From Gelidibacter salicanalis (GTDB taxonomy: Bacteria; Bacteroidota; Bacteroidia; Flavobacteriales; Flavobacteriaceae), in the NCBI RefSeq assembly GCF_007997285.1, contig NZ_VORX01000002.1, positions 1 through 64,000 of the forward strand: a stretch of DNA of 64,000 nucleotides. Direction: 5' to 3'. Below, one piece after another: positions 1 through 64,000 of the stretch. Position numbers and translations under genes: made by a program. The notes under the pieces are model-generated. The model was not told where the DNA came from. It saw only the letters and a program-made list of their open reading frames with translations, and did no database searches. Position 1 is the stretch's first letter, and every line of letters begins with the position of its first letter.

Positions 1-180
1 CTAATAACCATTGCTCTAGGTTTTACAATTTTCAGCAAGCTCGATTCATGTGTTCAATCTTATTGTTTTTCAATGGTCACATGTTGCTCGCTAATAACCA
101 TTGCTCTAGGTTTTACAATTTTCAGCAAGCTCGATACATGTATTCAATCTTATTGTTTTTCAATGGTCACATGTTGCTGG
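1..180. repeat. 90-bp tandem repeat, two copies at the window edge
   Basis: Positions 1-90 and 91-180 are head-to-tail copies differing at about three bases. Each unit carries ACCATTG near its left end and CAATGGT near its right end, so a transcript could pair over about 70 nt. The window begins exactly at a unit boundary, so more copies may lie to the left. A 77-residue open frame runs through here but looks like a by-product of the repeats. Confidence 0.85.
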
Positions 181-250
181 TCGGTAATCGTTCTATTAGA
201 ACTTAAAATTTTTTTGGCCTGCCTGTACTGTGTTGTTTTGAAAAGTTTAG

Positions 251-279
251 CAAATATAAGGATTATTGTAATTTACAAA
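251..279 (-). promoter_or_regulatory. Predicted Bacteroidota-type promoter reading leftward
   Basis: On the minus strand TATATTTG (258 to 251) matches the -7 consensus TAnnTTTG, and TTTG (279 to 276) lies 17 bp upstream as the -33 element. It would drive transcription through the 90-bp repeats toward a gene beyond the left edge. Prediction from consensus only. Confidence 0.5.
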
Positions 280-291
280 AGTAGAAGTTGT

Positions 292-873
292 TTATTTCCA
301 CCTTAAGGTTTCCATGATGTGCTTAATATCTTTTTTTAAATAATCAGCTGCTGGTAAAATCGAATCGAAATTTGGTTTGGCGTAAAAATAGAGTGAGCCA
401 TTCAAGAAGTGATTCACACTATCTGTAACGTAAAACTGCGATTGTGAGGCTGCATTGCCACCCACTTCGTAAAACATTCCGTAAACTTTGTGCTCCTTAT
501 TGGAGTATAAATTGCTTTCTATAACATCTGCTTTTTGAGTGTGCTCCTGAGTCAGGTTTTGAGAATCTCTAATTAGCGGGATCAGATTGTCTTCAGTCAC
601 TTTAATATAGGTCAAATAAATGGTGCCTTTTAAGGTAGGATAATTGAGGTCTATCCCGAAAGTTTCATTTTTAGAATCTACTTTGATGTTTTTGATGCGT
701 TCCGCAAGGAGGTTTTTCTCAAATGTGAACGGCAAATTGAGATCAGTGTCTTCATATTCAGCCGGAGGATAGTCTAATCGCAAAAATCCTTTTGGTTTTG
801 GGATAGGATCTTCTCCACAGGAAAAAAAGAGCGCAAGAAGTAGGGTAAGACTATAAAGTTTAATTTTTATCAT
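292..873 (-). CDS. gldD: Gliding motility lipoprotein GldD
   Basis: The 193-residue product has a lipoprotein signal peptide (hydrophobic run ending LFFSC, lipidated Cys at about residue 19) followed by the PKPKGFLRLDYPP segment typical of GldD. In Flavobacterium johnsoniae GldD is a cell-envelope protein needed for gliding. Its start overlaps the end of gldE by 4 nt (ATGA), so the two are translationally coupled; the gldE-gldD order is conserved in gliding flavobacteria. Length and start fit the family. Presence of the gene does not by itself prove that this organism glides. Confidence 0.93.
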   Translation of the reverse strand: MIKIKLYSLTLLLALFFSCGEDPIPKPKGFLRLDYPPAEYEDTDLNLPFTFEKNLLAERIKNIKVDSKNETFGIDLNYPTLKGTIYLTYIKVTEDNLIPLIRDSQNLTQEHTQKADVIESNLYSNKEHKVYGMFYEVGGNAASQSQFYVTDSVNHFLNGSLYFYAKPNFDSILPAADYLKKDIKHIMETLRWK

Positions 874-2177
874 TTTAAAATGGTAAATTTTACTTGTTTA
901 ATGCGCTTCTTGTCTAAAGTTTCAATCGTAAACAGGTAATTTTTAAAATTTATTTTACTGCCGCGCCTCGGGAAAATTCCAGAGATTTCTAAAACGAAAC
1001 CTGCAATCGTTTCGGCTTCACCTTTGTGATTTTCAAAATCGGCGTCAGAATCGAGATTCACAATCTTATAAAAATCCTTTAACGGCGTTTTGCCATCAAA
1101 CGAATAATTATTGTCGTCTAGTTTGGTGTAGATCAAGTCGTCATCATCAAATTCATCACTGATATCTCCAACAATTTCTTCGATGACATCTTCTAAGGAT
1201 ACCAATCCGGAAGTGCCGCCATATTCATCAACCACCACCGCTAAATGGACTTTTTTCTCTTGAAATTCCGCCATCAAATCATCGAGCTTTTTATTTTCAG
1301 GAACGAAAAAGGGCTCCCGTAACAATGCTGTCCAATCAAATTGCTTCCGATCAATATAAGGCAGTAAGTCTTTAACGTATAAAATACCCACCACGGTATC
1401 AATAGTGTCTTTATATACGGGGATTCTTGAATAGCCATTCTTGATAATTTCCGGGATGATCTCCGAATATTTCAAATCTGTATGCAAGGCGAAAATGTCA
1501 ATACGCGGGCGCATGACCTGTTTGGTGTCCGTGTTTCCGAAAGAGACGATGCCTTGTAGTATGCGGTGTTCTTCCATGGTGGTCTCATGCTCCCCAGTTA
1601 ATTCCAATGCCTGAGACAACTGATCGACACTCAAATTTGATTTCTGTTTTCCTAAACGATCGTGAATACTAATAGTAATGGAGCGCATGGGTAAACTGAT
1701 TGGGGAAAAGATGATGTCTAAAAAACGCACCGGTTGGGCCATGAACATGGCAAATTTATTACGGTTTCTGTTGGCGTAAATTTTTGGGATAATCTCTCCG
1801 AAAAGTAAAATAAGGAAGGTAACCATGACCACTTCCAGCAAGAATTTTAACCAGGTGATGCCAATCTGGTGGAAAACAAATTCTCCCAGGTAGGCAAAGA
1901 GGATGACGATGGCAATGTTGATAAAATTATTGGCGACCAAAATGGTGGCTAACAATTTTTTAGGACGTTCCAGGAGTTTTGAGATGGTTTGAAATGCCGT
2001 AGCGTTTTCTTGCAATCCGTTATCAATGTCTGAACGGGTTAAGGAGAAAAAAGCGACTTCTGCACCAGAAATCATGGCTGAACACGCAAGCAAAACAAAT
2101 AATAAGACCACACCAATAATTAGGGAGATGTTGTCAGAAGACTGAAGGATAAGGAGTTGTATGGGTTCAGGGTCCAA
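870..2177 (-). CDS. gldE: Gliding-associated CNNM/CBS membrane protein GldE
   Basis: The 435-residue protein has the CorC/HlyC-like hemolysin layout: an N-terminal DUF21/CNNM membrane domain with about three or four hydrophobic helices (residues 15-160), two CBS domains (about 200-330, with VMRPRIDIFAL and VVVDEYGGTSGLVSLEDV), and a C-terminal CorC_HlyC domain. Homologues are linked to divalent cation export. GldE is genetically tied to GldD in gliding. It starts 23 nt after ssb and overlaps gldD by 4 nt, which supports an ssb-gldE-gldD transcript. Confidence 0.92.
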   Translation of the reverse strand: MDPEPIQLLILQSSDNISLIIGVVLLFVLLACSAMISGAEVAFFSLTRSDIDNGLQENATAFQTISKLLERPKKLLATILVANNFINIAIVILFAYLGEFVFHQIGITWLKFLLEVVMVTFLILLFGEIIPKIYANRNRNKFAMFMAQPVRFLDIIFSPISLPMRSITISIHDRLGKQKSNLSVDQLSQALELTGEHETTMEEHRILQGIVSFGNTDTKQVMRPRIDIFALHTDLKYSEIIPEIIKNGYSRIPVYKDTIDTVVGILYVKDLLPYIDRKQFDWTALLREPFFVPENKKLDDLMAEFQEKKVHLAVVVDEYGGTSGLVSLEDVIEEIVGDISDEFDDDDLIYTKLDDNNYSFDGKTPLKDFYKIVNLDSDADFENHKGEAETIAGFVLEISGIFPRRGSKINFKNYLFTIETLDKKRIKQVKFTILK

Positions 2178-2200
2178 AGGAAATGAAGTTAGTTGAATTT

Positions 2201-2653
2201 TTAAAATGGTAAATCGTCAGTCTGTTCAGGCTCTGCCGTGTCTTTATTAGGGTTTGACGCTGGCGAAGGCTGATTGGATTGGTTTGATTGATTTGAAGAA
2301 TGTTCCTGACTGTCTTTTTTAGTACTTAAAAATGTAAAGTCAGTGCATTGAATTTCAGTTGAATAGCGTTCAATGCCCTTGTCGTCATTCCATTTTCTTG
2401 TTTTAATACGGCCTTCAATATAGACCTTATCACCTTTGCTTAAATATTTTTCACATATTTCCGCCGCTTTATTGCGTACCACTATATTGTGCCACTCCGT
2501 ATTACTAATACGCTCATTGGTCTGTTTACTTGTATAAGTCTCATTAGTAGCCAGAGGGAAACGTCCAACGCAGTTTTTATCATCAAAATAATGCATTTTC
2601 ACATCATCACCTAAGTGACCAATCAACATGACTTTATTTAAAGTTCCAGACAT
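2201..2653 (-). CDS. ssb: Single-stranded DNA-binding protein SSB
   Basis: This is a 150-residue SSB. An N-terminal OB fold (about 1-105, with NKVMLIGHLGDD, NTEWHNIVV and GDKVYIEGRIKTRKW) is followed by a low-complexity Ser/Asn/Gln linker and the acidic tip TDDLPF, the peptide by which SSB recruits repair and replication partners. It binds ssDNA in replication, recombination and repair. It lies upstream of gldE on the same strand. A possible -7 element (TAATTTTG on the minus strand, 2682 to 2675) lies just upstream of the start. The same DDLPF ending recurs in the DUF3127 protein at 50025. Confidence 0.96.
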   Translation of the reverse strand: MSGTLNKVMLIGHLGDDVKMHYFDDKNCVGRFPLATNETYTSKQTNERISNTEWHNIVVRNKAAEICEKYLSKGDKVYIEGRIKTRKWNDDKGIERYSTEIQCTDFTFLSTKKDSQEHSSNQSNQSNQPSPASNPNKDTAEPEQTDDLPF

Positions 2654-2895
2654 AATCGTTTAAGAATTTAAATGCAAAATTAACCAATTGCACGGACTTT
2701 ATTAAAAGTAATAAAAAAATGTGAGTTAATATTTATAGTGCCCACAATTTGTGACATTAGTAGGCTACTATGAAGTAACTTTTAAAAACTAAGAGATGCA
2801 TATCATTATAGGTGTTGTCTAGTTTTCTACATTATATAAGTTGTATTCCGACGAACACTACCTTACGTGAGTCTTACCATCAATACAAACAAAAC

Positions 2896-3939
2896 TTAGT
2901 TACCGAAGAATTCGTCAATAAAATTACTGATCAGAATGGGTGTCGGATGGTGTTTAATTTCCGCAACGGGCATCCCTTGCTGCGGTAATTGATCGATTTC
3001 TATTATCCAAAATTTGGTATGCAAATGTTGATGCGAAAGTTTATGAACGATGTCTATATTATTATAGAGACTAAACTCATAGGGCGCATCACCTAGATAG
3101 GTTTGGATAAACGGATGTGTTTTAAAATCGGCTATCTGAAGTTTCTGATCCGTTTCTAGTAAAGGGAATTGATATAGATTTTGCCAGATGCCTTTTTTTG
3201 CTCTTTTTTGGAATAAGGTTTTTTTATCCGTGGAGAGTAGGACTAAGAAATTGAAATATTTGGTGCTGACTTTAGTTTTTTTAAGTTTAACAGGGAGTTG
3301 ATCAATTAGGTTTTTCTGCAACGCTACGCAGCTATCATTTAAAGGACAGGTTTGACAATTTGGATTTTTTGGTTTGCATTGCACGGCACCAAACTCCATT
3401 ATGGCCTGATTATAATCTGACGGATGGTCATGATCCATTAAAGAGGTAGCGAGCGCTTTAAATTCTTTAATGCCTACTGTAGAATTTATTGGGGTGGCTA
3501 TGCCAAAATAACGCGACAATACTCTGTAAACGTTACCGTCAACTACAGCGGTAGGTTCGCCAAAGCAGATGGATGCTATGGCGCTGGCAGTATAATCACC
3601 AACACCTTTCAGTTTTAAGAGCTCTTTATAGGTGTTAGGGAAAACGCCATTAAGCTCTGTGGCAATGTATTTTGCAGTGGTGTATAAATTGCGTGCTCTA
3701 GAGTAGTAACCCAAGCCCTGCCAAAGTTTTAAAACCTCAGTTTCTTGGGCATTAGCAAGATCAAAAACTGAAGGGTATTTGGTAACAAATGCCTCGTAAT
3801 AAGGTTGTCCTTGCGCTATTTGGGTCTGTTGTAAAATTATTTCCGATAACCAGATGTAATAGGGGTTTTTAGTTCTTCGCCAAGGGAGGTCACGCTTATG
3901 TTCTGAATACCAAATAGTTAAAGTCTTGTTAAAATCCAT
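2896..3939 (-). CDS. mutY: A/G-specific adenine glycosylase MutY
   Basis: This base-excision-repair enzyme removes adenine mispaired with 8-oxoguanine. The 347 residues show the catalytic Glu33 (WLSEIILQQTQ), the HhH-GPD segment KGVGDYTASAIAS, catalytic Asp134 (AVVDGNVYRV) and the 4Fe-4S ligands C188-x6-C195-x2-C198-x5-C204. A C-terminal NUDIX-like domain (about 225-345) would recognise 8-oxoG. Length fits MutY. It precedes ssb on the same strand with a 242-bp gap, in which I see no gene. Confidence 0.96.
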   Translation of the reverse strand: MDFNKTLTIWYSEHKRDLPWRRTKNPYYIWLSEIILQQTQIAQGQPYYEAFVTKYPSVFDLANAQETEVLKLWQGLGYYSRARNLYTTAKYIATELNGVFPNTYKELLKLKGVGDYTASAIASICFGEPTAVVDGNVYRVLSRYFGIATPINSTVGIKEFKALATSLMDHDHPSDYNQAIMEFGAVQCKPKNPNCQTCPLNDSCVALQKNLIDQLPVKLKKTKVSTKYFNFLVLLSTDKKTLFQKRAKKGIWQNLYQFPLLETDQKLQIADFKTHPFIQTYLGDAPYEFSLYNNIDIVHKLSHQHLHTKFWIIEIDQLPQQGMPVAEIKHHPTPILISNFIDEFFGN

Positions 3940-4000
3940 TTAAATTTTTTAATCTGCGCAAACATAATCCTTTACAAGCTTAAATTTTAATTAATTAGGC

Positions 4001-4032
4001 TTGAAATATTGAAATTAAAATCCCTATATTTG
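4001..4032 (+). promoter_or_regulatory. Predicted promoter of the HU-family gene
   Basis: TTG at 4001-4003 and TATATTTG at 4025-4032 are spaced 21 bp and fit the Bacteroidota housekeeping consensus (TTG, 17-23 bp, TAnnTTTG). The predicted transcript start is about 35 nt ahead of the ATG at 4074. Confidence 0.65.
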
Positions 4033-4073
4033 CATCCCTTATAATTAATAGATAAACCCTAAAATTAATAACA

Positions 4074-4361
4074 ATGACAAAAGCTGATATAGTAGCTAAA
4101 ATTTCTGAGAAGTTAGGAATTGAAAAAGGAGATGTTCAAGCGACCGTTGAAACCTTTATGGAGGAAGTTAAAACATCTTTAGAGAGTGGAGATAATGTGT
4201 ATTTAAGAGGTTTCGGTAGCTTTATCGTTAAAACAAGAGCTGAGAAAACAGGAAGAAATATTTCTAAAAACACGACAATTAAAATACCAGCACACAACAT
4301 TCCAGCATTTAAGCCTGCAAAAGTTTTTGTAGAAGGCGTTAAATCTAATGTTGAAGTATAG
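4074..4361 (+). CDS. HU/IHF-family DNA-binding protein
   Basis: The 95-residue protein is a typical bacterial histone-like subunit. It has the helical dimer region (residues 1-45), the VYLRGFGSF signature at about 44-52, and a beta arm ending in NIPAFKPAKVFVEGV with the conserved NIPAFKP stretch whose Pro intercalates DNA. It bends and compacts DNA. The gene has its own predicted promoter and is followed 44 nt later by a tiny ribosomal-protein ORF. HU and IHF subunits cannot be separated from sequence alone. Confidence 0.94.
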   Translation: MTKADIVAKISEKLGIEKGDVQATVETFMEEVKTSLESGDNVYLRGFGSFIVKTRAEKTGRNISKNTTIKIPAHNIPAFKPAKVFVEGVKSNVEV

Positions 4362-4405
4362 TAAAAGATATAAAACGAAACATTAATTTAAAAAAGACTT
4401 GATTT

Positions 4406-4495
4406 ATGCCAAGTGGTAAAAAAAGAAAAAGACATAAGGTAGCGACGCATAAGCGTAAGAAACGTAGACGCGCTAACCGTCACAAGAAAAAATAA
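4406..4495 (+). CDS. AURKAIP1/COX24-like 29-residue basic ribosomal protein
   Basis: A 29-codon ORF encodes a peptide that is more than half Lys, Arg and His (starts MPSGKKRKRHK, ends RANRHKKK). Such peptides in Bacteroidota are annotated as AURKAIP1/COX24-domain proteins, related to mitochondrial small-subunit protein mS38. It would bind rRNA of the 30S subunit. The start is ATG at 4406, 44 nt after the HU stop, and a strong terminator begins at 4500. Family assignment is from memory of the sequence pattern; the reading frame, composition and terminator are directly visible. Confidence 0.82.
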   Translation: MPSGKKRKRHKVATHKRKKRRRANRHKKK

Positions 4496-4499
4496 ATTG

Positions 4500-4526
4500 A
4501 AAAAGTAGTTTTTAACTACTTTTTCG
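4500..4526 (+). terminator. Rho-independent terminator after the HU/ribosomal-peptide pair
   Basis: An 11-bp perfect stem (4500-4510 with 4514-4524, AAAAAGTAGTT/AACTACTTTTT) with a 3-nt loop, ending in a T-rich run, starts five bases after the small ORF stop. Confidence 0.85.
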
Positions 4527-4564
4527 GTTTTACAGTAACGTTCTTTGATATAAAATTTGGGTGT

Positions 4565-4622
4565 GACCGCTGGTTGTGGTCCGCTTTAAATTTACCGGAA
4601 TTATCCCGATGTACAATCGGGA
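4565..4622 (+). other. Structured leader ahead of the RNase G gene
   Basis: Between the terminator and the start at 4693 lie two short hairpins: GACC/GGTC (4565-4568 with 4578-4581) and TCCCGAT/ATCGGGA (4604-4610 with 4616-4622, loop GTACA). RNase E genes in enterobacteria are autoregulated through 5' leader hairpins; a similar role here is only an analogy. Confidence 0.35.
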
Positions 4623-4692
4623 ATCCTGTGTCAAAAAATTTAGTATAATCCATCTGTTCTGATGTATTTCAGGACGGATTTAAATTAACAAC

Positions 4693-6234
4693 ATGGATAA
4701 GGAATTAATTATTCGTTCAAGTTCAGACTTTGTTGATTTTGCCTTATTAAAAGATGGAAAACTTATTGAATTACATAAAGATGAAGAGGATAACAACTTT
4801 GCGGTTGGTGATGTGTTTATTGCCAAAATCCGTAAAGCCGTTCCTGGACTAAATGCTGCATTTGTAAATGTAGGTTTTGAAAAAGATGCATTTTTGCACT
4901 ATCATGATTTAGGTCCAAAATTACCTTCACTTTTAAAATTCGTAAAACGTGTAAGCACAGGGAAACACACAGATTTTCTGCTCAAAAACTTTCAGTTTGA
5001 AAAAGATATTGATAAAGATGGCAGCATTGCTGACGTCTTAAAATCCAATCAATCGCTATTAGTTCAAATTGTAAAAGAACCTATTTCAACAAAAGGACCT
5101 CGCATTAGTAGCGAGTTGTCAATTGCCGGAAGGTATATTGTTTTAGTACCCTTTTCAGATCGGATTTCTATCTCTCAAAAGATAGAATCCAAAGAAGAAA
5201 AAGATCGTTTAAAACGATTGGTCAAAAGCATTACCCCTAAAGGATTTGGCGTTATTGTCCGCACCGTTGCTGAAGGTAAAAAAGTGGCTGAGTTAGACAC
5301 TGATTTGCAGAACCTTTTAAGCCGTTGGACAGCAATGTGCAAGAAGCTTAATAAGGCCCCTCACCCAAGTAAAGTACTTGGAGAGATGAACAAAGCATCT
5401 TCAATTTTGAGGGACATCTTCAACGATTCTTTCTCAAGTATTGTTGTAGATGATGAAGAGTTATATATGCAAATCAAAGATTACGTGCATCAAATAGCAC
5501 CGAAAAAGGAATCTATTGTAAAACATTATCAAAATGGCGTGCCCATTTTTGAGAAACATGGTATTGAGAGGCAAATAAAAACCTCTTTCGGGCGTACAGT
5601 CTCTATGGCTAAAGGTGCGTATATTGTGATAGAACACACCGAAGCACTTCATGTTATTGATGTGAACAGTGGCAATAGATCCAATAAAGAAAAAAATCAA
5701 GAGGATACTGCTTTAGAAGTTAACATGATTTCAGCTACTGAAATTGCCAGACAATTGCGTTTACGTGATATGGGTGGTATTATTGTAGTCGATTTTATTG
5801 ATATGGGCAATGCAGAGAATCGAAAAAAACTGTACAATCATCTTCGTGACGAAATGAAAGATGATAAAGCAAAACATAAGATATTACCTCCTAGCAAATT
5901 CGGTCTGATACAAATTACCAGACAACGCGTGCGCCCAGAAAGGAATATTGAGACAAGAGAAGAGAACCCAAATGTTGGCGGAGAAGATATTGAAGCACCA
6001 ATCAAGGTGGTACAACGCATCCAACAGGACATGGAACGAATTTTCAAAAAAGACTACAAGAAGGTGACCTTAAACACACATCCTTTTATAGCAGCCTTTT
6101 TGACCAAAGGATTCCCTTCCATCAGGTCGAAATGGTTTTTAGAACATAAAAAATGGGTAAAAGTATTACCCAGAGATGCTTACACATATCTTGAATACCA
6201 TTTTTACGATAAAAATGGTGACAAAATCGATTAA
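4693..6234 (+). CDS. rng: Ribonuclease E/G family endoribonuclease
   Basis: The 513-residue protein matches RNase G length, not the long RNase E with a degradosome scaffold. An S1-like RNA-binding region lies at about 38-130 (GDVFIAKIRKAVPGLNAAFVNVG). The Mg-binding catalytic aspartates are Asp323 (HVIDVNSGNRS) and Asp367 (GGIIVVDFIDM), spaced as in E. coli RNase E. The CPxCxG zinc-link motif normally found after the RQR region is not seen; after ITRQRVRPE the sequence is acidic instead. It processes rRNA and mRNA. A strong terminator follows. Its last codons and terminator recur at 6973-7150. Confidence 0.94.
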   Translation: MDKELIIRSSSDFVDFALLKDGKLIELHKDEEDNNFAVGDVFIAKIRKAVPGLNAAFVNVGFEKDAFLHYHDLGPKLPSLLKFVKRVSTGKHTDFLLKNFQFEKDIDKDGSIADVLKSNQSLLVQIVKEPISTKGPRISSELSIAGRYIVLVPFSDRISISQKIESKEEKDRLKRLVKSITPKGFGVIVRTVAEGKKVAELDTDLQNLLSRWTAMCKKLNKAPHPSKVLGEMNKASSILRDIFNDSFSSIVVDDEELYMQIKDYVHQIAPKKESIVKHYQNGVPIFEKHGIERQIKTSFGRTVSMAKGAYIVIEHTEALHVIDVNSGNRSNKEKNQEDTALEVNMISATEIARQLRLRDMGGIIVVDFIDMGNAENRKKLYNHLRDEMKDDKAKHKILPPSKFGLIQITRQRVRPERNIETREENPNVGGEDIEAPIKVVQRIQQDMERIFKKDYKKVTLNTHPFIAAFLTKGFPSIRSKWFLEHKKWVKVLPRDAYTYLEYHFYDKNGDKID

Positions 6235-6240
6235 ATCATA

Positions 6241-6277
6241 AACCCCTTAGTTCTTCGGAAGTAAGGGGTTTTTTTAT
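6241..6277 (+). terminator. Terminator of rng
   Basis: AACCCCTTA (6241-6249) pairs with TAAGGGGTT (6262-6270) around a loop containing TTCTTCGG, followed by seven Ts. An identical hairpin occurs at 7114-7143. Confidence 0.9.
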
Positions 6278-6397
6278 GGACTTATTTTAAAAGTTAAGCC
6301 AAATTGGTAATCAGTTTTCTATGGTAAGTTTATCTAACCTTGTTTGGTCTTATGATCAGATGTTGGTGAAAACACCAACAATGGCTAAAAAATAATT

Positions 6398-6742
6398 CTA
6401 AAGTTTCGTCTTAATTTCAATTTTTCCATTAGTTGCTTTATAAGGTTCAAATATGATAATTCTATTGCCCTCGTCATAATAGTCTGTATACCATCTTTCA
6501 TCTATATCTCCTGATAATCTTAAAATGGGTTCACTATCTTGTGAATGGAGCTTTATTAATATTGTATCATTACTATAGCCCTTTATCCAAACATTCATCA
6601 TGGAATATGGATAGTTTTTGTAGGGTTCTAGTACAATTTCTTTAGAAACAGTAAAGTCTTCGATGAACAAGCTTTTTTCATCCTTATTGCAGGAGGATAA
6701 TAGTATTAAAAAAAACCATGTCAGAGAATTAATTTTTTTCAT
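6398..6742 (-). CDS. Small lipoprotein of unknown function
   Basis: The 114-residue product begins MKKINSLTWFFLILLSSCNKDEKS, a clear lipoprotein signal with Cys at about residue 18; the mature part (about 96 residues) is beta-rich and matches no family I recognise. It is transcribed opposite to rng and is bracketed by rng's 3' end and a second diverged copy of that 3' end (6973-7150), so it probably arrived with the duplicated segment. Its base composition is poorer in GC than rng. Function unknown. Confidence 0.6.
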   Translation of the reverse strand: MKKINSLTWFFLILLSSCNKDEKSLFIEDFTVSKEIVLEPYKNYPYSMMNVWIKGYSNDTILIKLHSQDSEPILRLSGDIDERWYTDYYDEGNRIIIFEPYKATNGKIEIKTKL

Positions 6743-6972
6743 TTTCTAATTATTTGTAGGGGTTAACTGGGATGCATCAGTTGCTCGCCAAAAATCAAAA
6801 ATTAATTCTAGATGGTTAAGTTATTGTGCCATTGTCTAATACATATAATTTCTCTCTTTTTGAATTACGATTCTTCCATAAAATTAATAAGGTAAAATCT
6901 TGGTATCTTAGCTGTCACAAGATTCTATGTCTAAAATTATAAAAAAATTTTGTGGGTCTAAAAATTTCTTTC

Positions 6973-7150
6973 TTATCCAAAGCCTTCCCGTCCATCAGAT
7001 CTAAAAGGTTTTTAGAACATAAAAAATGGGTAAAAGTATTACCCAGAGATGCTTACACATATCTTGAATACCATTTTTATGATAAAAATGGCGACAAAAT
7101 CGATTAAATCATAAACCCCTTAGTTCTTCGGAAGTAAGGGGTTTTTTTAT
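6973..7150 (+). pseudogene. Diverged 3' fragment of rng with terminator
   Basis: Offset by 873 bp, this segment repeats about the last 135 bp of rng plus its terminator (7114-7143). The reading frame is retained to the stop, and differences are mostly third-position (TAC/TAT, GGT/GGC, CCT/CCG, TCG/TCT), with one Trp-to-Arg change. Upstream of about 6973 the similarity fades, and no start or catalytic region is present. It is therefore a remnant. The synonymous pattern suggests it came from a related strain's rng, not from a fresh copy of the resident gene. Confidence 0.8.
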
Positions 7151-7378
7151 GTCTCATCTTTTATGGGATGCATTTTAGGGTTTAGAAATCCCATAATTGA
7201 TCTCTGATTGAAGCGTATCGCAACTTTTTTTTACAGATTATAGTGGTTGAGCCCTCGTATGCTACTAGTGCTCAGCTGTTCACACTGCTCTCTCGATTTC
7301 TTCAATTATTTATGCACTTTGCAAGCAACCTTTTGCAGTTTCAGACATCTTGTAAATGAACTTAAAATCTACAAAAAA

Positions 7379-7903
7379 ATGAAAAAAATGAATGTATTGA
7401 TGAAATCCTTATTAGTGTGTACGGCACTTTTTATGATGGGCTGTAATACTGATGATGGCATTTCCTGTCCTGAACCAATTACCGGCGAACTGACTGCTGA
7501 AGAAACTGATTTTACAGGGTCTTGGGTATTGACTGGCATGGAAGCTAATGACGAATTGGATATCACCGATGACAATAAAGATAATCCGAGTAAGGATGTT
7601 TTTGCGCAATATTCAGAATGTCAACGTGACTTGGTCTACGAGTTTTTGAACAGTAGAAGTTATGCTTTTAAACAAGGCACCATCTCTACAGACTGTGAGA
7701 ATAAGCAAAGTGTTACCGGAACATGGAGTCTTAATGCTAAGGTTTTGACCTTAGTGTCGAGTTGTGCAACGCAAAACATCACCATCGCATTTAATGAAGA
7801 AGAGGACAAGTTTACCTATTTCGCGGTGGTGAACATCCGCGAGGTAAATGGATTGGTAAGAAGTACTAAAATTACTTTTACGTTCTCCAAAATTCAAGCC
7901 TAA
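7379..7903 (+). CDS. Lipocalin-like lipoprotein, unknown function
   Basis: I place the start at ATG 7379 (MKKMNVLMKSL...), since an upstream extension to 7247 lacks a signal peptide and is Cys/Phe-rich noise. The 174-residue product has a lipobox (FMMGC), then TDFTGSWVLTGM and SVTGTWSLNAKVLTL, the paired G-x-W strands typical of small lipocalin-like/DUF5004-type lipoproteins of Bacteroidota. About four Cys in the mature part may form disulfides. Function unknown. A strong hairpin at 7923-7957 terminates it and the convergent reductase gene. Confidence 0.75.
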   Translation: MKKMNVLMKSLLVCTALFMMGCNTDDGISCPEPITGELTAEETDFTGSWVLTGMEANDELDITDDNKDNPSKDVFAQYSECQRDLVYEFLNSRSYAFKQGTISTDCENKQSVTGTWSLNAKVLTLVSSCATQNITIAFNEEEDKFTYFAVVNIREVNGLVRSTKITFTFSKIQA

Positions 7904-7922
7904 TCAGTCCAATTGGAATGGT

Positions 7923-7957
7923 ATAGAAAAAGCGGATGATACATCCGCTTTTTCTAT
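7923..7957. terminator. Bidirectional terminator
   Basis: A 16-bp uninterrupted stem (7923-7938 with 7942-7957, core AAAAAGCGGATG/CATCCGCTTTTT) with a 3-nt loop lies between convergent genes, with A and T runs suited to both directions. Confidence 0.9.
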
Positions 7958-7978
7958 TCTATTTAACTGGTTTTACGA

Positions 7979-9013
7979 TCAGGCCGCAGGGTTTGGAATG
8001 ATCTTGTGAACATCTTCAATAGCCTCTAAAACCTCATCGGATAAATTTAAATTGATGCTTTCAATATTTTCCTTTAGCTGAGACATTGTCGTGGCTCCAA
8101 TAATGTTGCTGGTTACAAAAGGTTGTTGAGTGACAAAAGCAAGCGCCATTTGAGAAAGTTTTAATTGATGTGCTTCAGCAATGGAGAGATATTTTTTGGT
8201 AGCGTCTGTACAGGATGCGCTGCTGTAACGTGCAAACCTAGTGAATAGATTTAGTCGCGAGTTTTTAGAGTCTTCACCTTTAATGTATTTCCCTGATAAC
8301 ACACCGCAACCCAATGGAGAGTAAGCTAAAAGCCCTATATCTTCGCGCATGGCAATTTCAGCCATATCACCTTCAAATAGCCGATTAAGTAACGAGTACG
8401 CATTTTGTACGGTCAGCATTCTTGGTAAATCATGTTTTTTAGACTCTTCCAGATACCGCATAGTGCCCCAGGCTTTTTCATTGGAAATTCCGATGTGTCT
8501 TACTTTCCCTGATTTCATAATCCCATCAAAGGTGTGTAGAATCTCGTTGAAATTATCATCCCATGCTTCGTCCTCATGTTTATAATCGCGAATGCCCAAA
8601 GTATTGGTGATGCGCTCCGGCCAATGCAGTTGATACAAGTCTATATAATCCGTTTTTAAACGCTCCAGACTCTTGTTTACCGCGTCCTTTATAGCCTCCG
8701 GACTAAAGCCGTTGGTTCTGATATGGGCCGTGTACTCTCCTGGGCCTGCAATTTTAGAGGCTAAGACTACCTTATCTCTATTGCCAGTTTTTTGAAACCA
8801 TTGGCCAATGATACGTTCTGTATCGGCATAGGTTTTTGCCTCTGAAGGTACAGGATAGAGTTCTGCGGTATCAAAAAAGTTGATGCCTTGGTCTAAGGCA
8901 TAATCCATTTGTTCAAAACCTTCAGCTTGGGTGTTTTGGAGGCCCCAAGTCATGGTGCCTAAGCACAATTTGCTAACTTTAATATCGGTTTGTGGTAGTG
9001 TGGTGTAGGTCAT
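7979..9013 (-). CDS. tas: NADP(H)-dependent aldo/keto reductase, Tas-like
   Basis: The 344-residue protein is a TIM-barrel aldo/keto reductase closest by eye to E. coli Tas. It has LGTMTWGLQNTQAEG, catalytic Asp and Tyr in FFDTAELYPVPSEA, catalytic Lys in VVLASK, His in DLYQLHWPER, and the NADP-binding C-terminal IIGATTMSQLKENIESI. It reduces carbonyls; the natural substrate is unknown. It is single, convergent with the lipoprotein gene and separated from the OmpA gene by a repeat-containing gap. The start at 9013 matches the N-terminus of the family. Confidence 0.9.
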   Translation of the reverse strand: MTYTTLPQTDIKVSKLCLGTMTWGLQNTQAEGFEQMDYALDQGINFFDTAELYPVPSEAKTYADTERIIGQWFQKTGNRDKVVLASKIAGPGEYTAHIRTNGFSPEAIKDAVNKSLERLKTDYIDLYQLHWPERITNTLGIRDYKHEDEAWDDNFNEILHTFDGIMKSGKVRHIGISNEKAWGTMRYLEESKKHDLPRMLTVQNAYSLLNRLFEGDMAEIAMREDIGLLAYSPLGCGVLSGKYIKGEDSKNSRLNLFTRFARYSSASCTDATKKYLSIAEAHQLKLSQMALAFVTQQPFVTSNIIGATTMSQLKENIESINLNLSDEVLEAIEDVHKIIPNPAA

Positions 9014-9054
9014 AGTGCTATGCTTTCTAATTTTGATGTGTATATGTTCAAAGA

Positions 9055-9093
9055 TAAAAAAAACCTTTCAGCTCTTGTGGAACGGAAAGGTTT
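9055..9093 (-). terminator. Probable terminator of the OmpA-family gene
   Basis: AAACCTTTC (9061-9069) pairs with GAAAGGTTT (9085-9093); on the minus strand the hairpin is followed by a T run (A run 9056-9063 on plus). It lies about 200 bp downstream of the OmpA-family gene, just ahead of tas. Confidence 0.6.
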
Positions 9094-9137
9094 GTTGTTT
9101 ACATGTATTTTGAATTAACATGAGTTTTTTTTATTGA

Positions 9138-9292
9138 GGTTTCGACTGCGCTCAACCTGACAACGACTGCGCTCAACCTGACATAGACAGCGCTCAACCT
9201 AACACTTTTGTTGCTTTAATTTAATATTCGAAATATTATCTAAAAGGGTTTCGACTGCGCTCAACCTGACATCGACTGCGCTCAATCTGACA
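9138..9292. repeat. Cluster of short dispersed repeats (TTCGACTGCGCTCAACCTG)
   Basis: Five copies of a roughly 21-25-bp motif occur at 9138-9162, 9163-9183, 9184-9205 (degenerate), 9246-9271 and 9272-9292. In reverse complement each runs from TGTCAGGTTGAG to CAGTCGAAACC, which resembles the ends of the hairpin elements at 33343-36845 but with almost no stem between. They sit in the 3' untranslated gap of the OmpA-family gene. Confidence 0.8.
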
Positions 9293-9299
9293 ATTGTTA

Positions 9300-10256
9300 T
9301 TACTCGTTTAATAATTTAGAAATCTCATCCAATTTTGGGGTTAATATCACCTCAATGCGTCGGTTTTTTGCTTTGCCTTCATTGGTGTCATTACTCGCTA
9401 TTGGGGCATATTCTCCGCGACCTGCTGCCGTCAGGTTTTCAGGATTAATTGCGGAGTTTTCTTTTAAAATCTGCACAATTGCTGTAGCGCGTTTTGTAGA
9501 TAAATCCCAATTGCTGTTGATGACGCCAGTTCCGGTGTAAGGATCATTATCAGTATGACCTTCAATTAAAATGGCTATTTCAGGATTTTCTGCTAATACT
9601 GCTCCCAATTGGTTCACGGCCTGTTTCCCGTTGGCGCCCACTGCCCAACTTCCGGATTGGAATAACAATTTGTTTTCCATAGACACATAAACCTTTCCAT
9701 CGCGTTGCTCTACGGTCAAACCTTTGCCTTCAAAGTTGGTCAATGCTTTCGAAATGGCATTTTTAAGTTTGTTCATGGCGGCATCTTTAGAAGCGATCAT
9801 ACTTTCAAGTTCCGCAATCCGTTGTGAACGCGCTTCCATATCCTCTTTTAATTTTTGTAAACGGCCATTTTCAGTTGCCAATGCCTGTTCTTTAGCCTCC
9901 AACTGCGCCAATAGCTCCCGATTCTTTTTAGAGTTTTGGGCAATAGCTGAGGAACTGTTTTGTTCTAAAGCTTCGTAAGACGTCTGTAAATTATCGAGAT
10001 TTGTTTTTGCGGCATCGTAGTCTCTTTGGAGTTGGTTACGCTTGGCAGTGGTATCATCATAATCTCTCTGTAATTGGAGCAATCGGTTTTGAGAAAGCAG
10101 CAAATCTTTTTTTAGAGACCCATTTTCATCAGATAGTTTCCGATTATCTTTTCTGAGCGTGGCATATTTACTTTCTAAATCAGTGTAGATTTTTTTGGAT
10201 ACACAAGAGGTCGCCAACATCAGTGTCAAAACAATAAGGGACAGTTTTTTAATCAT
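9300..10256 (-). CDS. OmpA-family lipoprotein with coiled coil
   Basis: The 318-residue product has a lipoprotein signal (LMLATSCVSKK), a long heptad-rich coiled coil (about residues 25-165) and a C-terminal OmpA domain (about 185-310). That domain carries ILIEGHTDNDPYTG, the GRGEYAPIASNDTNEG segment and NRRIEVIL, where the conserved Asp and Arg bind diaminopimelate in peptidoglycan. It probably tethers the outer membrane to the cell wall. It is monocistronic, with a terminator candidate at 9055-9093. Flavobacterial homologues are usually annotated only as OmpA family. Confidence 0.9.
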   Translation of the reverse strand: MIKKLSLIVLTLMLATSCVSKKIYTDLESKYATLRKDNRKLSDENGSLKKDLLLSQNRLLQLQRDYDDTTAKRNQLQRDYDAAKTNLDNLQTSYEALEQNSSSAIAQNSKKNRELLAQLEAKEQALATENGRLQKLKEDMEARSQRIAELESMIASKDAAMNKLKNAISKALTNFEGKGLTVEQRDGKVYVSMENKLLFQSGSWAVGANGKQAVNQLGAVLAENPEIAILIEGHTDNDPYTGTGVINSNWDLSTKRATAIVQILKENSAINPENLTAAGRGEYAPIASNDTNEGKAKNRRIEVILTPKLDEISKLLNE

Positions 10257-10297
10257 GGTTATAAAAGTTTAGTGATAGGTAAATGTGGTTTTATTAT

Positions 10298-10430
10298 ATC
10301 GTAAATCGTAAATCAAAAATCAAAGCAACAATCGTAACTCAACAATCAACAATCGCAAATCAACAATCAACAATCGAAAATCAGCAATCAACAATCAACA
10401 ATCGACAATCTTCAATTCTCAATCTTCAAT
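10298..10430. repeat. Degenerate heptad microsatellite (CAACAAT / TAAATCG)
   Basis: The tract between the exonuclease III and OmpA genes is a run of AATC-spaced heptads such as CAACAAT, with variants. It begins at about 10298 and enters the last codons of the xth gene, whose stop codon (10419-10421) lies inside it. Slippage here could alter the exonuclease C-terminus. Confidence 0.75.
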
Positions 10431-11204
10431 TTCCAGCAAGATAGGACAATGGTCACTATGCACCGCATCTGATAAGATAACGCTGCGTTTCAGTTTTTCT
10501 TGTAAAGGCGCGTTGACTAAGGCATAATCCAAACGCCAGCCCTTATTGCGGGCTCGAGAATTCGCTCTATAACTCCACCAGGTATAATGGTCGGGCTCTT
10601 TGTTAAAGTGTCTGAAAGAGTCTATAAAACCAGTGTTTATAAAATTTCCAATCCATTCACGTTCCACCGGTAGAAATCCGGAAACATTGGAAAGTCCTTT
10701 GGGATTGTGAATGTCTATTGCTTCGTGACAAATATTATAATCGCCCAAAATGATAAGATTCGGGACCGCTATTTTTAAAGTATCAATATACGCCTGAAAC
10801 ATGTCCATATAGTCAAACTTGTGTTGTAACCGTGCATCATTGGTGCCTGAAGGCAGGTACAAACTCATTACGGAAACCCCTTCTTGGCCAGGGGAAGTGG
10901 GCGCGAAATCGGCCCGGATATTTCGTCCTTCAAAATCCATTGACGGAATTCCTGTACCGTATTCCACATGAACGGGTTCAATTTTACTCAAAATGGCGAC
11001 GCCACTGTAACCTTTTTTTTCTGCGCTAAACCAATAGTGGTACTTATATCCCGCATCCTCAAAAAGTTTAACGTCTACTTGCGCTCTCATGGCTTTAATT
11101 TCTTGCAAACAAACGACATCGGGGTTGGCGCTTTTTAACCAATCGATAAAACCTTTATTAAGTGCAGCGCGAATACCATTGACATTGTAAGAGATAATTT
11201 TCAT
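10419..11204 (-). CDS. xth: Exodeoxyribonuclease III
   Basis: The 261-residue protein is a complete Xth/AP endonuclease. Motifs in order are SYNVNGIRAA, the metal ligand Glu in CLQEIKA, SLYLPSG, catalytic Asp and Asn in ILGDYNICH, WRLDYALV, and the terminal catalytic His in SDHCPILLEIED. It acts at abasic sites and as a 3'-5' exonuclease in base-excision repair. The C-terminal end is formed by a repeat tract. The gene is not obviously in an operon. Confidence 0.95.
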   Translation of the reverse strand: MKIISYNVNGIRAALNKGFIDWLKSANPDVVCLQEIKAMRAQVDVKLFEDAGYKYHYWFSAEKKGYSGVAILSKIEPVHVEYGTGIPSMDFEGRNIRADFAPTSPGQEGVSVMSLYLPSGTNDARLQHKFDYMDMFQAYIDTLKIAVPNLIILGDYNICHEAIDIHNPKGLSNVSGFLPVEREWIGNFINTGFIDSFRHFNKEPDHYTWWSYRANSRARNKGWRLDYALVNAPLQEKLKRSVILSDAVHSDHCPILLEIED

Positions 11205-11380
11205 TAGGGTAAGATTATAATTTTAGGGGCGCAAGGTTCATTAAGGTAGTGAACCGTCTTTGCGTTAATACGTATTGCTGATTTCGCGCTAAATTAAATA
11301 ATACTGTACTTTTATACGGTAATTTTAAAGGCATTTTAACGATTGATTTTGGTTGCTGTCTTTAGAAGTGAAACCATCCA

Positions 11381-14300
11381 ATGAAGATTGCTGCTGCTCT
11401 TGTGTTTTTTTTCGCTAGCTGTTGTGCGTATGCACAGCAACCTCCTTCCAATTTCCGGACGAAAACGATGGCAGTAAAAGCAGTGATCCAAATAGATTCC
11501 GTCAGTATCAACTCGAGTCTTTTTAATTTGACCACTAAAGAAGGGGTGCCAATTGATAGCACAAATTACATCATCGATTTTCCTAAAGCCCTACTGACCT
11601 TTAAAAAGCCAATTTCTTCAGATTCCGTCATCGTTAATTATTTACGGTACCCGAACTTCATTACTCGAAAATACGTTCAGCTTGATGCTAAAATAATTGT
11701 GGATAATACGGCAAATATACAGCAATTGTACCGGTTACAACAATCCACTTTGACTAGAGATTTCACGCCCTTTGAGGGCTTGACTACTTCAGGGAGTATT
11801 TCGAGAGGTGTAACCCTGGGTAACAATCAGAATTCCGTTTTAAACAGTGAGTTGGATTTGCAAATCTCCGGTAAATTAAGTGATAAAGTAGCGCTAAGGG
11901 CCTCCATTCAGGATGCTAACATTCCTTTGCAGGAAAGCGGATATTCCCAGCGATTGGATGAGTTTGATCAGGTCTTTATTGAATTGTTAAGCGACGATTG
12001 GCGAATTAGGGCGGGAGATATAGATTTGGTGAACACCAACTCTTATTTTGCCAGATTTAGCAAACGCGTTCAAGGCTTGCTTGTCGATGTCAATTTAGAT
12101 GATGAGGACGCCACAACCAATCTTTTTGCAGCAGGAGCATTGGTTCGAGGTCAATTTACCACCAGCCAATTTACGGCGCAAGAAGGCAATCAGGGCCCGT
12201 ATAAATTACGAGGTCCCAACAACGAATTGTACGTTCTGGTGGTTTCGGGGAGTGAAACTGTTTACGTTAATGGCACCCCGATACGACGTGGGGAATCACA
12301 AGATTACATCATCGACTATAATGCGGGAGAAATTATTTTCAATTCCACCTTTCCCATCACTTCTGAAATGCGAATTACCGTAGATTACCAATTTAGTGAA
12401 CGTAACTTTTCAAGATTTACGGCCTTTGGCGGTGGCGGTTATAACACTGAGAAATTAAAAATTGGCGCTTCGGTTTATTCGGAAATCGACTCCAAAAATC
12501 AACCCTTGCAGCAAAATCTTTCTCCAGAACAGGTGCAAATATTAGCGCTTGCCGGGGATGATTCAACCGTAATGGTGGCGCCTTCAGGTGTTCGGGAAAC
12601 CTATAATGAAAATCGGATTTTATATCGAAAAATCATATTGGACGGGAAGGAAGTTTTTGAGTTTTCTAACACTCCAGAGGATGAGCTGTACAGTGTAAAG
12701 TTTCGATTGGTAGCTGATAATCAAGGAGACTATGTGCTTGTCAATACTAATTCGGTTTCTAATATTTATGAGTATGTGGCGCCAATATCTGGGGTTTCAC
12801 AAGGCAACTATGCGCCCATTGTGAAGTTGATTGCGCCTACAAAAGTACAAGTTGCCGTGGTGAACGGAACGTATCATCCAACTGATCGAACCGAAATCTA
12901 TTTTGAAGCTGCAGGAAGCAAGAACGATTTGAATCTATTTTCTGATTTAGATGATGCCAATAATGATGGCTTTGCCGGAAAACTCCGGGTCAGACAACAG
13001 CTTATAAAATCAGACAGTTTATGGAATCTTTCTGTATTGCTAGATGCGGACATCATTCAAGAAGACTTTAAAACCATTCAACGGTTGTATCAGGCCGAAT
13101 TTAGCAGAGATTGGAACTTGGATGCACCGTTAGGGAATCAAAATTTATTGACTGCAGGTGTCGAGCTGTACAATCCTAAAAACGGTTTTGCTTCTTATAC
13201 ATTTGAGCATTTAAAGTATTCTGAGAATTTTAATGGCCAACGGCATAAAGTCTATGCGAGTGTGAAATTTGACAACTGGCAGCTGTTTACCAATACCAGT
13301 GGGCTAACGAGTAAGAGCCATAGTTCTGAATCCACATTTTTGAGAACATTTAATAGCGCTATCTACCATTTAAAAAAGCAGTGGGTGGGTACAAAAATAG
13401 CTGCTGAGGATAATGAACAACGCGAAATCCAAAGTAATCGACTGACCAACCTGAGTCAGCGTTTTAAATCGGCAGAAGTGTTTTACGGTAGGGGCGATAG
13501 CACTAAAGTGTTCGCTGAAGTGGGCTATAAGTTTCGGGTTAATGACAGTTTAAAAAACGCTATTCTACAAAAAGTGAGCAGCTCAAATACCTATTATTTA
13601 AAATCTAAACTCATCCAAAATACCACGACTGATTTTGGGGTGTACATCAATTTTCGCAGCTTAAAACCAAAAGACAAAGGCCTTAAAGACGAACACTCCT
13701 TAAATTCAAGAGTAACCTTCAACAAGCAATGGTTTGATCAAATGGTTCAATGGAACAGCGTTTTTGAAACCAATGCCGGTACTCTGCCTCAGCAAGATTT
13801 CACATACGTAAACGTGGAGACTGGTCAAGGTGTTTACACTTGGATTGACTATAATAACAACGGCATACAGGAGCTTAATGAGTTTGAAATTGCACAATTT
13901 CAGGATGAAGGAGAATATATTCGGGTGCTCTTGCCCAATCAGATTTATGTAAAAACACACCAAAATAGATTGAGCCAGACGGTGACTATAAATCCGCATC
14001 AATGGGTGGTAAGTGAAGCTGGCGCCAAGAAATTTTGGTCGCATTTTTATAGCCAAACGTCCTATCTGATTGATCGGAAAATAAACAGAGAAGAACAACC
14101 TTTTGATCTTAACCCTTTTGATGCTGTTGCAGACAAGCAATTGGCATTGCACAAAAGCGTTAGGAATGTGTTGTTTTTTAACCGTGGCCAACAACGCTTT
14201 ACCACCTCTTATACCTTTCTAAACAACACGTCAAGAACTTTGCTTTCAATAGGATTTCAGGAAAATAGGCTAAAAAGCCATCAACTCAATTTTAATCATA

Positions 14301-14791
14301 AATTTGAGGAGAGTTGGTTTTTAAGTATAAAAGGGAGCTTAGAGGAACATATGAGTTTAAGTGAGAATTTTACCTCTAGGAATTATCAAATTGATGAGAC
14401 GCGCATAAAACCAAAGGTGTCCTATTTATTTAACGAAAATGCTCGTTTTGATGTATTTTATCAATATACGTCCAAAGATAATACCATAGGGAATAGGGAA
14501 AATTTGCTTCAAAATAATTTTGGTTTTGCATTCACCTACAACAATGCTCAAAAAGTTGCGCTGAATGGGGAGGTCAATTTTTTTAACAATGCTTTTACTG
14601 GAAAAGCAAATACCCCCGTGTCCTATCAGATTTTAGAAGGTTTGCAAACGGGTAGAAACTTCACCTGGTCCTTATTGGCCCAAAAGAAATTAACAGCATT
14701 TTTAGATTTAAATTTTAATTATTTCGGACGCAAATCGCAATCCTCCCAAACCATTCATACGGGTACGGTGCAATTAAAGGCATATTTTTAG
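11381..14791 (+). CDS. Large outer-membrane-type protein of unknown function (1136 aa)
   Basis: An N-terminal signal peptide (MKIAAALVFFFASCCAYAQQ) is followed by 1110 residues rich in alternating hydrophobic strands. Segments such as GLTTSGSISRGVTLGNNQNS and TLTRDFTPFEGL, an Asn/Asp-rich loop (DYNNNGIQELNEFEIAQFQDEGEY, about residues 825-850, resembling a Ca-binding D-x-N-x-G loop), and a C-terminal region ending in an aromatic residue (TVQLKAYF) suggest a beta-barrel. I recognise it as a conserved Bacteroidota hypothetical but cannot name it. No plug domain or TonB box is visible. It stands alone between exonuclease III and the metal-efflux genes. Confidence 0.75.
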   Translation: MKIAAALVFFFASCCAYAQQPPSNFRTKTMAVKAVIQIDSVSINSSLFNLTTKEGVPIDSTNYIIDFPKALLTFKKPISSDSVIVNYLRYPNFITRKYVQLDAKIIVDNTANIQQLYRLQQSTLTRDFTPFEGLTTSGSISRGVTLGNNQNSVLNSELDLQISGKLSDKVALRASIQDANIPLQESGYSQRLDEFDQVFIELLSDDWRIRAGDIDLVNTNSYFARFSKRVQGLLVDVNLDDEDATTNLFAAGALVRGQFTTSQFTAQEGNQGPYKLRGPNNELYVLVVSGSETVYVNGTPIRRGESQDYIIDYNAGEIIFNSTFPITSEMRITVDYQFSERNFSRFTAFGGGGYNTEKLKIGASVYSEIDSKNQPLQQNLSPEQVQILALAGDDSTVMVAPSGVRETYNENRILYRKIILDGKEVFEFSNTPEDELYSVKFRLVADNQGDYVLVNTNSVSNIYEYVAPISGVSQGNYAPIVKLIAPTKVQVAVVNGTYHPTDRTEIYFEAAGSKNDLNLFSDLDDANNDGFAGKLRVRQQLIKSDSLWNLSVLLDADIIQEDFKTIQRLYQAEFSRDWNLDAPLGNQNLLTAGVELYNPKNGFASYTFEHLKYSENFNGQRHKVYASVKFDNWQLFTNTSGLTSKSHSSESTFLRTFNSAIYHLKKQWVGTKIAAEDNEQREIQSNRLTNLSQRFKSAEVFYGRGDSTKVFAEVGYKFRVNDSLKNAILQKVSSSNTYYLKSKLIQNTTTDFGVYINFRSLKPKDKGLKDEHSLNSRVTFNKQWFDQMVQWNSVFETNAGTLPQQDFTYVNVETGQGVYTWIDYNNNGIQELNEFEIAQFQDEGEYIRVLLPNQIYVKTHQNRLSQTVTINPHQWVVSEAGAKKFWSHFYSQTSYLIDRKINREEQPFDLNPFDAVADKQLALHKSVRNVLFFNRGQQRFTTSYTFLNNTSRTLLSIGFQENRLKSHQLNFNHKFEESWFLSIKGSLEEHMSLSENFTSRNYQIDETRIKPKVSYLFNENARFDVFYQYTSKDNTIGNRENLLQNNFGFAFTYNNAQKVALNGEVNFFNNAFTGKANTPVSYQILEGLQTGRNFTWSLLAQKKLTAFLDLNFNYFGRKSQSSQTIHTGTVQLKAYF

Positions 14792-14845
14792 AACCTGAGA
14801 TTTATCACGGCGACCCTATTTAATTTTTTGTAGCTTTGTAGAATC

Positions 14846-15235
14846 ATGTCTAAGCTGCTCGCCATATTTTATGCCTCCTTGATTCTTTTTCAAAGTTTGA
14901 ATATCAGCTTTGAAGATGTGTCAAAGCTGAGTGCGCTATTAGAACATGCAACTTATCATCAAGAGACTTATGGCGACTCATTCGCGCAATTTATTTCTGA
15001 ACATTATGGTGCTTCGTTAGTGCAACATGAAAATGAGCATTCAGAACACGACAATCTTCCTTTTAAGCATGACGGTCATAATAGCTGTCAAGTTGCTACA
15101 AATTTCACACTACTACATTTCGATATTTTAAAGTCTTACGAGACGTTTACTGAAATCCCTTTTAACTTCTTCTACAAGGAAAGCACGTCTTTATTTGAGA
15201 AACCATCTGTGTTTCAACCGCCACAAATGGCATAA
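14846..15235 (+). CDS. His-rich small secreted protein of a metal-efflux operon
   Basis: The 129-residue product has a hydrophobic N-terminus resembling a signal peptide and a His/Glu-rich stretch (HENEHSEHDNLPFKHDGHNSC, about residues 58-78) suited to metal binding. It lies 68 nt ahead of the RND pump on the same strand; similar small genes precede CusA/CzcA genes in other flavobacteria. TAGCTTTG at 14831-14838 could be a -7 element. A periplasmic metal-binding or sensing role is inferred from composition and context; the family is not recognised. Confidence 0.7.
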   Translation: MSKLLAIFYASLILFQSLNISFEDVSKLSALLEHATYHQETYGDSFAQFISEHYGASLVQHENEHSEHDNLPFKHDGHNSCQVATNFTLLHFDILKSYETFTEIPFNFFYKESTSLFEKPSVFQPPQMA

Positions 15236-15303
15236 TTGCTATGATTTTAAGTTATTATAAATAAGCCGTTTCTCTATGGCTTAAAACACTTTACGCATAC
15301 ATT

Positions 15304-18300
15304 ATGTTAGAAAACATTATTAAATTTAGTTTAAGGAATAAGCTTATTATTCTACTATTTATGGGAGTTGTAGTGGGCTTCGGAATTTACTCATTAACAA
15401 AAATCTCCATTGGTGCCGTTCCTGATATCACCAATAACCAAGTGCAGGTCATCACCACCTCGCGCAATTTATCCACTCAAGACGTTGAACAATTTATCAG
15501 TTATCCGATTGAATTAGAAATGGCGAATTTGCCCGGTGTTGTGGAGATTCGATCCATTTCAAAATTTGGACTTTCAGTGGTGACCATCGTTTTTGAAGAT
15601 GATATGGGTACTTACCTACCACGACAATTGATTGCCGAAAAAATAAAAACCGCATCCGAGAAAATACCTGAAGGCTTTGGAACACCAGAAATGGGGCCGA
15701 TTACTACAGGACTAGGCGAAATTTATCAATATATCTTAGATGTAAAACCAGGCTATGAAGACCGGTATAGTATTACAGAATTGCGGACAATTCAAGATTG
15801 GATTGTCAAACGGCAACTGTCTGGAATTCCGGGGGTCGTGGAGGTTAATACCTGGGGAGGCTTTTTAAAGCAATATGAAGTGGCCATCAATCCGCAGCAA
15901 TTGACAGCCATGAACATTTCAATCTCCGAACTATACGAGGCGCTCGAAAAAAACAACAGTGTCGCGGGTGGCGGGTATATAGAAAAGACCAATCAGGCGT
16001 TCTTTATCCGTGGTGAAGGCTTGATCAGTTCTTTAGAAGATATCGAAAATATTGTGGTCAAAAACGATGGTGTGCCCACCTTGATAAAAGATGTAGCTAC
16101 CGTTGGTTTTGGCAGTGCAACGCGCTTTGGGGCTATTACGGGAAATGGTGAAGGCGAAAAAGTTTTAGGCCAGATCATGATGATTAAGGATGGCGACTCT
16201 AAAAAAATCATTGAAGCGGTAAAGGAGCGGGTGGCGTCTATTGAAGAAACTTTACCTGAAGGCGTCTATATCAATGCGTTTCTAGAACGTACGGAACTTA
16301 TTGACAAAACCACATTTACCGTAGCGGAAAACTTAATTCTAGGGTCTCTCATTGTTATTTTCGTAGTGGTCCTATTATTGGGAAATTGGCGTTCAGGTTT
16401 GGTCGTCGCCTCAGTGATTCCGTTAAGTTTGCTATTCGCCATTTCCCTAATGAACGTCTTTGGCGTTGATGCCAATTTAATGAGTCTTGGTGCCATTGAT
16501 TTCGGAATTATCATTGATGGATCGGTGATTATTGTAGAATTTATTGCCTTTCAGATTGCCAGTCAAAGTGCCAAAATAAAAGGACTCACTAAAATTGATC
16601 AACAGGCCGAAATTGATAAGATCACCCTAAAAAGTGCCTCTAAAATGATGAACTCCGCCATATTTGGACAACTCATCATTCTAATCGTGTTTATCCCTAT
16701 CCTGTCTTTAGATGGGGTGGAAGGTAAAATGTTTAAGCCAATGGCCATGACCTTCAGTTTTGCCTTGATAGGTGCCATGATTTTTTGTCTTACCTATGTT
16801 CCCGTAGTATCCTCAATATTTTTAAAAGCTACAAAACAGAACGAAAAGAATGTTTCTGCGCGCTTAATGCGTTTTTTAAACAGACAATATAGACCCGTAA
16901 TCCATTGGGCATTGTTTAACACACGTATTGTTATAGGAGTGTCTGTGGTGTTGTTAGTGTTAAGTGGCTGGATTTTTAGTAGGATGGGAGGCGAGTTTGT
17001 ACCCACCCTCGACGAAGGCGATTTTGTGATTCAACCCGTTTTAAAAACGGGAACCTCGTTGAGTAAAACGATTGAGATTACCACAAAAATCGAACAAATA
17101 TTACTGAAAAAATTTCCTGAAGTGGAGCAGGTGGTCACGCGTATTGGTGCAGCCGAAGTCCCTACTGACCCAATGTCTATGGAAGAAAGTGATGTGATCA
17201 TCAAATTAAAACCAAAAAGCGAATGGGTATCGGCGAGTTCTAAAAATGAATTGGCCGATAAATTCAAGGAAGCCCTTCTGGTTATCCCAGGAATGGACGT
17301 TGAGTTTACCCAGCCTATAGAAATGCGTTTTAATGAGTTGATTACGGGAGTGCGAGCAGATGTGGCGATTAAGATTTTTGGTGAAGACCTATCAGTTTTA
17401 GCGCGCAAGGCCGAGGAAATTAGTGGGCTGATTCAAGACGTGGAAGGTGCTTCAGATATCATTGTAGAAAAAGTAGAAGGTTTACCTCAAATGAGTGTCA
17501 ACTTTAATCGGGCCAAAATTGCACGTTATGGACTCAATATTGCCGATCTCAATCAACTTATTTCTGCTGGGTTTGCTGGCGGCATTGTGGGCAGTGTGTT
17601 TGAAGGCGAAAAACGATTTGATTTGGTGGTAAGGCTCGAAGCCTCCAAACGGAAAAATTTGGAAAGTCTTCAGAATCTGTATGTAGATACGCCTAATGGC
17701 GGGAAGATTCCGTTGAGTGAATTGGCCGAAATTAGTTACACCACTGGTCCTGCTAAAATATCGAGAGATGATACCAAGCGTCGTATTGTGGTTGGTGTCA
17801 ATGTGAGAAACAGAGATTTACAGTCCGTTGTTGATGAGGTTCAAACGCTTATTGACACCAATATCAAACTCCCTTCTGGGTACAGCATCACCTATGGAGG
17901 GCAGTTTGAGAACTTACAAAGTGCCAAGGCCAGGTTATTAATAGCGGTTCCAGTTGCCTTGCTATTAATTTTTATTCTGTTGTATTTTGCCTTCCATTCC
18001 GTTAAAGATGCCTTATTGATTTATACTGCAATTCCACTGTCAGCAGTTGGGGGCATTTTGTTTTTATGGCTGCGCGATTTACCGTTTAGTATTTCAGCAG
18101 GTGTCGGGTTTATTGCGCTTTTCGGAATTGCAGTACTTAACGGCATTGTGTTAATAGAACATTTTAAAGAACTCAAAAGTGAAGGCATGACCAATATTGA
18201 AGAACGGATCAAAAGAGGGACGCAAGAACGGTTAAGACCGGTATTGTTGACCGCGTCAGCGGCGGCACTGGGGTTTTTGCCTATGGCTATTTCTACCAAT

Positions 18301-19614
18301 GCTGGGGCCGAGGTGCAACGTCCGTTAGCAACCGTCGTAATTGGTGGTTTGATTAGTGCAACCATTCTAACTCTAGTTGTATTGCCGGTACTGTACGCTT
18401 GGGTGGAGAAGAAAAAAGATCTGAAAATGAAAAAATCAGGATTGCTAACCCTAATGGTGCTGATGTTGACTTTCAATATGAACGCTCAAGAACAACCGAT
18501 GACTATTGAAGAAACGATGAGTATCGCCATTGTAAATAACGCCGGCCTCAAAGCCTCCGCCTTGCAAATTGAGGAAACTGATGCTTTGGTTGGAAGTGCT
18601 TTCAGCTTCGATAAAACTGAAATATTTTATAAAAATGAAAATGATGGTGGCGCCATTGAAACTTTAAAAGTGTTCGGGGTTTCTCAATATTTTAAGTTTC
18701 CTACCGTCTATTTTGCCGATCGAAACGTTAACAGGTCTAGGGTTGGCTTGCAAGAATCAGCACACGCTCTCAAGCTTCAAAGTTTGAAAAAAGAAGTGTA
18801 TGCGGCCTATTATAATCTGAGTTACGCTAAAAACAAATCAGAATCTTACCGGTTTTTAGACAGTTTATACCAAAATTTTGCCAAGGCTGCCAAGCGCCGA
18901 TTTGAATTGGGAGAAACTAATTATTTAGAAATGATCACCGCGCAGTCCAAACAAAAACAATTGGAAACGCTATATAAGCAAGCACAGCAATTGGAAGTCA
19001 TTTACAATGCACGATTGCGGAAAATTGTTCAAGTGGAGGACATTACCGTCAATGACGATGCCTTAGAAAAATTGGAGCTCGACCCACGAGCGCTCAATGA
19101 CAATGTTGGTCTACTGTATTATGAGGCCTCCAAAACATTTTATGAGGCCAAATTGCAACAGGAGAAGCAAAGTTTACTCCCGGATATAACCCTGGAATAT
19201 CAACAAGGAGCCAATGACGGTTTTAATAATAACTTTTTGAGTTACCAAGTGGGATTAAAGATTCCGGTATTATTTTCTGGTCATGCTTCAAAAATAAAAG
19301 CGTCAAAACTTGCTCAAGAAATTGTTGCAGAACAACAACAGGATTATCAAACCAAATGGGAGGCTGAAAAAGAGGCCTTATACGCCCAATTGCAGCAGTA
19401 TCGTGACGCCGTCTTGTACTATGAAACCCAAGGCAAAAGGTTGTCAGAAGAAATTATAAAAACAGCAGAACGCACACTTAAAGAGGGTGAGATTGATTTC
19501 TTCCAATACATTCAAAGTATAGAGACTTCAATGGATATTGAAATGTCCTATTTGGACAATCTTAATGCCTATAATCAAACCATAATTGCAATCAATCATC
19601 TAATTTTAAACTAA
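15304..19614 (+). CDS. Heavy-metal efflux RND pump fused to a TolC-like outer-membrane factor
   Basis: Residues 1-1040 form a CusA/CzcA-type inner-membrane RND transporter. The proton-relay motif in TM4 is DFGIIIDGSVIIVEF with Asp399, Asp405 and Glu412, as in CzcA-type (Co/Zn/Ni) HME pumps. From Met1042 the chain continues as a TolC/CusC-like factor (about 395 residues: MTIEETMSIAIVNNAG, ETNYLEMITAQSK, LPDITLEYQQG). The junction still contains a complete signal peptide (MKKSGLLTLMVLMLTFNMNAQ), so internal initiation at ATG 18427 or cleavage at the junction could yield a free TolC. Fused CusA-CusC proteins are known in Bacteroidota. Confidence 0.92.
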   Translation: MLENIIKFSLRNKLIILLFMGVVVGFGIYSLTKISIGAVPDITNNQVQVITTSRNLSTQDVEQFISYPIELEMANLPGVVEIRSISKFGLSVVTIVFEDDMGTYLPRQLIAEKIKTASEKIPEGFGTPEMGPITTGLGEIYQYILDVKPGYEDRYSITELRTIQDWIVKRQLSGIPGVVEVNTWGGFLKQYEVAINPQQLTAMNISISELYEALEKNNSVAGGGYIEKTNQAFFIRGEGLISSLEDIENIVVKNDGVPTLIKDVATVGFGSATRFGAITGNGEGEKVLGQIMMIKDGDSKKIIEAVKERVASIEETLPEGVYINAFLERTELIDKTTFTVAENLILGSLIVIFVVVLLLGNWRSGLVVASVIPLSLLFAISLMNVFGVDANLMSLGAIDFGIIIDGSVIIVEFIAFQIASQSAKIKGLTKIDQQAEIDKITLKSASKMMNSAIFGQLIILIVFIPILSLDGVEGKMFKPMAMTFSFALIGAMIFCLTYVPVVSSIFLKATKQNEKNVSARLMRFLNRQYRPVIHWALFNTRIVIGVSVVLLVLSGWIFSRMGGEFVPTLDEGDFVIQPVLKTGTSLSKTIEITTKIEQILLKKFPEVEQVVTRIGAAEVPTDPMSMEESDVIIKLKPKSEWVSASSKNELADKFKEALLVIPGMDVEFTQPIEMRFNELITGVRADVAIKIFGEDLSVLARKAEEISGLIQDVEGASDIIVEKVEGLPQMSVNFNRAKIARYGLNIADLNQLISAGFAGGIVGSVFEGEKRFDLVVRLEASKRKNLESLQNLYVDTPNGGKIPLSELAEISYTTGPAKISRDDTKRRIVVGVNVRNRDLQSVVDEVQTLIDTNIKLPSGYSITYGGQFENLQSAKARLLIAVPVALLLIFILLYFAFHSVKDALLIYTAIPLSAVGGILFLWLRDLPFSISAGVGFIALFGIAVLNGIVLIEHFKELKSEGMTNIEERIKRGTQERLRPVLLTASAAALGFLPMAISTNAGAEVQRPLATVVIGGLISATILTLVVLPVLYAWVEKKKDLKMKKSGLLTLMVLMLTFNMNAQEQPMTIEETMSIAIVNNAGLKASALQIEETDALVGSAFSFDKTEIFYKNENDGGAIETLKVFGVSQYFKFPTVYFADRNVNRSRVGLQESAHALKLQSLKKEVYAAYYNLSYAKNKSESYRFLDSLYQNFAKAAKRRFELGETNYLEMITAQSKQKQLETLYKQAQQLEVIYNARLRKIVQVEDITVNDDALEKLELDPRALNDNVGLLYYEASKTFYEAKLQQEKQSLLPDITLEYQQGANDGFNNNFLSYQVGLKIPVLFSGHASKIKASKLAQEIVAEQQQDYQTKWEAEKEALYAQLQQYRDAVLYYETQGKRLSEEIIKTAERTLKEGEIDFFQYIQSIETSMDIEMSYLDNLNAYNQTIIAINHLILN

Positions 19615-20759
19615 TGAAACAACTATATATCTTGTTTGTGTTCACGCTTGTCATGGCTTGTGGAACCGATAAAAACGAACAAAAAACAGAAGAATCAAAA
19701 ATGGCGACCAATGCATTAGTCATCACCAAAGCCCAATTTGAGGGTGAAAAAATGACTTTTGGCACTATTGCCGATTATGATTTCAATACGACTATTAAGG
19801 TAAACGGAATGATTGATGTGCCCACTCAAAACAAATCGAGCGTGAGTACTTTTATCGGTGGGTATGTGACCAAAAACCCGCTATTGGTGGGTGATGAGGT
19901 TAAGAAAGGGCAATATTTGCTCACTTTAGAAAACACGGAGATTGTGGAGATTCAGCAGGAGTATGCCGAAGTAGCGGAACAACTCAATTTTTTAAAGTCG
20001 GAGTTCACCCGTCAAAAGACGCTTTATGATGAAAACATCACCTCACAAAAAAACTTTTTAAAAGCCGAAAGCACTTATAAAAGCAGCTTAGCACATTACA
20101 ATGGCTTAAAAAAGAAGTTGCAAATGATGCATATTAATCCGGCTTCAGTAGAGAAAGGAACTATTGGCTCCAGCATAAATCTATACGCTCCTATTGACGG
20201 ATTTGTGACTAAGGTTAATATCAGTAATGGGACCTACGTGTCGCCGTCAGATGTCATACTGGAAATCATCGATACAGAGCATATTCATTTGGAATTATCA
20301 GTGTTTGAAAAAGATATTCTCAAAATTAAGAAGGGTCAGCCCATCGGCTTTCGAATTCCAGAAGCGTCTGATAGCATTTACAAAGCAGAAGTGCATTTGG
20401 TGGGAACCACAATTGATCCTGAAAACAGACGTGTGGTGGTGCATGGTCATATTGAAAATGACCACACCGCATTTATCGTAGGCATGTTTGCTGAAGCTTA
20501 CATTGTTGTGGGTTCTTCTAAAGGCATGGCGTTGCCCAAAACCGCAGTGATTCAGCAAGACGATGATTTTTATGCACTCGTTTTAGAGCGCGAAACCGCG
20601 CAGGGCTATGAGTTTAAACAAGTAAAATTAGACTTAGGGAATGAAACTGAAGATATGGTGGAAGTGTTAAATTCAGTATCTTTAAACAATAAAAAAATTG
20701 TTACGGATGGTACCTACATGTTGCTCAATGAGTCAGATGGCGGCGGACATTCGCATTAA
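19614..20759 (+). CDS. RND efflux periplasmic adaptor (CusB/CzcB family)
   Basis: The 381-residue lipoprotein (FTLVMACGTDKN lipobox) is the membrane-fusion protein of the pump. It has a barrel-sandwich/lipoyl half-motif near 60-110 (GGYVTKNPLLVGDEVKKGQYLLTLEN), a helical hairpin (110-170), the second lipoyl half (IDGFVTKVNISNGTYV), and a beta-barrel domain. Its ATG shares one base with the preceding stop codon (TAATG), implying coupled translation. It ends GGGHSH, a short His tail. It bridges RND pump and outer-membrane channel. Confidence 0.93.
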   Translation: MKQLYILFVFTLVMACGTDKNEQKTEESKMATNALVITKAQFEGEKMTFGTIADYDFNTTIKVNGMIDVPTQNKSSVSTFIGGYVTKNPLLVGDEVKKGQYLLTLENTEIVEIQQEYAEVAEQLNFLKSEFTRQKTLYDENITSQKNFLKAESTYKSSLAHYNGLKKKLQMMHINPASVEKGTIGSSINLYAPIDGFVTKVNISNGTYVSPSDVILEIIDTEHIHLELSVFEKDILKIKKGQPIGFRIPEASDSIYKAEVHLVGTTIDPENRRVVVHGHIENDHTAFIVGMFAEAYIVVGSSKGMALPKTAVIQQDDDFYALVLERETAQGYEFKQVKLDLGNETEDMVEVLNSVSLNNKKIVTDGTYMLLNESDGGGHSH

Positions 20760-20768
20760 AATATAGTT

Positions 20769-22751
20769 ATGGCAGAACATTCTAATGACCCCCATGATCA
20801 TGCTCATGATCACGACGGTATTTTTGGCAAACGAACGGAATTGTATTTCTCACTTCTTTGCGGCGTCTTTCTCTTAATTGGCTTTTTAATTCAAACCTTC
20901 GGATCAGAAACGCAATCCATATGGTTGTATTTGATACCTTATTTTATTTCTTACGCTTCTGGTGGCTACTACATCACTATTGAAGCCTACGAGAAAATTA
21001 AAAGTGGCGGATTCGAAATTGACTTTCTAATGATTGCGGCGGCCCTCGGGGCAGCTTATATTGGGAGTTGGGCTGAAGGTGCGTTGCTGCTATTTTTATT
21101 CAGTTTAGGACATGCTTTGGAAAGCTATGCCATGAACAAGGCCAAAAAATCTATCGAAGCTTTAGGCGATTTAAGTCCGAAGACTGCTTTGGTAAAGCGT
21201 GGTGATAAAATTGAAGAAGTTCCTGTTGAAGAATTGAAAATTAACGACATTATTGTAGTTAGGCCAAATTCCAAAATTTCGGCGGACGGCGTGATTATTC
21301 AGGGCAGTAGTGCTATTAACCAGGCTGCCATTACTGGCGAAAGTATGCCTATTGACAAAACAGCTATAGCATCAATAGACAACCTTCCTAAGTTCTCAGA
21401 CCTTGATGAGTCTAACGTTGTCTTTACCGGAACCATAAATGGCGATGGCAGTATTGAAGTGCTTGTTCTGAAGTTGAGCAAAGATTCCACCGTAGCGCGT
21501 CTGATTAAAATGGTTAGTGAGGTAGAAACCCAGAAGTCGCCTACCCAACGCATGACCAAAAAATTTGAAAAGTGGTATGTGCCAATTGTAATTCTGGTGG
21601 TAATTCTCTTGTGTTTTGCCTATCTAGTAGTCGATGAGCTTTTTAATGACAGTTTGTACCGCGCCATTACGGTATTGGTAGCGGCCAGTCCTTGTGCTTT
21701 GGCTATTTCAACTCCGAGTGCTGTATTGAGCGGTATTGCCAGGGCAGCTCAAAAAGGAGTATTGATAAAGGGAGGGAAAGCTTTGGAGGATTTGGGATCT
21801 ATTACCACCATTGCCTTTGATAAAACAGGAACGCTGACTGAAGGCAAACCAAAACTAACCAACTTAGTGCCTTATAAATATACGGAAACGGGATTGGCGC
21901 GACTGGTCTTTGAGGTGGAGAGTATGAGTAATCATCCCTTGGCAAAGGCCATTGCTAACGATTTGAGCGCACTTTACGTAATCGATCATGATCATATGGC
22001 TACTGACGTTAATGCAATTCAAGGGAAGGGTATTAGTGCTACATTTCAAGAAAAGACGGTGTATATAGGAAATGAAAAATTAATGACGGATGAAGGGATG
22101 ACCATCGCTCCCGAATTAAAGTCCGAAATGGAAAGCATGTTACAGGGCGGCCATACCGCAATGTTAGTAGCTTATGCTGGTGAGGTTATTGGTCTAGTTA
22201 GCGTGATGGATGTACCTCGAAAAACAGCTGTGGCCACCTTAAAAAGGTTAAAGGAAATTGGCATACAACGGATGGTGATGCTTACGGGCGATCATCAAAA
22301 TGTAGGTAATGCCATAGCGCAACAAATAGGATTGACTGAGGCAAAAGGCGGCTTATTGCCTGAAGATAAAGTAGAAGCCATTAAAACTTTAATGCAACGT
22401 GACGGAAAGATTGCGATGGTGGGAGACGGTGTAAATGATGCGCCAGCCATGGCCTATAGCACGGTGAGTGTAGCCATGGGTGCTGCCGGTAGTGACGTAG
22501 CCTTAGAAACTGCAGATGTTGCACTGATGTCCGATAAAATTGAGATGCTGCCGTTCGTCATCGGTTTAAGTAGAGCTTCTAAACGAATCATTAAACAAAA
22601 CATCTGGATCAGTATGGGCGTAGTCGCCTTATTAGTACCTGCCACAATTTTAGGTTTAACCAACATTGGTTTGGCGGTTGCTTTTCATGAAGGTTCTACT
22701 TTAGTGGTAGTGATTAATGCGTTGCGATTATTGGCCTATTCTGAAAAATAA
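20769..22751 (+). CDS. P1B-4-type heavy-metal P-type ATPase
   Basis: The 660-residue ATPase begins with a His/Asp-rich tail (HSNDPHDHAHDHD). It has SPC at residues 307-309 in the metal-site helix, the phosphorylation motif DKTGTLT at Asp351, MVGDGVNDAPAM, and HEGST at 640-644 in the last helix. SPC plus HEGxT marks the P1B-4 group (Co/Fe/Zn exporters such as CoaT, CzcP, PfeT) and separates it from CPC-type Cu or Zn ATPases. It starts 9 nt after the adaptor gene, so it is operonic with the RND system and would move cytosolic metal to the periplasm. Confidence 0.92.
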   Translation: MAEHSNDPHDHAHDHDGIFGKRTELYFSLLCGVFLLIGFLIQTFGSETQSIWLYLIPYFISYASGGYYITIEAYEKIKSGGFEIDFLMIAAALGAAYIGSWAEGALLLFLFSLGHALESYAMNKAKKSIEALGDLSPKTALVKRGDKIEEVPVEELKINDIIVVRPNSKISADGVIIQGSSAINQAAITGESMPIDKTAIASIDNLPKFSDLDESNVVFTGTINGDGSIEVLVLKLSKDSTVARLIKMVSEVETQKSPTQRMTKKFEKWYVPIVILVVILLCFAYLVVDELFNDSLYRAITVLVAASPCALAISTPSAVLSGIARAAQKGVLIKGGKALEDLGSITTIAFDKTGTLTEGKPKLTNLVPYKYTETGLARLVFEVESMSNHPLAKAIANDLSALYVIDHDHMATDVNAIQGKGISATFQEKTVYIGNEKLMTDEGMTIAPELKSEMESMLQGGHTAMLVAYAGEVIGLVSVMDVPRKTAVATLKRLKEIGIQRMVMLTGDHQNVGNAIAQQIGLTEAKGGLLPEDKVEAIKTLMQRDGKIAMVGDGVNDAPAMAYSTVSVAMGAAGSDVALETADVALMSDKIEMLPFVIGLSRASKRIIKQNIWISMGVVALLVPATILGLTNIGLAVAFHEGSTLVVVINALRLLAYSEK

Positions 22752-22855
22752 TCGGGTAAAATAGGATGTCGAGGTTTAAAAAAGTTTTTTTTGACCTACC
22801 TTTTCATATACATTGCGCTTTTAAATGATTACCCCTACCAATTAAACCGCTACTT

Positions 22856-23413
22856 ATGAAAAATTATGTTGTTGCATTTTTAATGCTTTTTACGATTATG
22901 GATGCTCAAGCTCAAAATGACACGATCAAGAAAAATAATCTTGGTCAAAACGAAGTAAAGTTAAATGCAGTGTTTTTGCTATTTGGCAGCTTTGAACCAA
23001 GCTACGAACGCAATTTGTCCGAGCAATCTTCTGTTGGTATTTCAGCTTTTATTCCTTTTGATAATAAGAATTTTGATATGGATCTTAACTATTACATATC
23101 ACCTTATTACCGAATTTTCTTCGGAAAAAAATATGCTGCAGGATTTTTTCTTGAAGGTTTCGGAATGTTAAATTCAATGGAACAGAAGTATTACACAACT
23201 TCTGTAGAGGGGCATTATAGTTATTGGGATGAAGACGTTTCTGATTTTGCTTTGGGCTTTGGTTTGGGCGGAAAATGGGTAACCTCCGGAGGTTTCGTGT
23301 TTGAAGTGAATGGCGGCATTGGTAGAAATTTCTTTAACACCAATAATGATGACTACTATGATTATTCGCCCATTGTTGGTAAATTTGGATTTAACGTCGG
23401 CTACCGATTTTAA
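22856..23413 (+). CDS. Outer-membrane beta-barrel protein, DUF3575-like
   Basis: The 185-residue product has a signal peptide (YVVAFLMLFTIMDAQAQ) and alternating aromatic/Gly strands typical of a small OMP barrel (NAVFLLFGSFEPSYERN, FALGFGLGGKWV, KFGFNVGYRF with a terminal aromatic). It resembles DUF3575-type outer-membrane proteins. It is monocistronic, 104 nt after the P-type ATPase, and ends at the hairpin near 23431. Role unknown. Confidence 0.8.
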   Translation: MKNYVVAFLMLFTIMDAQAQNDTIKKNNLGQNEVKLNAVFLLFGSFEPSYERNLSEQSSVGISAFIPFDNKNFDMDLNYYISPYYRIFFGKKYAAGFFLEGFGMLNSMEQKYYTTSVEGHYSYWDEDVSDFALGFGLGGKWVTSGGFVFEVNGGIGRNFFNTNNDDYYDYSPIVGKFGFNVGYRF

Positions 23414-23430
23414 GCGTAAAATAAAACTTA

Positions 23431-23474
23431 AAAGTCCAAATTCTAATAATAACCTATTAGTATTTGGACCTTTA
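23431..23474. terminator. Bidirectional hairpin terminator
   Basis: AAAGTCCAAAT...CTAATA pairs with TATTAGTATTTGGACCTTT, with a small internal mismatch, between the convergent OMP and glycyl-tRNA synthetase genes. Confidence 0.65.
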
Positions 23475-23507
23475 TAGTAGTGACTGTTTTATGTCAAAGC
23501 AGAATAA

Positions 23508-25049
23508 TTATATTTTCTGCAACCAAGATTTCATATCCACTTCTTTTTTGATAATCTCGCGTAAGTCTTCTATTTTAACACGGGTTTGTTCCATTGTATC
23601 TCTATGACGAATGGTTACCGTTTGGTCTTCTAAAGTATCGTGATCAACAGTAATGCAAAACGGCGTCCCGTTGGCATCCTGACGTCTATAACGTCTACCT
23701 ACCGCATCTTTTTCATCGTAAGTCACATTAAAATCCCACTTCAAATCCTCTAAAATTTGACGTGCAACTTCAGGTAAACCATCTTTTTTAACCAATGGTA
23801 AAATGGCCGCCTTAACGGGAGCCAATACGGATGGTAATTTCAATACGGTTCTTGTCGTGTTGTTTTCAAGTTCTTCTTCAACTAAAGCATTTGAAAACAC
23901 GGCTAAAAACATACGGTCTAACCCAATAGAAGTTTCTAATACATATGGTGTATAGCTTTCATTGGTTTCATGATCAAAATACTGAAGTTTTTTCCCAGAA
24001 AAGGCTTCGTGTTGTTTTAAATCGAAATCGGTTCTAGAATGGATGCCTTCCAATTCCTTAAACCCGAATGGGAATTTGAATTCGATATCTGTAGCCGCGT
24101 CAGCATAGTGAGCCAATTTCTCATGATCATGAAAACGGTAATTTTCAGTACCCATGCCCAATGATAAGTGCCATTTCATGCGCGCTTCTTTCCAATGTTC
24201 AAACCATTCTTTTTGTGTACCTGGCTTAATAAAGAATTGCATTTCCATTTGTTCAAACTCGCGCATTCTGAAAATAAACTGCCTTGCTACAATTTCATTT
24301 CTAAAAGCTTTTCCAGTTTGAGCAATCCCAAACGGAATCTTCATACGACCTGTTTTTTGAACGTTCAGGAAGTTGACAAAAATACCTTGCGCTGTTTCAG
24401 GACGAAGGTATAAATCCATAGCACTTTCAGCTGAAGCACCTAATTTGGTGCCAAACATTAGGTTAAACTGTTTTACTTCCGTCCAATTGCGACTTCCCGT
24501 TAAGGGATCAGCAATTTCTAACTCCTCAATAAGCGCTTTCACGTCCGCTAAATCTTCAGATTCTAAAGATTTTGCCATACGCGAGAGAATGGTTTTAATT
24601 TTATCGTAGTAACCAACAACTCTCGGGTTGGTAGTTATAAATTCTTCTTTATTAAAAGCGTCTCCAAAGCGTTTGGCTGCTTTATCAACTTCCTTGTCAA
24701 TTTTACCTTCAATTTTGGCGCAATAGTCTTCAATTAAAACATCAGCTCGGTAGCGTTTTTTGGAATCTTTATTATCTATTAAAGGATCATTAAAGGCATC
24801 AACGTGGCCTGAAGCTTTCCAAGTAGTTGGGTGCATAAAAATTGAGGAATCAATGCCCACAATATTATCGTGCATTTGTACCATGGCTTTCCACCAGTAG
24901 TCCCGTATATTTTTCTTTAATTCAGCCCCGTTTTGTGCGTAGTCATACACTGCACTTAGGCCATCGTATATTTCACTACTTTGAAATACATATCCGTATT
25001 CCTTGGCGTGAGATACAACTTTCTTAAATTGATCGTCCTGATTTGTCAT
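23508..25049 (-). CDS. glyS: Glycyl-tRNA synthetase (homodimeric type)
   Basis: The protein is the alpha2 eukaryote/archaeal-type class II GlyRS. Motifs include FMHPTTWKASGHVDAFNDP, LRPETAQGIFVNF (motif 1/2 region), IPFGIAQTGKAFRNEI, the R-x-x-EFEQMEMQFF signature, SIGLDRMF (motif 3) and a C-terminal anticodon-binding domain. I choose the start at 25049 (MTNQDDQFKK, 513 residues) rather than 25076, because the extra nine codons overlap a -7-like element (TATTTTTG on the minus strand, 25062 to 25055). It charges tRNA-Gly. Confidence 0.95.
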   Translation of the reverse strand: MTNQDDQFKKVVSHAKEYGYVFQSSEIYDGLSAVYDYAQNGAELKKNIRDYWWKAMVQMHDNIVGIDSSIFMHPTTWKASGHVDAFNDPLIDNKDSKKRYRADVLIEDYCAKIEGKIDKEVDKAAKRFGDAFNKEEFITTNPRVVGYYDKIKTILSRMAKSLESEDLADVKALIEELEIADPLTGSRNWTEVKQFNLMFGTKLGASAESAMDLYLRPETAQGIFVNFLNVQKTGRMKIPFGIAQTGKAFRNEIVARQFIFRMREFEQMEMQFFIKPGTQKEWFEHWKEARMKWHLSLGMGTENYRFHDHEKLAHYADAATDIEFKFPFGFKELEGIHSRTDFDLKQHEAFSGKKLQYFDHETNESYTPYVLETSIGLDRMFLAVFSNALVEEELENNTTRTVLKLPSVLAPVKAAILPLVKKDGLPEVARQILEDLKWDFNVTYDEKDAVGRRYRRQDANGTPFCITVDHDTLEDQTVTIRHRDTMEQTRVKIEDLREIIKKEVDMKSWLQKI

Positions 25050-25112
25050 AACTGCAAAAATAGAAAACCGTACCAATTAAAGGAACGGTTTCAGCAAATA
25101 TATTTTAGGGTT

Positions 25113-25994
25113 TTAGTTTAAAACGACTTGTGTAGCACCAAGTTTTCGGTCTTTATGGAAAACGTTTACAAAATATACGCCTTTAGCAAAAGGTTTGTCA
25201 TTTTCTTTAGCTACAATACTGGTGCATACCTGAATGCTTTTATTGTTGTAAGTAATGAGTTGCTTGTCGCTATAAAGGAGTAGGGATTCTCCAAATGTTA
25301 TGGCGCCTTTATCGGCAATCACATTATTGAGAGGATTTAAAATTTGAATGTAAATTTCTTTGCTGCCTGGCTCAGTCAATGCGTTTTCTGCCAAAGTAAA
25401 ACAGACATCTATGCGGTTGGCTTGGGAAGCTTTGCTGGTTTCAACTGAAGGTATTCCAATCTTAAAAACTGTTGCCTGAATTGAATTCGCGGTTAACTTG
25501 GATCCCGACTCAATTTTTTTGTTGAGTGTTGCATTCGTTTCTAGAAGCGATGCATTGCTTTTCTTCTCTTGATTAAGGGAAGATACGGTATTTTGATGGT
25601 CAAGTTTTAAATTATTGTGGGCCGAAGCTAAGGAGTCTATAGTTTTGAAGAGCACATTGTTACGCGATTTAAGTTCTGAAAAATCGGATTTAAAGCGTGA
25701 AAACACTGAGAAATCTCCTTCCAAAAGTCGTAGCTTTTCTAAGGCGGACTTTGTGCTGTTTTTCGCCACCATAAGTTGTTGGGAAAGGAGGTCGCTACTA
25801 TCACTGATGGCATCGTACTTGTCGAGCATTTCGGACAGCTCATGTTCCACCAATTGTTGCTCTTGCTTCAAAAAGTGTTGTTGGGCTTTTTCAGATTCGT
25901 AAGTTGTAAAACTAAATACGCTTAGAGCCACAAGTGCAACAATCAATGAACCAATAATGAGTTTGTAGTTAAATAACTGAGGGTTAACTATCAT
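25113..25994 (-). CDS. Membrane-anchored coiled-coil protein of unknown function
   Basis: The 293-residue protein has one N-terminal transmembrane helix (YKLIIGSLIVALVALSVFSF, about residues 10-29), a long coiled coil (about 32-165) and a C-terminal beta domain (170-293) ending VYFVNVFHKDRKLGATQVVLN. The topology suggests a periplasmic coiled coil anchored in the inner membrane. It lies 63 nt upstream of glyS on the same strand. I know similar flavobacterial hypotheticals but no function. Confidence 0.75.
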   Translation of the reverse strand: MIVNPQLFNYKLIIGSLIVALVALSVFSFTTYESEKAQQHFLKQEQQLVEHELSEMLDKYDAISDSSDLLSQQLMVAKNSTKSALEKLRLLEGDFSVFSRFKSDFSELKSRNNVLFKTIDSLASAHNNLKLDHQNTVSSLNQEKKSNASLLETNATLNKKIESGSKLTANSIQATVFKIGIPSVETSKASQANRIDVCFTLAENALTEPGSKEIYIQILNPLNNVIADKGAITFGESLLLYSDKQLITYNNKSIQVCTSIVAKENDKPFAKGVYFVNVFHKDRKLGATQVVLN

Positions 25995-26019
25995 TATTAA
26001 TAATTAAGGGAAATAAGGA

Positions 26020-26052
26020 TTGATTAATTAACGAAATTATATATTAAGTTTG
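26020..26052 (+). promoter_or_regulatory. Predicted promoter of the comF-like gene
   Basis: TTG at 26020-26022 and TAAGTTTG at 26045-26052 (22-bp spacing) match the Bacteroidota consensus and sit about 25 nt ahead of the ATG. Confidence 0.45.
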
Positions 26053-26076
26053 TAGTGGTTGCTTTTATTCGATTAA

Positions 26077-26757
26077 ATGGTCAAAAATTTGTTAAACCTA
26101 TTCTTTCCGAAGATTTGTCTGACGTGCGATTGCCCTTTGGAAGATAATGAACTGCATTTGTGTACATTTTGTAGACATGAATTGCCGTTGACTGAAATTA
26201 AAAATATCGCCCAAAATGAAGTCACTAAGATTCTCTACGGAAGAGTGCAATTAAAATACGCCACCTCACTCTTATGGTTTTCAAAAAAAGGAATTGTACA
26301 ACATTTGCTGCATAACCTGAAATACAAAGGTCATGAGGAAATTGGCGAATTTTTAGGAGCCTGGCTAGGTGAAGACTTACGTGCCCATGAAGGATTTAGG
26401 ACTGTTGATGTTGTCGTACCGGTGCCATTGCACTCTAAAAAATTACGACAACGCGGCTACAATCAAGTGGACAAATTCGGACGGGAACTTGCAAAAGCTC
26501 TAAACTGCGAATATAATACGCGAGTGCTCCAAAAGACAAAAGCCACTACTACCCAAGTTTTTAAAGATCGATTGCGACGTTGGACCAATGATGAGACTGT
26601 TTTTACGATTACAGAATTGGAAAGTTTAAAAGGTAAACACGTTTTATTGGTAGACGATATCATTACCACAGGCGCCACTCTAGAGATTTGCGCCAATGCC
26701 TTACTGAAAATTGAAGGCCTTACAATAAGTGTGGCTACCATGGCAATTGCAGAGTAA
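26077..26757 (+). CDS. ComF-family phosphoribosyltransferase-like protein
   Basis: The 226-residue protein has the ComF layout. An N-terminal zinc-finger-like segment has two CxxC pairs (CLTC, CDCPLEDNELHLCTFC, residues about 15-40), and a type I PRTase domain carries the PRPP motif VLLVDDIITTGATLE (about 188-202). PVPLHSKKLRQRGYNQ is the ComF family signature. Relatives (ComFC/GntX) are needed for DNA uptake in some bacteria, but no other competence gene is in the window, so competence is not established. Confidence 0.9.
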   Translation: MVKNLLNLFFPKICLTCDCPLEDNELHLCTFCRHELPLTEIKNIAQNEVTKILYGRVQLKYATSLLWFSKKGIVQHLLHNLKYKGHEEIGEFLGAWLGEDLRAHEGFRTVDVVVPVPLHSKKLRQRGYNQVDKFGRELAKALNCEYNTRVLQKTKATTTQVFKDRLRRWTNDETVFTITELESLKGKHVLLVDDIITTGATLEICANALLKIEGLTISVATMAIAE

Positions 26758-26810
26758 TTTTTTCGTTTCAGCTAAATATGTCGTTAATTTGCTAAAATTT
26801 GTGTCTGCTG

Positions 26811-28442
26811 ATGTTTAAAATCTCTTATAAACTATTTCTATTTGTCGGAATTCTTGTAACCCTTGTCAATTGCGCCAATAGAGGTACACCTTCGGGAGGT
26901 GAGAAGGATACGCAGCCACCACAAATAGTACGGTCTTTACCAGAAAATTATACGACAAACTTTAAGGGCAACGAAATCAAGATTTATTTTGATGAATATA
27001 TCAAGATAAAAAATGTCCAAAAGCAGCTTATTATTTCTCCTCCAATGGATCCGCAGCCCGATGTCATGCCACTCGGGAGTGCGAGCAAATACATCAGCAT
27101 AAAAATTAATGACACCTTACAGGTCAACACCACTTATGCTTTTAATTTTGGGCAAAGCATCGTTGATAACAATGAAGAAAACCCATATTCCTATTACAAA
27201 TACGTTTTTTCGACTGGAAGTTATATCGACTCTCTTTCTGTAAAAGGAATTATTCTTGATGCGGAAAAGCGCGAACCGGAAAAATTTGTCACGGTCATGC
27301 TTTATGAAGTTGATTCTACCTACTCAGATTCCACAATTTTTAAGAAACAACCTAAATATGTAACCAATACTTTAGATAGTGTGAGCACCTTTAGTATTGA
27401 TAATATTAAAGCTGGCAAGTACCGAATAGTCGCTTTAAAAGATGAGAACAGTAATTATACCTACCAACAAAAATCGGACAAAATAGGGTTTTATGATCGT
27501 GAAATTACGGTGCCCTCAGATGACTTTTATGAATTAAAATTGTTTAAGGAAATTCCTGATTTTAGTTCAGAACGTCCGTTACAAGTGGCCAAGCAAAAAA
27601 TAGAATTCGGGTTTCGCGGCGATTATAAAAATACCACTATAGAAATGATGGGCGATAAGCCGGAAGGTTTTGAATATCGGATTCTTAAAGATGTTCAGAA
27701 AGATACGCTTTACTATTGGTATAAACCAAAGGTAGAAATGGATACAACGTATTTTGTGGTCAAAAATAAAACCTATACAGATACTTTAAAACATCGGTTT
27801 AGGGATTTAAAAATTGACTCTTTAAATATCAAGCCGTCTGCTGGCAATGCGGTCAGTTTTGATAGTGATTTTGCAATCGAGGCTAATGTGCCCCTTGAGC
27901 GGTTAGACGAAAGCAAAGTGACTATCATCGATAAAGATTCGGTGAATATTACCTTTACAACAGAATTTGATACGCTCCAAAATAGATTCCGATTTAAATT
28001 TAATAAAACAGAAGCTAATGTTTATAAAATTAGGCTGTTGCCTGAAGCTGTCACTGACTTTTTTGGAAAGGTCAATGATACCTTGCGGTATGAATTAAAA
28101 ACCAAGAAGTTCTCTGAGCTGTCGGATGTACGGGTATCGTTGATAGATGCGGTGTACCCGGTAATCGTGCAACTGACGGATGATAAAGGGAACGTCAAAT
28201 ACGAGCAGTATGCAGAGGAACCGCGCCCGTTTGATTTTAGACACATCAATCCCGGCAATTATTTTTTGAGAGTTGTTTATGATGCCAATGGCAATCGAAA
28301 ATGGGATACAGGAAGTTATCTCAAGAAAATACAACCAGAACGAGTTAGTTATTACTCAGAGCCTGTAGAGGCCAGAACCGGATGGGATACTGTATATACG
28401 TTTACGTTATTGAAAATTGATCCTGATCCGATAGAAAACTAA
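26811..28442 (+). CDS. Lipoprotein with bacterial Ig-like (Big_5) domain
   Basis: I use ATG 26811 (MFKISYKLFLF...) rather than an upstream TTG. The 543-residue product has a lipobox (VTLVNCANRG) directly followed by TPSGGEKDTQPPQIVRSLPENYTTNF and IYFDEYI, the Big_5 Ig-like fold common in Bacteroidota surface lipoproteins. The rest is beta-rich and ends with an FRHINPGNYFLRVVYDANGN segment resembling a carboxypeptidase-regulatory-like fold. It overlaps the convergent nitrilase gene by 41 nt. Function unknown. Confidence 0.85.
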   Translation: MFKISYKLFLFVGILVTLVNCANRGTPSGGEKDTQPPQIVRSLPENYTTNFKGNEIKIYFDEYIKIKNVQKQLIISPPMDPQPDVMPLGSASKYISIKINDTLQVNTTYAFNFGQSIVDNNEENPYSYYKYVFSTGSYIDSLSVKGIILDAEKREPEKFVTVMLYEVDSTYSDSTIFKKQPKYVTNTLDSVSTFSIDNIKAGKYRIVALKDENSNYTYQQKSDKIGFYDREITVPSDDFYELKLFKEIPDFSSERPLQVAKQKIEFGFRGDYKNTTIEMMGDKPEGFEYRILKDVQKDTLYYWYKPKVEMDTTYFVVKNKTYTDTLKHRFRDLKIDSLNIKPSAGNAVSFDSDFAIEANVPLERLDESKVTIIDKDSVNITFTTEFDTLQNRFRFKFNKTEANVYKIRLLPEAVTDFFGKVNDTLRYELKTKKFSELSDVRVSLIDAVYPVIVQLTDDKGNVKYEQYAEEPRPFDFRHINPGNYFLRVVYDANGNRKWDTGSYLKKIQPERVSYYSEPVEARTGWDTVYTFTLLKIDPDPIEN

Positions 28443-29181
28443 GTTTGCTTCTATGGGTGGCGATGTCTTTTTTATGTAACGCTACCACTTCAATAGCCAC
28501 TTCATTTTCGGGAATCTGGTCTAACCTGTTTCCTAACACGTCGTAAGCCACTGAATGACCTGAATAGTCGTTGTTATTAGCGTCCGTACCCACGCGGTTA
28601 ACACCCACGCAATAGGTCATGTTTTCAATAGCACGCGCTCTTAATAAGGTGTCCCACGCTGTAATGCGGGATGTTGGCCAGTTGGCCACATAAATTAAAA
28701 GGTCATAATGTTCTGCGTTTCGAGACCATACCGGAAATCTTAAATCGTAGCAAATTAACGGACAAATGTTCCATCCTTTAAATTTCACGATAAGTTTTTT
28801 ACTGCCTGCAGTATAGACTTTGTCTTCGCCGGCTAGGGTGAAGGTGTGGCGCTTGTCGTAATGCTCAATAGTGCCATTAGGATGGACAAACACCATGCGG
28901 TTGTAAAAATTTCCATCTTCCGTGATGACTAAACTACCGGTAATGGCAACTTGCTTTTTACTGGCTAGCGTTTTAAGCCAAAGGATGGTGTCGCCCAACA
29001 TGGTCTCTGCCACCCGAGCAGGATTCATCGTAAACCCAGATGTGAACATTTCAGGGAGCACCACAAGATCTACATTATCCGATAAGCCTTCAATTTTTTT
29101 TGTAAAATCACGGCGATTTTGTGCTGGGTTTTCCCACGCAAGCTCGGATTGAATTAAAGCAATATTTAAAACCTCAGCCAT
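28402..29181 (-). CDS. Carbon-nitrogen hydrolase, probable omega-amidase
   Basis: The 259-residue nitrilase-superfamily enzyme has the catalytic triad Glu44 (VVLPEMFTSGF), Lys110 (YDKRHTF) and Cys144 (PLICYDLRFP). The FTSGF and RHTF/LAGED context matches YafV-type omega-amidases, which hydrolyse alpha-ketoglutaramate or ketosuccinamate. A methionine aminotransferase gene lies 660 bp upstream on the same strand, the usual functional partner. Its end overlaps the convergent Ig-like gene by 41 nt, and its start shares one base with the end of the Lys-rich gene. Confidence 0.88.
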   Translation of the reverse strand: MAEVLNIALIQSELAWENPAQNRRDFTKKIEGLSDNVDLVVLPEMFTSGFTMNPARVAETMLGDTILWLKTLASKKQVAITGSLVITEDGNFYNRMVFVHPNGTIEHYDKRHTFTLAGEDKVYTAGSKKLIVKFKGWNICPLICYDLRFPVWSRNAEHYDLLIYVANWPTSRITAWDTLLRARAIENMTYCVGVNRVGTDANNNDYSGHSVAYDVLGNRLDQIPENEVAIEVVALHKKDIATHRSKLSFLSDQDQFSIT

Positions 29182-29627
29182 TAGGTGCGCTTAAGATTTC
29201 TGGTAGCTTTCTCTAAGGTTTTAGTGTACCCGTCAAGCTTTTTAATCCATTTCACGTCGGCATTTGGAGAAAGTTTTCCTGCTGCCTTAAGCTTTTCATA
29301 TTTCGCTTTGTTTTGGTCCAATCTTTTCTTGGCCTTATTAAATCTACTTTGGGCTTTTTGCTTCTCTTTTAATTGCTTCTGAGCTTTTTTATGGGATTTT
29401 TCCAGACGTTTCTGAGCTTTCTCGGCACGTTTGGCGTCTCTGGTTTGAGTCTTTAAAGTTTTAAAGATTTGGTCTTTTTCAGTTTTAAGCAACGACGTTG
29501 TAATTTCTTCGCCATCCATAAAAATTGCTTTTCCCTTAACTTCATAAACCTTACCGTTACTGATGACTTGCTGGGCATTCATGAAAGATCCCAAGCTTAA
29601 AAACAATACAATTATCCAAATTTTCAT
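29181..29627 (-). CDS. Secreted Lys-rich coiled-coil protein, unknown function
   Basis: The 148-residue product begins with a signal peptide (IWIIVLFLSLGSFMNAQQ), has a short segment VISNGKVYEVKGKAIFMDGEEI, and then a strongly basic helix of Lys/Arg/Gln/Ala (about residues 60-135) likely to form a coiled coil. The stop overlaps the omega-amidase start by one base. No family recognised. A periplasmic location is inferred from the signal peptide. Confidence 0.72.
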   Translation of the reverse strand: MKIWIIVLFLSLGSFMNAQQVISNGKVYEVKGKAIFMDGEEITTSLLKTEKDQIFKTLKTQTRDAKRAEKAQKRLEKSHKKAQKQLKEKQKAQSRFNKAKKRLDQNKAKYEKLKAAGKLSPNADVKWIKKLDGYTKTLEKATRNLKRT

Positions 29628-29844
29628 AATACAAGATTTAGGTTATTATAAATCACATCAATCGTCAAAAAAATCATCCTTTGTATGCAATTTATATCCT
29701 TGTAAAAATAGCAAATTTTAAGGTCAATTTCGAATTTTTAGCAAGTCAATGTCCAGTAGTACACAGAGCTGTGTTTTTTGTTTACAAAACCATGAAACTT
29801 CGTTTTATTAGGTGGTTAAAGGGGTTATATATATAGTGCAAAAG

Positions 29845-30987
29845 TCAGATTTTATTTAGGATATCCGCAGCTTGTTTTAAAGTGTCATCCGTTTTTGCCA
29901 AACAGAATCGCAGAACTTTATTATCCAAATGATGTGTGTTGAACACAGATAATGGAATAGAGGCGATTTTGTGTTCTTTGGTGAGTCGTTTTGCAAAGTC
30001 GAGATCATTTTCAGAAGTTATGGCCGAGTAATCCAAAACCTGAAAATAGGTGCCTTGAGCAGGCGTGAATTTAAATCGTGACGTTTCAATTAGGCTTAAA
30101 AATAAATCGCGCTTTTTTTGATAAAAAGAGGAAAGTCCGAGATAATGATCAGGCTCTTTTAGGTATTCGGCCAAGGCCTTTTGGATGGGATGATTCACAC
30201 AAAACACATTAAACTGATGCACTTTTTGAAATTCGGCCATCAAGGCTTTCGGAGCACAGCAATAGCCCATTTTCCAACCTGTGTTATGAAATGTTTTTCC
30301 AAAAGAGGCTACCACGAAACTTCTTGCTTTTAGGTCGGGGTATAAGCAAGCACTTTGGTGCTGTTCACCATCAAAAATGATATGTTCATATACCTCATCA
30401 CTTAACAAAATAATAGATGTACCTCTGAGCAAATCCTCTAATGTAGACATGTCTTCTTTAGAAAATACGGTGCCGCTAGGATTTTGCGGGGTATTAATGA
30501 TAATCATTTTTGTTTTATAGGTGATGATTCTTTTTACCTCATCCCAATTTACTTTATAAGTTGGCGCTTCCAATTGTACGGAGATGACTTTACCACCGTT
30601 GAGCTCTACAGCTGGTTCATAACAATCATAAGCCGGTCTGAAAATTATCACTTCATCATCTTGCTTTATAAAAGCGGAGATGATGGTAAAAATAGCTTGG
30701 GTGGCGCCGGCGGTTACGGTAATTTCTGATTCTGGATGATAGGAGGTATTGTAGAGCTGCTCAAATTTATGGGCAATGGCCACTCGCAGCTCCATAATTC
30801 CGGCCATGGGGGCATATTGATTGTGGCCTGAATTCATGGCGCTATTCACCAAATCAATGAGCTTTTGATCACTCTCAAAATTTGGAAATCCTTGTGATAA
30901 ATTCAAAGCGTGCTGGTCTTGGGCTAAGCTACTCATGACAGAAAATATTGTAGGACCCACATCTGGGAGTTTGGAGCGGTGTTGCAT
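29845..30987 (-). CDS. Methionine aminotransferase (YbdL-like, PLP-dependent)
   Basis: The 380-residue fold-type I aminotransferase has SQGFPNFESD, NTPQNPSGTVF, LLSDEVYEHIIFDG and the PLP-binding Lys231 in SFGKTFHNTGWKMGY. These match YbdL/glutamine transaminase K-type enzymes, which transaminate methionine (or KMTB with glutamine as donor). With the nearby omega-amidase it would form a methionine-salvage couple: the transaminase makes alpha-ketoglutaramate, which the amidase removes. Substrate is inferred from family and context; kynurenine aminotransferase-like activity is also possible. Confidence 0.88.
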   Translation of the reverse strand: MQHRSKLPDVGPTIFSVMSSLAQDQHALNLSQGFPNFESDQKLIDLVNSAMNSGHNQYAPMAGIMELRVAIAHKFEQLYNTSYHPESEITVTAGATQAIFTIISAFIKQDDEVIIFRPAYDCYEPAVELNGGKVISVQLEAPTYKVNWDEVKRIITYKTKMIIINTPQNPSGTVFSKEDMSTLEDLLRGTSIILLSDEVYEHIIFDGEQHQSACLYPDLKARSFVVASFGKTFHNTGWKMGYCCAPKALMAEFQKVHQFNVFCVNHPIQKALAEYLKEPDHYLGLSSFYQKKRDLFLSLIETSRFKFTPAQGTYFQVLDYSAITSENDLDFAKRLTKEHKIASIPLSVFNTHHLDNKVLRFCLAKTDDTLKQAADILNKI

Positions 30988-31121
30988 TTTGGTATGATTT
31001 TGAAATAAGGAGATAATATAAACAAAAAAACTTACAATCAGGAGGACGATCTGTTAGCGGTTGAATTTGGAGGTAAGCAGCAATTCATGTGTAAATAGTT
31101 TAATTTTAGTAGCGTCTTGCT

Positions 31122-31129
31122 TATATTTG
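31122..31129 (+). promoter_or_regulatory. Possible -7 element of the S46 peptidase gene
   Basis: TATATTTG matches the -7 consensus 27 nt ahead of the ATG; no good -33 TTG is seen at 17-23 bp. Confidence 0.4.
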
Positions 31130-31155
31130 GCTTCTTTTAAAAACCATTGTGAGAT

Positions 31156-33285
31156 ATGAAACTTTTTAAATTTTTAGTTCTTTTTATTACCCTTCAAGTT
31201 TCTGCCCAACAAGGAGGAATGTGGATTCCGTCCTTACTTCAAGGCATGAATGAAACTGAAATGCAAAGTCTAGGCAGTAAATTGTCAGCAAAAGACATTT
31301 ATGATGTCAATAATTCTAGTTTAAAAGATGCGATTGGGCATTTTAATGGCGGGTGTACCAGTGAGGTTATTTCGCCAAAAGGTCTGATTTTGACCAACCA
31401 TCACTGTGGTTTCGGTCAAATCCAATCACATTCATCTTTAGAGAATGACTATCTAAAAAACGGATTTTGGGCAAAAACACTCAGTGAAGAATTGCCTAAT
31501 GAAGGCTTATATGTTGAGTTTATTGTCAGAATAGAAGACGTGACCAAACAAGTTTTAGAAGGGGTTACTGCGGAGATGTCAGACAGAGAGCAACAATCAA
31601 AAAGAGGCAGCAATAGCACTGCAATTGAAAAGGCAGCGAAAAAGGAAGCTTGGCAAGACACTAAAATAAAGGCGTTTTACAAAGGCAATCAATACTTCCT
31701 TTTTGTTACTGAACGTTATGAAGATGTCAGATTGGTAGGTACACCACCGTCAAGTATTGGAAAATTTGGATCTGATACTGACAATTGGGTATGGCCGCGT
31801 CATACCGGCGATTTCTCAATGTTTAGAATCTATGCTGACAAAAACAATCGTCCTGCAAAATATTCGAAAGATAACGTACCGTTTACACCAAAACACTTCT
31901 TGCCAGTTTCTTTAGACGGCATCAGTGAAGATGATTTCACCATGGTATTCGGATTTCCAGGAACTACGGACGAATATTTGCCTGCCGTTGCCGTGGCGCA
32001 AATTGTAGAAAAAATCAATCCTAATACCATTGCCATCAGAGAAGCTGCGTTAAAGGTAATTGATGCCAATATGAAAGCGGATGACCAAATCAGAATTCAG
32101 TATGCTTCTAAACAAGCACGAATTGCAAATGCTTGGAAGAAATGGATTGGTGAAAATTTAGGAATTGAAAAAAGTGGCGCCATTGCGATTAAAAAAGCGC
32201 AAGAAGCGGAATTCACAAAGCAATTAAAGGCGAAAGGACTTGAAAGTAAATACGGAACTGTTTTACCAGAACTTGAGCGTTTATATAACGAGATTGAAGA
32301 GGTTACTGTGAAGCGTCGCAGTTTTATTGAAGTCTTTTTAAGAACCAATGAGTTGACGCCAGTGTTATTTAATCTAGCACAACTAGAGGCTGCAGCGGCC
32401 AATGGCGAAGAGACGTTCGAAAAACAAAGAGATGCCAATGTTGGACGTTTGAAAGGTATCTATAAAGATTACAATGCTACTGTAGATAGAGGTGTTTTTG
32501 AAGCAGTCATGCCTTTGTATACGGTTAATGTGGATGCTACTATTTATGATAGAACAGCCTTTACCAATTTAGATAGTGCTTTGAAGGTGTTGGAAGGGAC
32601 ATCTACAGAGGTGTTAGAAAAATTGAATAACGATGCGGCTTTTCAATACTTAAAACCTTTTATTATGGAATTTTACACGGTGATAGAACCAAAATTCCAA
32701 GAGCTCAACCCACAAATCAATGCACTTGAGCAACAGTATATGACGGCATTAATGGAAGTGTTGCCAGAGCAGCGTTATTTCCCAGATGCTAACGGAACTT
32801 TACGCGTTACCTACGGAAAGGTTAAAGGCTATGAGCCTAGAGATGCGGTATATTATGAGCCTGTAACCTATTTAGATGGCGTTATGGAGAAATATGTTCC
32901 TGGCGATTATGAGTTTGATGTGCCTGAAAAATTACAGCAATTATATGCAGATAAAGATTTCGGTCAGTATGCAGATGCTACAGGGAAAGTACCAGTAAAC
33001 TTTATAGGCACGAACCACACCACAGGAGGTAATTCTGGAAGTCCAGCTATTGATGCCCATGGCAACTTGGTCGGATTAAATTTTGACCGCGTTTGGGAAG
33101 GTACGATGAGTGATATTTATTACGATCCAGAAATTTGTAGAAACATTATGGTCGATTTACGCTATGTGTTGTTTATCGTTGATAAATATGCTGGTGCGAC
33201 ACATTTAATTGACGAAATGACTTTGGTGCATCCAAAGACCAATCGAAAGGCTAGCAACAGTAAAAAAGCTAAGAAGAGCAACTAA
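31156..33285 (+). CDS. S46-family dipeptidyl-peptidase, DPP11-like
   Basis: The 709-residue exported protein (signal LFKFLVLFITLQVSAQQ) is a chymotrypsin-fold S46 peptidase. The His of the triad is in ILTNHHCGFG (His82/83) and the nucleophile is Ser627 in TTGGNSGSPAID. Arg645, in GLNFDRVWEG, is 18 residues after the Ser, the spacing of Porphyromonas gingivalis DPP11 Ser655/Arg673. That Arg gives Asp/Glu preference at P1, where DPP7 has Gly. It releases dipeptides from peptides in the periplasm. It ends with a Lys/Ser-rich tail and a strong terminator. Confidence 0.93.
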   Translation: MKLFKFLVLFITLQVSAQQGGMWIPSLLQGMNETEMQSLGSKLSAKDIYDVNNSSLKDAIGHFNGGCTSEVISPKGLILTNHHCGFGQIQSHSSLENDYLKNGFWAKTLSEELPNEGLYVEFIVRIEDVTKQVLEGVTAEMSDREQQSKRGSNSTAIEKAAKKEAWQDTKIKAFYKGNQYFLFVTERYEDVRLVGTPPSSIGKFGSDTDNWVWPRHTGDFSMFRIYADKNNRPAKYSKDNVPFTPKHFLPVSLDGISEDDFTMVFGFPGTTDEYLPAVAVAQIVEKINPNTIAIREAALKVIDANMKADDQIRIQYASKQARIANAWKKWIGENLGIEKSGAIAIKKAQEAEFTKQLKAKGLESKYGTVLPELERLYNEIEEVTVKRRSFIEVFLRTNELTPVLFNLAQLEAAAANGEETFEKQRDANVGRLKGIYKDYNATVDRGVFEAVMPLYTVNVDATIYDRTAFTNLDSALKVLEGTSTEVLEKLNNDAAFQYLKPFIMEFYTVIEPKFQELNPQINALEQQYMTALMEVLPEQRYFPDANGTLRVTYGKVKGYEPRDAVYYEPVTYLDGVMEKYVPGDYEFDVPEKLQQLYADKDFGQYADATGKVPVNFIGTNHTTGGNSGSPAIDAHGNLVGLNFDRVWEGTMSDIYYDPEICRNIMVDLRYVLFIVDKYAGATHLIDEMTLVHPKTNRKASNSKKAKKSN

Positions 33286-33306
33286 ATTATGTTCTTAAAT
33301 TAGGAG

Positions 33307-33340
33307 AAGCCCTTTCATTTTTTTGAAAGGGCTTTTTTTG
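33307..33340 (+). terminator. Terminator of the S46 peptidase gene
   Basis: AAGCCCTTTCA (33307-33317) pairs perfectly with TGAAAGGGCTT (33324-33334), six-T loop, followed by a T run. The repeat array starts immediately after. Confidence 0.9.
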
Positions 33341-33342
33341 TT

Positions 33343-34540
33343 GTCAGTTTGAGTGTGCTGAAAGCTTTGGGAATGTTTTTTTGATTGAGAATGATTATGT
33401 TGAAGCTTTCAGGATGTATCGAGAACATTTCACTAATCCATATTAGGTTTTTGCACGCTTCTCGATACTATTTTCAATCACTGCCGTGCTTGAAAATCAC
33501 TCGTAGTGACAGTGAATAACGATTGTCAGTTCGAGTGTCCTGAAAGCTTTTGGGGATTTTTTTGTTTGAGAATGATTAAGTTGAAGCTTTCAGGATGTAT
33601 CGAGAACCTTCGCTAATACCTATTGGGATTTTGCACGCTTCTCGATACTATTTTCAATCACTGCCGTGCTTGAAAATCACTCGAAGTGACAGTGAATAAC
33701 GTTTGTCAGTTCGAGTGTCCTGAAAGCTTTTGGGGATTTTTTTGTTTGAGAATAATTAAGTTGAAGCTTTCAGGATGTATCGAGAACCTTTCGCTAATAC
33801 ATATTGAGTTTTTGCACGCTTCTCGATACTATTTCCAATCACTGCCTTGCTTGACAATCACTCGAAGTGACAGTGAATAACGTTTGTCAGTTCGAGTGTC
33901 CTGAAAGCTTTTGGGGATTTTTTTGTTTCAGAATGATTATGTTAAAGCTTTCAGGATGTATCGAGAACCTTTCGCTAATACATATTGAGTTTTTAACACG
34001 CTTCTCGATACTATTTCCAATCACTACCGTGCTTGAAAATCACTCGAAGTGACAGTGAATAACGTTTGTCAGTTCGAGTGTCCTGAAAGCTTGGAGAATG
34101 GTTTTTTGATTGAGAACGATTATGTTGAAGCTTTCAGGATATATCGAGAACCTTTCGCTAATACATATGTTTTTGCACGCTTCTCAATACTATTTTTAAT
34201 CACTACCGTGCTTGAAAATCACTCGTAGTGACAGTGAATAACGATTGTCAGTTCGAGTGTCCTGAAAGCTTTTGGGGATTTTTTTGTTTCAGAATGATTA
34301 TGTTAAAGCTTTCAGGATGTATCGAGAACCTTCGATAATACCTATTGGGATTTTGCACGCTTCTCGATACTATTTTCAATCACTGCCGTGCTTGAAAATC
34401 ACTCGAAGTGACAGTGAATAACGTTTGTCAGTTCGAGTGTCCTGAAAGCTTTTATGAACTGTTTTTGTTTCAGAATGATTATGTTAAAGCTTTCAGGATG
34501 TATCGAGAACCTTTAGAATTTCCAAAGTAACTCAAAGCAT
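33343..34540. repeat. Twin-hairpin repeat array, segment 1 (units 1-7)
   Basis: About 180-bp units start at 33343, 33525, 33705, 33886, 34068, 34247 and 34427. Element A (plus sense) is GTCAGTTCGAGTG, then a 12-bp inverted repeat TCCTGAAAGCTT/AAGCTTTCAGGA around a roughly 33-nt loop, then TGTATCGAGAAC. After a spacer of about 30 nt comes element B in the opposite sense: GCTTCTCGATAC, stem ATTTTCAA/TTGAAAAT around TCACTGCCGTGC, then CACTCGAAGTGACA. In the seventh unit the A-B spacer is replaced by a GIY-YIG gene. The first unit is the most diverged. There is no protein gene in this stretch. Confidence 0.93.
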
Positions 34541-34548
34541 TATGAGTT

Positions 34549-34839
34549 TTATTTGAATTTCTTCTTAGCCAGATTAGGCAACTTCTCAAATTCATTATTG
34601 ATCAAAGCTTCTTTTTTAGCCTTTGACCATTTTTTGATTTGCTTTTCAATCATAATTGCTTGATTTGGATCTACAAATTCTTGGTAAAATTCAAGTAGTA
34701 AGGGTCTTCGATTGTATGTATAGCTTTCTTTATACTTGCCCGATTGATGCTCCATAAACCGTTGCTCAAGATTTGACGTAAAACCAGTGTAATAGGTTTC
34801 ATCAGAGCATTTGAGAATATAGACATAATAAAATTTCAT
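34549..34839 (-). CDS. GIY-YIG nuclease-family protein, copy 1 (inside repeat unit 7)
   Basis: I start the gene at ATG 34839 (MKFYYVYILKCSDETYYTG, 96 residues); the frame extends 11 codons upstream, but that part is read from element B of the repeat. The GIY-YIG core is visible as YVYIL and YYTGF, Arg in LEQRFMEHQSGK, the catalytic Glu in MIEKQIKKWSKAKK, and a Lys-rich tail, as in the single-domain UPF0213/YhbQ-type family. It is bounded exactly by element A (left) and B (right) of one unit. A role in copying or moving the repeats is inference. Confidence 0.88.
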   Translation of the reverse strand: MKFYYVYILKCSDETYYTGFTSNLEQRFMEHQSGKYKESYTYNRRPLLLEFYQEFVDPNQAIMIEKQIKKWSKAKKEALINNEFEKLPNLAKKKFK

Positions 34840-34843
34840 ACTT

Positions 34844-35576
34844 AAATATACGCTTCTCGATACTATTTCCAATCACTACCGTGCTTGACAATCACTCGAA
34901 GTGACAGTGAATAACGTTTGTCAGTTCGAGTGTCCAGAAAGCTTGGAGAATGGTTTTTTGATTGAGAACGATTATGTTGAAGCTTTCAGGATATATCGAG
35001 AACCTTTCGCTAATACATATTGAGTTTTTGCACGCTTCTCGATACTATTTTCAATCACTGCCGTGCTTGACAATCACTCGAAGTGACAGTGAATAACGTT
35101 TGTCAGTTCGAGTGTCCTGAAAGCTTTTATGAATTGTTTTTGTTTTAGAATGATTATGTTGAAGCTTTCAGGATGTATCGAGAACCTTCGCTAATACCTA
35201 TTGAGTTTTTGCACGCTTCTCGATACTATTTTCAATCACTACTGTGCTTGAAAATCACTCGAAGTGACAGTGAATAACGTTTGTCAGTTCGAGTGTCCTG
35301 AAAGCTTTTGGGGATTTTTTTGTTTCAGAATGATTATGTTAAAGCTTTCAGGATGTATCGAGAACCTTCGATAATACCTATTGGGATTTTGCACGCTTCT
35401 CGATACTATTTTCAATCACTGCCGTGCTTGAAAATCACTCGAAGTGACAGTGAATAACGTTTGTCAGTTCGAGTGTCCTGAAAGCTTTTATGAACTGTTT
35501 TTGTTTCAGAATGATTATGTTAAAGCTTTCAGGATGTATCGAGAACCTTTAGAATTTCCAAAGTAACTCAAAGCAT
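34844..35576. repeat. Twin-hairpin repeat array, segment 2 (units 7-11)
   Basis: This segment starts with element B of unit 7 and holds A elements at 34920, 35102, 35283 and 35463. The A element at 34920 has TCCAGAAAGCTT, which breaks two stem pairs. Bases 35280-35924 repeat 34244-34888 without a visible difference, so two units and the GIY-YIG gene were copied together. There is no other gene in this stretch. Confidence 0.92.
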
Positions 35577-35584
35577 TATGAGTT

Positions 35585-35875
35585 TTATTTGAATTTCTTC
35601 TTAGCCAGATTAGGCAACTTCTCAAATTCATTATTGATCAAAGCTTCTTTTTTAGCCTTTGACCATTTTTTGATTTGCTTTTCAATCATAATTGCTTGAT
35701 TTGGATCTACAAATTCTTGGTAAAATTCAAGTAGTAAGGGTCTTCGATTGTATGTATAGCTTTCTTTATACTTGCCCGATTGATGCTCCATAAACCGTTG
35801 CTCAAGATTTGACGTAAAACCAGTGTAATAGGTTTCATCAGAGCATTTGAGAATATAGACATAATAAAATTTCAT
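35585..35875 (-). CDS. GIY-YIG nuclease-family protein, copy 2 (inside repeat unit 11)
   Basis: The protein is identical to the copy at 34549-34839 and also shows no nucleotide difference, with the same flanks (element A ending GTATCGAGAACC on the left, element B on the right). The same start choice applies (ATG 35875, 96 residues, YVYIL / YYTGF / MIEKQ motifs). Identity at silent sites points to a recent duplication or gene conversion. It need not be functionally distinct from copy 1. Confidence 0.88.
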   Translation of the reverse strand: MKFYYVYILKCSDETYYTGFTSNLEQRFMEHQSGKYKESYTYNRRPLLLEFYQEFVDPNQAIMIEKQIKKWSKAKKEALINNEFEKLPNLAKKKFK

Positions 35876-35879
35876 ACTT

Positions 35880-36845
35880 AAATATACGCTTCTCGATACT
35901 ATTTCCAATCACTACCGTGCTTGAAAATCACTCGAAGTGACAGTGAATAACGTTTGTCAGTTCGAGTGTCCAGAAAGCTTGAAGAATGGTTTTTTGATTG
36001 AGAATGATTATGTTGAAGCTTTCAGGATGTATCGAGAACCTTTCGCTAATCCATATTAGGTTTTAACACGCTTCTCGATACTATTTCCAATCCCTCTGGG
36101 GCTTGAAAATCACTCGAAGTGACAGTGATTACGGTTGTCAGTTCGAGTGTCCTGAAAGCTTTGGAAATCGTTTTTTGATTGAGAACGATTATGTTGAAGC
36201 TTTCAGGATATATCGAGAACCTTTCGCTAATACATATTGAGTTTTTAACACGCTTCTCGATACTATTTTCAATCACTGCCTTGCTTGACAATCACTCGAA
36301 GTGACGGTGAATAACGATTGTCAGTTCGAGTGTCCTGAAAGCTTTTGGGGATTTTTTTGTTTGAGAATAATTAAGTTGAAGCTTTCAGGATATATCGAGA
36401 ACCTTTCGCTAATAACTATTGAGTTTTTGCACGCTTCTCGATACTATTTCCAATCACTGCCTTGCTTGACAATCACTCGAAGTGACAGTGAATAACGTTT
36501 GTCAGTTCGAGTGTCCTGAAAGCTTTTGGGAATTTTTTTGTTTCAGAATGATTATGTTAAAGCTTTCAGGATGTATCGAGAACCTTTCGCTAATACATAT
36601 GTTTTTGCACGCTTCTCAATACTATTTTTAATCACTACCGTGCTTGAAAATCACTCGAAGTGACAAAAGTGTATCGCTTGTCAGTTCGAGTGTCCTGAAA
36701 GCTTTGGAAATCGTTTTTGTTTTAGAATGATTAAGTTGGAGCTTTCTGGATGTATCGAGAACATTCAGATAGTTCATTTTAAGACGCTTCTCGATACTAT
36801 TTCCAATCACTACCGTGCTTGAAAATCACTCGAAGTGACAGTGAT
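35880..36845. repeat. Twin-hairpin repeat array, segment 3 (units 11-16)
   Basis: This segment begins with element B of unit 11. A elements begin at 35956, 36137, 36320, 36501 and 36680, each followed by an opposite-sense B element; the last B ends near 36845, just before the ahcY terminator. Units 12 and 16 are the most diverged. Several short open frames here (for example 36046-36291 and 36301-36495) are repeat sequence and not genes. Confidence 0.92.
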
Positions 36846-36866
36846 TATAAGTGGTATGAAAACAAA

Positions 36867-36898
36867 AAAAATCCCAAACATTACTGCTTGGGATTTTT
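36867..36898 (-). terminator. Terminator of ahcY
   Basis: AAAAATCCCAA (36867-36877) pairs perfectly with TTGGGATTTTT (36888-36898). On the minus strand the hairpin is followed by a T run (A run 36863-36871 on plus). Confidence 0.88.
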
Positions 36899-36917
36899 AA
36901 CTTATGTTTTTTGAATA

Positions 36918-38234
36918 TTAGTATCTGTAATATTCCGGTTTGTAAGGACCTTCAACGGCAACACCAATATACTCAGCTTGCTCGTCACGTAATTCTGTCA
37001 ATTCTACACCAATTTTTTCTAAATGTAATTTGGCTACTTTTTCATCCAAATGCTTCGGCAACATATATACTTTGTTTTCGTAAGCATCTCTGTTGGTCCA
37101 CAATTCTAATTGTGCCAAAGTTTGGTTTGTAAATGAGTTACTCATTACAAAACTTGGGTGACCCGTAGCACAGCCCAAATTCACCAATCGGCCTTCAGCC
37201 AAAATGATGATGTCTTTTCCGTGTACGGTATATTTATCAACCTGTGGTTTGATTTCTACTTTCGTATCGCCGTAGTTTTTGTTCAACCATGACATTTCAA
37301 TTTCATTGTCAAAGTGACCAATGTTACAAACAACAGTTTTGTCTTTCATCATTTCAAAATGCTTCCCTTGAACGATGTCTTTATTTCCAGTAGTTGTTAT
37401 TACGATATCAGCATTGGCGACAACAGTTTCAAGTTTCTTAACTTCAAAACCATCCATAGCTGCTTGTAAAGCGCAAATTGGGTCAATTTCAGTAACCGTT
37501 ACTATACTTCCAGCACCTTTAAAGGACGCTGCTGTACCTTTACCAACATCACCATATCCACAAACTACAACCCGTCTTCCGGCCAACATTAAATCAGTTG
37601 CACGACGTACAGCATCAACTGCACTTTCACGACACCCGTATTTATTGTCAAATTTAGATTTTGTTACAGAATCATTAACGTTGATTGCAGGCATTGATAA
37701 CGTGCCATTTTTCATACGCTCATAAAGTCTGTGAACACCTGTAGTCGTTTCTTCCGAAAGTCCGTTAATGCCTTCCATCAACTCAGGATATTTATCGAAA
37801 ACCATATTGGTTAAATCGCCACCATCATCTAAAATCATATTTAATGGTTTTCTGTCTTCACCAAAAAATAAGGTTTGTTCTATACACCAGTTAAATTCCT
37901 CTTCGTTCATGCCTTTCCAAGCATATACCGGAATTCCAGCCTCAGCCATTGCAGCAGCAGCTTGATTTTGTGTAGAGAAAATATTACATGAACTCCACGT
38001 AACTTCTGCGCCAAGAGCAGTTAAGGTTTCAATCAAAACCGCCGTTTGGATGGTCATGTGCAAACATCCTGCAATACGTGCGCCCTTAAGTGGTTGTGAG
38101 TCGCCATATTCTTCACGGAGGCTCATTAACCCTGGCATTTCAGCTTCAGCTAGTTCAATTTCTTTTCTTCCCCAAGCCGCAAGTGACATGTCTTTGACTT
38201 TGTAAGGTACGTAAGGCACTGTTTTCGTATTCAT
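36918..38234 (-). CDS. ahcY: Adenosylhomocysteinase
   Basis: The 438-residue enzyme hydrolyses S-adenosylhomocysteine to adenosine and homocysteine. Visible motifs are [16 protein letters not shown], the NAD-binding [15 protein letters not shown] (about 218-232), GHFDNEI, and the C-terminal KPEYYRY that closes the cofactor site of the neighbouring subunit. Length and both ends fit the family. It is single, followed by its own terminator and the repeat array. It belongs to the activated methyl cycle, linking loosely to the methionine aminotransferase upstream. Confidence 0.97.
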
Positions 38235-38299
38235 ATGTACTATTTTTTTTGATTTAACAAATACAATTCTTTATTACTCACATTTCTAAACCAGCGTGG

Positions 38300-38330
38300 T
38301 TGTTTAGAGAATTACATAATTGTATATTTG
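38300..38330 (+). promoter_or_regulatory. Predicted promoter of the phosphopantetheinyl transferase gene
   Basis: TTG at 38300-38302 and TATATTTG at 38323-38330 with 20-bp spacing form a good Bacteroidota promoter match in the divergent gap. On the minus strand TATCTTTG (38362 to 38355) may serve ahcY. Confidence 0.6.
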
Positions 38331-38385
38331 TTTCTATTATTCGTTTTGCGACTGCAAAGATAATTAATAACTTCGAGAAACATAA

Positions 38386-39009
38386 ATGCCTTTATATAAA
38401 ACCATTACTCCAAATTCACAAACTACTGTTAAAATCTGGAAGATTACGGAGCGCTATGAGGCACTCCTTCAGCCACTCACGCTAAGAGCCGAAAGTATGA
38501 AACGTGTGGTGGGCATGAAAAGTGAGCTGCACCAACGCGGATTTTTAAGTGTGCGACACCTTTTAGCCGAATTTGGATATACGGATGCGGACTTGTACTA
38601 CGACGAAAACGGAAAACCGCATTTAAAAGATGGTAAATTTATTTCTATTACCCATTCATTCACATTTTCTGGTGTTATTGTAAGTGATTCTGTGGTTGGC
38701 ATAGATATCGAAAAACAACGCCAAAAAATAGCTGTCATCGCTCATAAGTTTATTGGATATGAATTTGATTATTTAGTGACTACAGCTGAAGATTATATCA
38801 ATAAATTAACGGTGATTTGGTGCATTAAGGAATCACTTTATAAATTGTTTGCTACCCCGGGAATGTTGTTTAGAGAACATTTTTTGGTCATTCCTTTTAT
38901 GTTAAAAGATGAAGAAACCATTGCGTGGATTGATTATGAAGATAGAAAACACAGGTATGAAACTCGATTTTTCGAATTCGAAGGGTTTACCTGTGCCTAT
39001 GTTTGCTAA
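38386..39009 (+). CDS. 4'-phosphopantetheinyl transferase superfamily protein
   Basis: The 207-residue protein has the PPTase signatures SITHSFTFSGVIV, VGIDIEKQR (Mg-binding Asp and Glu, about 104-112) and WCIKESLYKLF (about 144-154). It transfers phosphopantetheine from CoA to carrier proteins such as ACP. Its length is that of Sfp-like two-fold PPTases rather than the short AcpS. No polyketide or peptide synthetase is in the window, so fatty-acid ACP is the likely target. It starts a plus-strand run including GGGP synthase. Confidence 0.9.
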   Translation: MPLYKTITPNSQTTVKIWKITERYEALLQPLTLRAESMKRVVGMKSELHQRGFLSVRHLLAEFGYTDADLYYDENGKPHLKDGKFISITHSFTFSGVIVSDSVVGIDIEKQRQKIAVIAHKFIGYEFDYLVTTAEDYINKLTVIWCIKESLYKLFATPGMLFREHFLVIPFMLKDEETIAWIDYEDRKHRYETRFFEFEGFTCAYVC

Positions 39010-39102
39010 CATAAAGTAGAGATAAATCCAACAACCCTAAACATTTGTTTGCTTCTGTTTAGATATTTTTAGAGCATAAGATTTCCCTGAATCAAGATTA
39101 AG

Positions 39103-39828
39103 ATGAAAGCCATACATGAAGATATGTTAAGTTCCATTACTAAAGGCGAACAGCTTTTGGCCATCTTGATTGATCCTGATAAAATGGAATTTGAAGGGTT
39201 GTCGACTTTCATGGTCAAATTAAATGCATCTAAAGCTACCCATATTTTCGTAGGCGGGAGTACTGTTGAAGCTTTTAAGACCGACGAATTGATTCGGATT
39301 TTGAAAGGAGTGACCGATTTGCCTATCGTCATTTTCCCTGGAGATGTCTCGCAAATATCGTCACACGCAGATGCCTTGCTGTTTTTGTCATTGGTATCCG
39401 GAAGAAATCCTGACTATTTAATTGGAAAACAGATTGAAGCGGTATCGGTATTAAGGACCATGGCGCTTGAAGTTATTCCCACAGGTTATCTTCTAATAGA
39501 AAACGGTAAGGAAACCGCTGTAGAACGTGTCACCCAGACCTCGCCACTATCAAGACATAACATTCAGGACATTGTAGATACTGCTGTAGCGTCGCAATTG
39601 TTAGGCATGAAATGCATTTATTTGGAAGCGGGAAGTGGCGCGATGAACCCCATAGATGTAGAAATCATTCACGCCGTAAAAAAGGAAGTGCGCATTCCGT
39701 TAATTATTGGTGGCGGAATTACATCGAAACAACAACTCGACAACGCTTACACTGCTGGAGCAGATATGGTAGTGATTGGAACAGCATTTGAAGAGAATGC
39801 ATCCTTTTTTGAAGAATTAAACAAATAA
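39103..39828 (+). CDS. Geranylgeranylglyceryl/heptaprenylglyceryl phosphate synthase
   Basis: The 241-residue TIM-barrel enzyme of the PcrB/GGGPS family attaches a polyprenyl diphosphate to sn-glycerol-1-phosphate. Visible features are AILIDPDKMEFEG, IFVGGSTVEAFKT, VIFPGDVSQIS, YLEAGSGA and the phosphate-binding IPLIIGGGITSKQQL and GADMVVIGTAFEE. Homologues are common in Bacteroidota, though ether-lipid use there is not settled. It follows the PPTase gene by 93 nt and precedes the thiamine-binding gene by 22 nt. Confidence 0.93.
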   Translation: MKAIHEDMLSSITKGEQLLAILIDPDKMEFEGLSTFMVKLNASKATHIFVGGSTVEAFKTDELIRILKGVTDLPIVIFPGDVSQISSHADALLFLSLVSGRNPDYLIGKQIEAVSVLRTMALEVIPTGYLLIENGKETAVERVTQTSPLSRHNIQDIVDTAVASQLLGMKCIYLEAGSGAMNPIDVEIIHAVKKEVRIPLIIGGGITSKQQLDNAYTAGADMVVIGTAFEENASFFEELNK

Positions 39829-39850
39829 CTTTGTACTAAATTAGAGTCTA

Positions 39851-40111
39851 ATGAAAATATCAGTGGAATTAACTTTAACGCCTTTACATGATGACTATGA
39901 ACCTAGCATCATTCACTTTATAAAAAAACTGCGAGCATCAGGACTTACAGTTTTGGAGAATCCGTTAAGTACCCAGGTGTATGGCGATTATGATACTGTC
40001 ATGCCACTTTTAACTACTGAGATAAAGGAAGCCTTTTCTTTCATGGAACGTGGCTTGCTGTATATGAAAATCGTTAAATCTGACCGACACGAATATGAGC
40101 CTCATTTTTGA
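39851..40111 (+). CDS. YkoF-like thiamine-binding domain protein
   Basis: The 86-residue protein is a single MTH1187/YkoF-type alpha/beta domain (MKISVELTLTPLHDDYEPSIIHFIKKLRASGL ... STQVYGDYDTVM). Bacillus YkoF binds thiamine or its pyrimidine part. Its end overlaps the PnuC-type transporter start by 17 nt, a tight coupling that supports a thiamine role for both. It has no signal peptide and so is cytoplasmic. Confidence 0.82.
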   Translation: MKISVELTLTPLHDDYEPSIIHFIKKLRASGLTVLENPLSTQVYGDYDTVMPLLTTEIKEAFSFMERGLLYMKIVKSDRHEYEPHF

Positions 40112-40727
40112 TTTTCTATTCGGGCAATATACTGGCTATGACACCAGCGATATTATTTTAGAAATTGTGGCAGTCATATTCGGTTTTCTATCGGTTTGGT
40201 ATTCCAAACAAAACAATATTTTAGTGTTTCCCACCGGAATGATCAGTACCAGCATTTTTGTGTACTTGCTGCTAAAATGGGAGTTATTGGGCGATATGAT
40301 GATTAATGCTTATTACTTTATAATGAGTGTGTACGGCTGGTATATTTGGACCAGAAAAGTGGATGCAGAACATGTTACTCCAATTTCAAGAACGACTGCA
40401 TGGGAAAATAAAATGAGCATTATTATTTTTTTGGCAACCCTCGGTTTTGTGTTTGTCGTTTACAATACTTTTGATAAATGGACCAGTTGGGTGGCCTACG
40501 TAGATACGTTGACAACAGCGATCTTTTTTGTGGGGATGTGGCTCATGGCGAGACGTAAAGTTGAAAACTGGATTTACTGGATTGTGGGCGATCTCATTTC
40601 AATCCCGCTCTATTTTTTCAAAGGGTTTACATTTACGAGTATACAGTATTTCGGATTTACAATCATTGCAATTTATGGATATTTAGCATGGAAGAAAAGC
40701 TTAGACAAGACCCCTCAGATTGCCTAA
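40095..40727 (+). CDS. PnuC-family transporter, possibly thiamine-specific (PnuT)
   Basis: The 210-residue membrane protein has seven or so helices and the PnuC features NILVFPTGMIST, MINAYYFIMSVYGWYIW (W-x-x-W) and NWIYWIVGDLISIPLYFFKG. PnuC moves nicotinamide riboside; PnuT relatives move thiamine. Position between a YkoF-like protein and a NadR-like kinase, and upstream of a TPP-controlled TonB receptor, favours thiamine, but the sequence does not decide. It overlaps the next gene by 40 nt. Confidence 0.88.
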   Translation: MSLIFDFLFGQYTGYDTSDIILEIVAVIFGFLSVWYSKQNNILVFPTGMISTSIFVYLLLKWELLGDMMINAYYFIMSVYGWYIWTRKVDAEHVTPISRTTAWENKMSIIIFLATLGFVFVVYNTFDKWTSWVAYVDTLTTAIFFVGMWLMARRKVENWIYWIVGDLISIPLYFFKGFTFTSIQYFGFTIIAIYGYLAWKKSLDKTPQIA

Positions 40728-41254
40728 AAGTAGTTCTGTTTGGGCCGGAATCAACCGGTAAGAGCACATTGGCGATGGAATTGGCCGGCTTTTACAAAAC
40801 TGTTTACGTGCCTGAATATTCCCGAATTTACGCTGCTGCCAAGTTGTTGCAAAATAAAGCGCTCACCAAGGCGGATGTAATGCCCATTGCTGAAGGTCAA
40901 ATGCGACTCGAGAATGAAACGGCGCCAAAAGCCAATAAAGTGCTTATTTGCGACACGGATTTGTTAGAAACTAAGGTGTATTCAGAAGCGTATTACACAG
41001 GAAGTGTTGACACAAATTTGGAGAAATATGCCCGTGAAAATGTTTATGATCTCTATTTTTTAACTTATATTGATATCCCATGGGAAGCAGATAATCTGAG
41101 AGATCGGCCCAATGATCGGGAGGAAATGTTTGAGGCTTTTGAAAGCGCTTTAAAAAGTCATAATAAACCATATGTGATGTTAAAAGGAACTTTAGAGAAC
41201 CGTCTTAATAGTGCTAAAGCTCACATTGATAAACTATTAAAATTGAAACCGTGA
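40688..41254 (+). CDS. NadR-like P-loop kinase
   Basis: The 188-residue ATPase has a Walker A GPESTGKST (residues 19-27), a YVPEYSR motif typical of the NadR kinase domain, LICDTDLLETKVYSE, and RDRPNDREEM. NadR kinase domains phosphorylate nicotinamide riboside and trap it after PnuC uptake. Here the substrate may be nicotinamide riboside or thiamine. The start lies 40 nt inside pnuC, and the stop overlaps the DUF4301 start (GTGA), so the genes are co-translated. Confidence 0.85.
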   Translation: MEEKLRQDPSDCLKVVLFGPESTGKSTLAMELAGFYKTVYVPEYSRIYAAAKLLQNKALTKADVMPIAEGQMRLENETAPKANKVLICDTDLLETKVYSEAYYTGSVDTNLEKYARENVYDLYFLTYIDIPWEADNLRDRPNDREEMFEAFESALKSHNKPYVMLKGTLENRLNSAKAHIDKLLKLKP

Positions 41255-42804
41255 AATTTACAGACAAAGATATTTTACAGATGGAACATAAAGGCCTAAG
41301 CTTAGCCAAGGTCGAATCGCAAATTGCCTTATTTACAACCGGAATGCCCTTTGCAAATCTTACCGCTGCCGCAACTATTGGCAATGGGATTGTGCGCTGT
41401 TCTGACAGTGACAAAAAACATTATATCAATTTTTACGATGCCCAAAGAGACAAAGTTTCAATTGCGAAGTTTGTGCCTGCATCTGGGGCCGCAACACGTA
41501 TGTTTAAATCTTTATTCCGCTTCATTGATGAATATAGTCCTGAACAAGAAACTATAAATTCCTATATCAATAGGACTAAAGACGCGGATTTATCGTTGTT
41601 TTTTGTAGGACTTGAAAAGCTTCCTTTTTATGGTCACGTCCTCGAACACGTTAAAAAGTTTTATCCAAATTATGAATCGTGGTCAGACGACAAGCAAAAA
41701 TTACTGTTTGCCAAAACCATGTTGGATGAAGATAAAATGAATTATGGTTTCTATCCCAAAGGGTTATTGCCATTTCATAAATATAAAGACCATTTATCCA
41801 CAGCCTTTGAAGAGCATCTGTTTGAAGCGGCATTATATGCTTCAACCAACAATGCTGCAGACCTGCATTTTACAATTTCTGAACGACACAATCATATTTT
41901 TGACGCAGAGTTTAAACGTGTGCAAAAAATTGTCGAAGCCAAGACAAATACCAAATTTAAAATTTCGTTTTCTTATCAAAAAGAAGCTACGGATACCATT
42001 GCAGTAACGCCAAAAAATGAACCTTTTAGAGAGGAAAATGGCGAATTGACTTTTAGACCATCCGGTCATGGGGCACTTTTAGAAAACTTAAATCAATTGG
42101 ACGCCGATGTCATTTTTATCAAGAATATTGACAATGTCGTGGTGTATAAGTATGAAGATGAAGTGGCGGAATATAAAAAGATGTTGGCTGGAATGTTGTT
42201 GGAGAAACAACAACAGATTTTTAAGTATCTCAATGTTTTGGAAGATGGTGATCTTTCAGAAAGCGACTTAATTGAAATTGCTGAATTTTTAATAAATGAA
42301 TTAAACATTGTTATTAGTACTGAGTTTGAAAAATATTCTAAAAAATATCAAATAGAATATCTCTTTAGTAAGTTAAATCGGCCAATTCGCATTTGCGGAA
42401 TGGTGAAAAATGAAGGCGAGCCCGGTGGTGGGCCATTTTGGGTGAAAAGTGAAAATGGCGAAATTTCGCTTCAAATTATTGAGTCTGCTCAAATTGATAA
42501 AGACAATAAATCCCAAATTAAAATCCTTGATAGTGCAACCCATTTTAATCCGGTAGATTTAGTATGTGGCACAAATAATTACAAAGGAGAAATTTTTGAT
42601 CTACAAAAATACATCGATCCTAAAGCTGCGTTTATTACCGCGAAGACTAGTGCTGGTAAAGATTTAAAAGCTTTGGAGCTACCAGGGTTATGGAATGGGA
42701 GCATGGCGTATTGGAATACTATTTTTGTTGAGGTACCGTTGATTACCTTCAACCCAGTAAAAACGGTCACTGATTTATTGAAGCCTACGCACCAGATCCA
42801 TTAG
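41251..42804 (+). CDS. DUF4301 family protein
   Basis: The 517-residue protein matches the Bacteroidota family DUF4301. Segments such as FVPASGAATRMFKSLF, GLLPFHKY, FRPSGHGALLENLN and NEGEPGGGPFWV recall a nucleotidyltransferase-like (UDP-sugar pyrophosphorylase-type) fold, which is only an impression. The GTG at 41251 overlaps the upstream stop; ATG at 41281 is an alternative. It is tightly packed between the kinase and arfB genes. Function unknown. Confidence 0.85.
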   Translation: MKFTDKDILQMEHKGLSLAKVESQIALFTTGMPFANLTAAATIGNGIVRCSDSDKKHYINFYDAQRDKVSIAKFVPASGAATRMFKSLFRFIDEYSPEQETINSYINRTKDADLSLFFVGLEKLPFYGHVLEHVKKFYPNYESWSDDKQKLLFAKTMLDEDKMNYGFYPKGLLPFHKYKDHLSTAFEEHLFEAALYASTNNAADLHFTISERHNHIFDAEFKRVQKIVEAKTNTKFKISFSYQKEATDTIAVTPKNEPFREENGELTFRPSGHGALLENLNQLDADVIFIKNIDNVVVYKYEDEVAEYKKMLAGMLLEKQQQIFKYLNVLEDGDLSESDLIEIAEFLINELNIVISTEFEKYSKKYQIEYLFSKLNRPIRICGMVKNEGEPGGGPFWVKSENGEISLQIIESAQIDKDNKSQIKILDSATHFNPVDLVCGTNNYKGEIFDLQKYIDPKAAFITAKTSAGKDLKALELPGLWNGSMAYWNTIFVEVPLITFNPVKTVTDLLKPTHQIH

Positions 42805-42808
42805 GAAC

Positions 42809-43213
42809 ATGAATAAAGACGTGTTACAATCTGAACTGGATTTTAAAGCGGTCAGAAGTTCTGGTGCTGGGGGTCAAAATGTGAATAAGGTAGCCTCAAA
42901 AGTGGAGCTTACATTTGATTTGGAGAATTCTGCGGGCTTAACGGAAGATGAGAAAACACTGTTAGTCAAAACCATTGCTAACCGCCTTACTAAGGAAAAC
43001 ATCTTGCTCCTTCAGTGTGAAGAAAGTAGAAGCCAACATAAAAATAAGGAATTGGTCATTCAGCGTTTTTTTGAAGTGTTAAAGGAAGGTTTAGTCGTTC
43101 CTAAAAAAAGGATTCGCACAAAAACCCCTAGATCCGTGGTCAAAAAACGATTGAAATTGAAACGCAAAGTTGCCGATAAGAAATCTAATCGAAAACCACC
43201 GGAAATCGAATAA
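42809..43213 (+). CDS. arfB: ArfB peptidyl-tRNA hydrolase (ribosome rescue)
   Basis: The 134-residue protein has the class I release-factor GGQ motif in SSGAGGQNVNKVASKVEL (about residues 17-34) and the Lys/Arg-rich C-terminal tail (KKRLKLKRKVADKKSNRKPP) that enters the empty mRNA channel of stalled ribosomes. It hydrolyses peptidyl-tRNA on non-stop complexes. It starts 4 nt after DUF4301. It lacks the codon-recognition domain of RF1/RF2, as expected. Confidence 0.93.
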   Translation: MNKDVLQSELDFKAVRSSGAGGQNVNKVASKVELTFDLENSAGLTEDEKTLLVKTIANRLTKENILLLQCEESRSQHKNKELVIQRFFEVLKEGLVVPKKRIRTKTPRSVVKKRLKLKRKVADKKSNRKPPEIE

Positions 43214-43329
43214 AATCAATTTATTGCGTGTTTTAAGTCAGATTTGTTTGACCTTCATAAGGTTAAAATAATTTTCTGAAATAGATTGAAATATTCGTAG
43301 TTTTTAATTTTTAATTCTCAATTCATTTC

Positions 43330-43337
43330 TATCTTTG
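43330..43337 (+). promoter_or_regulatory. -7 element of the TPP-riboswitch transcript
   Basis: TATCTTTG matches TAnnTTTG; transcription would start near 43345, just ahead of the aptamer. No clear -33 TTG is seen, only a T-rich tract. Confidence 0.5.
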
Positions 43338-43349
43338 CAGCGTTCTCAA

Positions 43350-43432
43350 AAAAGGGGTGCCTATTAACGGCTGAGATCATACCCAATGAACCTAGAACAG
43401 GTAATGCTGTTTAGGGAATGGCGATAATCGCC
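43350..43432 (+). promoter_or_regulatory. TPP riboswitch (THI element)
   Basis: Conserved THI-box parts appear in order: GGGGTGC (43354-43360), CTGAGATCATACCC (43371-43384), GAACCTAGAACAGGTAATGC (43388-43407) and AGGGAA (43413-43418). A GGCGAT/ATCGCC hairpin follows (43420-43432). The aptamer binds thiamine pyrophosphate. It lies about 110 nt ahead of the TonB receptor start, so low TPP should raise receptor expression. No U-tract terminator is clear, so translational control is as likely as attenuation. Confidence 0.93.
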
Positions 43433-43540
43433 AAGTAGTTTTACGAAGTGACTTTTAATTAGGAGTGCTTCTTAAAACTGAAAACAAATAAATATTAACA
43501 AGAATAATGACCTCTTTTTATTCGATTATAACCTAATCGT

Positions 43541-45763
43541 ATGAAAAATTTATTCCATTTCCGAAAAGTCCTATTCAGGCAAAAATTTCCACTTACTATT
43601 TTATGCTCATTAGCGCTAGGTGTCGCCGTACAGGCGCAGGAGAAACCTAAAGATTCCACTGTGGTGGAAAAACTAGATGAAGTTCTGGTAAAGGCTGTTC
43701 GTGTAGAAGCGACCTCACCAATTACCCATTCCAATATCTCGAAAGTAGAGCTCTCAAAACGTAATTTAGGACAGGATCTTCCTGTGTTGTTAGGGTATTT
43801 ACCATCGGTAGTAACCACTACGGATGCCGGTGCGGGCGTGGGTTACACTTACATCAGAGTGCGTGGTATTAATGCCCAATCTACCAACGTGACTATCAAC
43901 GGGATTCCGTATAACGATGCAGAATCACTCGGGACCTTTTGGGTGAATCTTAATGATTTTGCTTCCTCTGTAGAAAGTTTGCAACTGCAACGTGGCGTAG
44001 GCACGTCTTCAAACGGTTCAGGGGCCTTTGGCGCCAGTATTAATGTACTTACGGATGCCGTTTCCGACCAAGCCAATGGAGAAATTTCTAACAGTTTTGG
44101 CAGTTTTAATACGCGGAAGCACACAGTCAAATTCAGTACGGGCAAATTGAATGATCATTTTGAAATTGCTGGGCGTTTGTCCAATATTAAATCTGACGGT
44201 TATATTGATCGGGCCTCATCAGATTTAAAATCCTATTTTTTACAAGGGGCATATGTGGATGACAATACTTTATTAAAGGCAATCACCTTTGGCGGCAAAG
44301 AGGTAACCTATCAATCATGGAATGGATTAGAAGATCAAGATCTATTAGAAAACGACCGGACCTTCAACACTGCGGGTATGTACACCGATCAAAACGGAGT
44401 GACCCAATTTTATGACAATGAAGTGGATAATTACCGTCAAGACCATTACCAATTGCATTGGAATGAGCGCTATTCTAACCAGTGGTCTACCAACATTGCC
44501 TTCAACTACACTAAAGGCAGCGGTTACTTTGAGCAATATAAACAAGATCAAGATTTTGAAGACTATGATCTTATTCCTATTACTGTTGATGGTGAAGCCA
44601 TAACTTCTACAGATTTAATCAGACGCCGCTGGTTAGATAATGACTTTTATGTGCTGAATGCGAATGCCAATTATAAGAATGACCAGATCAATATGACCTT
44701 TGGAGGTTCATATAGTACGTATGATGGGGATCATTTTGGCGAAATTATCTGGGCGCAGTATCCGAGTAGCAGCACTATCAGAGATCGTTATTATGATGGC
44801 AACGGCAAAAAGGACGACTTCAGTCTGATTTCCAAAGCTACCTATCGCTTAAATGAACAATTGAGCATTTATGGCGATTTACAATTGCGTTTGGTCGATT
44901 ATAGAACGACGGGTTTAAATTCAGATCGATTGCCGTTTAATATTGATGAGCACTACACTTTCTTTAATCCAAAGGCTGGGATTACTTATAGAATAAACGA
45001 TGCCAATAATCTCTATTTTTCTTATGCCAGAGCCAACAGAGAGCCAAATAGGGATGACTTTGAAAATAACGATGTTGTAAAGCCAGAACAACTTAACGAT
45101 TTTGAATTGGGATGGAGACATACAGATAAAGCGTTCAGATTTAATGTGAATGCCTATTATATGTTGTATAACGAGCAATTGGTATTAACCGGAAATATTG
45201 ACAAATCTGGAAACCCCATTCGTACGAACAGTGGCGATAGCTACCGTTTAGGCTTAGAAATAGAGGCAGCTATCATGTTAAGCAAAGCTTTTTCTTTACA
45301 ACCTAATCTAACATTAAGCTCCAATAAAAATAAGGAAACCAACGCGTCTCTTGATGGGCAATTGGTTAATCTTGGTAAAACCAACATTTCTTTTTCTCCA
45401 GAGGTTGTCGCTGCAAATGCCTTTGTTTTTCAGCCCAATGACAATTTTCAGATGTCATTATTGAGTAAATATGTGGGCGATCAGTATATGGGAAATACGG
45501 ATGCTGAGGGGTCTAAGTTGAAGAGTTATTTCGTCAATGATTTCAATATCACTTATGAAATCGCTATGAACAGCGTTTTTAAAAGCATTGTGTTATCCGG
45601 ATTGGTAAACAACCTCTTTAATGAGAAGTATGTATCTAATGGGTACTATTACACCTATGATGACGATTTTTCGGTTCCGGGAGAGATTTCAACTATTGAA
45701 GGTGCAGGGTATTACCCACAAGCCACGACAAATTTTTTGGCGGGAATTACCCTGAAATTTTAA
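43541..45763 (+). CDS. TonB-dependent receptor, predicted thiamine uptake
   Basis: The 740-residue outer-membrane receptor has a signal peptide (LTILCSLALGVAVQAQ), a possible TonB box (KLDEVLVKA), a plug domain (about 60-170 with TYIRVRGINAQSTNVTINGIPYND and NGSGAFGASINVLTD) and a 22-strand-type barrel ending in AGITLKF with a C-terminal Phe. The TPP riboswitch directly upstream indicates thiamine or a phosphorylated form as ligand, as predicted for OMR-type receptors in Bacteroidota. Its stop codon overlaps the convergent lipoprotein's stop. Confidence 0.92.
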   Translation: MKNLFHFRKVLFRQKFPLTILCSLALGVAVQAQEKPKDSTVVEKLDEVLVKAVRVEATSPITHSNISKVELSKRNLGQDLPVLLGYLPSVVTTTDAGAGVGYTYIRVRGINAQSTNVTINGIPYNDAESLGTFWVNLNDFASSVESLQLQRGVGTSSNGSGAFGASINVLTDAVSDQANGEISNSFGSFNTRKHTVKFSTGKLNDHFEIAGRLSNIKSDGYIDRASSDLKSYFLQGAYVDDNTLLKAITFGGKEVTYQSWNGLEDQDLLENDRTFNTAGMYTDQNGVTQFYDNEVDNYRQDHYQLHWNERYSNQWSTNIAFNYTKGSGYFEQYKQDQDFEDYDLIPITVDGEAITSTDLIRRRWLDNDFYVLNANANYKNDQINMTFGGSYSTYDGDHFGEIIWAQYPSSSTIRDRYYDGNGKKDDFSLISKATYRLNEQLSIYGDLQLRLVDYRTTGLNSDRLPFNIDEHYTFFNPKAGITYRINDANNLYFSYARANREPNRDDFENNDVVKPEQLNDFELGWRHTDKAFRFNVNAYYMLYNEQLVLTGNIDKSGNPIRTNSGDSYRLGLEIEAAIMLSKAFSLQPNLTLSSNKNKETNASLDGQLVNLGKTNISFSPEVVAANAFVFQPNDNFQMSLLSKYVGDQYMGNTDAEGSKLKSYFVNDFNITYEIAMNSVFKSIVLSGLVNNLFNEKYVSNGYYYTYDDDFSVPGEISTIEGAGYYPQATTNFLAGITLKF

Positions 45764-46182
45764 TTACTGATGATCAGTGTATTTCCAGAAACGTTTACGC
45801 GGTATTCCTTTAATCCGCAAGCTAATTGCTGACCAACGGAACCACCGGTAAACAAACTATAAGTATTGGCGTCATCGCAACCACAAACTGCGTTGGCGCC
45901 ATTAATTTTTAATAAGGAACATGTTGATTGTTCATGATTTGGGTCTGCAGCATCCCAAGCGCGATAACCACTACCAACATTAGTGACAATGACGCCTTTG
46001 TTGCCCTGATTGGCCAAATAGACGGAGTTACTGGTAAACTGCAACTGACTGTATTGTGGCAAATTCATATTAACCGAAGCATTTACTTGAGCATTGACCA
46101 AAAATTTACAATTCTCATCGCTGTTGTTTCTACTACAAGCGGTTAAGAACATCAAGCTCACCAATAAAAAAAAGTGTTTCAT
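45760..46182 (-). CDS. Lipoprotein of unknown function
   Basis: I start at ATG 46182 (MKHFFLLVSLMFLTACSRNN, 140 residues), since an extension to 46203 adds residues before the signal peptide. The mature part has several Cys (CKFLVNAQVNAS, STCSLLKINGANAVCGCDD, ACGLKEYRVNVS), likely disulfides. TTAA at 45760-45763 contains both this stop (minus) and the receptor stop (plus). No family recognised. Whether it relates to thiamine uptake is unknown. Confidence 0.72.
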   Translation of the reverse strand: MKHFFLLVSLMFLTACSRNNSDENCKFLVNAQVNASVNMNLPQYSQLQFTSNSVYLANQGNKGVIVTNVGSGYRAWDAADPNHEQSTCSLLKINGANAVCGCDDANTYSLFTGGSVGQQLACGLKEYRVNVSGNTLIISN

Positions 46183-46238
46183 CTGATAAAAATTGTGACG
46201 CAATTTACAACAATCTCAAAGTTGAAGTAAATATTTTG

Positions 46239-46246
46239 TATATTTG
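46239..46246 (+). promoter_or_regulatory. Possible -7 element of greA
   Basis: TATATTTG about 90 nt ahead of the greA start. The nearest TTG (46222-46224) is only 14 bp upstream, so the match is partial. Confidence 0.4.
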
Positions 46247-46335
46247 TTTAATATCTCGTGTAAGCGGGATTTTTTTTATGCTGTTTCCCATAACGGGGTT
46301 TCAGCATATTTTATATACAGTAAAACGAAGGAATT

Positions 46336-46809
46336 ATGAGTAAAGTATCTTATTATACCCCAGAAGGTTTAAAGAAATTGAGGGAAGAACTCAGTCATTT
46401 AAAAGATGTGGAGCGCCCAAAAGCATCTCAAGCTATTGGCGAAGCACGGGATAAAGGCGATTTGAGTGAAAATGCCGAATATGATGCTGCCAAAGAAGCC
46501 CAAGGCATGCTAGAGATGAAAATTTCTAAGCTTGAAGAGCAATTGTCTAATGCGCGTATTATTGACGAATCGCAATTGGACAGCTCAAAAGTACTGGTCC
46601 TATCTAAAGTCAAAATTAAAAATCAATCCAACGGGATGGAAATGAACTATACCTTGGTGGCTGATGGCGAAGCCGATTTAGCATCAGGTAAAATTTCTGT
46701 AAATTCTCCGATCGGTAAAGGTCTTTTAGGAAAATCAGTAGGTGAGGTGGCAGATATACAAGTGCCAAACGGAATTCTTAAATTTGAAATTTTAGAAATT
46801 TCCAGATAG
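46336..46809 (+). CDS. greA: Transcription elongation factor GreA
   Basis: The 157-residue protein has the GreA N-terminal coiled coil with YYTPEGLKKLREEL and the acidic tip motif ARDKGDLSENAEYDAAKE (about 36-53), whose Asp and Glu coordinate the RNA-polymerase Mg for transcript cleavage. The C-terminal FKBP-like domain follows (SPIGKGLLGKSVGEVADIQVPNG). It rescues backtracked RNA polymerase. A terminator lies 70 nt downstream. Confidence 0.96.
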   Translation: MSKVSYYTPEGLKKLREELSHLKDVERPKASQAIGEARDKGDLSENAEYDAAKEAQGMLEMKISKLEEQLSNARIIDESQLDSSKVLVLSKVKIKNQSNGMEMNYTLVADGEADLASGKISVNSPIGKGLLGKSVGEVADIQVPNGILKFEILEISR

Positions 46810-46879
46810 ATTACGTTGTTTTATAGAGTTTTTGAAGTGTTAAATCTTCTTCAAATCTTTAGAAGACTCAAAATATAAC

Positions 46880-46919
46880 ATTCCTGTTAAGATGCAATCT
46901 GACAGGAATTTTCTTTTTA
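46880..46919 (+). terminator. Probable terminator of greA
   Basis: ATTCCTGT (46880-46887) pairs with ACAGGAAT (46902-46909), followed by TTTCTTTTT. Confidence 0.65.
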
Positions 46920-46931
46920 TATTTATAGAAT

Positions 46932-46966
46932 TAGAAAATAGAAAATAGAAAATAGAAAATAGAAAA
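46932..46966. repeat. Five perfect TAGAAAA heptamers ahead of the HIT gene
   Basis: Five contiguous 7-bp copies lie 26 nt before the ATG at 46992, inside the likely promoter or leader. Strand slippage would change spacing in steps of 7 bp. Confidence 0.85.
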
Positions 46967-46991
46967 GAGAATAAAGAATAAAGAAGAAACG

Positions 46992-47381
46992 ATGGCATCA
47001 ATATTTACAAAAATAGTTAATGGTGAAATTCCATGTTATAAAGTGGCGGAGACTAAAGATTTCTTGGCGTTTTTAGACGTTAACCCAAACTCGAAAGGCC
47101 ATACACTCTGTATTCCCAAAATAGAAGTGGACCAATTATTTGATTTGGATGAGCCTACCTATACGGGATTGATGGAGTTTTCTAGAAATGTTGCAATCGC
47201 TATAAAAAAGGCAGTGCCTTGTAAACGTGTAGGAATGGCAGTGGTAGGATTGGAAGTGCCGCATGTACACGTGCATTTAATTCCACTACATTCTATGGAA
47301 GATATGCGTTTTTCCAATAAAGTCAGTTTGGCTAAGGAAGAATTTGAAACAATCGCAAAATCAATTTCTGACCGCTTATAA
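46992..47381 (+). CDS. HIT-family nucleotide-binding protein
   Basis: The 129-residue protein has IFTKIVNGEIPCYKVAE, DVNPNSKGHTLCIPK and the histidine triad in HVHVHLIPL (about residues 95-103), the Hint/HinT branch of HIT hydrolases that cleave purine phosphoramidates. It lacks the two-Cys zinc site of some homologues. Its stop overlaps the convergent zinc-ribbon gene by 6 nt. Confidence 0.93.
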   Translation: MASIFTKIVNGEIPCYKVAETKDFLAFLDVNPNSKGHTLCIPKIEVDQLFDLDEPTYTGLMEFSRNVAIAIKKAVPCKRVGMAVVGLEVPHVHVHLIPLHSMEDMRFSNKVSLAKEEFETIAKSISDRL

Positions 47382-47738
47382 GGTCAGGTCTTCAAATATT
47401 CCTAAGAAAAACAATGTAGCTAAAATCAAAATAATAGCTAGTATTATGACCAGGAACCAAGACAAGGTTTTTAATTTAAGTGATGTAGGCTTTGGAACCG
47501 ACGCCTTTTGTTGATATTCAAAAACCCGTTCAATATCATCCGTCCAACGTGCAGGAAAAATTGCGGTGTCGCAAACTCTACAAAACAAACTGTGAGCCGT
47601 ATCTTTAGAAATGGCTTTGTACAATGGAGTTTCAATAAAGCGTTGCTTAAATGTTAATTGCAGTCCTTCTTTAGAATAACATTCGGGACAATTGTTGTTT
47701 AAATCGACCTCTCTTAGCGTGAAAAACTTGTCCTCCAT
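47376..47738 (-). CDS. Zinc-ribbon membrane protein, unknown function
   Basis: The 120-residue protein has two Cys pairs (CPEC near residue 18 and CRVC near 54) able to bind zinc, then one C-terminal transmembrane helix (LSWFLVIILAIILILATLFFLG). It starts 9 nt after the histidine kinase gene on the same strand, so the two are probably co-transcribed. No known family recognised; an accessory role to the kinase is a guess. Confidence 0.75.
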   Translation of the reverse strand: MEDKFFTLREVDLNNNCPECYSKEGLQLTFKQRFIETPLYKAISKDTAHSLFCRVCDTAIFPARWTDDIERVFEYQQKASVPKPTSLKLKTLSWFLVIILAIILILATLFFLGIFEDLTL

Positions 47739-47747
47739 GGGTCAAAT

Positions 47748-48887
47748 CTACGGAATTAATTTTAATGATATTTCCATGGTGGTCCCTTTATTAACTTCGG
47801 AATGCAGCACTCTTATCTTACCCTCATGATAATCTTCAACTATCCGTTTGGCCAAGGAAAGTCCCAATCCCCAACCGCGTTTTTTACTCGTATACCCAGG
47901 TTCAAAAATCTTAGAATACAAGCTTTTAGGCAATCCTTTACCAGCATCTGTAACGGTAATTTTTACCTGTTTGTCGTGTTCAATAACTGAAACTCTTAAC
48001 TTGCCTTTGCCTCGCATCGCATCAATCGCATTTTTTACTAAATTTTCTATGGTCCAGCTGTATAACTGCTGATTGAGAGCGACATAAATAGGATGTTCTG
48101 GCGCCACAATTTCAAAGGTGATCAAATTGCTAGACCGTGCTTTTAAATACTCGTAAGAGTCCACGGTTTCCTTAACTATATCCACCCGTATTAGCGTTGG
48201 TATTGAGCCTATCTTGCTGAATCGTTCTGTAATGGTTTGTAAGCGAGAAATGTCTTTTTCTATTTCTAAGAGATAAGACGGATTTACGTCTTCAGATCGT
48301 AAGATTTCCGTCCAACCCACTAGGGATGATAAGGGCGTGCCAATTTGGTGTGCGGTTTCCTTCGCCATACCCGTCCATAGCTTGTTTTGTTCTGCAATTT
48401 TCGAACTTCGATAAAAGAAATATACCACGGCAGCAAACAATACAATAATCAGTAATAAGGCTAAAGGATAGTATTTGAGCTTATTGATTAAGGGCGAGTT
48501 GCCATAATAAATAGTGTAATAGATTTCTTTGTCAAAATATACATCAATGGGTTTGTTTTCACTCTCAAATTCTTCGATGAGGTTTTTAACTGAAATAGAA
48601 TCGTTTACTTTCTTTTTATCAATGTTTTTAAAAGTGCCTAAACTGCCATCTTTATTGATTGCCAACATCGGCGTAGTATGGTTACTTTCTAAAATTTTAA
48701 GGGTAAGCTCCACATTTTCATCAGTGTCTGATTTTAAGAGCTCTGACTGTGCAAAGGACCAGTTTTGCATTTTGATGCGTTCTTCAGCTTTGAAGTTTTG
48801 AAAGAAGATATAGGTGTTCCACAAAATTAAAGAAATGATGATAAAAGAAGAAGCTATAATAATCCACCGTAAAATATTTCGGTTCAT
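47748..48887 (-). CDS. Sensor histidine kinase
   Basis: I choose ATG 48887 (MNRNILRWII, 379 residues), because longer starts put charged residues before the first membrane helix. Two TM helices (about 8-28 and 141-160) flank a periplasmic sensor of about 110 residues. The HisKA box is KETAHQIGTPLSSL with His180, the N box ENLVKNAIDAM with Asn286, and the G boxes are DAGKGLP and GWGLGLSLAKRI. It autophosphorylates and passes phosphate to an unidentified regulator; no response-regulator gene is adjacent. Confidence 0.92.
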   Translation of the reverse strand: MNRNILRWIIIASSFIIISLILWNTYIFFQNFKAEERIKMQNWSFAQSELLKSDTDENVELTLKILESNHTTPMLAINKDGSLGTFKNIDKKKVNDSISVKNLIEEFESENKPIDVYFDKEIYYTIYYGNSPLINKLKYYPLALLLIIVLFAAVVYFFYRSSKIAEQNKLWTGMAKETAHQIGTPLSSLVGWTEILRSEDVNPSYLLEIEKDISRLQTITERFSKIGSIPTLIRVDIVKETVDSYEYLKARSSNLITFEIVAPEHPIYVALNQQLYSWTIENLVKNAIDAMRGKGKLRVSVIEHDKQVKITVTDAGKGLPKSLYSKIFEPGYTSKKRGWGLGLSLAKRIVEDYHEGKIRVLHSEVNKGTTMEISLKLIP

Positions 48888-49053
48888 AGTGTGAGACATC
48901 AATGCATTAATAGTTTTAAATATAGGTAAAGAAATTAGCAAATAATAAATCTTTCCAGCTATAATTTTAGTGTGCTAGTTATGTAATGCAATTATGTTGA
49001 TATTATTGTTTGATTCTCTTTCTAATTCATTTTTATAGGTTTAACAATATGGT

Positions 49054-49061
49054 TACATTTG
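49054..49061 (+). promoter_or_regulatory. Possible -7 element of the flavin reductase-like gene
   Basis: TACATTTG matches TAnnTTTG 20 nt ahead of the ATG, implying a very short leader. No convincing -33. Confidence 0.4.
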
Positions 49062-49081
49062 CATTTCAAAACAGTTTTTAA

Positions 49082-49951
49082 ATGATAACATTTGATCCTA
49101 AAGACCTCTCTACAGGCAAGCTACATGGGTATTTGTTGAGTGCAGTGGCACCAAGACCTATAGCATTTGCAAGTACGGTTGATGAGGATGGGAATCCAAA
49201 TTTGTCACCATTCAGTTTCTTTAATGTGTTTAGTGCCAATCCGCCAATTCTTATTTTTTCGCCGGCAAGACGGGTTAGGGATAACAGTGTAAAGCATACT
49301 TTAGAGAATGTGGAGGCAACACGGGAGGTGGTCATTAATGTAGTTAATTATGATTTGGTACACCAAGCCTCATTGAGTAGTACGGAGTACGAAAAGGATG
49401 TTAACGAATTTGAAAAGGCAGGTTTGACTATGCTGAAATCAGATGTGGTGAAACCATTTAGAGTGGCAGAATCTCCAATACAAATGGAGTGTAAAGTCAA
49501 CGATATCATAAAATTGGGAACTGAAGCTGGTGCGGGTAATTTAGTGATTTGCGAGGTTGTTAAACTTCATATTTCTAAAGATGTTTTGGATGAAAATGAT
49601 CTCATCAATCAGGAAAAATTAGATTTGGTAGCGAGAGCTGGAGGTAATTATTACAACCGTGCTAAAAATGGTTTTTTTGAAATACCAAAACCATTGAGAA
49701 CATTAGGGATTGGCATTGATGCCATGCCCGATGAGATTAAAAATAGTATGATTTTTACGGGTAATGATTTGGGCATGCTGGGTAATGTGGAAACATTTCC
49801 GACGCCTGAAGAAATTAACGATTTTGTAGAAAATATTGAAGAGCATCACAGTAATATTAAAAATATGACGCATCGTGAAAAGCACAAAATGGCTCAGAAT
49901 TATCTGAGTTATGGCGATGTTGACAGTGCGTGGAAATTGTTGTTATCTTAA
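49082..49951 (+). CDS. Flavin reductase-like FMN-binding protein
   Basis: The 289-residue protein has the flavin-reductase split-barrel fold: YLLSAVAPRPIAFASTVDEDG, NLSPFSFFNVFSANPPILIFSP and REVVINVVNYDLVHQASLSS. It extends about 90 residues beyond the domain, with VARAGGNYYNRA and a helical tail. Members bind FMN and reduce flavins or flavin-dependent substrates; the specific reaction is unknown. It is followed 73 nt later by the DUF3127 gene. Confidence 0.88.
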   Translation: MITFDPKDLSTGKLHGYLLSAVAPRPIAFASTVDEDGNPNLSPFSFFNVFSANPPILIFSPARRVRDNSVKHTLENVEATREVVINVVNYDLVHQASLSSTEYEKDVNEFEKAGLTMLKSDVVKPFRVAESPIQMECKVNDIIKLGTEAGAGNLVICEVVKLHISKDVLDENDLINQEKLDLVARAGGNYYNRAKNGFFEIPKPLRTLGIGIDAMPDEIKNSMIFTGNDLGMLGNVETFPTPEEINDFVENIEEHHSNIKNMTHREKHKMAQNYLSYGDVDSAWKLLLS

Positions 49952-50024
49952 GTTGGATACTAACAATAAGTTGTATAAATTAGAGTAGCGAATAGTAATT
50001 AGAATAGAAATAAAAAATAGTCAA

Positions 50025-50402
50025 ATGGAAGTACAAGGAAAAATCAAAATGGTCGGAGAAACCCAAACTTTTGGAAGCAATGGGTTCAGAAAAAGAGAAG
50101 TGGTAGTGACTACAGAAGAACAATATCCTCAGCATATCATGGTAGAGTTCGTACAAGATAAGACAGATTTATTAAACAACTACCAAGTAGGTCAGAACGT
50201 AAAGGTGAGCATCAACTTGAGAGGTAGAGAATGGGTGAATCCACAAGGTGAAACCAAATATTTTAACTCTATCCAAGGATGGCGTATAGAAGGTGTGGTA
50301 GAAAGTGCTTCTGGTGGTGGTATGCCTCCGGCAGCTCCAGCTGAAGCATTTCAACCAGCTAACGATTTAAACGAGGATGATCACGACGATCTTCCGTTTT
50401 AA
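50025..50402 (+). CDS. DUF3127 protein with SSB-like C-terminal tip
   Basis: The 125-residue protein matches DUF3127 (MEVQGKIKMVGETQTFGSNGFRKREVVVTT, VSINLRGREWVNPQGETKYFNSIQGWRIE), a small predicted OB-like fold, followed by a Pro/Ala linker and an acidic end NEDDHDDLPF. The last five residues, DDLPF, are identical to those of the SSB at 2201, the peptide through which SSB binds partner proteins. This suggests a second single-strand nucleic-acid-binding protein that uses the same partners. No direct function is known to me. A strong terminator follows. Confidence 0.88.
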   Translation: MEVQGKIKMVGETQTFGSNGFRKREVVVTTEEQYPQHIMVEFVQDKTDLLNNYQVGQNVKVSINLRGREWVNPQGETKYFNSIQGWRIEGVVESASGGGMPPAAPAEAFQPANDLNEDDHDDLPF

Positions 50403-50463
50403 GTCAAACGAATAGCACACACTCAATTTTTAGCGTGACTAAATTGCGGTAAGTGAGCTTCAT

Positions 50464-50499
50464 AAAAAACCTCAATGTTTCTAGCATTGAGGTTTTTTT
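50464..50499 (+). terminator. Terminator of the DUF3127 gene
   Basis: AAAAAACCTCAATG (50464-50477) pairs perfectly with CATTGAGGTTTTTT (50485-50498), 7-nt loop, T run. Confidence 0.92.
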
Positions 50500-50526
50500 G
50501 TAATATATTAGTTTTGATGCGATGAT

Positions 50527-51150
50527 ATGGTAGTACTTTCAAATACACTCGAGTTCCCAGACGTTTCCAAGGCAACTTCAGAAGGTCTTCTTGCCGTGGG
50601 TGGCGATCTTTCCATAGAGCGGCTTCTATTGGCCTATAAGAGCGGAATTTTTCCTTGGTTTGATGATGATGAGGTTATTTTATGGTGGTCGCCAAATCCT
50701 CGATTTGTCCTTTTTCCTGAGCACTTGAAAGTCTCCAAAAGCATGCGCCAATTTTTGCGCAACACTGATTTTAGCATCACCATAAACAAAGCTTTCCGGG
50801 AGGTGATTACAGAATGCTCTAACGCTTATAGAGTAGGGCAAGCTGGCACGTGGATTACGGAGGAGATGATTGTATCGTACACCAAACTGCACCAATTAGG
50901 CTATGCGACCTCTGTAGAAGTTTGGCAAAATGATCAATTGGTAGGCGGTTTGTATGGCATCGATTTGGGCAATGGCGTTTTTTGCGGCGAAAGTATGTTT
51001 GCTAAAGTGAGCAATGCCAGTAAGGCTGCATTCATCACTTTTATTCATAATACAAATTATAAGCTGATTGATTGCCAAGTGTACACCCAGCACCTGGAAA
51101 GTTTAGGGGCCGAAGAAATTGAACGAGATGCGTTTTTGAAGTATCTGTGA
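50527..51150 (+). CDS. aat: Leucyl/phenylalanyl-tRNA--protein transferase
   Basis: The 207-residue enzyme adds Leu or Phe to N-terminal Arg/Lys of proteins, marking them for ClpS-ClpAP. Motifs are GLLAVGGDLSIERLLLAYKSGIFPWF, WWSPNPRFVLFP, GQAGTWITEEM, GYATSVEVW and FCGESMFAKVSNASKAA. Length fits the family. It stands alone between the DUF3127 terminator and the convergent tag gene. Confidence 0.95.
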   Translation: MVVLSNTLEFPDVSKATSEGLLAVGGDLSIERLLLAYKSGIFPWFDDDEVILWWSPNPRFVLFPEHLKVSKSMRQFLRNTDFSITINKAFREVITECSNAYRVGQAGTWITEEMIVSYTKLHQLGYATSVEVWQNDQLVGGLYGIDLGNGVFCGESMFAKVSNASKAAFITFIHNTNYKLIDCQVYTQHLESLGAEEIERDAFLKYL

Positions 51151-51191
51151 GATTACCTTAAAAACCATCTTGAAATTTCGGAGAACCCGAG

Positions 51192-51758
51192 TCACATTAC
51201 TTCCTCATATCTAAAACATTTCACCTCATGATCATTGACCATTCCTATAGCCTGCATATAAGCGTACACTACTGTAGAGCCTACAAATTTGAAGCCGTGT
51301 TTTTTTAAATCCTTGCTGATAGTGTCACTTAGTACTGTAGTTGGAGGCGCTTCTTTATAATTATCAACGGCGTTTTTAAGGGGTTTTCCATCTAGAAATC
51401 CCCATAAATAATTAGAAAACGACCCATACTGTTCCTGAAGCTTCATAAAAGCTTGCGCATTGCTGATTGCAGAATGCACTTTCAACTTGTTTCTAATGAT
51501 GCCGGCATCTTGCAGCAAATCATCAATTTTGTCCTGATTGTAGCGGGCAATTTTAGTATAATCGAAATTATCAAATGCAGTCCTAAAATGTTCACGCTTT
51601 TTCAAAATGGTTATCCAACTTAAACCTGCTTGAAAAGTTTCCAGAATCAAAAACTCAAAAAGAATGGCGTCATCTTTTACCGGAACCCCCCATTCTGTAT
51701 CGTGATACTGTTCGTAAAGCGCATCCCCTTGACACCAGCCACACCTGTGTTTCTCCAT
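51192..51758 (-). CDS. tag: DNA-3-methyladenine glycosylase I
   Basis: The 188-residue repair enzyme excises 3-methyladenine. It has RCGWCQGDALYEQYHDTEWGVPV with zinc ligands Cys and His, the substrate Glu in LETFQAGLSWITILKKRE, and the C-terminal zinc ligands in NDHEVKCF. Length and both zinc half-sites are complete. It is convergent with aat and divergent from the thioredoxin-like gene. Confidence 0.95.
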   Translation of the reverse strand: MEKHRCGWCQGDALYEQYHDTEWGVPVKDDAILFEFLILETFQAGLSWITILKKREHFRTAFDNFDYTKIARYNQDKIDDLLQDAGIIRNKLKVHSAISNAQAFMKLQEQYGSFSNYLWGFLDGKPLKNAVDNYKEAPPTTVLSDTISKDLKKHGFKFVGSTVVYAYMQAIGMVNDHEVKCFRYEEVM

Positions 51759-51847
51759 TTTGTAAGGTATTAGGTTTAATACTACTAATGTAACAACAGT
51801 TACTTAAAATTAATCTTAAATACATTAAATTCGTATAAAATTATACT

Positions 51848-52468
51848 ATGGATACACTTACACAGAATCTCTCGACACTACTAGAATTCGGAATTACCAA
51901 TAGTATGCCTTACCCAGCGTATCGGGCCTTGATGGCTGAAATGGTTGCAACACATTCCACCACAGGATTGGATAAAAGCGAGAGTATGGTGGGCTACACA
52001 ATTTTAAATGAGCAGCGTATGAAACGCTGGGATAAAACCTTAAAAGTGTCAGCGGACGCTCAGGAAAAGATTGCAAATTTCAAAGGAGATGTCACTTGGT
52101 TAGTGCTTACGGAGAGCTGGTGCGGCGATGCAGCCCACGTGATTCCGGTGATCAATAAAGTGGCAGAATTACATCCCAATATTGATTTAAAATTGGTATT
52201 GCGTGATGATAATGATGATTTGATGCAGCAGTTTTTGACCAACGGCGGGAAATCTATTCCTAAGTTAATCATGATAGATAATGTATCAGGAACTGTGATT
52301 GATACCTTTGGACCACGTCCAACCGGTGCAACCCAAATGATAGAAGATTATATGAAGGCACATGGCGCTATTACTGATGAGATTAAAGAAAATTTACAGG
52401 GATGGTACAATAAAGATAAAGGTCAGAATACAATTCAGGATTTATTAACCTTATTAGGTGTCGCCTAA
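51848..52468 (+). CDS. Thioredoxin-fold protein with WCGDA motif
   Basis: The 206-residue cytoplasmic protein has a thioredoxin-like domain with LTESWCGDAAHVIPVINKV at about residues 90-108 and the cis-Pro region SIPKLIMID. Only one Cys is present at the active site (C-G-D-A, not C-x-x-C), so classical disulfide exchange is unlikely unless with a resolving partner. A long helical N-terminus (1-80) precedes the domain. The family is known in Bacteroidota and Firmicutes but of undefined function. A terminator-like hairpin follows at 52504. Confidence 0.85.
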   Translation: MDTLTQNLSTLLEFGITNSMPYPAYRALMAEMVATHSTTGLDKSESMVGYTILNEQRMKRWDKTLKVSADAQEKIANFKGDVTWLVLTESWCGDAAHVIPVINKVAELHPNIDLKLVLRDDNDDLMQQFLTNGGKSIPKLIMIDNVSGTVIDTFGPRPTGATQMIEDYMKAHGAITDEIKENLQGWYNKDKGQNTIQDLLTLLGVA

Positions 52469-52503
52469 TTTCTGAATTTTTAATTTCTAGAATTATAAAT
52501 AAT

Positions 52504-52542
52504 GGAGTTTTTATTCTTTTGAAGGATGGAAACTCCTTTTTT
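52504..52542 (+). terminator. Probable terminator of the thioredoxin-fold gene
   Basis: GGAGTTT (52504-52510) pairs with AAACTCC (52530-52536), followed by six Ts. Confidence 0.6.
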
Positions 52543-52560
52543 AATGTTTAGAAACATTAG

Positions 52561-52771
52561 TGTCCGATAAAAATAAATAATAAATTAACAAACTCATTTA
52601 AAGCAAGGGACATTAGAAGATTTCCGAAATGAGACCTTGCATTTTAGAAACTGTTTCTACCGAGAGGGAATGTGCGATTTTAATTTAAATGATCGTTGTT
52701 TGTCAGTTAGTTGTAAACAAGTCTTAATTCTTTATTCTAACAGCGCAGCGGTCTTGATTCTTTATCGGACA
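52561..52771. mobile_element. MITE-like element or IS remnant with 11-bp inverted ends
   Basis: TGTCCGATAAA (52561-52571) and TTTATCGGACA (52761-52771) are perfect terminal inverted repeats of a 211-bp non-coding segment. Inside, GTCTTAATTCTTTATTCT and GTCTTGATTCTTTATC are direct repeats near the right end. No transposase frame is present and no clear target duplication is seen. It fills the gap of about 320 bp between the thioredoxin-fold and TonB-like genes. Confidence 0.6.
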
Positions 52772-52786
52772 ACAATGGTTTAATAA

Positions 52787-53572
52787 CTAATTCTTTCCTT
52801 TAAAATAATAAGTAATAGACCCTATTTGTTTGGTTTTAGAAGCATCTGGACTAAAGCGCGCCTCATTTGCATATTGTAAGGCACTATCAATTAAACATGC
52901 ATTTTTGGATGTAGAGGAATTGTTGACGTAAGCGTCAGTGACTTCGCCAGAAGCATTTACAGTAATATTAATCACTACTTTGCCACTGTCTTCACATAAA
53001 TATACAGGAGGTGGTAAATGTTTGTCCTTCCTATTTACTAAACTATAGGATACACTGCTATTTCTGTTTACAGAAGCATTATCCGCTATAGCGTTGCTAG
53101 CATTATTTCCGTTTGATTTAGCTGCAGCACGTTTTTTCGCAGACCGCAAAGCAATCACATTATTAATTTTACTGTAGGAGGAAAGTTCATTTTCGCTGAC
53201 GGAATTGTCTTCAGTAGATGGTGTGTTATCTACATCGGTGACTTCTTCTGGCACCTCGGTATCTTCAGTTTCAGTTTGTTTGGAATTTTCATTGTGCTCA
53301 TTAGAATTCATTGATCTGAAATTCTTCATCACCTCTTTAAAATCATTGGCCGAGTTGTAAGCCTTATTGGTTTCTGAACTATTGGCATCATTTAGAGCGA
53401 TCTCTTCAAGAAGTTTTTGTTCTTCGGGCGTTGGAGGTGGCGGTAGTTCGTAATAGCTTTCAGCCATAACATTAGCTTGCTTTTTAATGCCAATGGCAAA
53501 CATAGCCAGCACAAGTGTGCCACTAATGAGCGCGGTAATCAATAAAGCTTTATGTCGTTCTATAAGTTCCAA
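52787..53572 (-). CDS. TonB-like energy-transducer/periplasmic protein
   Basis: The 261-residue protein has one N-terminal TM helix (ALLITALISGTLVLAMFAIG), a PPPPTPEE segment, a long Asn/Ser/Glu-rich linker (about 60-170), and a C-terminal domain (about 180-261, VVINITVNASGEVTDAYVNNSSTSKNACLIDSA) of the TonB/AgmX C-terminal type. It could couple to TonB-dependent receptors, but exbB/exbD are not in the window. The organisation fits Bacteroidota TonB paralogues. Single gene. Confidence 0.8.
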   Translation of the reverse strand: MELIERHKALLITALISGTLVLAMFAIGIKKQANVMAESYYELPPPPTPEEQKLLEEIALNDANSSETNKAYNSANDFKEVMKNFRSMNSNEHNENSKQTETEDTEVPEEVTDVDNTPSTEDNSVSENELSSYSKINNVIALRSAKKRAAAKSNGNNASNAIADNASVNRNSSVSYSLVNRKDKHLPPPVYLCEDSGKVVINITVNASGEVTDAYVNNSSTSKNACLIDSALQYANEARFSPDASKTKQIGSITYYFKGKN

Positions 53573-53786
53573 AAAAGAATAATTTTAATAATAAAGTTGC
53601 AGTGCACCAATATATACGTCAAAATAGGAAAAAAAGATCAAATATTAGAGTGTCTTCCTTAGCAAATGGTGCAACATAAGGCTTTCGTAATTGAAATCGA
53701 CTGGTGATTCCTGCTTGACCCACATTCCTATTACTCGTCCATTCATAGATAACGTTCAATGGGGCGATACTATTTGACTGCAAAAA

Positions 53787-54479
53787 TTATTCCGAAGGTA
53801 AAGCTTTGATAAAGTCTTCAACACTTACCGCTTGGGAAACCTCAAAATCGCCAATCTTGGTACGGCGTAAAGCCGACAAATGAGCACCAGAATTGAGCGC
53901 TTTTCCAAAATCGTTGGCCAAGGATCTGATGTAGGTGCCTTTGCTGCACACCGCTCTAAAATGTACTTCTAAATTATCTATATGCGTAATTTCGAACTCA
54001 GAAATATGCACTTGCCGCGATGGAATATCGACAGCTTCTCCCGCGCGTGCAAATTCGTAAAGCCGCTTGCCATCTTTTTTAAGGGCCGAGAATACTGGAG
54101 GAAATTGAGAAATTTCACCGATAAATTGTTGTGTAGCATCGTGGATTAATGATTCCGTGATGTGCGCTGTAGGATAGTTTTGATCGACTTCGGTTTCTAA
54201 ATCATAAGAAGGCGTGGTGCTTCCTAAAACAATTGTTCCCGTATATTCTTTTATCTGGGCTTGAAAACTGTCAATGTTTTTGGTCATTTTGCCCGTGCAA
54301 ATCACCAGTAGACCTGTTGCAAGCGGATCTAAAGTTCCCGCATGTCCTACTTTAATCTTTTTGATGTTAAACGCGCGACGTATCTCCCAGCGCAATTTGT
54401 TAACCACCTGAAAAGAGGTCCAATGTAAAGGTTTGTCAATGAGTAAAACTTGACCTATAAGATAGTCTTCGGCTGTCAA
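53787..54479 (-). CDS. truB: tRNA pseudouridine(55) synthase TruB
   Basis: The 230-residue enzyme makes pseudouridine 55 in the T-loop of tRNAs. It has LIDKPLHWTSFQVVNKLR, the catalytic Asp in VGHAGTLDPLATGLLVICTGKMTK (about 45-68), YEFARAG and CSKGTYIRSLANDFG. It lacks the C-terminal PUA domain of E. coli TruB, as is usual for shorter Bacteroidota forms. It starts 2 nt after uppP, so they are co-transcribed. Confidence 0.95.
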   Translation of the reverse strand: MTAEDYLIGQVLLIDKPLHWTSFQVVNKLRWEIRRAFNIKKIKVGHAGTLDPLATGLLVICTGKMTKNIDSFQAQIKEYTGTIVLGSTTPSYDLETEVDQNYPTAHITESLIHDATQQFIGEISQFPPVFSALKKDGKRLYEFARAGEAVDIPSRQVHISEFEITHIDNLEVHFRAVCSKGTYIRSLANDFGKALNSGAHLSALRRTKIGDFEVSQAVSVEDFIKALPSE

Positions 54480-54481
54480 AA

Positions 54482-55279
54482 TTAGTTGTTATAAAGTGAA
54501 AAGATAATCGCAATCAAACCAACTACGACACAGTAAATGGCAAAATAGGTTAATTTACTTTTCTTAACCAATTTAATCATCCAAGTACAAGCAAACAGTC
54601 CAGATACAAACGCCGCGATAAACCCGACTAAAAGTGGTAATGAACCTGAGCTCTCGTAAGAAATATCACCACTCAACGCATCCTTGGCCATCTTCCCTAA
54701 TATTAAGGGTACCACCATCAAAAATGAAAAGCGTGCTGCCTTACTTTTATCGTTCCCTAAAATAACTGAGGTTGAAATGGTAGCACCAGAACGTGAAATC
54801 CCCGGTAGCATGGCAATAGCCTGTGAGATGCCAATAATAAATGCATTGCTGAAGGTTACTTTTTTGTCCGTGTCTTTCGCTTTATCGGCTAAAAATAAAA
54901 GCACTGCAGTAACTAATAACATGCAACCCACAAATAGAATATTATTTCCAAAAAGCGATTCTAATTCTTCTTCAAATAATAATCCAATCACAACTGCAGG
55001 AATCATGGAGAGGGCAATTTTAGCGGCAAATTGCATATCGTCATTCCATTCAAATTTCAGCATCCCTTGTAAGATGCTCCAAATATCTTTTCTAAAAACA
55101 ACGATGGTACTTAAAGCTGTCGCGAAATGAAGTACTACTGTAAAAAGCAAACTTTCTTTAGGTTCAAAATTATCACCTAAAATAGCCTTTCCAATTTCTA
55201 AATGACCACTGGAAGATACGGGTAGAAATTCCGTAAGACCTTGTATAATGCCTAAAATTATAGCTTCTAATAAATCCAT
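54482..55279 (-). CDS. uppP: Undecaprenyl-diphosphate phosphatase
   Basis: The 265-residue integral membrane protein (BacA/UppP) recycles the lipid carrier for cell-wall synthesis. Signatures are the (E/Q)xxxE-type motif in GIIQGLTEFLPVSSSGHLEI (about 12-31) and PGISRSGATIS (about 158-168). About eight TM helices. The order ftsX-DUF3098-uppP-truB is commonly conserved in Bacteroidota and places cell-division, cell-wall and tRNA genes together. Confidence 0.96.
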   Translation of the reverse strand: MDLLEAIILGIIQGLTEFLPVSSSGHLEIGKAILGDNFEPKESLLFTVVLHFATALSTIVVFRKDIWSILQGMLKFEWNDDMQFAAKIALSMIPAVVIGLLFEEELESLFGNNILFVGCMLLVTAVLLFLADKAKDTDKKVTFSNAFIIGISQAIAMLPGISRSGATISTSVILGNDKSKAARFSFLMVVPLILGKMAKDALSGDISYESSGSLPLLVGFIAAFVSGLFACTWMIKLVKKSKLTYFAIYCVVVGLIAIIFSLYNN

Positions 55280-55346
55280 GATGTATTCGGGTTATATGTA
55301 AGGAAAATCCAAAATAGAGACTTCGGAATATGAAAAATTGTAGGGT

Positions 55347-55616
55347 TTAGGTATTTGGTGTGCTGTTCTTGTCCGGATTTAATAAAATGGCGTATATCTG
55401 AATACCAAAACCAATGAGGACTAACGTGGGTGCTAATCTGATGCGTCTCCAATTAAAAATTTCGGGATTGAAAACATTGGGATCGTCACTTCCACCACCT
55501 GACATCAATATGAAACCAAGAGCGATGATTCCCAAGCCAATCAGCATGAATTTATAATTCTTTCTTCCAAAAATAAAATTGTTGTTGGCGCTTTCTTTGC
55601 GTTTTTTTTCTCCCAT
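55347..55616 (-). CDS. DUF3098 membrane protein
   Basis: With the start at ATG 55616 (MGEKKRKESANNNFIFGRKNYKFMLIG) the product has 89 residues and two TM helices (about 25-41 and 62-80) separated by a short loop (GGGSDDPNVFNPEIF). It matches DUF3098, found between ftsX and uppP in Bacteroidota. The conserved position suggests a role in the cell envelope or division, but this is unproven. A 445-bp gap with repeats separates it from ftsX. Confidence 0.85.
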   Translation of the reverse strand: MGEKKRKESANNNFIFGRKNYKFMLIGLGIIALGFILMSGGGSDDPNVFNPEIFNWRRIRLAPTLVLIGFGIQIYAILLNPDKNSTPNT

Positions 55617-55732
55617 GACAGTTGCAATACTAGTAAGGTGCAAATTAACGGTTTTATTTAAAACTTTTCGTTAATAGTATCTAAATACTTAGCTATTGCT
55701 CAGGCGTTACAAATTCATAAAACTGCCATGCC

Positions 55733-55957
55733 CGTCAGTTCGAGTGTTTTTAAAGAACGTGCCAGAGCACGTTTTTTAAAAATGTATCGAGAACCGAGTG
55801 CGTTCATAATTTTCTTGAGCACGTTTTTTAAAAATGTATCGAGAACCGAGTGCGTTCATAATTTTCTTGAGCACGTTTTTTAAAAATGTATCAAGAACCG
55901 AGTGCGTTCATAATTTTCTTGAGCACGTTTTTTAAAAATGTATAATGAGAACCTCGC
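55733..55957. repeat. Hairpin repeat with 52-bp period, third stem type of the array family
   Basis: The leftmost copy has the end motif GTCAGTTCGAGTG (55733-55745), then a 16-bp stem TTTTTAAAGAACGTGC/GCACGTTTTTTAAAAA (one G-T pair) with a CAGA loop, then TGTATCGAGAACC. The right half (GAGCACG to TTTTCTT) then recurs at 55765, 55817, 55869 and 55921, exactly 52 bp apart. It lies between ftsX and the DUF3098 gene. No gene is seen in this stretch of about 440 bp. Confidence 0.88.
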
Positions 55958-56061
55958 GTTTTAATAAAGCCTACCTAAAAGATTCCATAAAGTCAGTCCA
56001 ATCGCTGAAACATTGTAGAGGCGGCGATCACTATATTATTTGAAAAATGAAACAATCGTTT

Positions 56062-56940
56062 TTAATAATACAAAGCATCCGTTTTCAAGTTCAAGAAACG
56101 TTGCGTTGCAATAAAGGTGCTGATCCAGGTGATAAGAATTCCCAAAATGAAAATTGCCGCAAAGAATCCTCCAAGAAGGATGGGGTTAGATAATAATTGG
56201 AGTTCGGCAAAAGTTTGGTTGAGATAATACAAAACAATGCCCATTCCGATTAGAGCAATGATAGCACCTATAATTCCGAGTTGAACGCTTTTATAGATGA
56301 AAGGTCGGCGAATAAAAGATTTTGTCGCGCCTACCATTTGCATCGTTTTAATGATGAATCGCTTAGAATACACTGCAAGTCGGATGGAACTATTAATCAA
56401 TAAAACGGCAATAAGTGTAAAAATCGCACTAATGACCAAAACCCAAAAAGTGATTTTTTTAACGTTGTCATTCATCAACTCTACCAAATCATTGTCATAT
56501 CGAATTTCTTCAATAAATTTTTTTGTGGACAAGTCTTCGATGATTGAGGTTAAGGTTTCTGTCGTGACATAATCGGCTTTTAAATGCACATCAATAGAAT
56601 TTTGCAGCGGATTATAGCCCACAAAATCCATAAAATCTTCACCAGTTTCAGCTTTCATTGATTCGGCAGCGGCTTCCTTCGAGACATATTCTGTACTTTT
56701 GGTGTATTCGGCCATGGCCAAACTTTTTTCGAGCTGATTGACTTCTACTTCTTTTGCAGAATCGTTTAAATAGATAGTCACAACCACTTGTTCTTTAAAA
56801 TGATCCGCAACTTTTTTGGCGTTCAGGACCAAAAGTCCTAAACAGCCCAGTAAGAATAAAACCAAGGCAATACTAATTACCACAGAAAAGTAAGATGATA
56901 TTAACTTGCGTTTCTGATACCTATCAAAAGATGTGCTCAT
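56062..56940 (-). CDS. ftsX: Cell-division ABC transporter permease FtsX
   Basis: The 292-residue protein has the FtsX topology: an N-terminal TM helix (about 18-39), an extracytoplasmic domain (40-165, VVTIYLNDSAKEVEVNQLE), then three C-terminal helices (about 168-190, 220-240, 258-280). It pairs with FtsE to activate cell-wall hydrolases at the septum; ftsE is not in the window. The start at ATG 56940 (MSTSFDRYQKRK) fits the family. Confidence 0.92.
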   Translation of the reverse strand: MSTSFDRYQKRKLISSYFSVVISIALVLFLLGCLGLLVLNAKKVADHFKEQVVVTIYLNDSAKEVEVNQLEKSLAMAEYTKSTEYVSKEAAAESMKAETGEDFMDFVGYNPLQNSIDVHLKADYVTTETLTSIIEDLSTKKFIEEIRYDNDLVELMNDNVKKITFWVLVISAIFTLIAVLLINSSIRLAVYSKRFIIKTMQMVGATKSFIRRPFIYKSVQLGIIGAIIALIGMGIVLYYLNQTFAELQLLSNPILLGGFFAAIFILGILITWISTFIATQRFLNLKTDALYY

Positions 56941-57200
56941 ACAATTTTTTAGTTGAAGTTGTAAAAATATAAAAGAATTCTGTTACCTTAAGGTTTACGG
57001 CATTTAAAATTTTAAAAGGACTCTGAATAGCTGATACTAAATGTCAATATCATCTTTTTAGAATCTTAACGCACCAATTCAGCACAATTAAAGATATCGA
57101 ATAGCGTAAAATATTTATTTTTGCCGTTTTGTAATTTGAAAAAAACAATAAACGGTGATACTTTCAGTTACTAGATAAACACTTTTTTAACCAATTTAGT

Positions 57201-57755
57201 ATGAAGAAAATAATGATTGTTGCGGTTATAGTGGTATTGAGTTGTTCACAATATGGCCATGCACAGGATATAAATTTTGGGGCAAAAGGTGGTTTGAATC
57301 TGGCTAACCTAAATGGCGCTATGGATAACAGAGGCAACATGGTAAATTTTCATGTAGGTGTTATGACGGAATTTGTCTTTAGAAGAGGTCTTTTTGGTAT
57401 TCAACCTGAACTTTTGTATTCTAGACAAGGCGCGAATAGCGGTAGCGTTTACATCACAAGTTTAGATTATATTTCAGCACCCATAATGTTTAAGTTTTTT
57501 ATTCTTGAAAAACTTAGTTTGGATATTGGTCCACAAACCTCTTTTCTTATCTACGATAAACACGAACATTCCGAGAAGCCTAATTTTAAAAAGGAAACTG
57601 GTGCCAATCCTATTGATTTTGGACTGAATATCGGAATTGGGTATAACCTCGATCGCTATTTATTTGCTCATATACGTTACAATCTTGGAATTAATACTGT
57701 TTACGGCGATTTCAAGAATAGTGTAGTTCAGTTTTCTTTAGGATATAAATTATAA
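57201..57755 (+). CDS. PorT-like outer-membrane beta-barrel protein
   Basis: The 184-residue product has a signal peptide (IMIVAVIVVLSCSQYGHAQ) and an eight-stranded OMP_b-brl_2-type barrel: INFGAKGGLNLANLNG, GVMTEFVFRRGLFGIQPELLYSRQG, ISAPIMFKFF, DFGLNIGIGYNL, and a terminal VVQFSLGYKL. PorT-like proteins are common in Bacteroidota, a few linked to type IX secretion; this one is too generic to assign. It is followed by a terminator at 57776. Confidence 0.85.
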   Translation: MKKIMIVAVIVVLSCSQYGHAQDINFGAKGGLNLANLNGAMDNRGNMVNFHVGVMTEFVFRRGLFGIQPELLYSRQGANSGSVYITSLDYISAPIMFKFFILEKLSLDIGPQTSFLIYDKHEHSEKPNFKKETGANPIDFGLNIGIGYNLDRYLFAHIRYNLGINTVYGDFKNSVVQFSLGYKL

Positions 57756-57775
57756 TTAAAACATTATAATTATAG

Positions 57776-57806
57776 AGCGTGCTGAAAATTCAGGACGCTT
57801 TTTTTT
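57776..57806 (+). terminator. Terminator of the OMP gene
   Basis: AGCGT (57776-57780) pairs with ACGCT (57795-57799), with inner CTGA/TCAG and one G-G mismatch, followed by a run of Ts. Confidence 0.75.
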
Positions 57807-57854
57807 GTTTGAATAGTTGTACACTGTTTAATAGGCAGTATGAGCTCTAATTCT

Positions 57855-57862
57855 TAAATTTG
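57855..57862 (+). promoter_or_regulatory. Possible -7 element of leuS
   Basis: TAAATTTG matches the consensus; the leader to the ATG would be about 170 nt. No -33 element at the right spacing. Confidence 0.35.
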
Positions 57863-58037
57863 CGCCTCTAAATTGGTGTAAGTTGCAGCCTTATCTGTGG
57901 ATAAGTAAACTTTACGGTCAATGCATAATTGCAATCAATTTTAGAGACTTAGGTGTTTTCTATAATTCTCCGGAAAATGAATCAGTTAACACTAGTGATG
58001 AAAAATAAATTAAATACCTGTATCTGTAGGCGTTCAT

Positions 58038-61000
58038 ATGAATTACAACTTCAACGAGATAGAAAAGAAATGGCAAGACCATTGGGCTAAACAACAAACC
58101 TTTAAAGCCAAAAACACGAGTGATCTTCCAAAGTATTATGTGCTAGACATGTTTCCGTACCCAAGTGGAGCCGGTTTGCATGTGGGGCACCCATTAGGCT
58201 ATATTGCGAGCGATATTTATGCGCGTTACAAGCGGCACAAAGGGTTTAATGTGTTGCATCCGCAAGGTTATGACAGCTTTGGGTTGCCAGCAGAACAATA
58301 CGCAATTCAGACAGGGCAGCATCCTGCAGTTACTACTGAAGAGAATATTAAAACCTATCGTCGTCAACTCGATCAAATTGGATTTTCATTTGATTGGAGC
58401 CGAGAGGTGAGAACTTCAGATCCGTCGTATTATAAATGGACCCAATGGATTTTTATTCAGCTGTTTGAATCTTGGTACAACATTGATTCTAACAGAGCGG
58501 AATCTATTGATACCTTAATCTCTGTATTCACTGCTGAAGGGAATGCCAAGGTCAATGCGGTCTGCGATGATGCTATCAGCCTGTTTTCGGCGGCAGATTG
58601 GAATTCATTTTCATCAAAAGAACAACAAGAAATCCTTTTAAAATACCGTTTGACCTATTTAGCGGAAACTGAAGTTAACTGGTGTCCCGCTTTAGGAACT
58701 GTTTTGGCCAATGATGAAATTGTCAATGGCGTTTCAGAACGTGGCGGTCATGCCGTCATGCGAAAGAAAATGACCCAATGGAGCATGCGTATTTCTGCTT
58801 ATGCGGAGCGCTTACTAAAAGGTTTAGATCAGATTGACTGGACAGATTCCTTAAAAGAGAGCCAACGCAATTGGATAGGGAAATCTGTGGGAGCTACTGT
58901 AAAGTTTAAGGTTATTCCTAATGACACCGCGAGCGTTGAGGGGGAATTACATCAAATTCCAGTATTTACAACCCGACCGGACACCATTTTTGGAGTCAGT
59001 TTTATGACCTTGGCACCAGAGCATGATTTGGTTTCGCAAATTACTACGGACGACCACAAAGCGGAAGTAGAAGCCTATATCAAAGCTACAGCAAAACGTA
59101 GTGAACGCGATCGGATAGCTGATGTTAAAACCATTACAGGAGCGTTTACCGGAGCATATGCAGAGCATCCCTTTACAAAAGAACCAATTCCCGTATGGAT
59201 TGGCGATTATGTGTTAGCTGGCTACGGAACAGGTGCAGTTATGTCAGTACCATGTGGTGATCAGCGAGACTACGACTTTGCAAAACATTTTAATATTCCG
59301 ATACCTAATATTTTTGAAGGCATTGACATTTCTGAAGAAGCCTATGGCGCGAAGGACAACGTCATCATCGCTAATTCTGATTTTTTGAACGGATTGTCGT
59401 ATAAAGAAGCCACTAAGAAAGCTATTGTAGCGCTTGAGAAATTAGAGCAAGGGGAAGGAAAAACCAACTACCGATTACGTGGTGCTGTATTTTCACGTCA
59501 GCGATATTGGGGAGAACCATTCCCAGTGTATTACGTTAACGACATGCCGCAAATGATTGCTAAAGAACATTTGCCGATTCGTTTGCCAGAAATAGAAAAA
59601 TACTTGCCCACTGAAACAGGGGAGCCGCCGTTAGGTCGCGCTGATGTTTGGGCGTGGTGCACAGAAACCAACACTGTTGTTGCCAATACTAAAGTAAACA
59701 ACACAACGATTTTTCCGTTGGAGTTGAACACGATGCCAGGTTGGGCAGGAAGTTCTTGGTATTTCTTCAGATATATGGATGCTCAAAACGATGCCGTTTT
59801 TGCAAGTGAAAATGCCTTAAACTATTGGGAAAGTGTTGATTTATATATTGGAGGAAGTGAGCACGCTACTGGCCATTTATTATATTCTCGTTTTTGGGTA
59901 AAATTCTTAAAAGACAGAGGGTTTGTCAAAATTGAAGAGCCTTTTAAAAAGCTAATCAATCAGGGGATGATTTTGGGGACGAGCGCTTTTATGTATCGAT
60001 TGAGCTACATTTATATTAATGAATCTGAGATAGATGAAACAGGAACTGAATTTTTATTTAAATTAAAGAATATTTATATATCAAGTTCAGAATCTCTTAA
60101 CAATAATGAGTTTCAATCAAATATCGATTATTTAGGAAAGTTAAAGAGTACACTCAAAGAAATTGCTGGATTATCGAATAACAATAATTTAGAAGACTTA
60201 ACCATTATTCCTTTACCAATTCATGTGAAGGTACAATATGTAAACGCATCAAATGAATTAGACATCCCGGGCTTAAAAAATGACAGTGAATTTGGTGAAG
60301 ATTATAAAAACGCCATTTTTATTAGTGATGATGGAGGAATTATTTCTTTAGATGGCGATTCATCTGACGTATTTAAAGTCTCTCGCGAAGTCGAAAAAAT
60401 GTCCAAATCTAAATATAACGTGGTCAATCCAGATCAGATTGTAACCGATTATGGAGCGGATAGTCTGCGGTTATATGAGATGTTCCTGGGGCCATTAGAA
60501 CAAGCAAAACCTTGGAATACTGCCGGCATTACCGGCGTACATGGGTTTCTGAAAAAACTATGGAAATTGTATATGGGCGAAGATGGCTTAAATATTACTG
60601 AGGCTACACCAACCAAAGACAATCTTAAGACCCTTCATAAAACCATTAAAAAAGTTGAGGAAGACATCGAAAGTTTTTCGTTCAACACTTCTGTTTCAAC
60701 CTTTATGATTGCGGTAAATGAATTAATCGCTCAGAAATGCACAAGTAAGGAAATATTAGAACCATTTTTAGTGTTATTATCACCTTATGCGCCGCATATT
60801 ACGGAGGAGTTATGGCATCAATTAGGACATCAGCATTCGATTTCTACCACACCTTTTCCAGAATTTGATGCTCAGCATTTGGTAGAAAGCAGTAAAAATT
60901 ATCCCATTTCATTCAATGGAAAAATGAAATTCACTTTAGAGTTGCCCATGGAGATGCAAAAAGAGGATATCGAAAAAACCGTCATGGCCCATGAAAAAAC

Positions 61001-61076
61001 GATTGCACATTTAGAGGGTAGAACTCCTAAAAAAGTAATCATCATTCCTGGAAAAATCGTGAATATTGTAGGTTAA
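58038..61076 (+). CDS. leuS: Leucyl-tRNA synthetase
   Basis: The 1012-residue class I synthetase has HVGH at residues 48-51, the editing domain (about 290-450, including TTRPDTIFGV and GDYVLAGYGTGAVMSVPCGDQRD), YWGEPFPVYY, SEHATGHLLYSRFW and KMSKS at 787-791. It is some 60-80 residues longer than I recall for relatives: residues about 653-760, just before KMSKS, hold an Asn/Ser-rich, AT-rich stretch (SSSESLNNNEFQSN, SNNNNLEDL). The rest of the catalytic core is intact. Confidence 0.95.
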   Translation: MNYNFNEIEKKWQDHWAKQQTFKAKNTSDLPKYYVLDMFPYPSGAGLHVGHPLGYIASDIYARYKRHKGFNVLHPQGYDSFGLPAEQYAIQTGQHPAVTTEENIKTYRRQLDQIGFSFDWSREVRTSDPSYYKWTQWIFIQLFESWYNIDSNRAESIDTLISVFTAEGNAKVNAVCDDAISLFSAADWNSFSSKEQQEILLKYRLTYLAETEVNWCPALGTVLANDEIVNGVSERGGHAVMRKKMTQWSMRISAYAERLLKGLDQIDWTDSLKESQRNWIGKSVGATVKFKVIPNDTASVEGELHQIPVFTTRPDTIFGVSFMTLAPEHDLVSQITTDDHKAEVEAYIKATAKRSERDRIADVKTITGAFTGAYAEHPFTKEPIPVWIGDYVLAGYGTGAVMSVPCGDQRDYDFAKHFNIPIPNIFEGIDISEEAYGAKDNVIIANSDFLNGLSYKEATKKAIVALEKLEQGEGKTNYRLRGAVFSRQRYWGEPFPVYYVNDMPQMIAKEHLPIRLPEIEKYLPTETGEPPLGRADVWAWCTETNTVVANTKVNNTTIFPLELNTMPGWAGSSWYFFRYMDAQNDAVFASENALNYWESVDLYIGGSEHATGHLLYSRFWVKFLKDRGFVKIEEPFKKLINQGMILGTSAFMYRLSYIYINESEIDETGTEFLFKLKNIYISSSESLNNNEFQSNIDYLGKLKSTLKEIAGLSNNNNLEDLTIIPLPIHVKVQYVNASNELDIPGLKNDSEFGEDYKNAIFISDDGGIISLDGDSSDVFKVSREVEKMSKSKYNVVNPDQIVTDYGADSLRLYEMFLGPLEQAKPWNTAGITGVHGFLKKLWKLYMGEDGLNITEATPTKDNLKTLHKTIKKVEEDIESFSFNTSVSTFMIAVNELIAQKCTSKEILEPFLVLLSPYAPHITEELWHQLGHQHSISTTPFPEFDAQHLVESSKNYPISFNGKMKFTLELPMEMQKEDIEKTVMAHEKTIAHLEGRTPKKVIIIPGKIVNIVG

Positions 61077-61112
61077 AAAGCTTTTAAATTCTGGTCTTTT
61101 TCAAGAGGGAGT

Positions 61113-61143
61113 GGCTTCTGTTTTAGTATAAAAAACGGAAGCC
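61113..61143 (+). terminator. Hairpin after leuS
   Basis: GGCTTCTGTTTT (61113-61124) pairs with AAAACGGAAGCC (61132-61143), one wobble pair. No T run follows, so termination is uncertain. Confidence 0.45.
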
Positions 61144-61308
61144 GAGGTAGTTGGAATCCGAAACCAAAGTGCTTTCAAGCATCTAAATAAATAGCTTTAT
61201 TTTTTTTCTGAAATAAGCTCAATATTTAAAAAATAACTGACAAAATTTCCGCAAGGGAAATTGGCGTACTTTTTGTTATCTTTAATTTAAATTTTAAAAA
61301 AAAATACT

Positions 61309-62016
61309 ATGGGAGGAATAGGCATGGGGTATTGGATTTTGATTGGTGCAATCGCACTTATCAGCTGGTTGGTTAGCAATCAATTAAAAAAGAAATTCAA
61401 AAAATACTCGCAAGTTCAATTGAGAAATGGAATGAGCGGAAAAGAAATTGCTGAAAAAATGCTGGCTGACAATGGCATTACCGATGTGGAGGTTATCTCT
61501 GTAAAAGGACAACTTACGGATCATTACAATCCAGCTAATAAAACGGTTAATTTAAGTGAATCCGTATATATGCAGCGTAATGCGGCCGCGGCTGCTGTAG
61601 CTGCCCACGAATGTGGTCACGCAGTGCAGCATGCTGAAGCGTACAGCGCTTTAAAATTGCGTTCGGCATTGGTGCCAGTGGTGAGTGTAACTTCTGGGTT
61701 ATCCCAGTGGTTGGTCATTGGTGGATTAGTGCTTGGTGCAGCTGCGGGTGCTGGTTTTGGTTATTATATCGCTATTGCCGGATTGGTGTTTATGAGCTTC
61801 GCAACGCTGTTCAGTTTTATCACCTTACCTGTAGAGTATGATGCAAGTAACAGAGCCTTGGCCTGGTTAAAAGGCAAAAACATGTTGACTCCAGAAGAGT
61901 ATGCAGGGTCTGAAGATGCGCTTAAATGGGCTGCGAGAACTTATTTGGTTGCTGCCATTGGTGCTCTAGCATCATTGTTATATTGGGCAATGCAAGTTTT
62001 TGGAGGCAGAGACTAA
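61309..62016 (+). CDS. YugP-type zinc metallopeptidase
   Basis: The 235-residue membrane protein has an N-terminal TM helix (YWILIGAIALISWLV), the HExxH-type zinc site in AVAAHECGHAVQHAEAY (about 96-112), two or three more TM helices (about 125-170 and 215-228) and the LPVEYDASNRALAWL motif of the YugP/neutral zinc metallopeptidase family. Likely an inner-membrane protease; substrates unknown. It is followed by a hairpin terminator at 62039. Confidence 0.92.
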   Translation: MGGIGMGYWILIGAIALISWLVSNQLKKKFKKYSQVQLRNGMSGKEIAEKMLADNGITDVEVISVKGQLTDHYNPANKTVNLSESVYMQRNAAAAAVAAHECGHAVQHAEAYSALKLRSALVPVVSVTSGLSQWLVIGGLVLGAAAGAGFGYYIAIAGLVFMSFATLFSFITLPVEYDASNRALAWLKGKNMLTPEEYAGSEDALKWAARTYLVAAIGALASLLYWAMQVFGGRD

Positions 62017-62038
62017 TCATTTCATACCATTATACATT

Positions 62039-62078
62039 TAAACCGGACACTCACTTTGTTGTTCGGTTTATTTTTTTG
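62039..62078 (+). terminator. Terminator of the zinc metallopeptidase gene
   Basis: TAAACCGGAC (62039-62048) pairs with GTTCGGTTTA (62061-62070), one wobble pair, followed by a T run. Confidence 0.75.
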
Positions 62079-62116
62079 CCTATTTTTATCTCAATACAAA
62101 CTTAACTTTTTAACTT

Positions 62117-62842
62117 ATGGAACAACAGTCTTCTGAAACCAATTTGAGTCATTTGGATGCCAAATTATTGGTGCACACTTCTGATGCTGAACGGGTGGCC
62201 TTCTATAAAAAGACCTATGCACACGTAGCAGTTGGTGTTCTGGTTTTTATCATTTTTGAATATTTATTGTTGCAGAGTGAGACGGTAGTCAATTTTGCAC
62301 TTTCTATGACTGAAGGTTACAAGTGGTTAATCATGTTAGGAGGTTTTATGTTTATCACCAGTTATGCTGAACGAATGACCATGAAATCTACGGACAAGAA
62401 TAAGCAATATTTGGCCTTCGGACTCTATATTTTGGCGCAAGCCTTTATCTTTGTGCCCTTAATTTATATTGCCGCCTTTTATATGGACTCTGGTCCGGAG
62501 ATTTTAAATCAGGCCGCTATTGTTACCTTAGCGTTATTTACGGGTTTATCTGCAGTTGTATTTGTGACTAAAAAAGATTTCTCATTTTTAAGAACAGGAT
62601 TAACCGTCGGTTTCTTTATAGCCCTGGGACTAATTGTGGCGGGAATTTTATTTGGTTTCAATCTCGGATTGTGGTTTTCAGTAGGGATGTGTCTTCTGGC
62701 CGGTGGATCGATTCTATACCAAACTTCCAATTTAGTAAACAAGTACTCTACTGACGACTATATTCCTGCGGCATTAGGATTGTTTGCATCTTTAATGTTA
62801 TTATTTTGGTATGTGCTTCAAATCTTTATGTCGAGAGATTAA
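62117..62842 (+). CDS. Bax inhibitor-1/YccA family membrane protein
   Basis: The 241-residue protein has seven predicted TM helices and the BI-1 features: FYKKTYAHVAVGVLVFIIFE at the N-terminus, a central IVTLALFTGLSAVVFVTKKDFSFL and a C-terminal hydrophobic end. Bacterial relatives (YccA, YetJ) interact with FtsH or conduct Ca2+ in a pH-dependent way. Its neighbour is another membrane gene with its own terminator. The specific role here is unknown. Confidence 0.9.
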   Translation: MEQQSSETNLSHLDAKLLVHTSDAERVAFYKKTYAHVAVGVLVFIIFEYLLLQSETVVNFALSMTEGYKWLIMLGGFMFITSYAERMTMKSTDKNKQYLAFGLYILAQAFIFVPLIYIAAFYMDSGPEILNQAAIVTLALFTGLSAVVFVTKKDFSFLRTGLTVGFFIALGLIVAGILFGFNLGLWFSVGMCLLAGGSILYQTSNLVNKYSTDDYIPAALGLFASLMLLFWYVLQIFMSRD

Positions 62843-62952
62843 TTTGTTAATATAATGTCTATAAAAAAGAATGTGTCTCAATAGTTGTGCAACCTATCTG
62901 AGAGTTGAATATTTGAGAACTATTCTCGAACAGCTGTCCGAGACATGAATAT

Positions 62953-62992
62953 AAAAAAAGCCGTTTCAATTAGTTTTGAGACGGCTTCTTTT
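62953..62992. terminator. Bidirectional terminator between the BI-1 and Lrp genes
   Basis: AAGCCGTTTCAA (62958-62969) pairs with TTGAGACGGCTT (62976-62987), one wobble pair, with A and T runs outside for both directions. Confidence 0.82.
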
Positions 62993-63007
62993 CATTTATA
63001 GAAGTTA

Positions 63008-63478
63008 CTATATCTGAATCTGTCGGTCAATTTGCTGATTTAAGGAAATAAACGTTTCTGTTCTTGAGACACCTGCAATAGATTGAATTTCCTTATTGAG
63101 CAAATGCATTAGATGTTCATTGTCTTTACATAGAATTTTAATTAGAATACTCCAATTTCCGGTAGTGTAATGGCATTCTAAAACTTCCGGAATTTTTTGT
63201 AATTGTTTTACCGCTTCAGGATTGCTCATGGCCTTATCTAGGTATATACCAACAAAAGCCATGGTAGTATAACCTAATACCTTTGGATTGATCACGAATT
63301 TTGATCCTGAGATCAATCCAGATTTTTCCAATTTTCTCAGGCGTTGATGAATAGCGGCACCAGAAATCCCCACGCTTCGCGCTATTTCCAAAATGGGTGT
63401 TCGCGCATCTTCCATTAAGGCCCGAAGGATCTTTTTATCAATCCCGTCAATTTGTATGTTTTGATTGACTATTTTCAT
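63008..63478 (-). CDS. Lrp/AsnC family transcriptional regulator
   Basis: The 156-residue regulator has an N-terminal winged helix (about 10-65: IDGIDKKILRALMEDARTPILEIARSVGISGAAIHQRLRKLEKSGLI) and a C-terminal RAM/ACT-like domain for amino-acid binding (VLGYTTMAFVGIYLD ... YTTGNWSILIKILC). It follows the saccharopine dehydrogenase-like gene by 71 nt on the same strand, so regulation of lysine metabolism is plausible but inferred. The gap contains no other gene. Confidence 0.93.
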   Translation of the reverse strand: MKIVNQNIQIDGIDKKILRALMEDARTPILEIARSVGISGAAIHQRLRKLEKSGLISGSKFVINPKVLGYTTMAFVGIYLDKAMSNPEAVKQLQKIPEVLECHYTTGNWSILIKILCKDNEHLMHLLNKEIQSIAGVSRTETFISLNQQIDRQIQI

Positions 63479-63549
63479 GTCGATTATTCCCCACTGACGG
63501 GAATTTATTTACTTAATTAATGGGAGGTTGCAATCGCAATTTTTGGACC

Positions 63550-64000
63550 CTAAACATTTAATGGATTGTAACCCAAATATGGGACTTCTTTTTCAGTAAA
63601 CTTGATGTCGAATGCTTCCAATTCTGAAAGGATCGGACCATAAACTTCTTTGGTGATTGGGATTTGGACACCAGGAGTGACAATCTTTCCATTTAAGATC
63701 GCCAAGGTGGCCATAGCAACCGGCAATCCCACGGTCTTAGCCATTGCGGTATAGGTCATATCTTCGCCTAAGGCTACCATAGTGGAATCAATTTGATGCA
63801 TCTTGCCTTCTAATTCGTAGCCAAACTTGTGGTACATAACCAACATGTCCTTATCATGATCATGAAGCATCCAGCTGTCCATTAATATTTTTTGCAGGAT
63901 TTCGGCAGGAGTAGCTTTTTTAAGGCCCACCATTTTGTTGCGATTAAAAATGTCCAACTCTTCAAATTTTTCCCAAATAATATCATCTTGATCAATTTTA
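63550..64000 (-). CDS. Saccharopine dehydrogenase-like protein, C-terminal part (cut by window)
   Basis: Only the last 150 or so codons lie in the window; the frame continues open past 64000 in register, so the ATG/TTG near 63957 is not the real start. Visible are MVGLKKATPAEILQKILMDSW, HKFGYELEGKMHQIDSTMVALGEDMTYTAMAKTVGLPVAMATLAIL and a terminal YLGYNPLNV, typical of the saccharopine dehydrogenase C-terminal domain in Bacteroidota. Probably lysine catabolism, with the Lrp gene downstream. Confidence 0.88.
   Translation of the reverse strand, partial: KIDQDDIIWEKFEELDIFNRNKMVGLKKATPAEILQKILMDSWMLHDHDKDMLVMYHKFGYELEGKMHQIDSTMVALGEDMTYTAMAKTVGLPVAMATLAILNGKIVTPGVQIPITKEVYGPILSELEAFDIKFTEKEVPYLGYNPLNV

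Follow-up and report, generated by a model that had tools for sequence, protein, structure and literature searches.

The DNA analyzed here (the window; 64,000 nt at the start of contig NZ_VORX01000002.1 of Gelidibacter salicanalis) contains a tandem repeat array (~33.34 to 36.84 kb) flanked by two genes that, from their sequences, we take to be an S46-peptidase gene (31156-33285) and ahcY (36918-38234), and two identical copies of a small GIY-YIG nuclease gene lie within this array (Table 1). The elements on either side of the first gene copy, A and B, belong to one family and have opposite orientations. Element A starts with GTCAGTTCGAGTG and ends with TGTATCGAGAACC, with a stem between, and the outer arms of the two elements (GTTC/GAAC in A, CTTC/GAAG in B) show a compensatory difference. 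Spacers between R ends (i.e., the TATCGAGAA ends of elements) measure 24-32 nt in the array, as opposed to 342 nt for the two that bear the gene. The initial annotation, which placed the gene in the spacer between the A and B hairpins, was correct, as was its remark on an 11-codon extension of the open frame into element B; the frame reaches TTG 34872, 11 codons beyond ATG 34839. The array clearly grew by tandem duplication. Elsewhere in the window, the complete element at 55733 is followed by 52-nt tandem partial copies of the element's 3' half, up to 55943, and tandem repeats of other kinds occur at 10323-10427 (7/14-nt units of the AATCAACAATC type) and at 1-180 (a duplicated stretch of 90 nt).

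Table 1. Nuclease gene copies, repeat elements, and tandem modules in the window.
Feature	Coordinates	Strand	Remarks
GIY-YIG nuclease gene, copy 1	34549..34839	-	ORF of 96 aa from ATG 34839, open frame up to TTG 34872; PF01541
GIY-YIG nuclease gene, copy 2, identical	35585..35875	-	ORF; gene and linker identical to copy 1 at 336/336 nt
Element A, left of gene copy 1	34427..34512	+	GTCA-GTTC-GAGTG..inner stem-loop..GTATCGA-GAAC-C; DNA fold -13.8 kcal/mol, z = -4.87
Element B, right of gene copy 1	34853..34905	-	GTCA-CTTC-GAGTG..GTATCGA-GAAG; fold z = -1.87
Tandem array of ~180-nt units, each a B(-) plus an A(+) element	33343..36837	.	two R-R spacers hold the gene
Tandemly duplicated module of 1,036 nt that carries gene copy 1	34361..35396	.	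95.1% identical to next module
Second 1,036-nt module, with gene copy 2	35397..36432	.	95.1% identical to first module
Dispersed element of the same class as A and B, without gene	55733..55798	+	fold -15.1 kcal/mol, z = -6.54
Short-class elements (TGTCAGGTTGAGCGCAGTCGAAACC type)	9138..9292	-	repeat family D11; class that brackets paralogue G000:C21:22387

The window protein matched PF01541 (GIY-YIG) in Pfam (E = 2.4e-16, residues 3-75 of 96) and had no match in NCBIfam. Residues Y7, Y17, R27, H31, and E65 were invariant in a 10-member alignment. Its closest solved structures are the UPF0213 proteins 1ZG2 (E = 8.7e-21) and 1YWL (E = 9.9e-16), and the next solved relatives, SLX1 and Endonuclease II, are weak matches (E 0.25-0.61). 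At the sensitivity used, a viral collection yielded one weak relative (36% identity, residues 8-43) and no close one. Within the window's own genome, the pattern TTCGAGTG-N20-50-TATCGAGAA had 56 matches, with 0 in the reversed control, and short-class elements numbered 29. Six GIY-YIG matches at E ≤ 0.01 in this genome represented five distinct genes, and each of the four paralogues was bracketed, as judged by eye, by a different repeat: GTCAGGCTGAGCGCAGTCGAAGCC; TTTCCGC..GCGGAAAT; GTCATTGCGAGGAGCG..GCAATCT arrays; and a TGCGCA hairpin.

The element classes follow one plan, i.e., GTCA, a variable outer stem, GAG(Y), an inner part, YCGA, and the complementary outer stem; read from the GTC end, the long class of the window has GTCA and a 4-nt outer arm, then the core motifs GAGTG and GTATCGA with an inner stem-loop between them, and lastly the complement of the outer arm. 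To score pairing of the outer stem, elements were picked by their cores alone. In a first set of loci from the family (described below), the 4-nt outer arms were fully complementary in 99/119 long elements (shuffled mean 27.5, maximum 39) and in 55/78 short elements (shuffled mean 4.1, maximum 11). The named (GTDB) set gave paired outer arms in 184/227 long elements (shuffled mean 68.6, maximum 93), with 10 distinct paired stems, and in 103/140 short elements (13.7 shuffled, maximum 22), with 25 distinct paired stems; inner stems in this set were paired in 152/221 cases (shuffled 40.2, maximum 50). The GTCA prefix was present in 85/119 long and 47/78 short elements of the first set, and the column profile upstream of the stem in the named set was G96 T98 C95 A91 for the long and G89 T92 C82 A82 for the short class. 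The elements have, at one end, the unpaired tag (CGTC/TGTC) by which the CGTC REP superfamily is recognized.

Element A folds as single-stranded DNA (z = -4.87), and element B folds more weakly (z = -1.87), with 9/200 shuffles as good. The short-class element tested had no predicted fold under standard parameters (z = 0.45), which speaks against a simple hairpin reading, and thermodynamic folding was rejected as an account of this class. The 3-nt middles of paired short elements had the form GNA in 68/75 cases. Such middles are reminiscent of stable C-GNA-G DNA mini-hairpins, and the GAG/CGA core is reminiscent of sheared tandem G.A pairs.

The flanks of related genes were compared in two sets of loci. 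The first came from 149 genomes of the family (Flavobacteriaceae) and comprised 78 gene loci, to which 12 weaker ones were added (90 in all); 57 of these genomes had a gene match at E ≤ 1e-12 and 58 had the element, with 0 or 1 match per genome in the reversed control. When the left flank was aligned to the reverse-complemented right flank, a score of at least 12 was reached in 45/78 loci, compared to 12/390 same-locus windows, 3/390 shuffled sequences, and 178/1000 flank pairs swapped between loci, which often have the same element class. With a GTC tag also demanded, 45/90 loci were flanked on two sides and 18 on one. The second set consisted of the best 80 of 564 relatives in GTDB r220, classified by rules built on the first set and overlapping it by at least three loci (L127, L130, and L161). 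An element was found within 300 nt of the gene in 78 of these 80 loci, as opposed to 12/296 control windows, and L193, one of the two misses, has GTCATGGTGAGCCCCGCCGAACCATGAC, which by eye follows the same plan. Demanding the GTC tag as well left 76/80 of these best-scoring loci flanked, 56 on two sides and 20 on one. The taxa among the 80 include Gelidibacter, Polaribacter, Winogradskyella, Flavobacterium, Chryseobacterium, Mucilaginibacter, a member of the Cytophagales, and an Ignavibacteriaceae MAG. Complete 300-nt flanks carried an element in 121/154 and 131/154 cases in these two sets of small genes. The corresponding count for larger GIY-YIG control genes (429-603 aa frames, nine loci) was 0/12, the right flanks of six UvrC-sized loci being left out of it.

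The orientation of the elements was mixed, with tails pointing toward the gene in 27/45, 29/56, and 7/9 two-sided loci. Among the relatives there are also decayed GIY-YIG copies with stops. The C-terminal tails of four proteins (L078, L082, L088, and L091), (G)LDSA(R/L)PD or GLNSALPD, resemble the translated repeat, and the repeats thus form part of some nuclease reading frames. In two other loci, L095 and L072, the GIY-YIG frame continues without a stop into other coding sequence (417 and 435 aa open frames), presumably GHMP-kinase-like and ACC-deaminase-like, respectively.

When element class was mapped onto a tree of the nuclease proteins, 14 changes were needed, compared to a shuffled mean of 45.5, and none of 200 shuffles was as low. 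The tree held 85 proteins, five of the 90 rows being left out as shorter than 60 aa; 72 of the rows had one of three element classes no farther than 300 nt from the gene, and 13 did not. In the window's clade, every one of the 23 rows has the long class. The tree is short, with weak resolution (6/80 inner branches starred; SH-aLRT 84 for the window's clade), and clades were assigned by hand. The expectation of the initial annotation that close homologues carry flanking hairpins thus held, both in this clade and in the best 80 of 564 relatives, and its suggestion that stem sequence co-varies with nuclease clade was upheld at the level of element class. These data also bear on the possibility that a recombination-amplified array carried the gene by accident. 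The array and the gene-bearing 1,036-nt modules are clearly tandem-duplicated, as such an account would have it; however, the element lies beside the gene in nearly all of those 80 relatives, related genes in records from alpha-, beta-, and gammaproteobacteria have tagged hairpins next to them (see below), and the match between class and tree is contrary to it as a general account, so that we consider this explanation hardly credible.

Genome-wide abundance followed the same pattern. Among the 149 genomes, at least three long elements were present in 18/22 genomes with a clade I gene vs. 16/127 without; the corresponding figures were 12/12 genomes with clade TA vs. 36/137 without for the TA class, and 16/17 genomes with clade CG vs. 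30/132 without for the CG class. These counts take in gene-adjacent elements and ignore phylogenetic kinship. Element numbers increased most strongly with the cognate clade; links to other clades were weaker, the off-diagonal values being 13/22 vs. 35/127 for clade I with the TA class, 7/12 vs. 39/137 for clade TA with the CG class, and 9/17 vs. 39/132 for clade CG with the TA class. For the sister clade TA2 and its own class, the difference among these genomes was not significant (5/9 vs. 43/140, p = 0.12). The refuting condition named in the initial annotation, a gene missing from genomes rich in the repeat and the reverse, thus does not hold as a rule, with exceptions in both directions. 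Four of the 22 clade I genomes have fewer than three long elements, and orphan repeats exist in genomes that lack a small gene: when 15 element-bearing genomes were re-searched with PF01541, G070 and G093 had only ~460- or 600-aa GIY-YIG frames, and G070 (frames of 602 and 459 aa) has 22 long elements. The latter suggests that repeat-rich genomes are viable without a small nuclease gene.

The nuclease might instead be a housekeeping enzyme that processes hairpins or cruciforms and is needed by repeat-rich genomes, or its gene might be autoregulated by the flanking hairpins, with neither spreading nor targeting of repeats. The flanking hairpins could indeed serve as terminators, and SLX1 and Endonuclease II, weak matches as they are, come next among the solved relatives. 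However, the genes are patchily distributed, several clades occur in one genome, each with its own repeat, decayed copies exist, and class matching is specific to the clade. We thus regard a housekeeping or autoregulatory role as quite improbable.

Within one genus, gene and element were compared among nine congeneric species. The window gene (96-100% identity) was found in G000 and G013 only, and other GIY-YIG genes in all nine. Elements numbered 56 in G000, 51 in G013, 9 in G153, which is without the gene, and 0 in six species. At the ahcY locus, the array is present in G000, G013, and G153, that of G153 without the gene, and the ~1.5 kb read upstream of ahcY in the six other species contained no element. 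The trp operon provides a second site for comparison. In some species the site is filled by repeats plus gene and in others neither is present; in G024, for example, the trpA/trpB gap is 13 nt and the trpB/trpF gap 7 nt. Of the features of MITEs or IS-derived elements, inverted ends are present, and no clean target-site duplication emerged when filled trp-operon sites were set against empty ones. Across loci L237-L251, the trpA-trpB-trpF gaps measure 7-22 nt in some genera and are elsewhere filled by different tagged hairpins, and the gaps of four genomes contain a GIY-YIG gene or a remnant of one.

Repeats with a GTC-type tag are known beyond the Bacteroidota. According to Di Nocera et al. 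(2013, PMC3733652), who defined CGTC-type REPs in five phyla, these "apparently lack a dedicated transposase," the superfamily takes in Neisseria dRS3 and Rickettsia RPE-4 and RPE-6, and its members are reported neither to flank tyrosine transposase genes nor to be associated with transposase genes. No enzyme is named for CGTC REPs in that paper, and "GIY" has 0 occurrences; passage searches of PMC6006769, PMC12306157, and PMC2267715 likewise gave no "GIY-YIG." In searches of an open-access collection of papers, no title or abstract opening tied GIY-YIG genes to REPs.

A tblastn search with an L006-type paralogue matched 33 records of a plasmid collection, whose genera include several reported to have CGTC REPs (PMC3733652). 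Nineteen loci were examined (18 of the 33 records and one from a second query, several of them near relatives), 17 of which are proteobacterial. GTC- or CTC-tagged perfect hairpins (stem ≥6) were present within 300 nt on both sides in 11/19 loci and on one side in 5 more, and all 16 of these loci are among the 17 proteobacterial ones, in alpha-, beta-, and gammaproteobacterial records. By the same rule (stem ≥6, 300 nt), the Planktothrix, Spirosoma, and Sphingomonas loci had no GTC- or CTC-tagged hairpin. Tagged hairpins occurred in 27/38 near flanks vs. 6/38 outer-end windows, and a stricter, GTC-only test of the first 16 loci gave 9 that were two-sided (shuffled, 0.00). The typical hairpin beside the proteobacterial genes, GTCATCCTCGGGCTTGACCCGAGGATCCA, is of CGTC-REP form. 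Elements at GIY-YIG genes and CGTC REPs have in common a GTC-type tag, a hairpin, a short tail, and inverted dimers, and many proteobacterial elements look by eye like CGTC REPs as described (8-9 bp stem, 4-5 nt loop, CCA-like tail; PMC3733652). The long class of the window differs from that description in its 4-bp outer stem, conserved GAGTG/GTATCGA core, and long variable inner stem. Among the neighborhoods seen, a GIY-YIG gene on a Planktothrix plasmid (L307) has an MmeI-type restriction gene on one side and drmA of a DISARM system on the other, a small GIY-YIG gene separates sufB from sufC in Azospirillum lipoferum (L313), and rnc and era of Sphingomonas paeninsulae have a GIY-YIG match between them (L352).

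Small GIY-YIG genes also occur in other settings, and the idea that every such gene is linked to REPs was rejected. Among 118 genomes of the phylum, 29 loci were chosen for their PF01541 scores; as judged by eye, ~17 of them had REP-like flanks, 9 had a tRNA context, and 3 had neither. The comparison of all UPF0213/YhbQ-type genes envisaged in the initial annotation was accordingly too wide in scope, since two genes that we take to be YhbQ-like (L323 and L334) have no such repeats beside them and the tRNA-linked genes are also without these repeats. The latter (L216, L226, L350, and L332, also L211, L324, L331, L335, L337, and L339) sit behind a tRNA gene, and part of this tRNA or its terminator recurs as a direct repeat after them. 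In 3/13 tRNA-type loci (L216, L226, and L350), the duplication begins either with the variable-loop GTC or 2 nt ahead of it, and the start in L332 fits this position too, its first copy being truncated at the contig end. A general start of tRNA-type duplications at this GTC was not borne out by these hand-picked loci; those that do begin there hint at one common signal, GTC plus a hairpin. In L213 and L215, the small gene lies in the 5' end of an epimerase-like gene, the first bases of which appear by eye to be duplicated on either side.

Since small GIY-YIG genes are found at tRNA 3' ends, a role in targeting alone is possible. According to this explanation, the main rival to the one we favor, the repeats would be only homing or landing sites at which the gene inserts beside its cognate hairpin, and they would spread by other means (a RAYT/IS200-type enzyme, slippage, or gene conversion). 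It would account for targets that such genes do not spread (the duplicated tRNA part or terminator and the epimerase-like 5' end), for genomes that are repeat-rich without the gene (G070; the 16/127 without a clade I gene), and for the trp-operon paralogue, which holds its position in genomes of several genera. However, genome-wide element numbers increase most with the cognate clade, the window gene and its elements are both absent from six congeneric species, and CGTC REPs are reported not to flank tyrosine transposase genes (PMC3733652). We consider it unlikely that the repeats are landing sites only.

The association of nuclease and repeat is strong. We propose that small GIY-YIG nucleases and GTC-tagged hairpin repeats are co-evolving pairs in which each nuclease clade recognizes and spreads its own repeat class, and give this reading a probability of roughly two in three. 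From the direct observations of flanking, common architecture, outer-stem covariation, class/clade matching, and co-occurrence both genome-wide and within a genus, we infer binding, cleavage, and movement of the repeats by the nuclease. The nuclease would bind the repeat class of its own clade, recognizing the GTCA tag together with an imperfect hairpin whose core is GAG../..CGA, and is predicted to cut in the GTC tag or close to it; the repeats might then be copied into new sites through repair or a single-strand intermediate. The nuclease genes, in turn, may be maintained by their position next to repeats or between them, moving or multiplying together with these. A wider form of this proposal, which we advance tentatively and with rather more doubt than confidence, is that small GIY-YIG nucleases are the missing mobilizing enzymes of GTC-tagged REPs in Bacteroidota and Proteobacteria, including dRS3, recognizing the GTC tag plus hairpin and cutting at the tag, and that their tRNA-linked relatives may use the variable-loop GTC and the T-arm hairpin as the same signal.

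A clade-matched nuclease beside the repeats is a concrete candidate for the enzyme that CGTC REPs apparently lack (PMC3733652), and its presence beside CGTC-like repeats opens the question of a dedicated enzyme to direct tests, for which a protein of 96 residues and short oligonucleotides suffice. If the proposal is true, bacterial repeats are spread by two or more unrelated kinds of enzyme, among them HUH transposases and GIY-YIG nucleases, and one class of DNA mobility depends on a GIY-YIG nuclease in place of a transposase. Short genes labeled "GIY-YIG nuclease family protein" or "excinuclease ABC subunit C" would then acquire a likely role.

Compared to known systems, the window protein is similar in sequence to the UPF0213/YhbQ family (1ZG2 and 1YWL), although the YhbQ-like genes examined are without repeats. 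GIY-YIG homing endonucleases of the I-TevI type are encoded in introns or inteins or occur at one conserved cognate gene, and have an extra DNA-binding domain. They have the same catalytic domain and catalytic residues as the enzyme described here, for which selfish behavior is likewise suspected; in contrast to them, no intron or intein was seen at the loci studied here, the 96-aa protein has no separate DNA-binding domain (domain residues 3-75), and the genes are intergenic and repeat-linked at many loci instead of being tied to a single gene site. The closest parallel in organization is the RAYT/TnpA-REP system with its GTAG REPs. In both, the gene is bracketed by inverted, short, tagged palindromes, dispersed copies occur, often as inverted pairs, repeat class tracks enzyme clade, and there are orphan repeats without a gene; as in a REPtron, the bracketing repeats recur in the genome, with orientation mixed in part of the loci. 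The two systems differ in their tags, GTAG in REPs of RAYTs and GTCA/CGTC here, and in their enzymes, RAYT being a Y1/HUH transposase and the window protein matching PF01541 only. As these enzymes are unrelated, the chemistry must differ from that of RAYT and REPs. A RAYT-like role is plausible, and the GIY-YIG nuclease may do for GTC-tagged repeats what RAYT transposases do for GTAG REPs.
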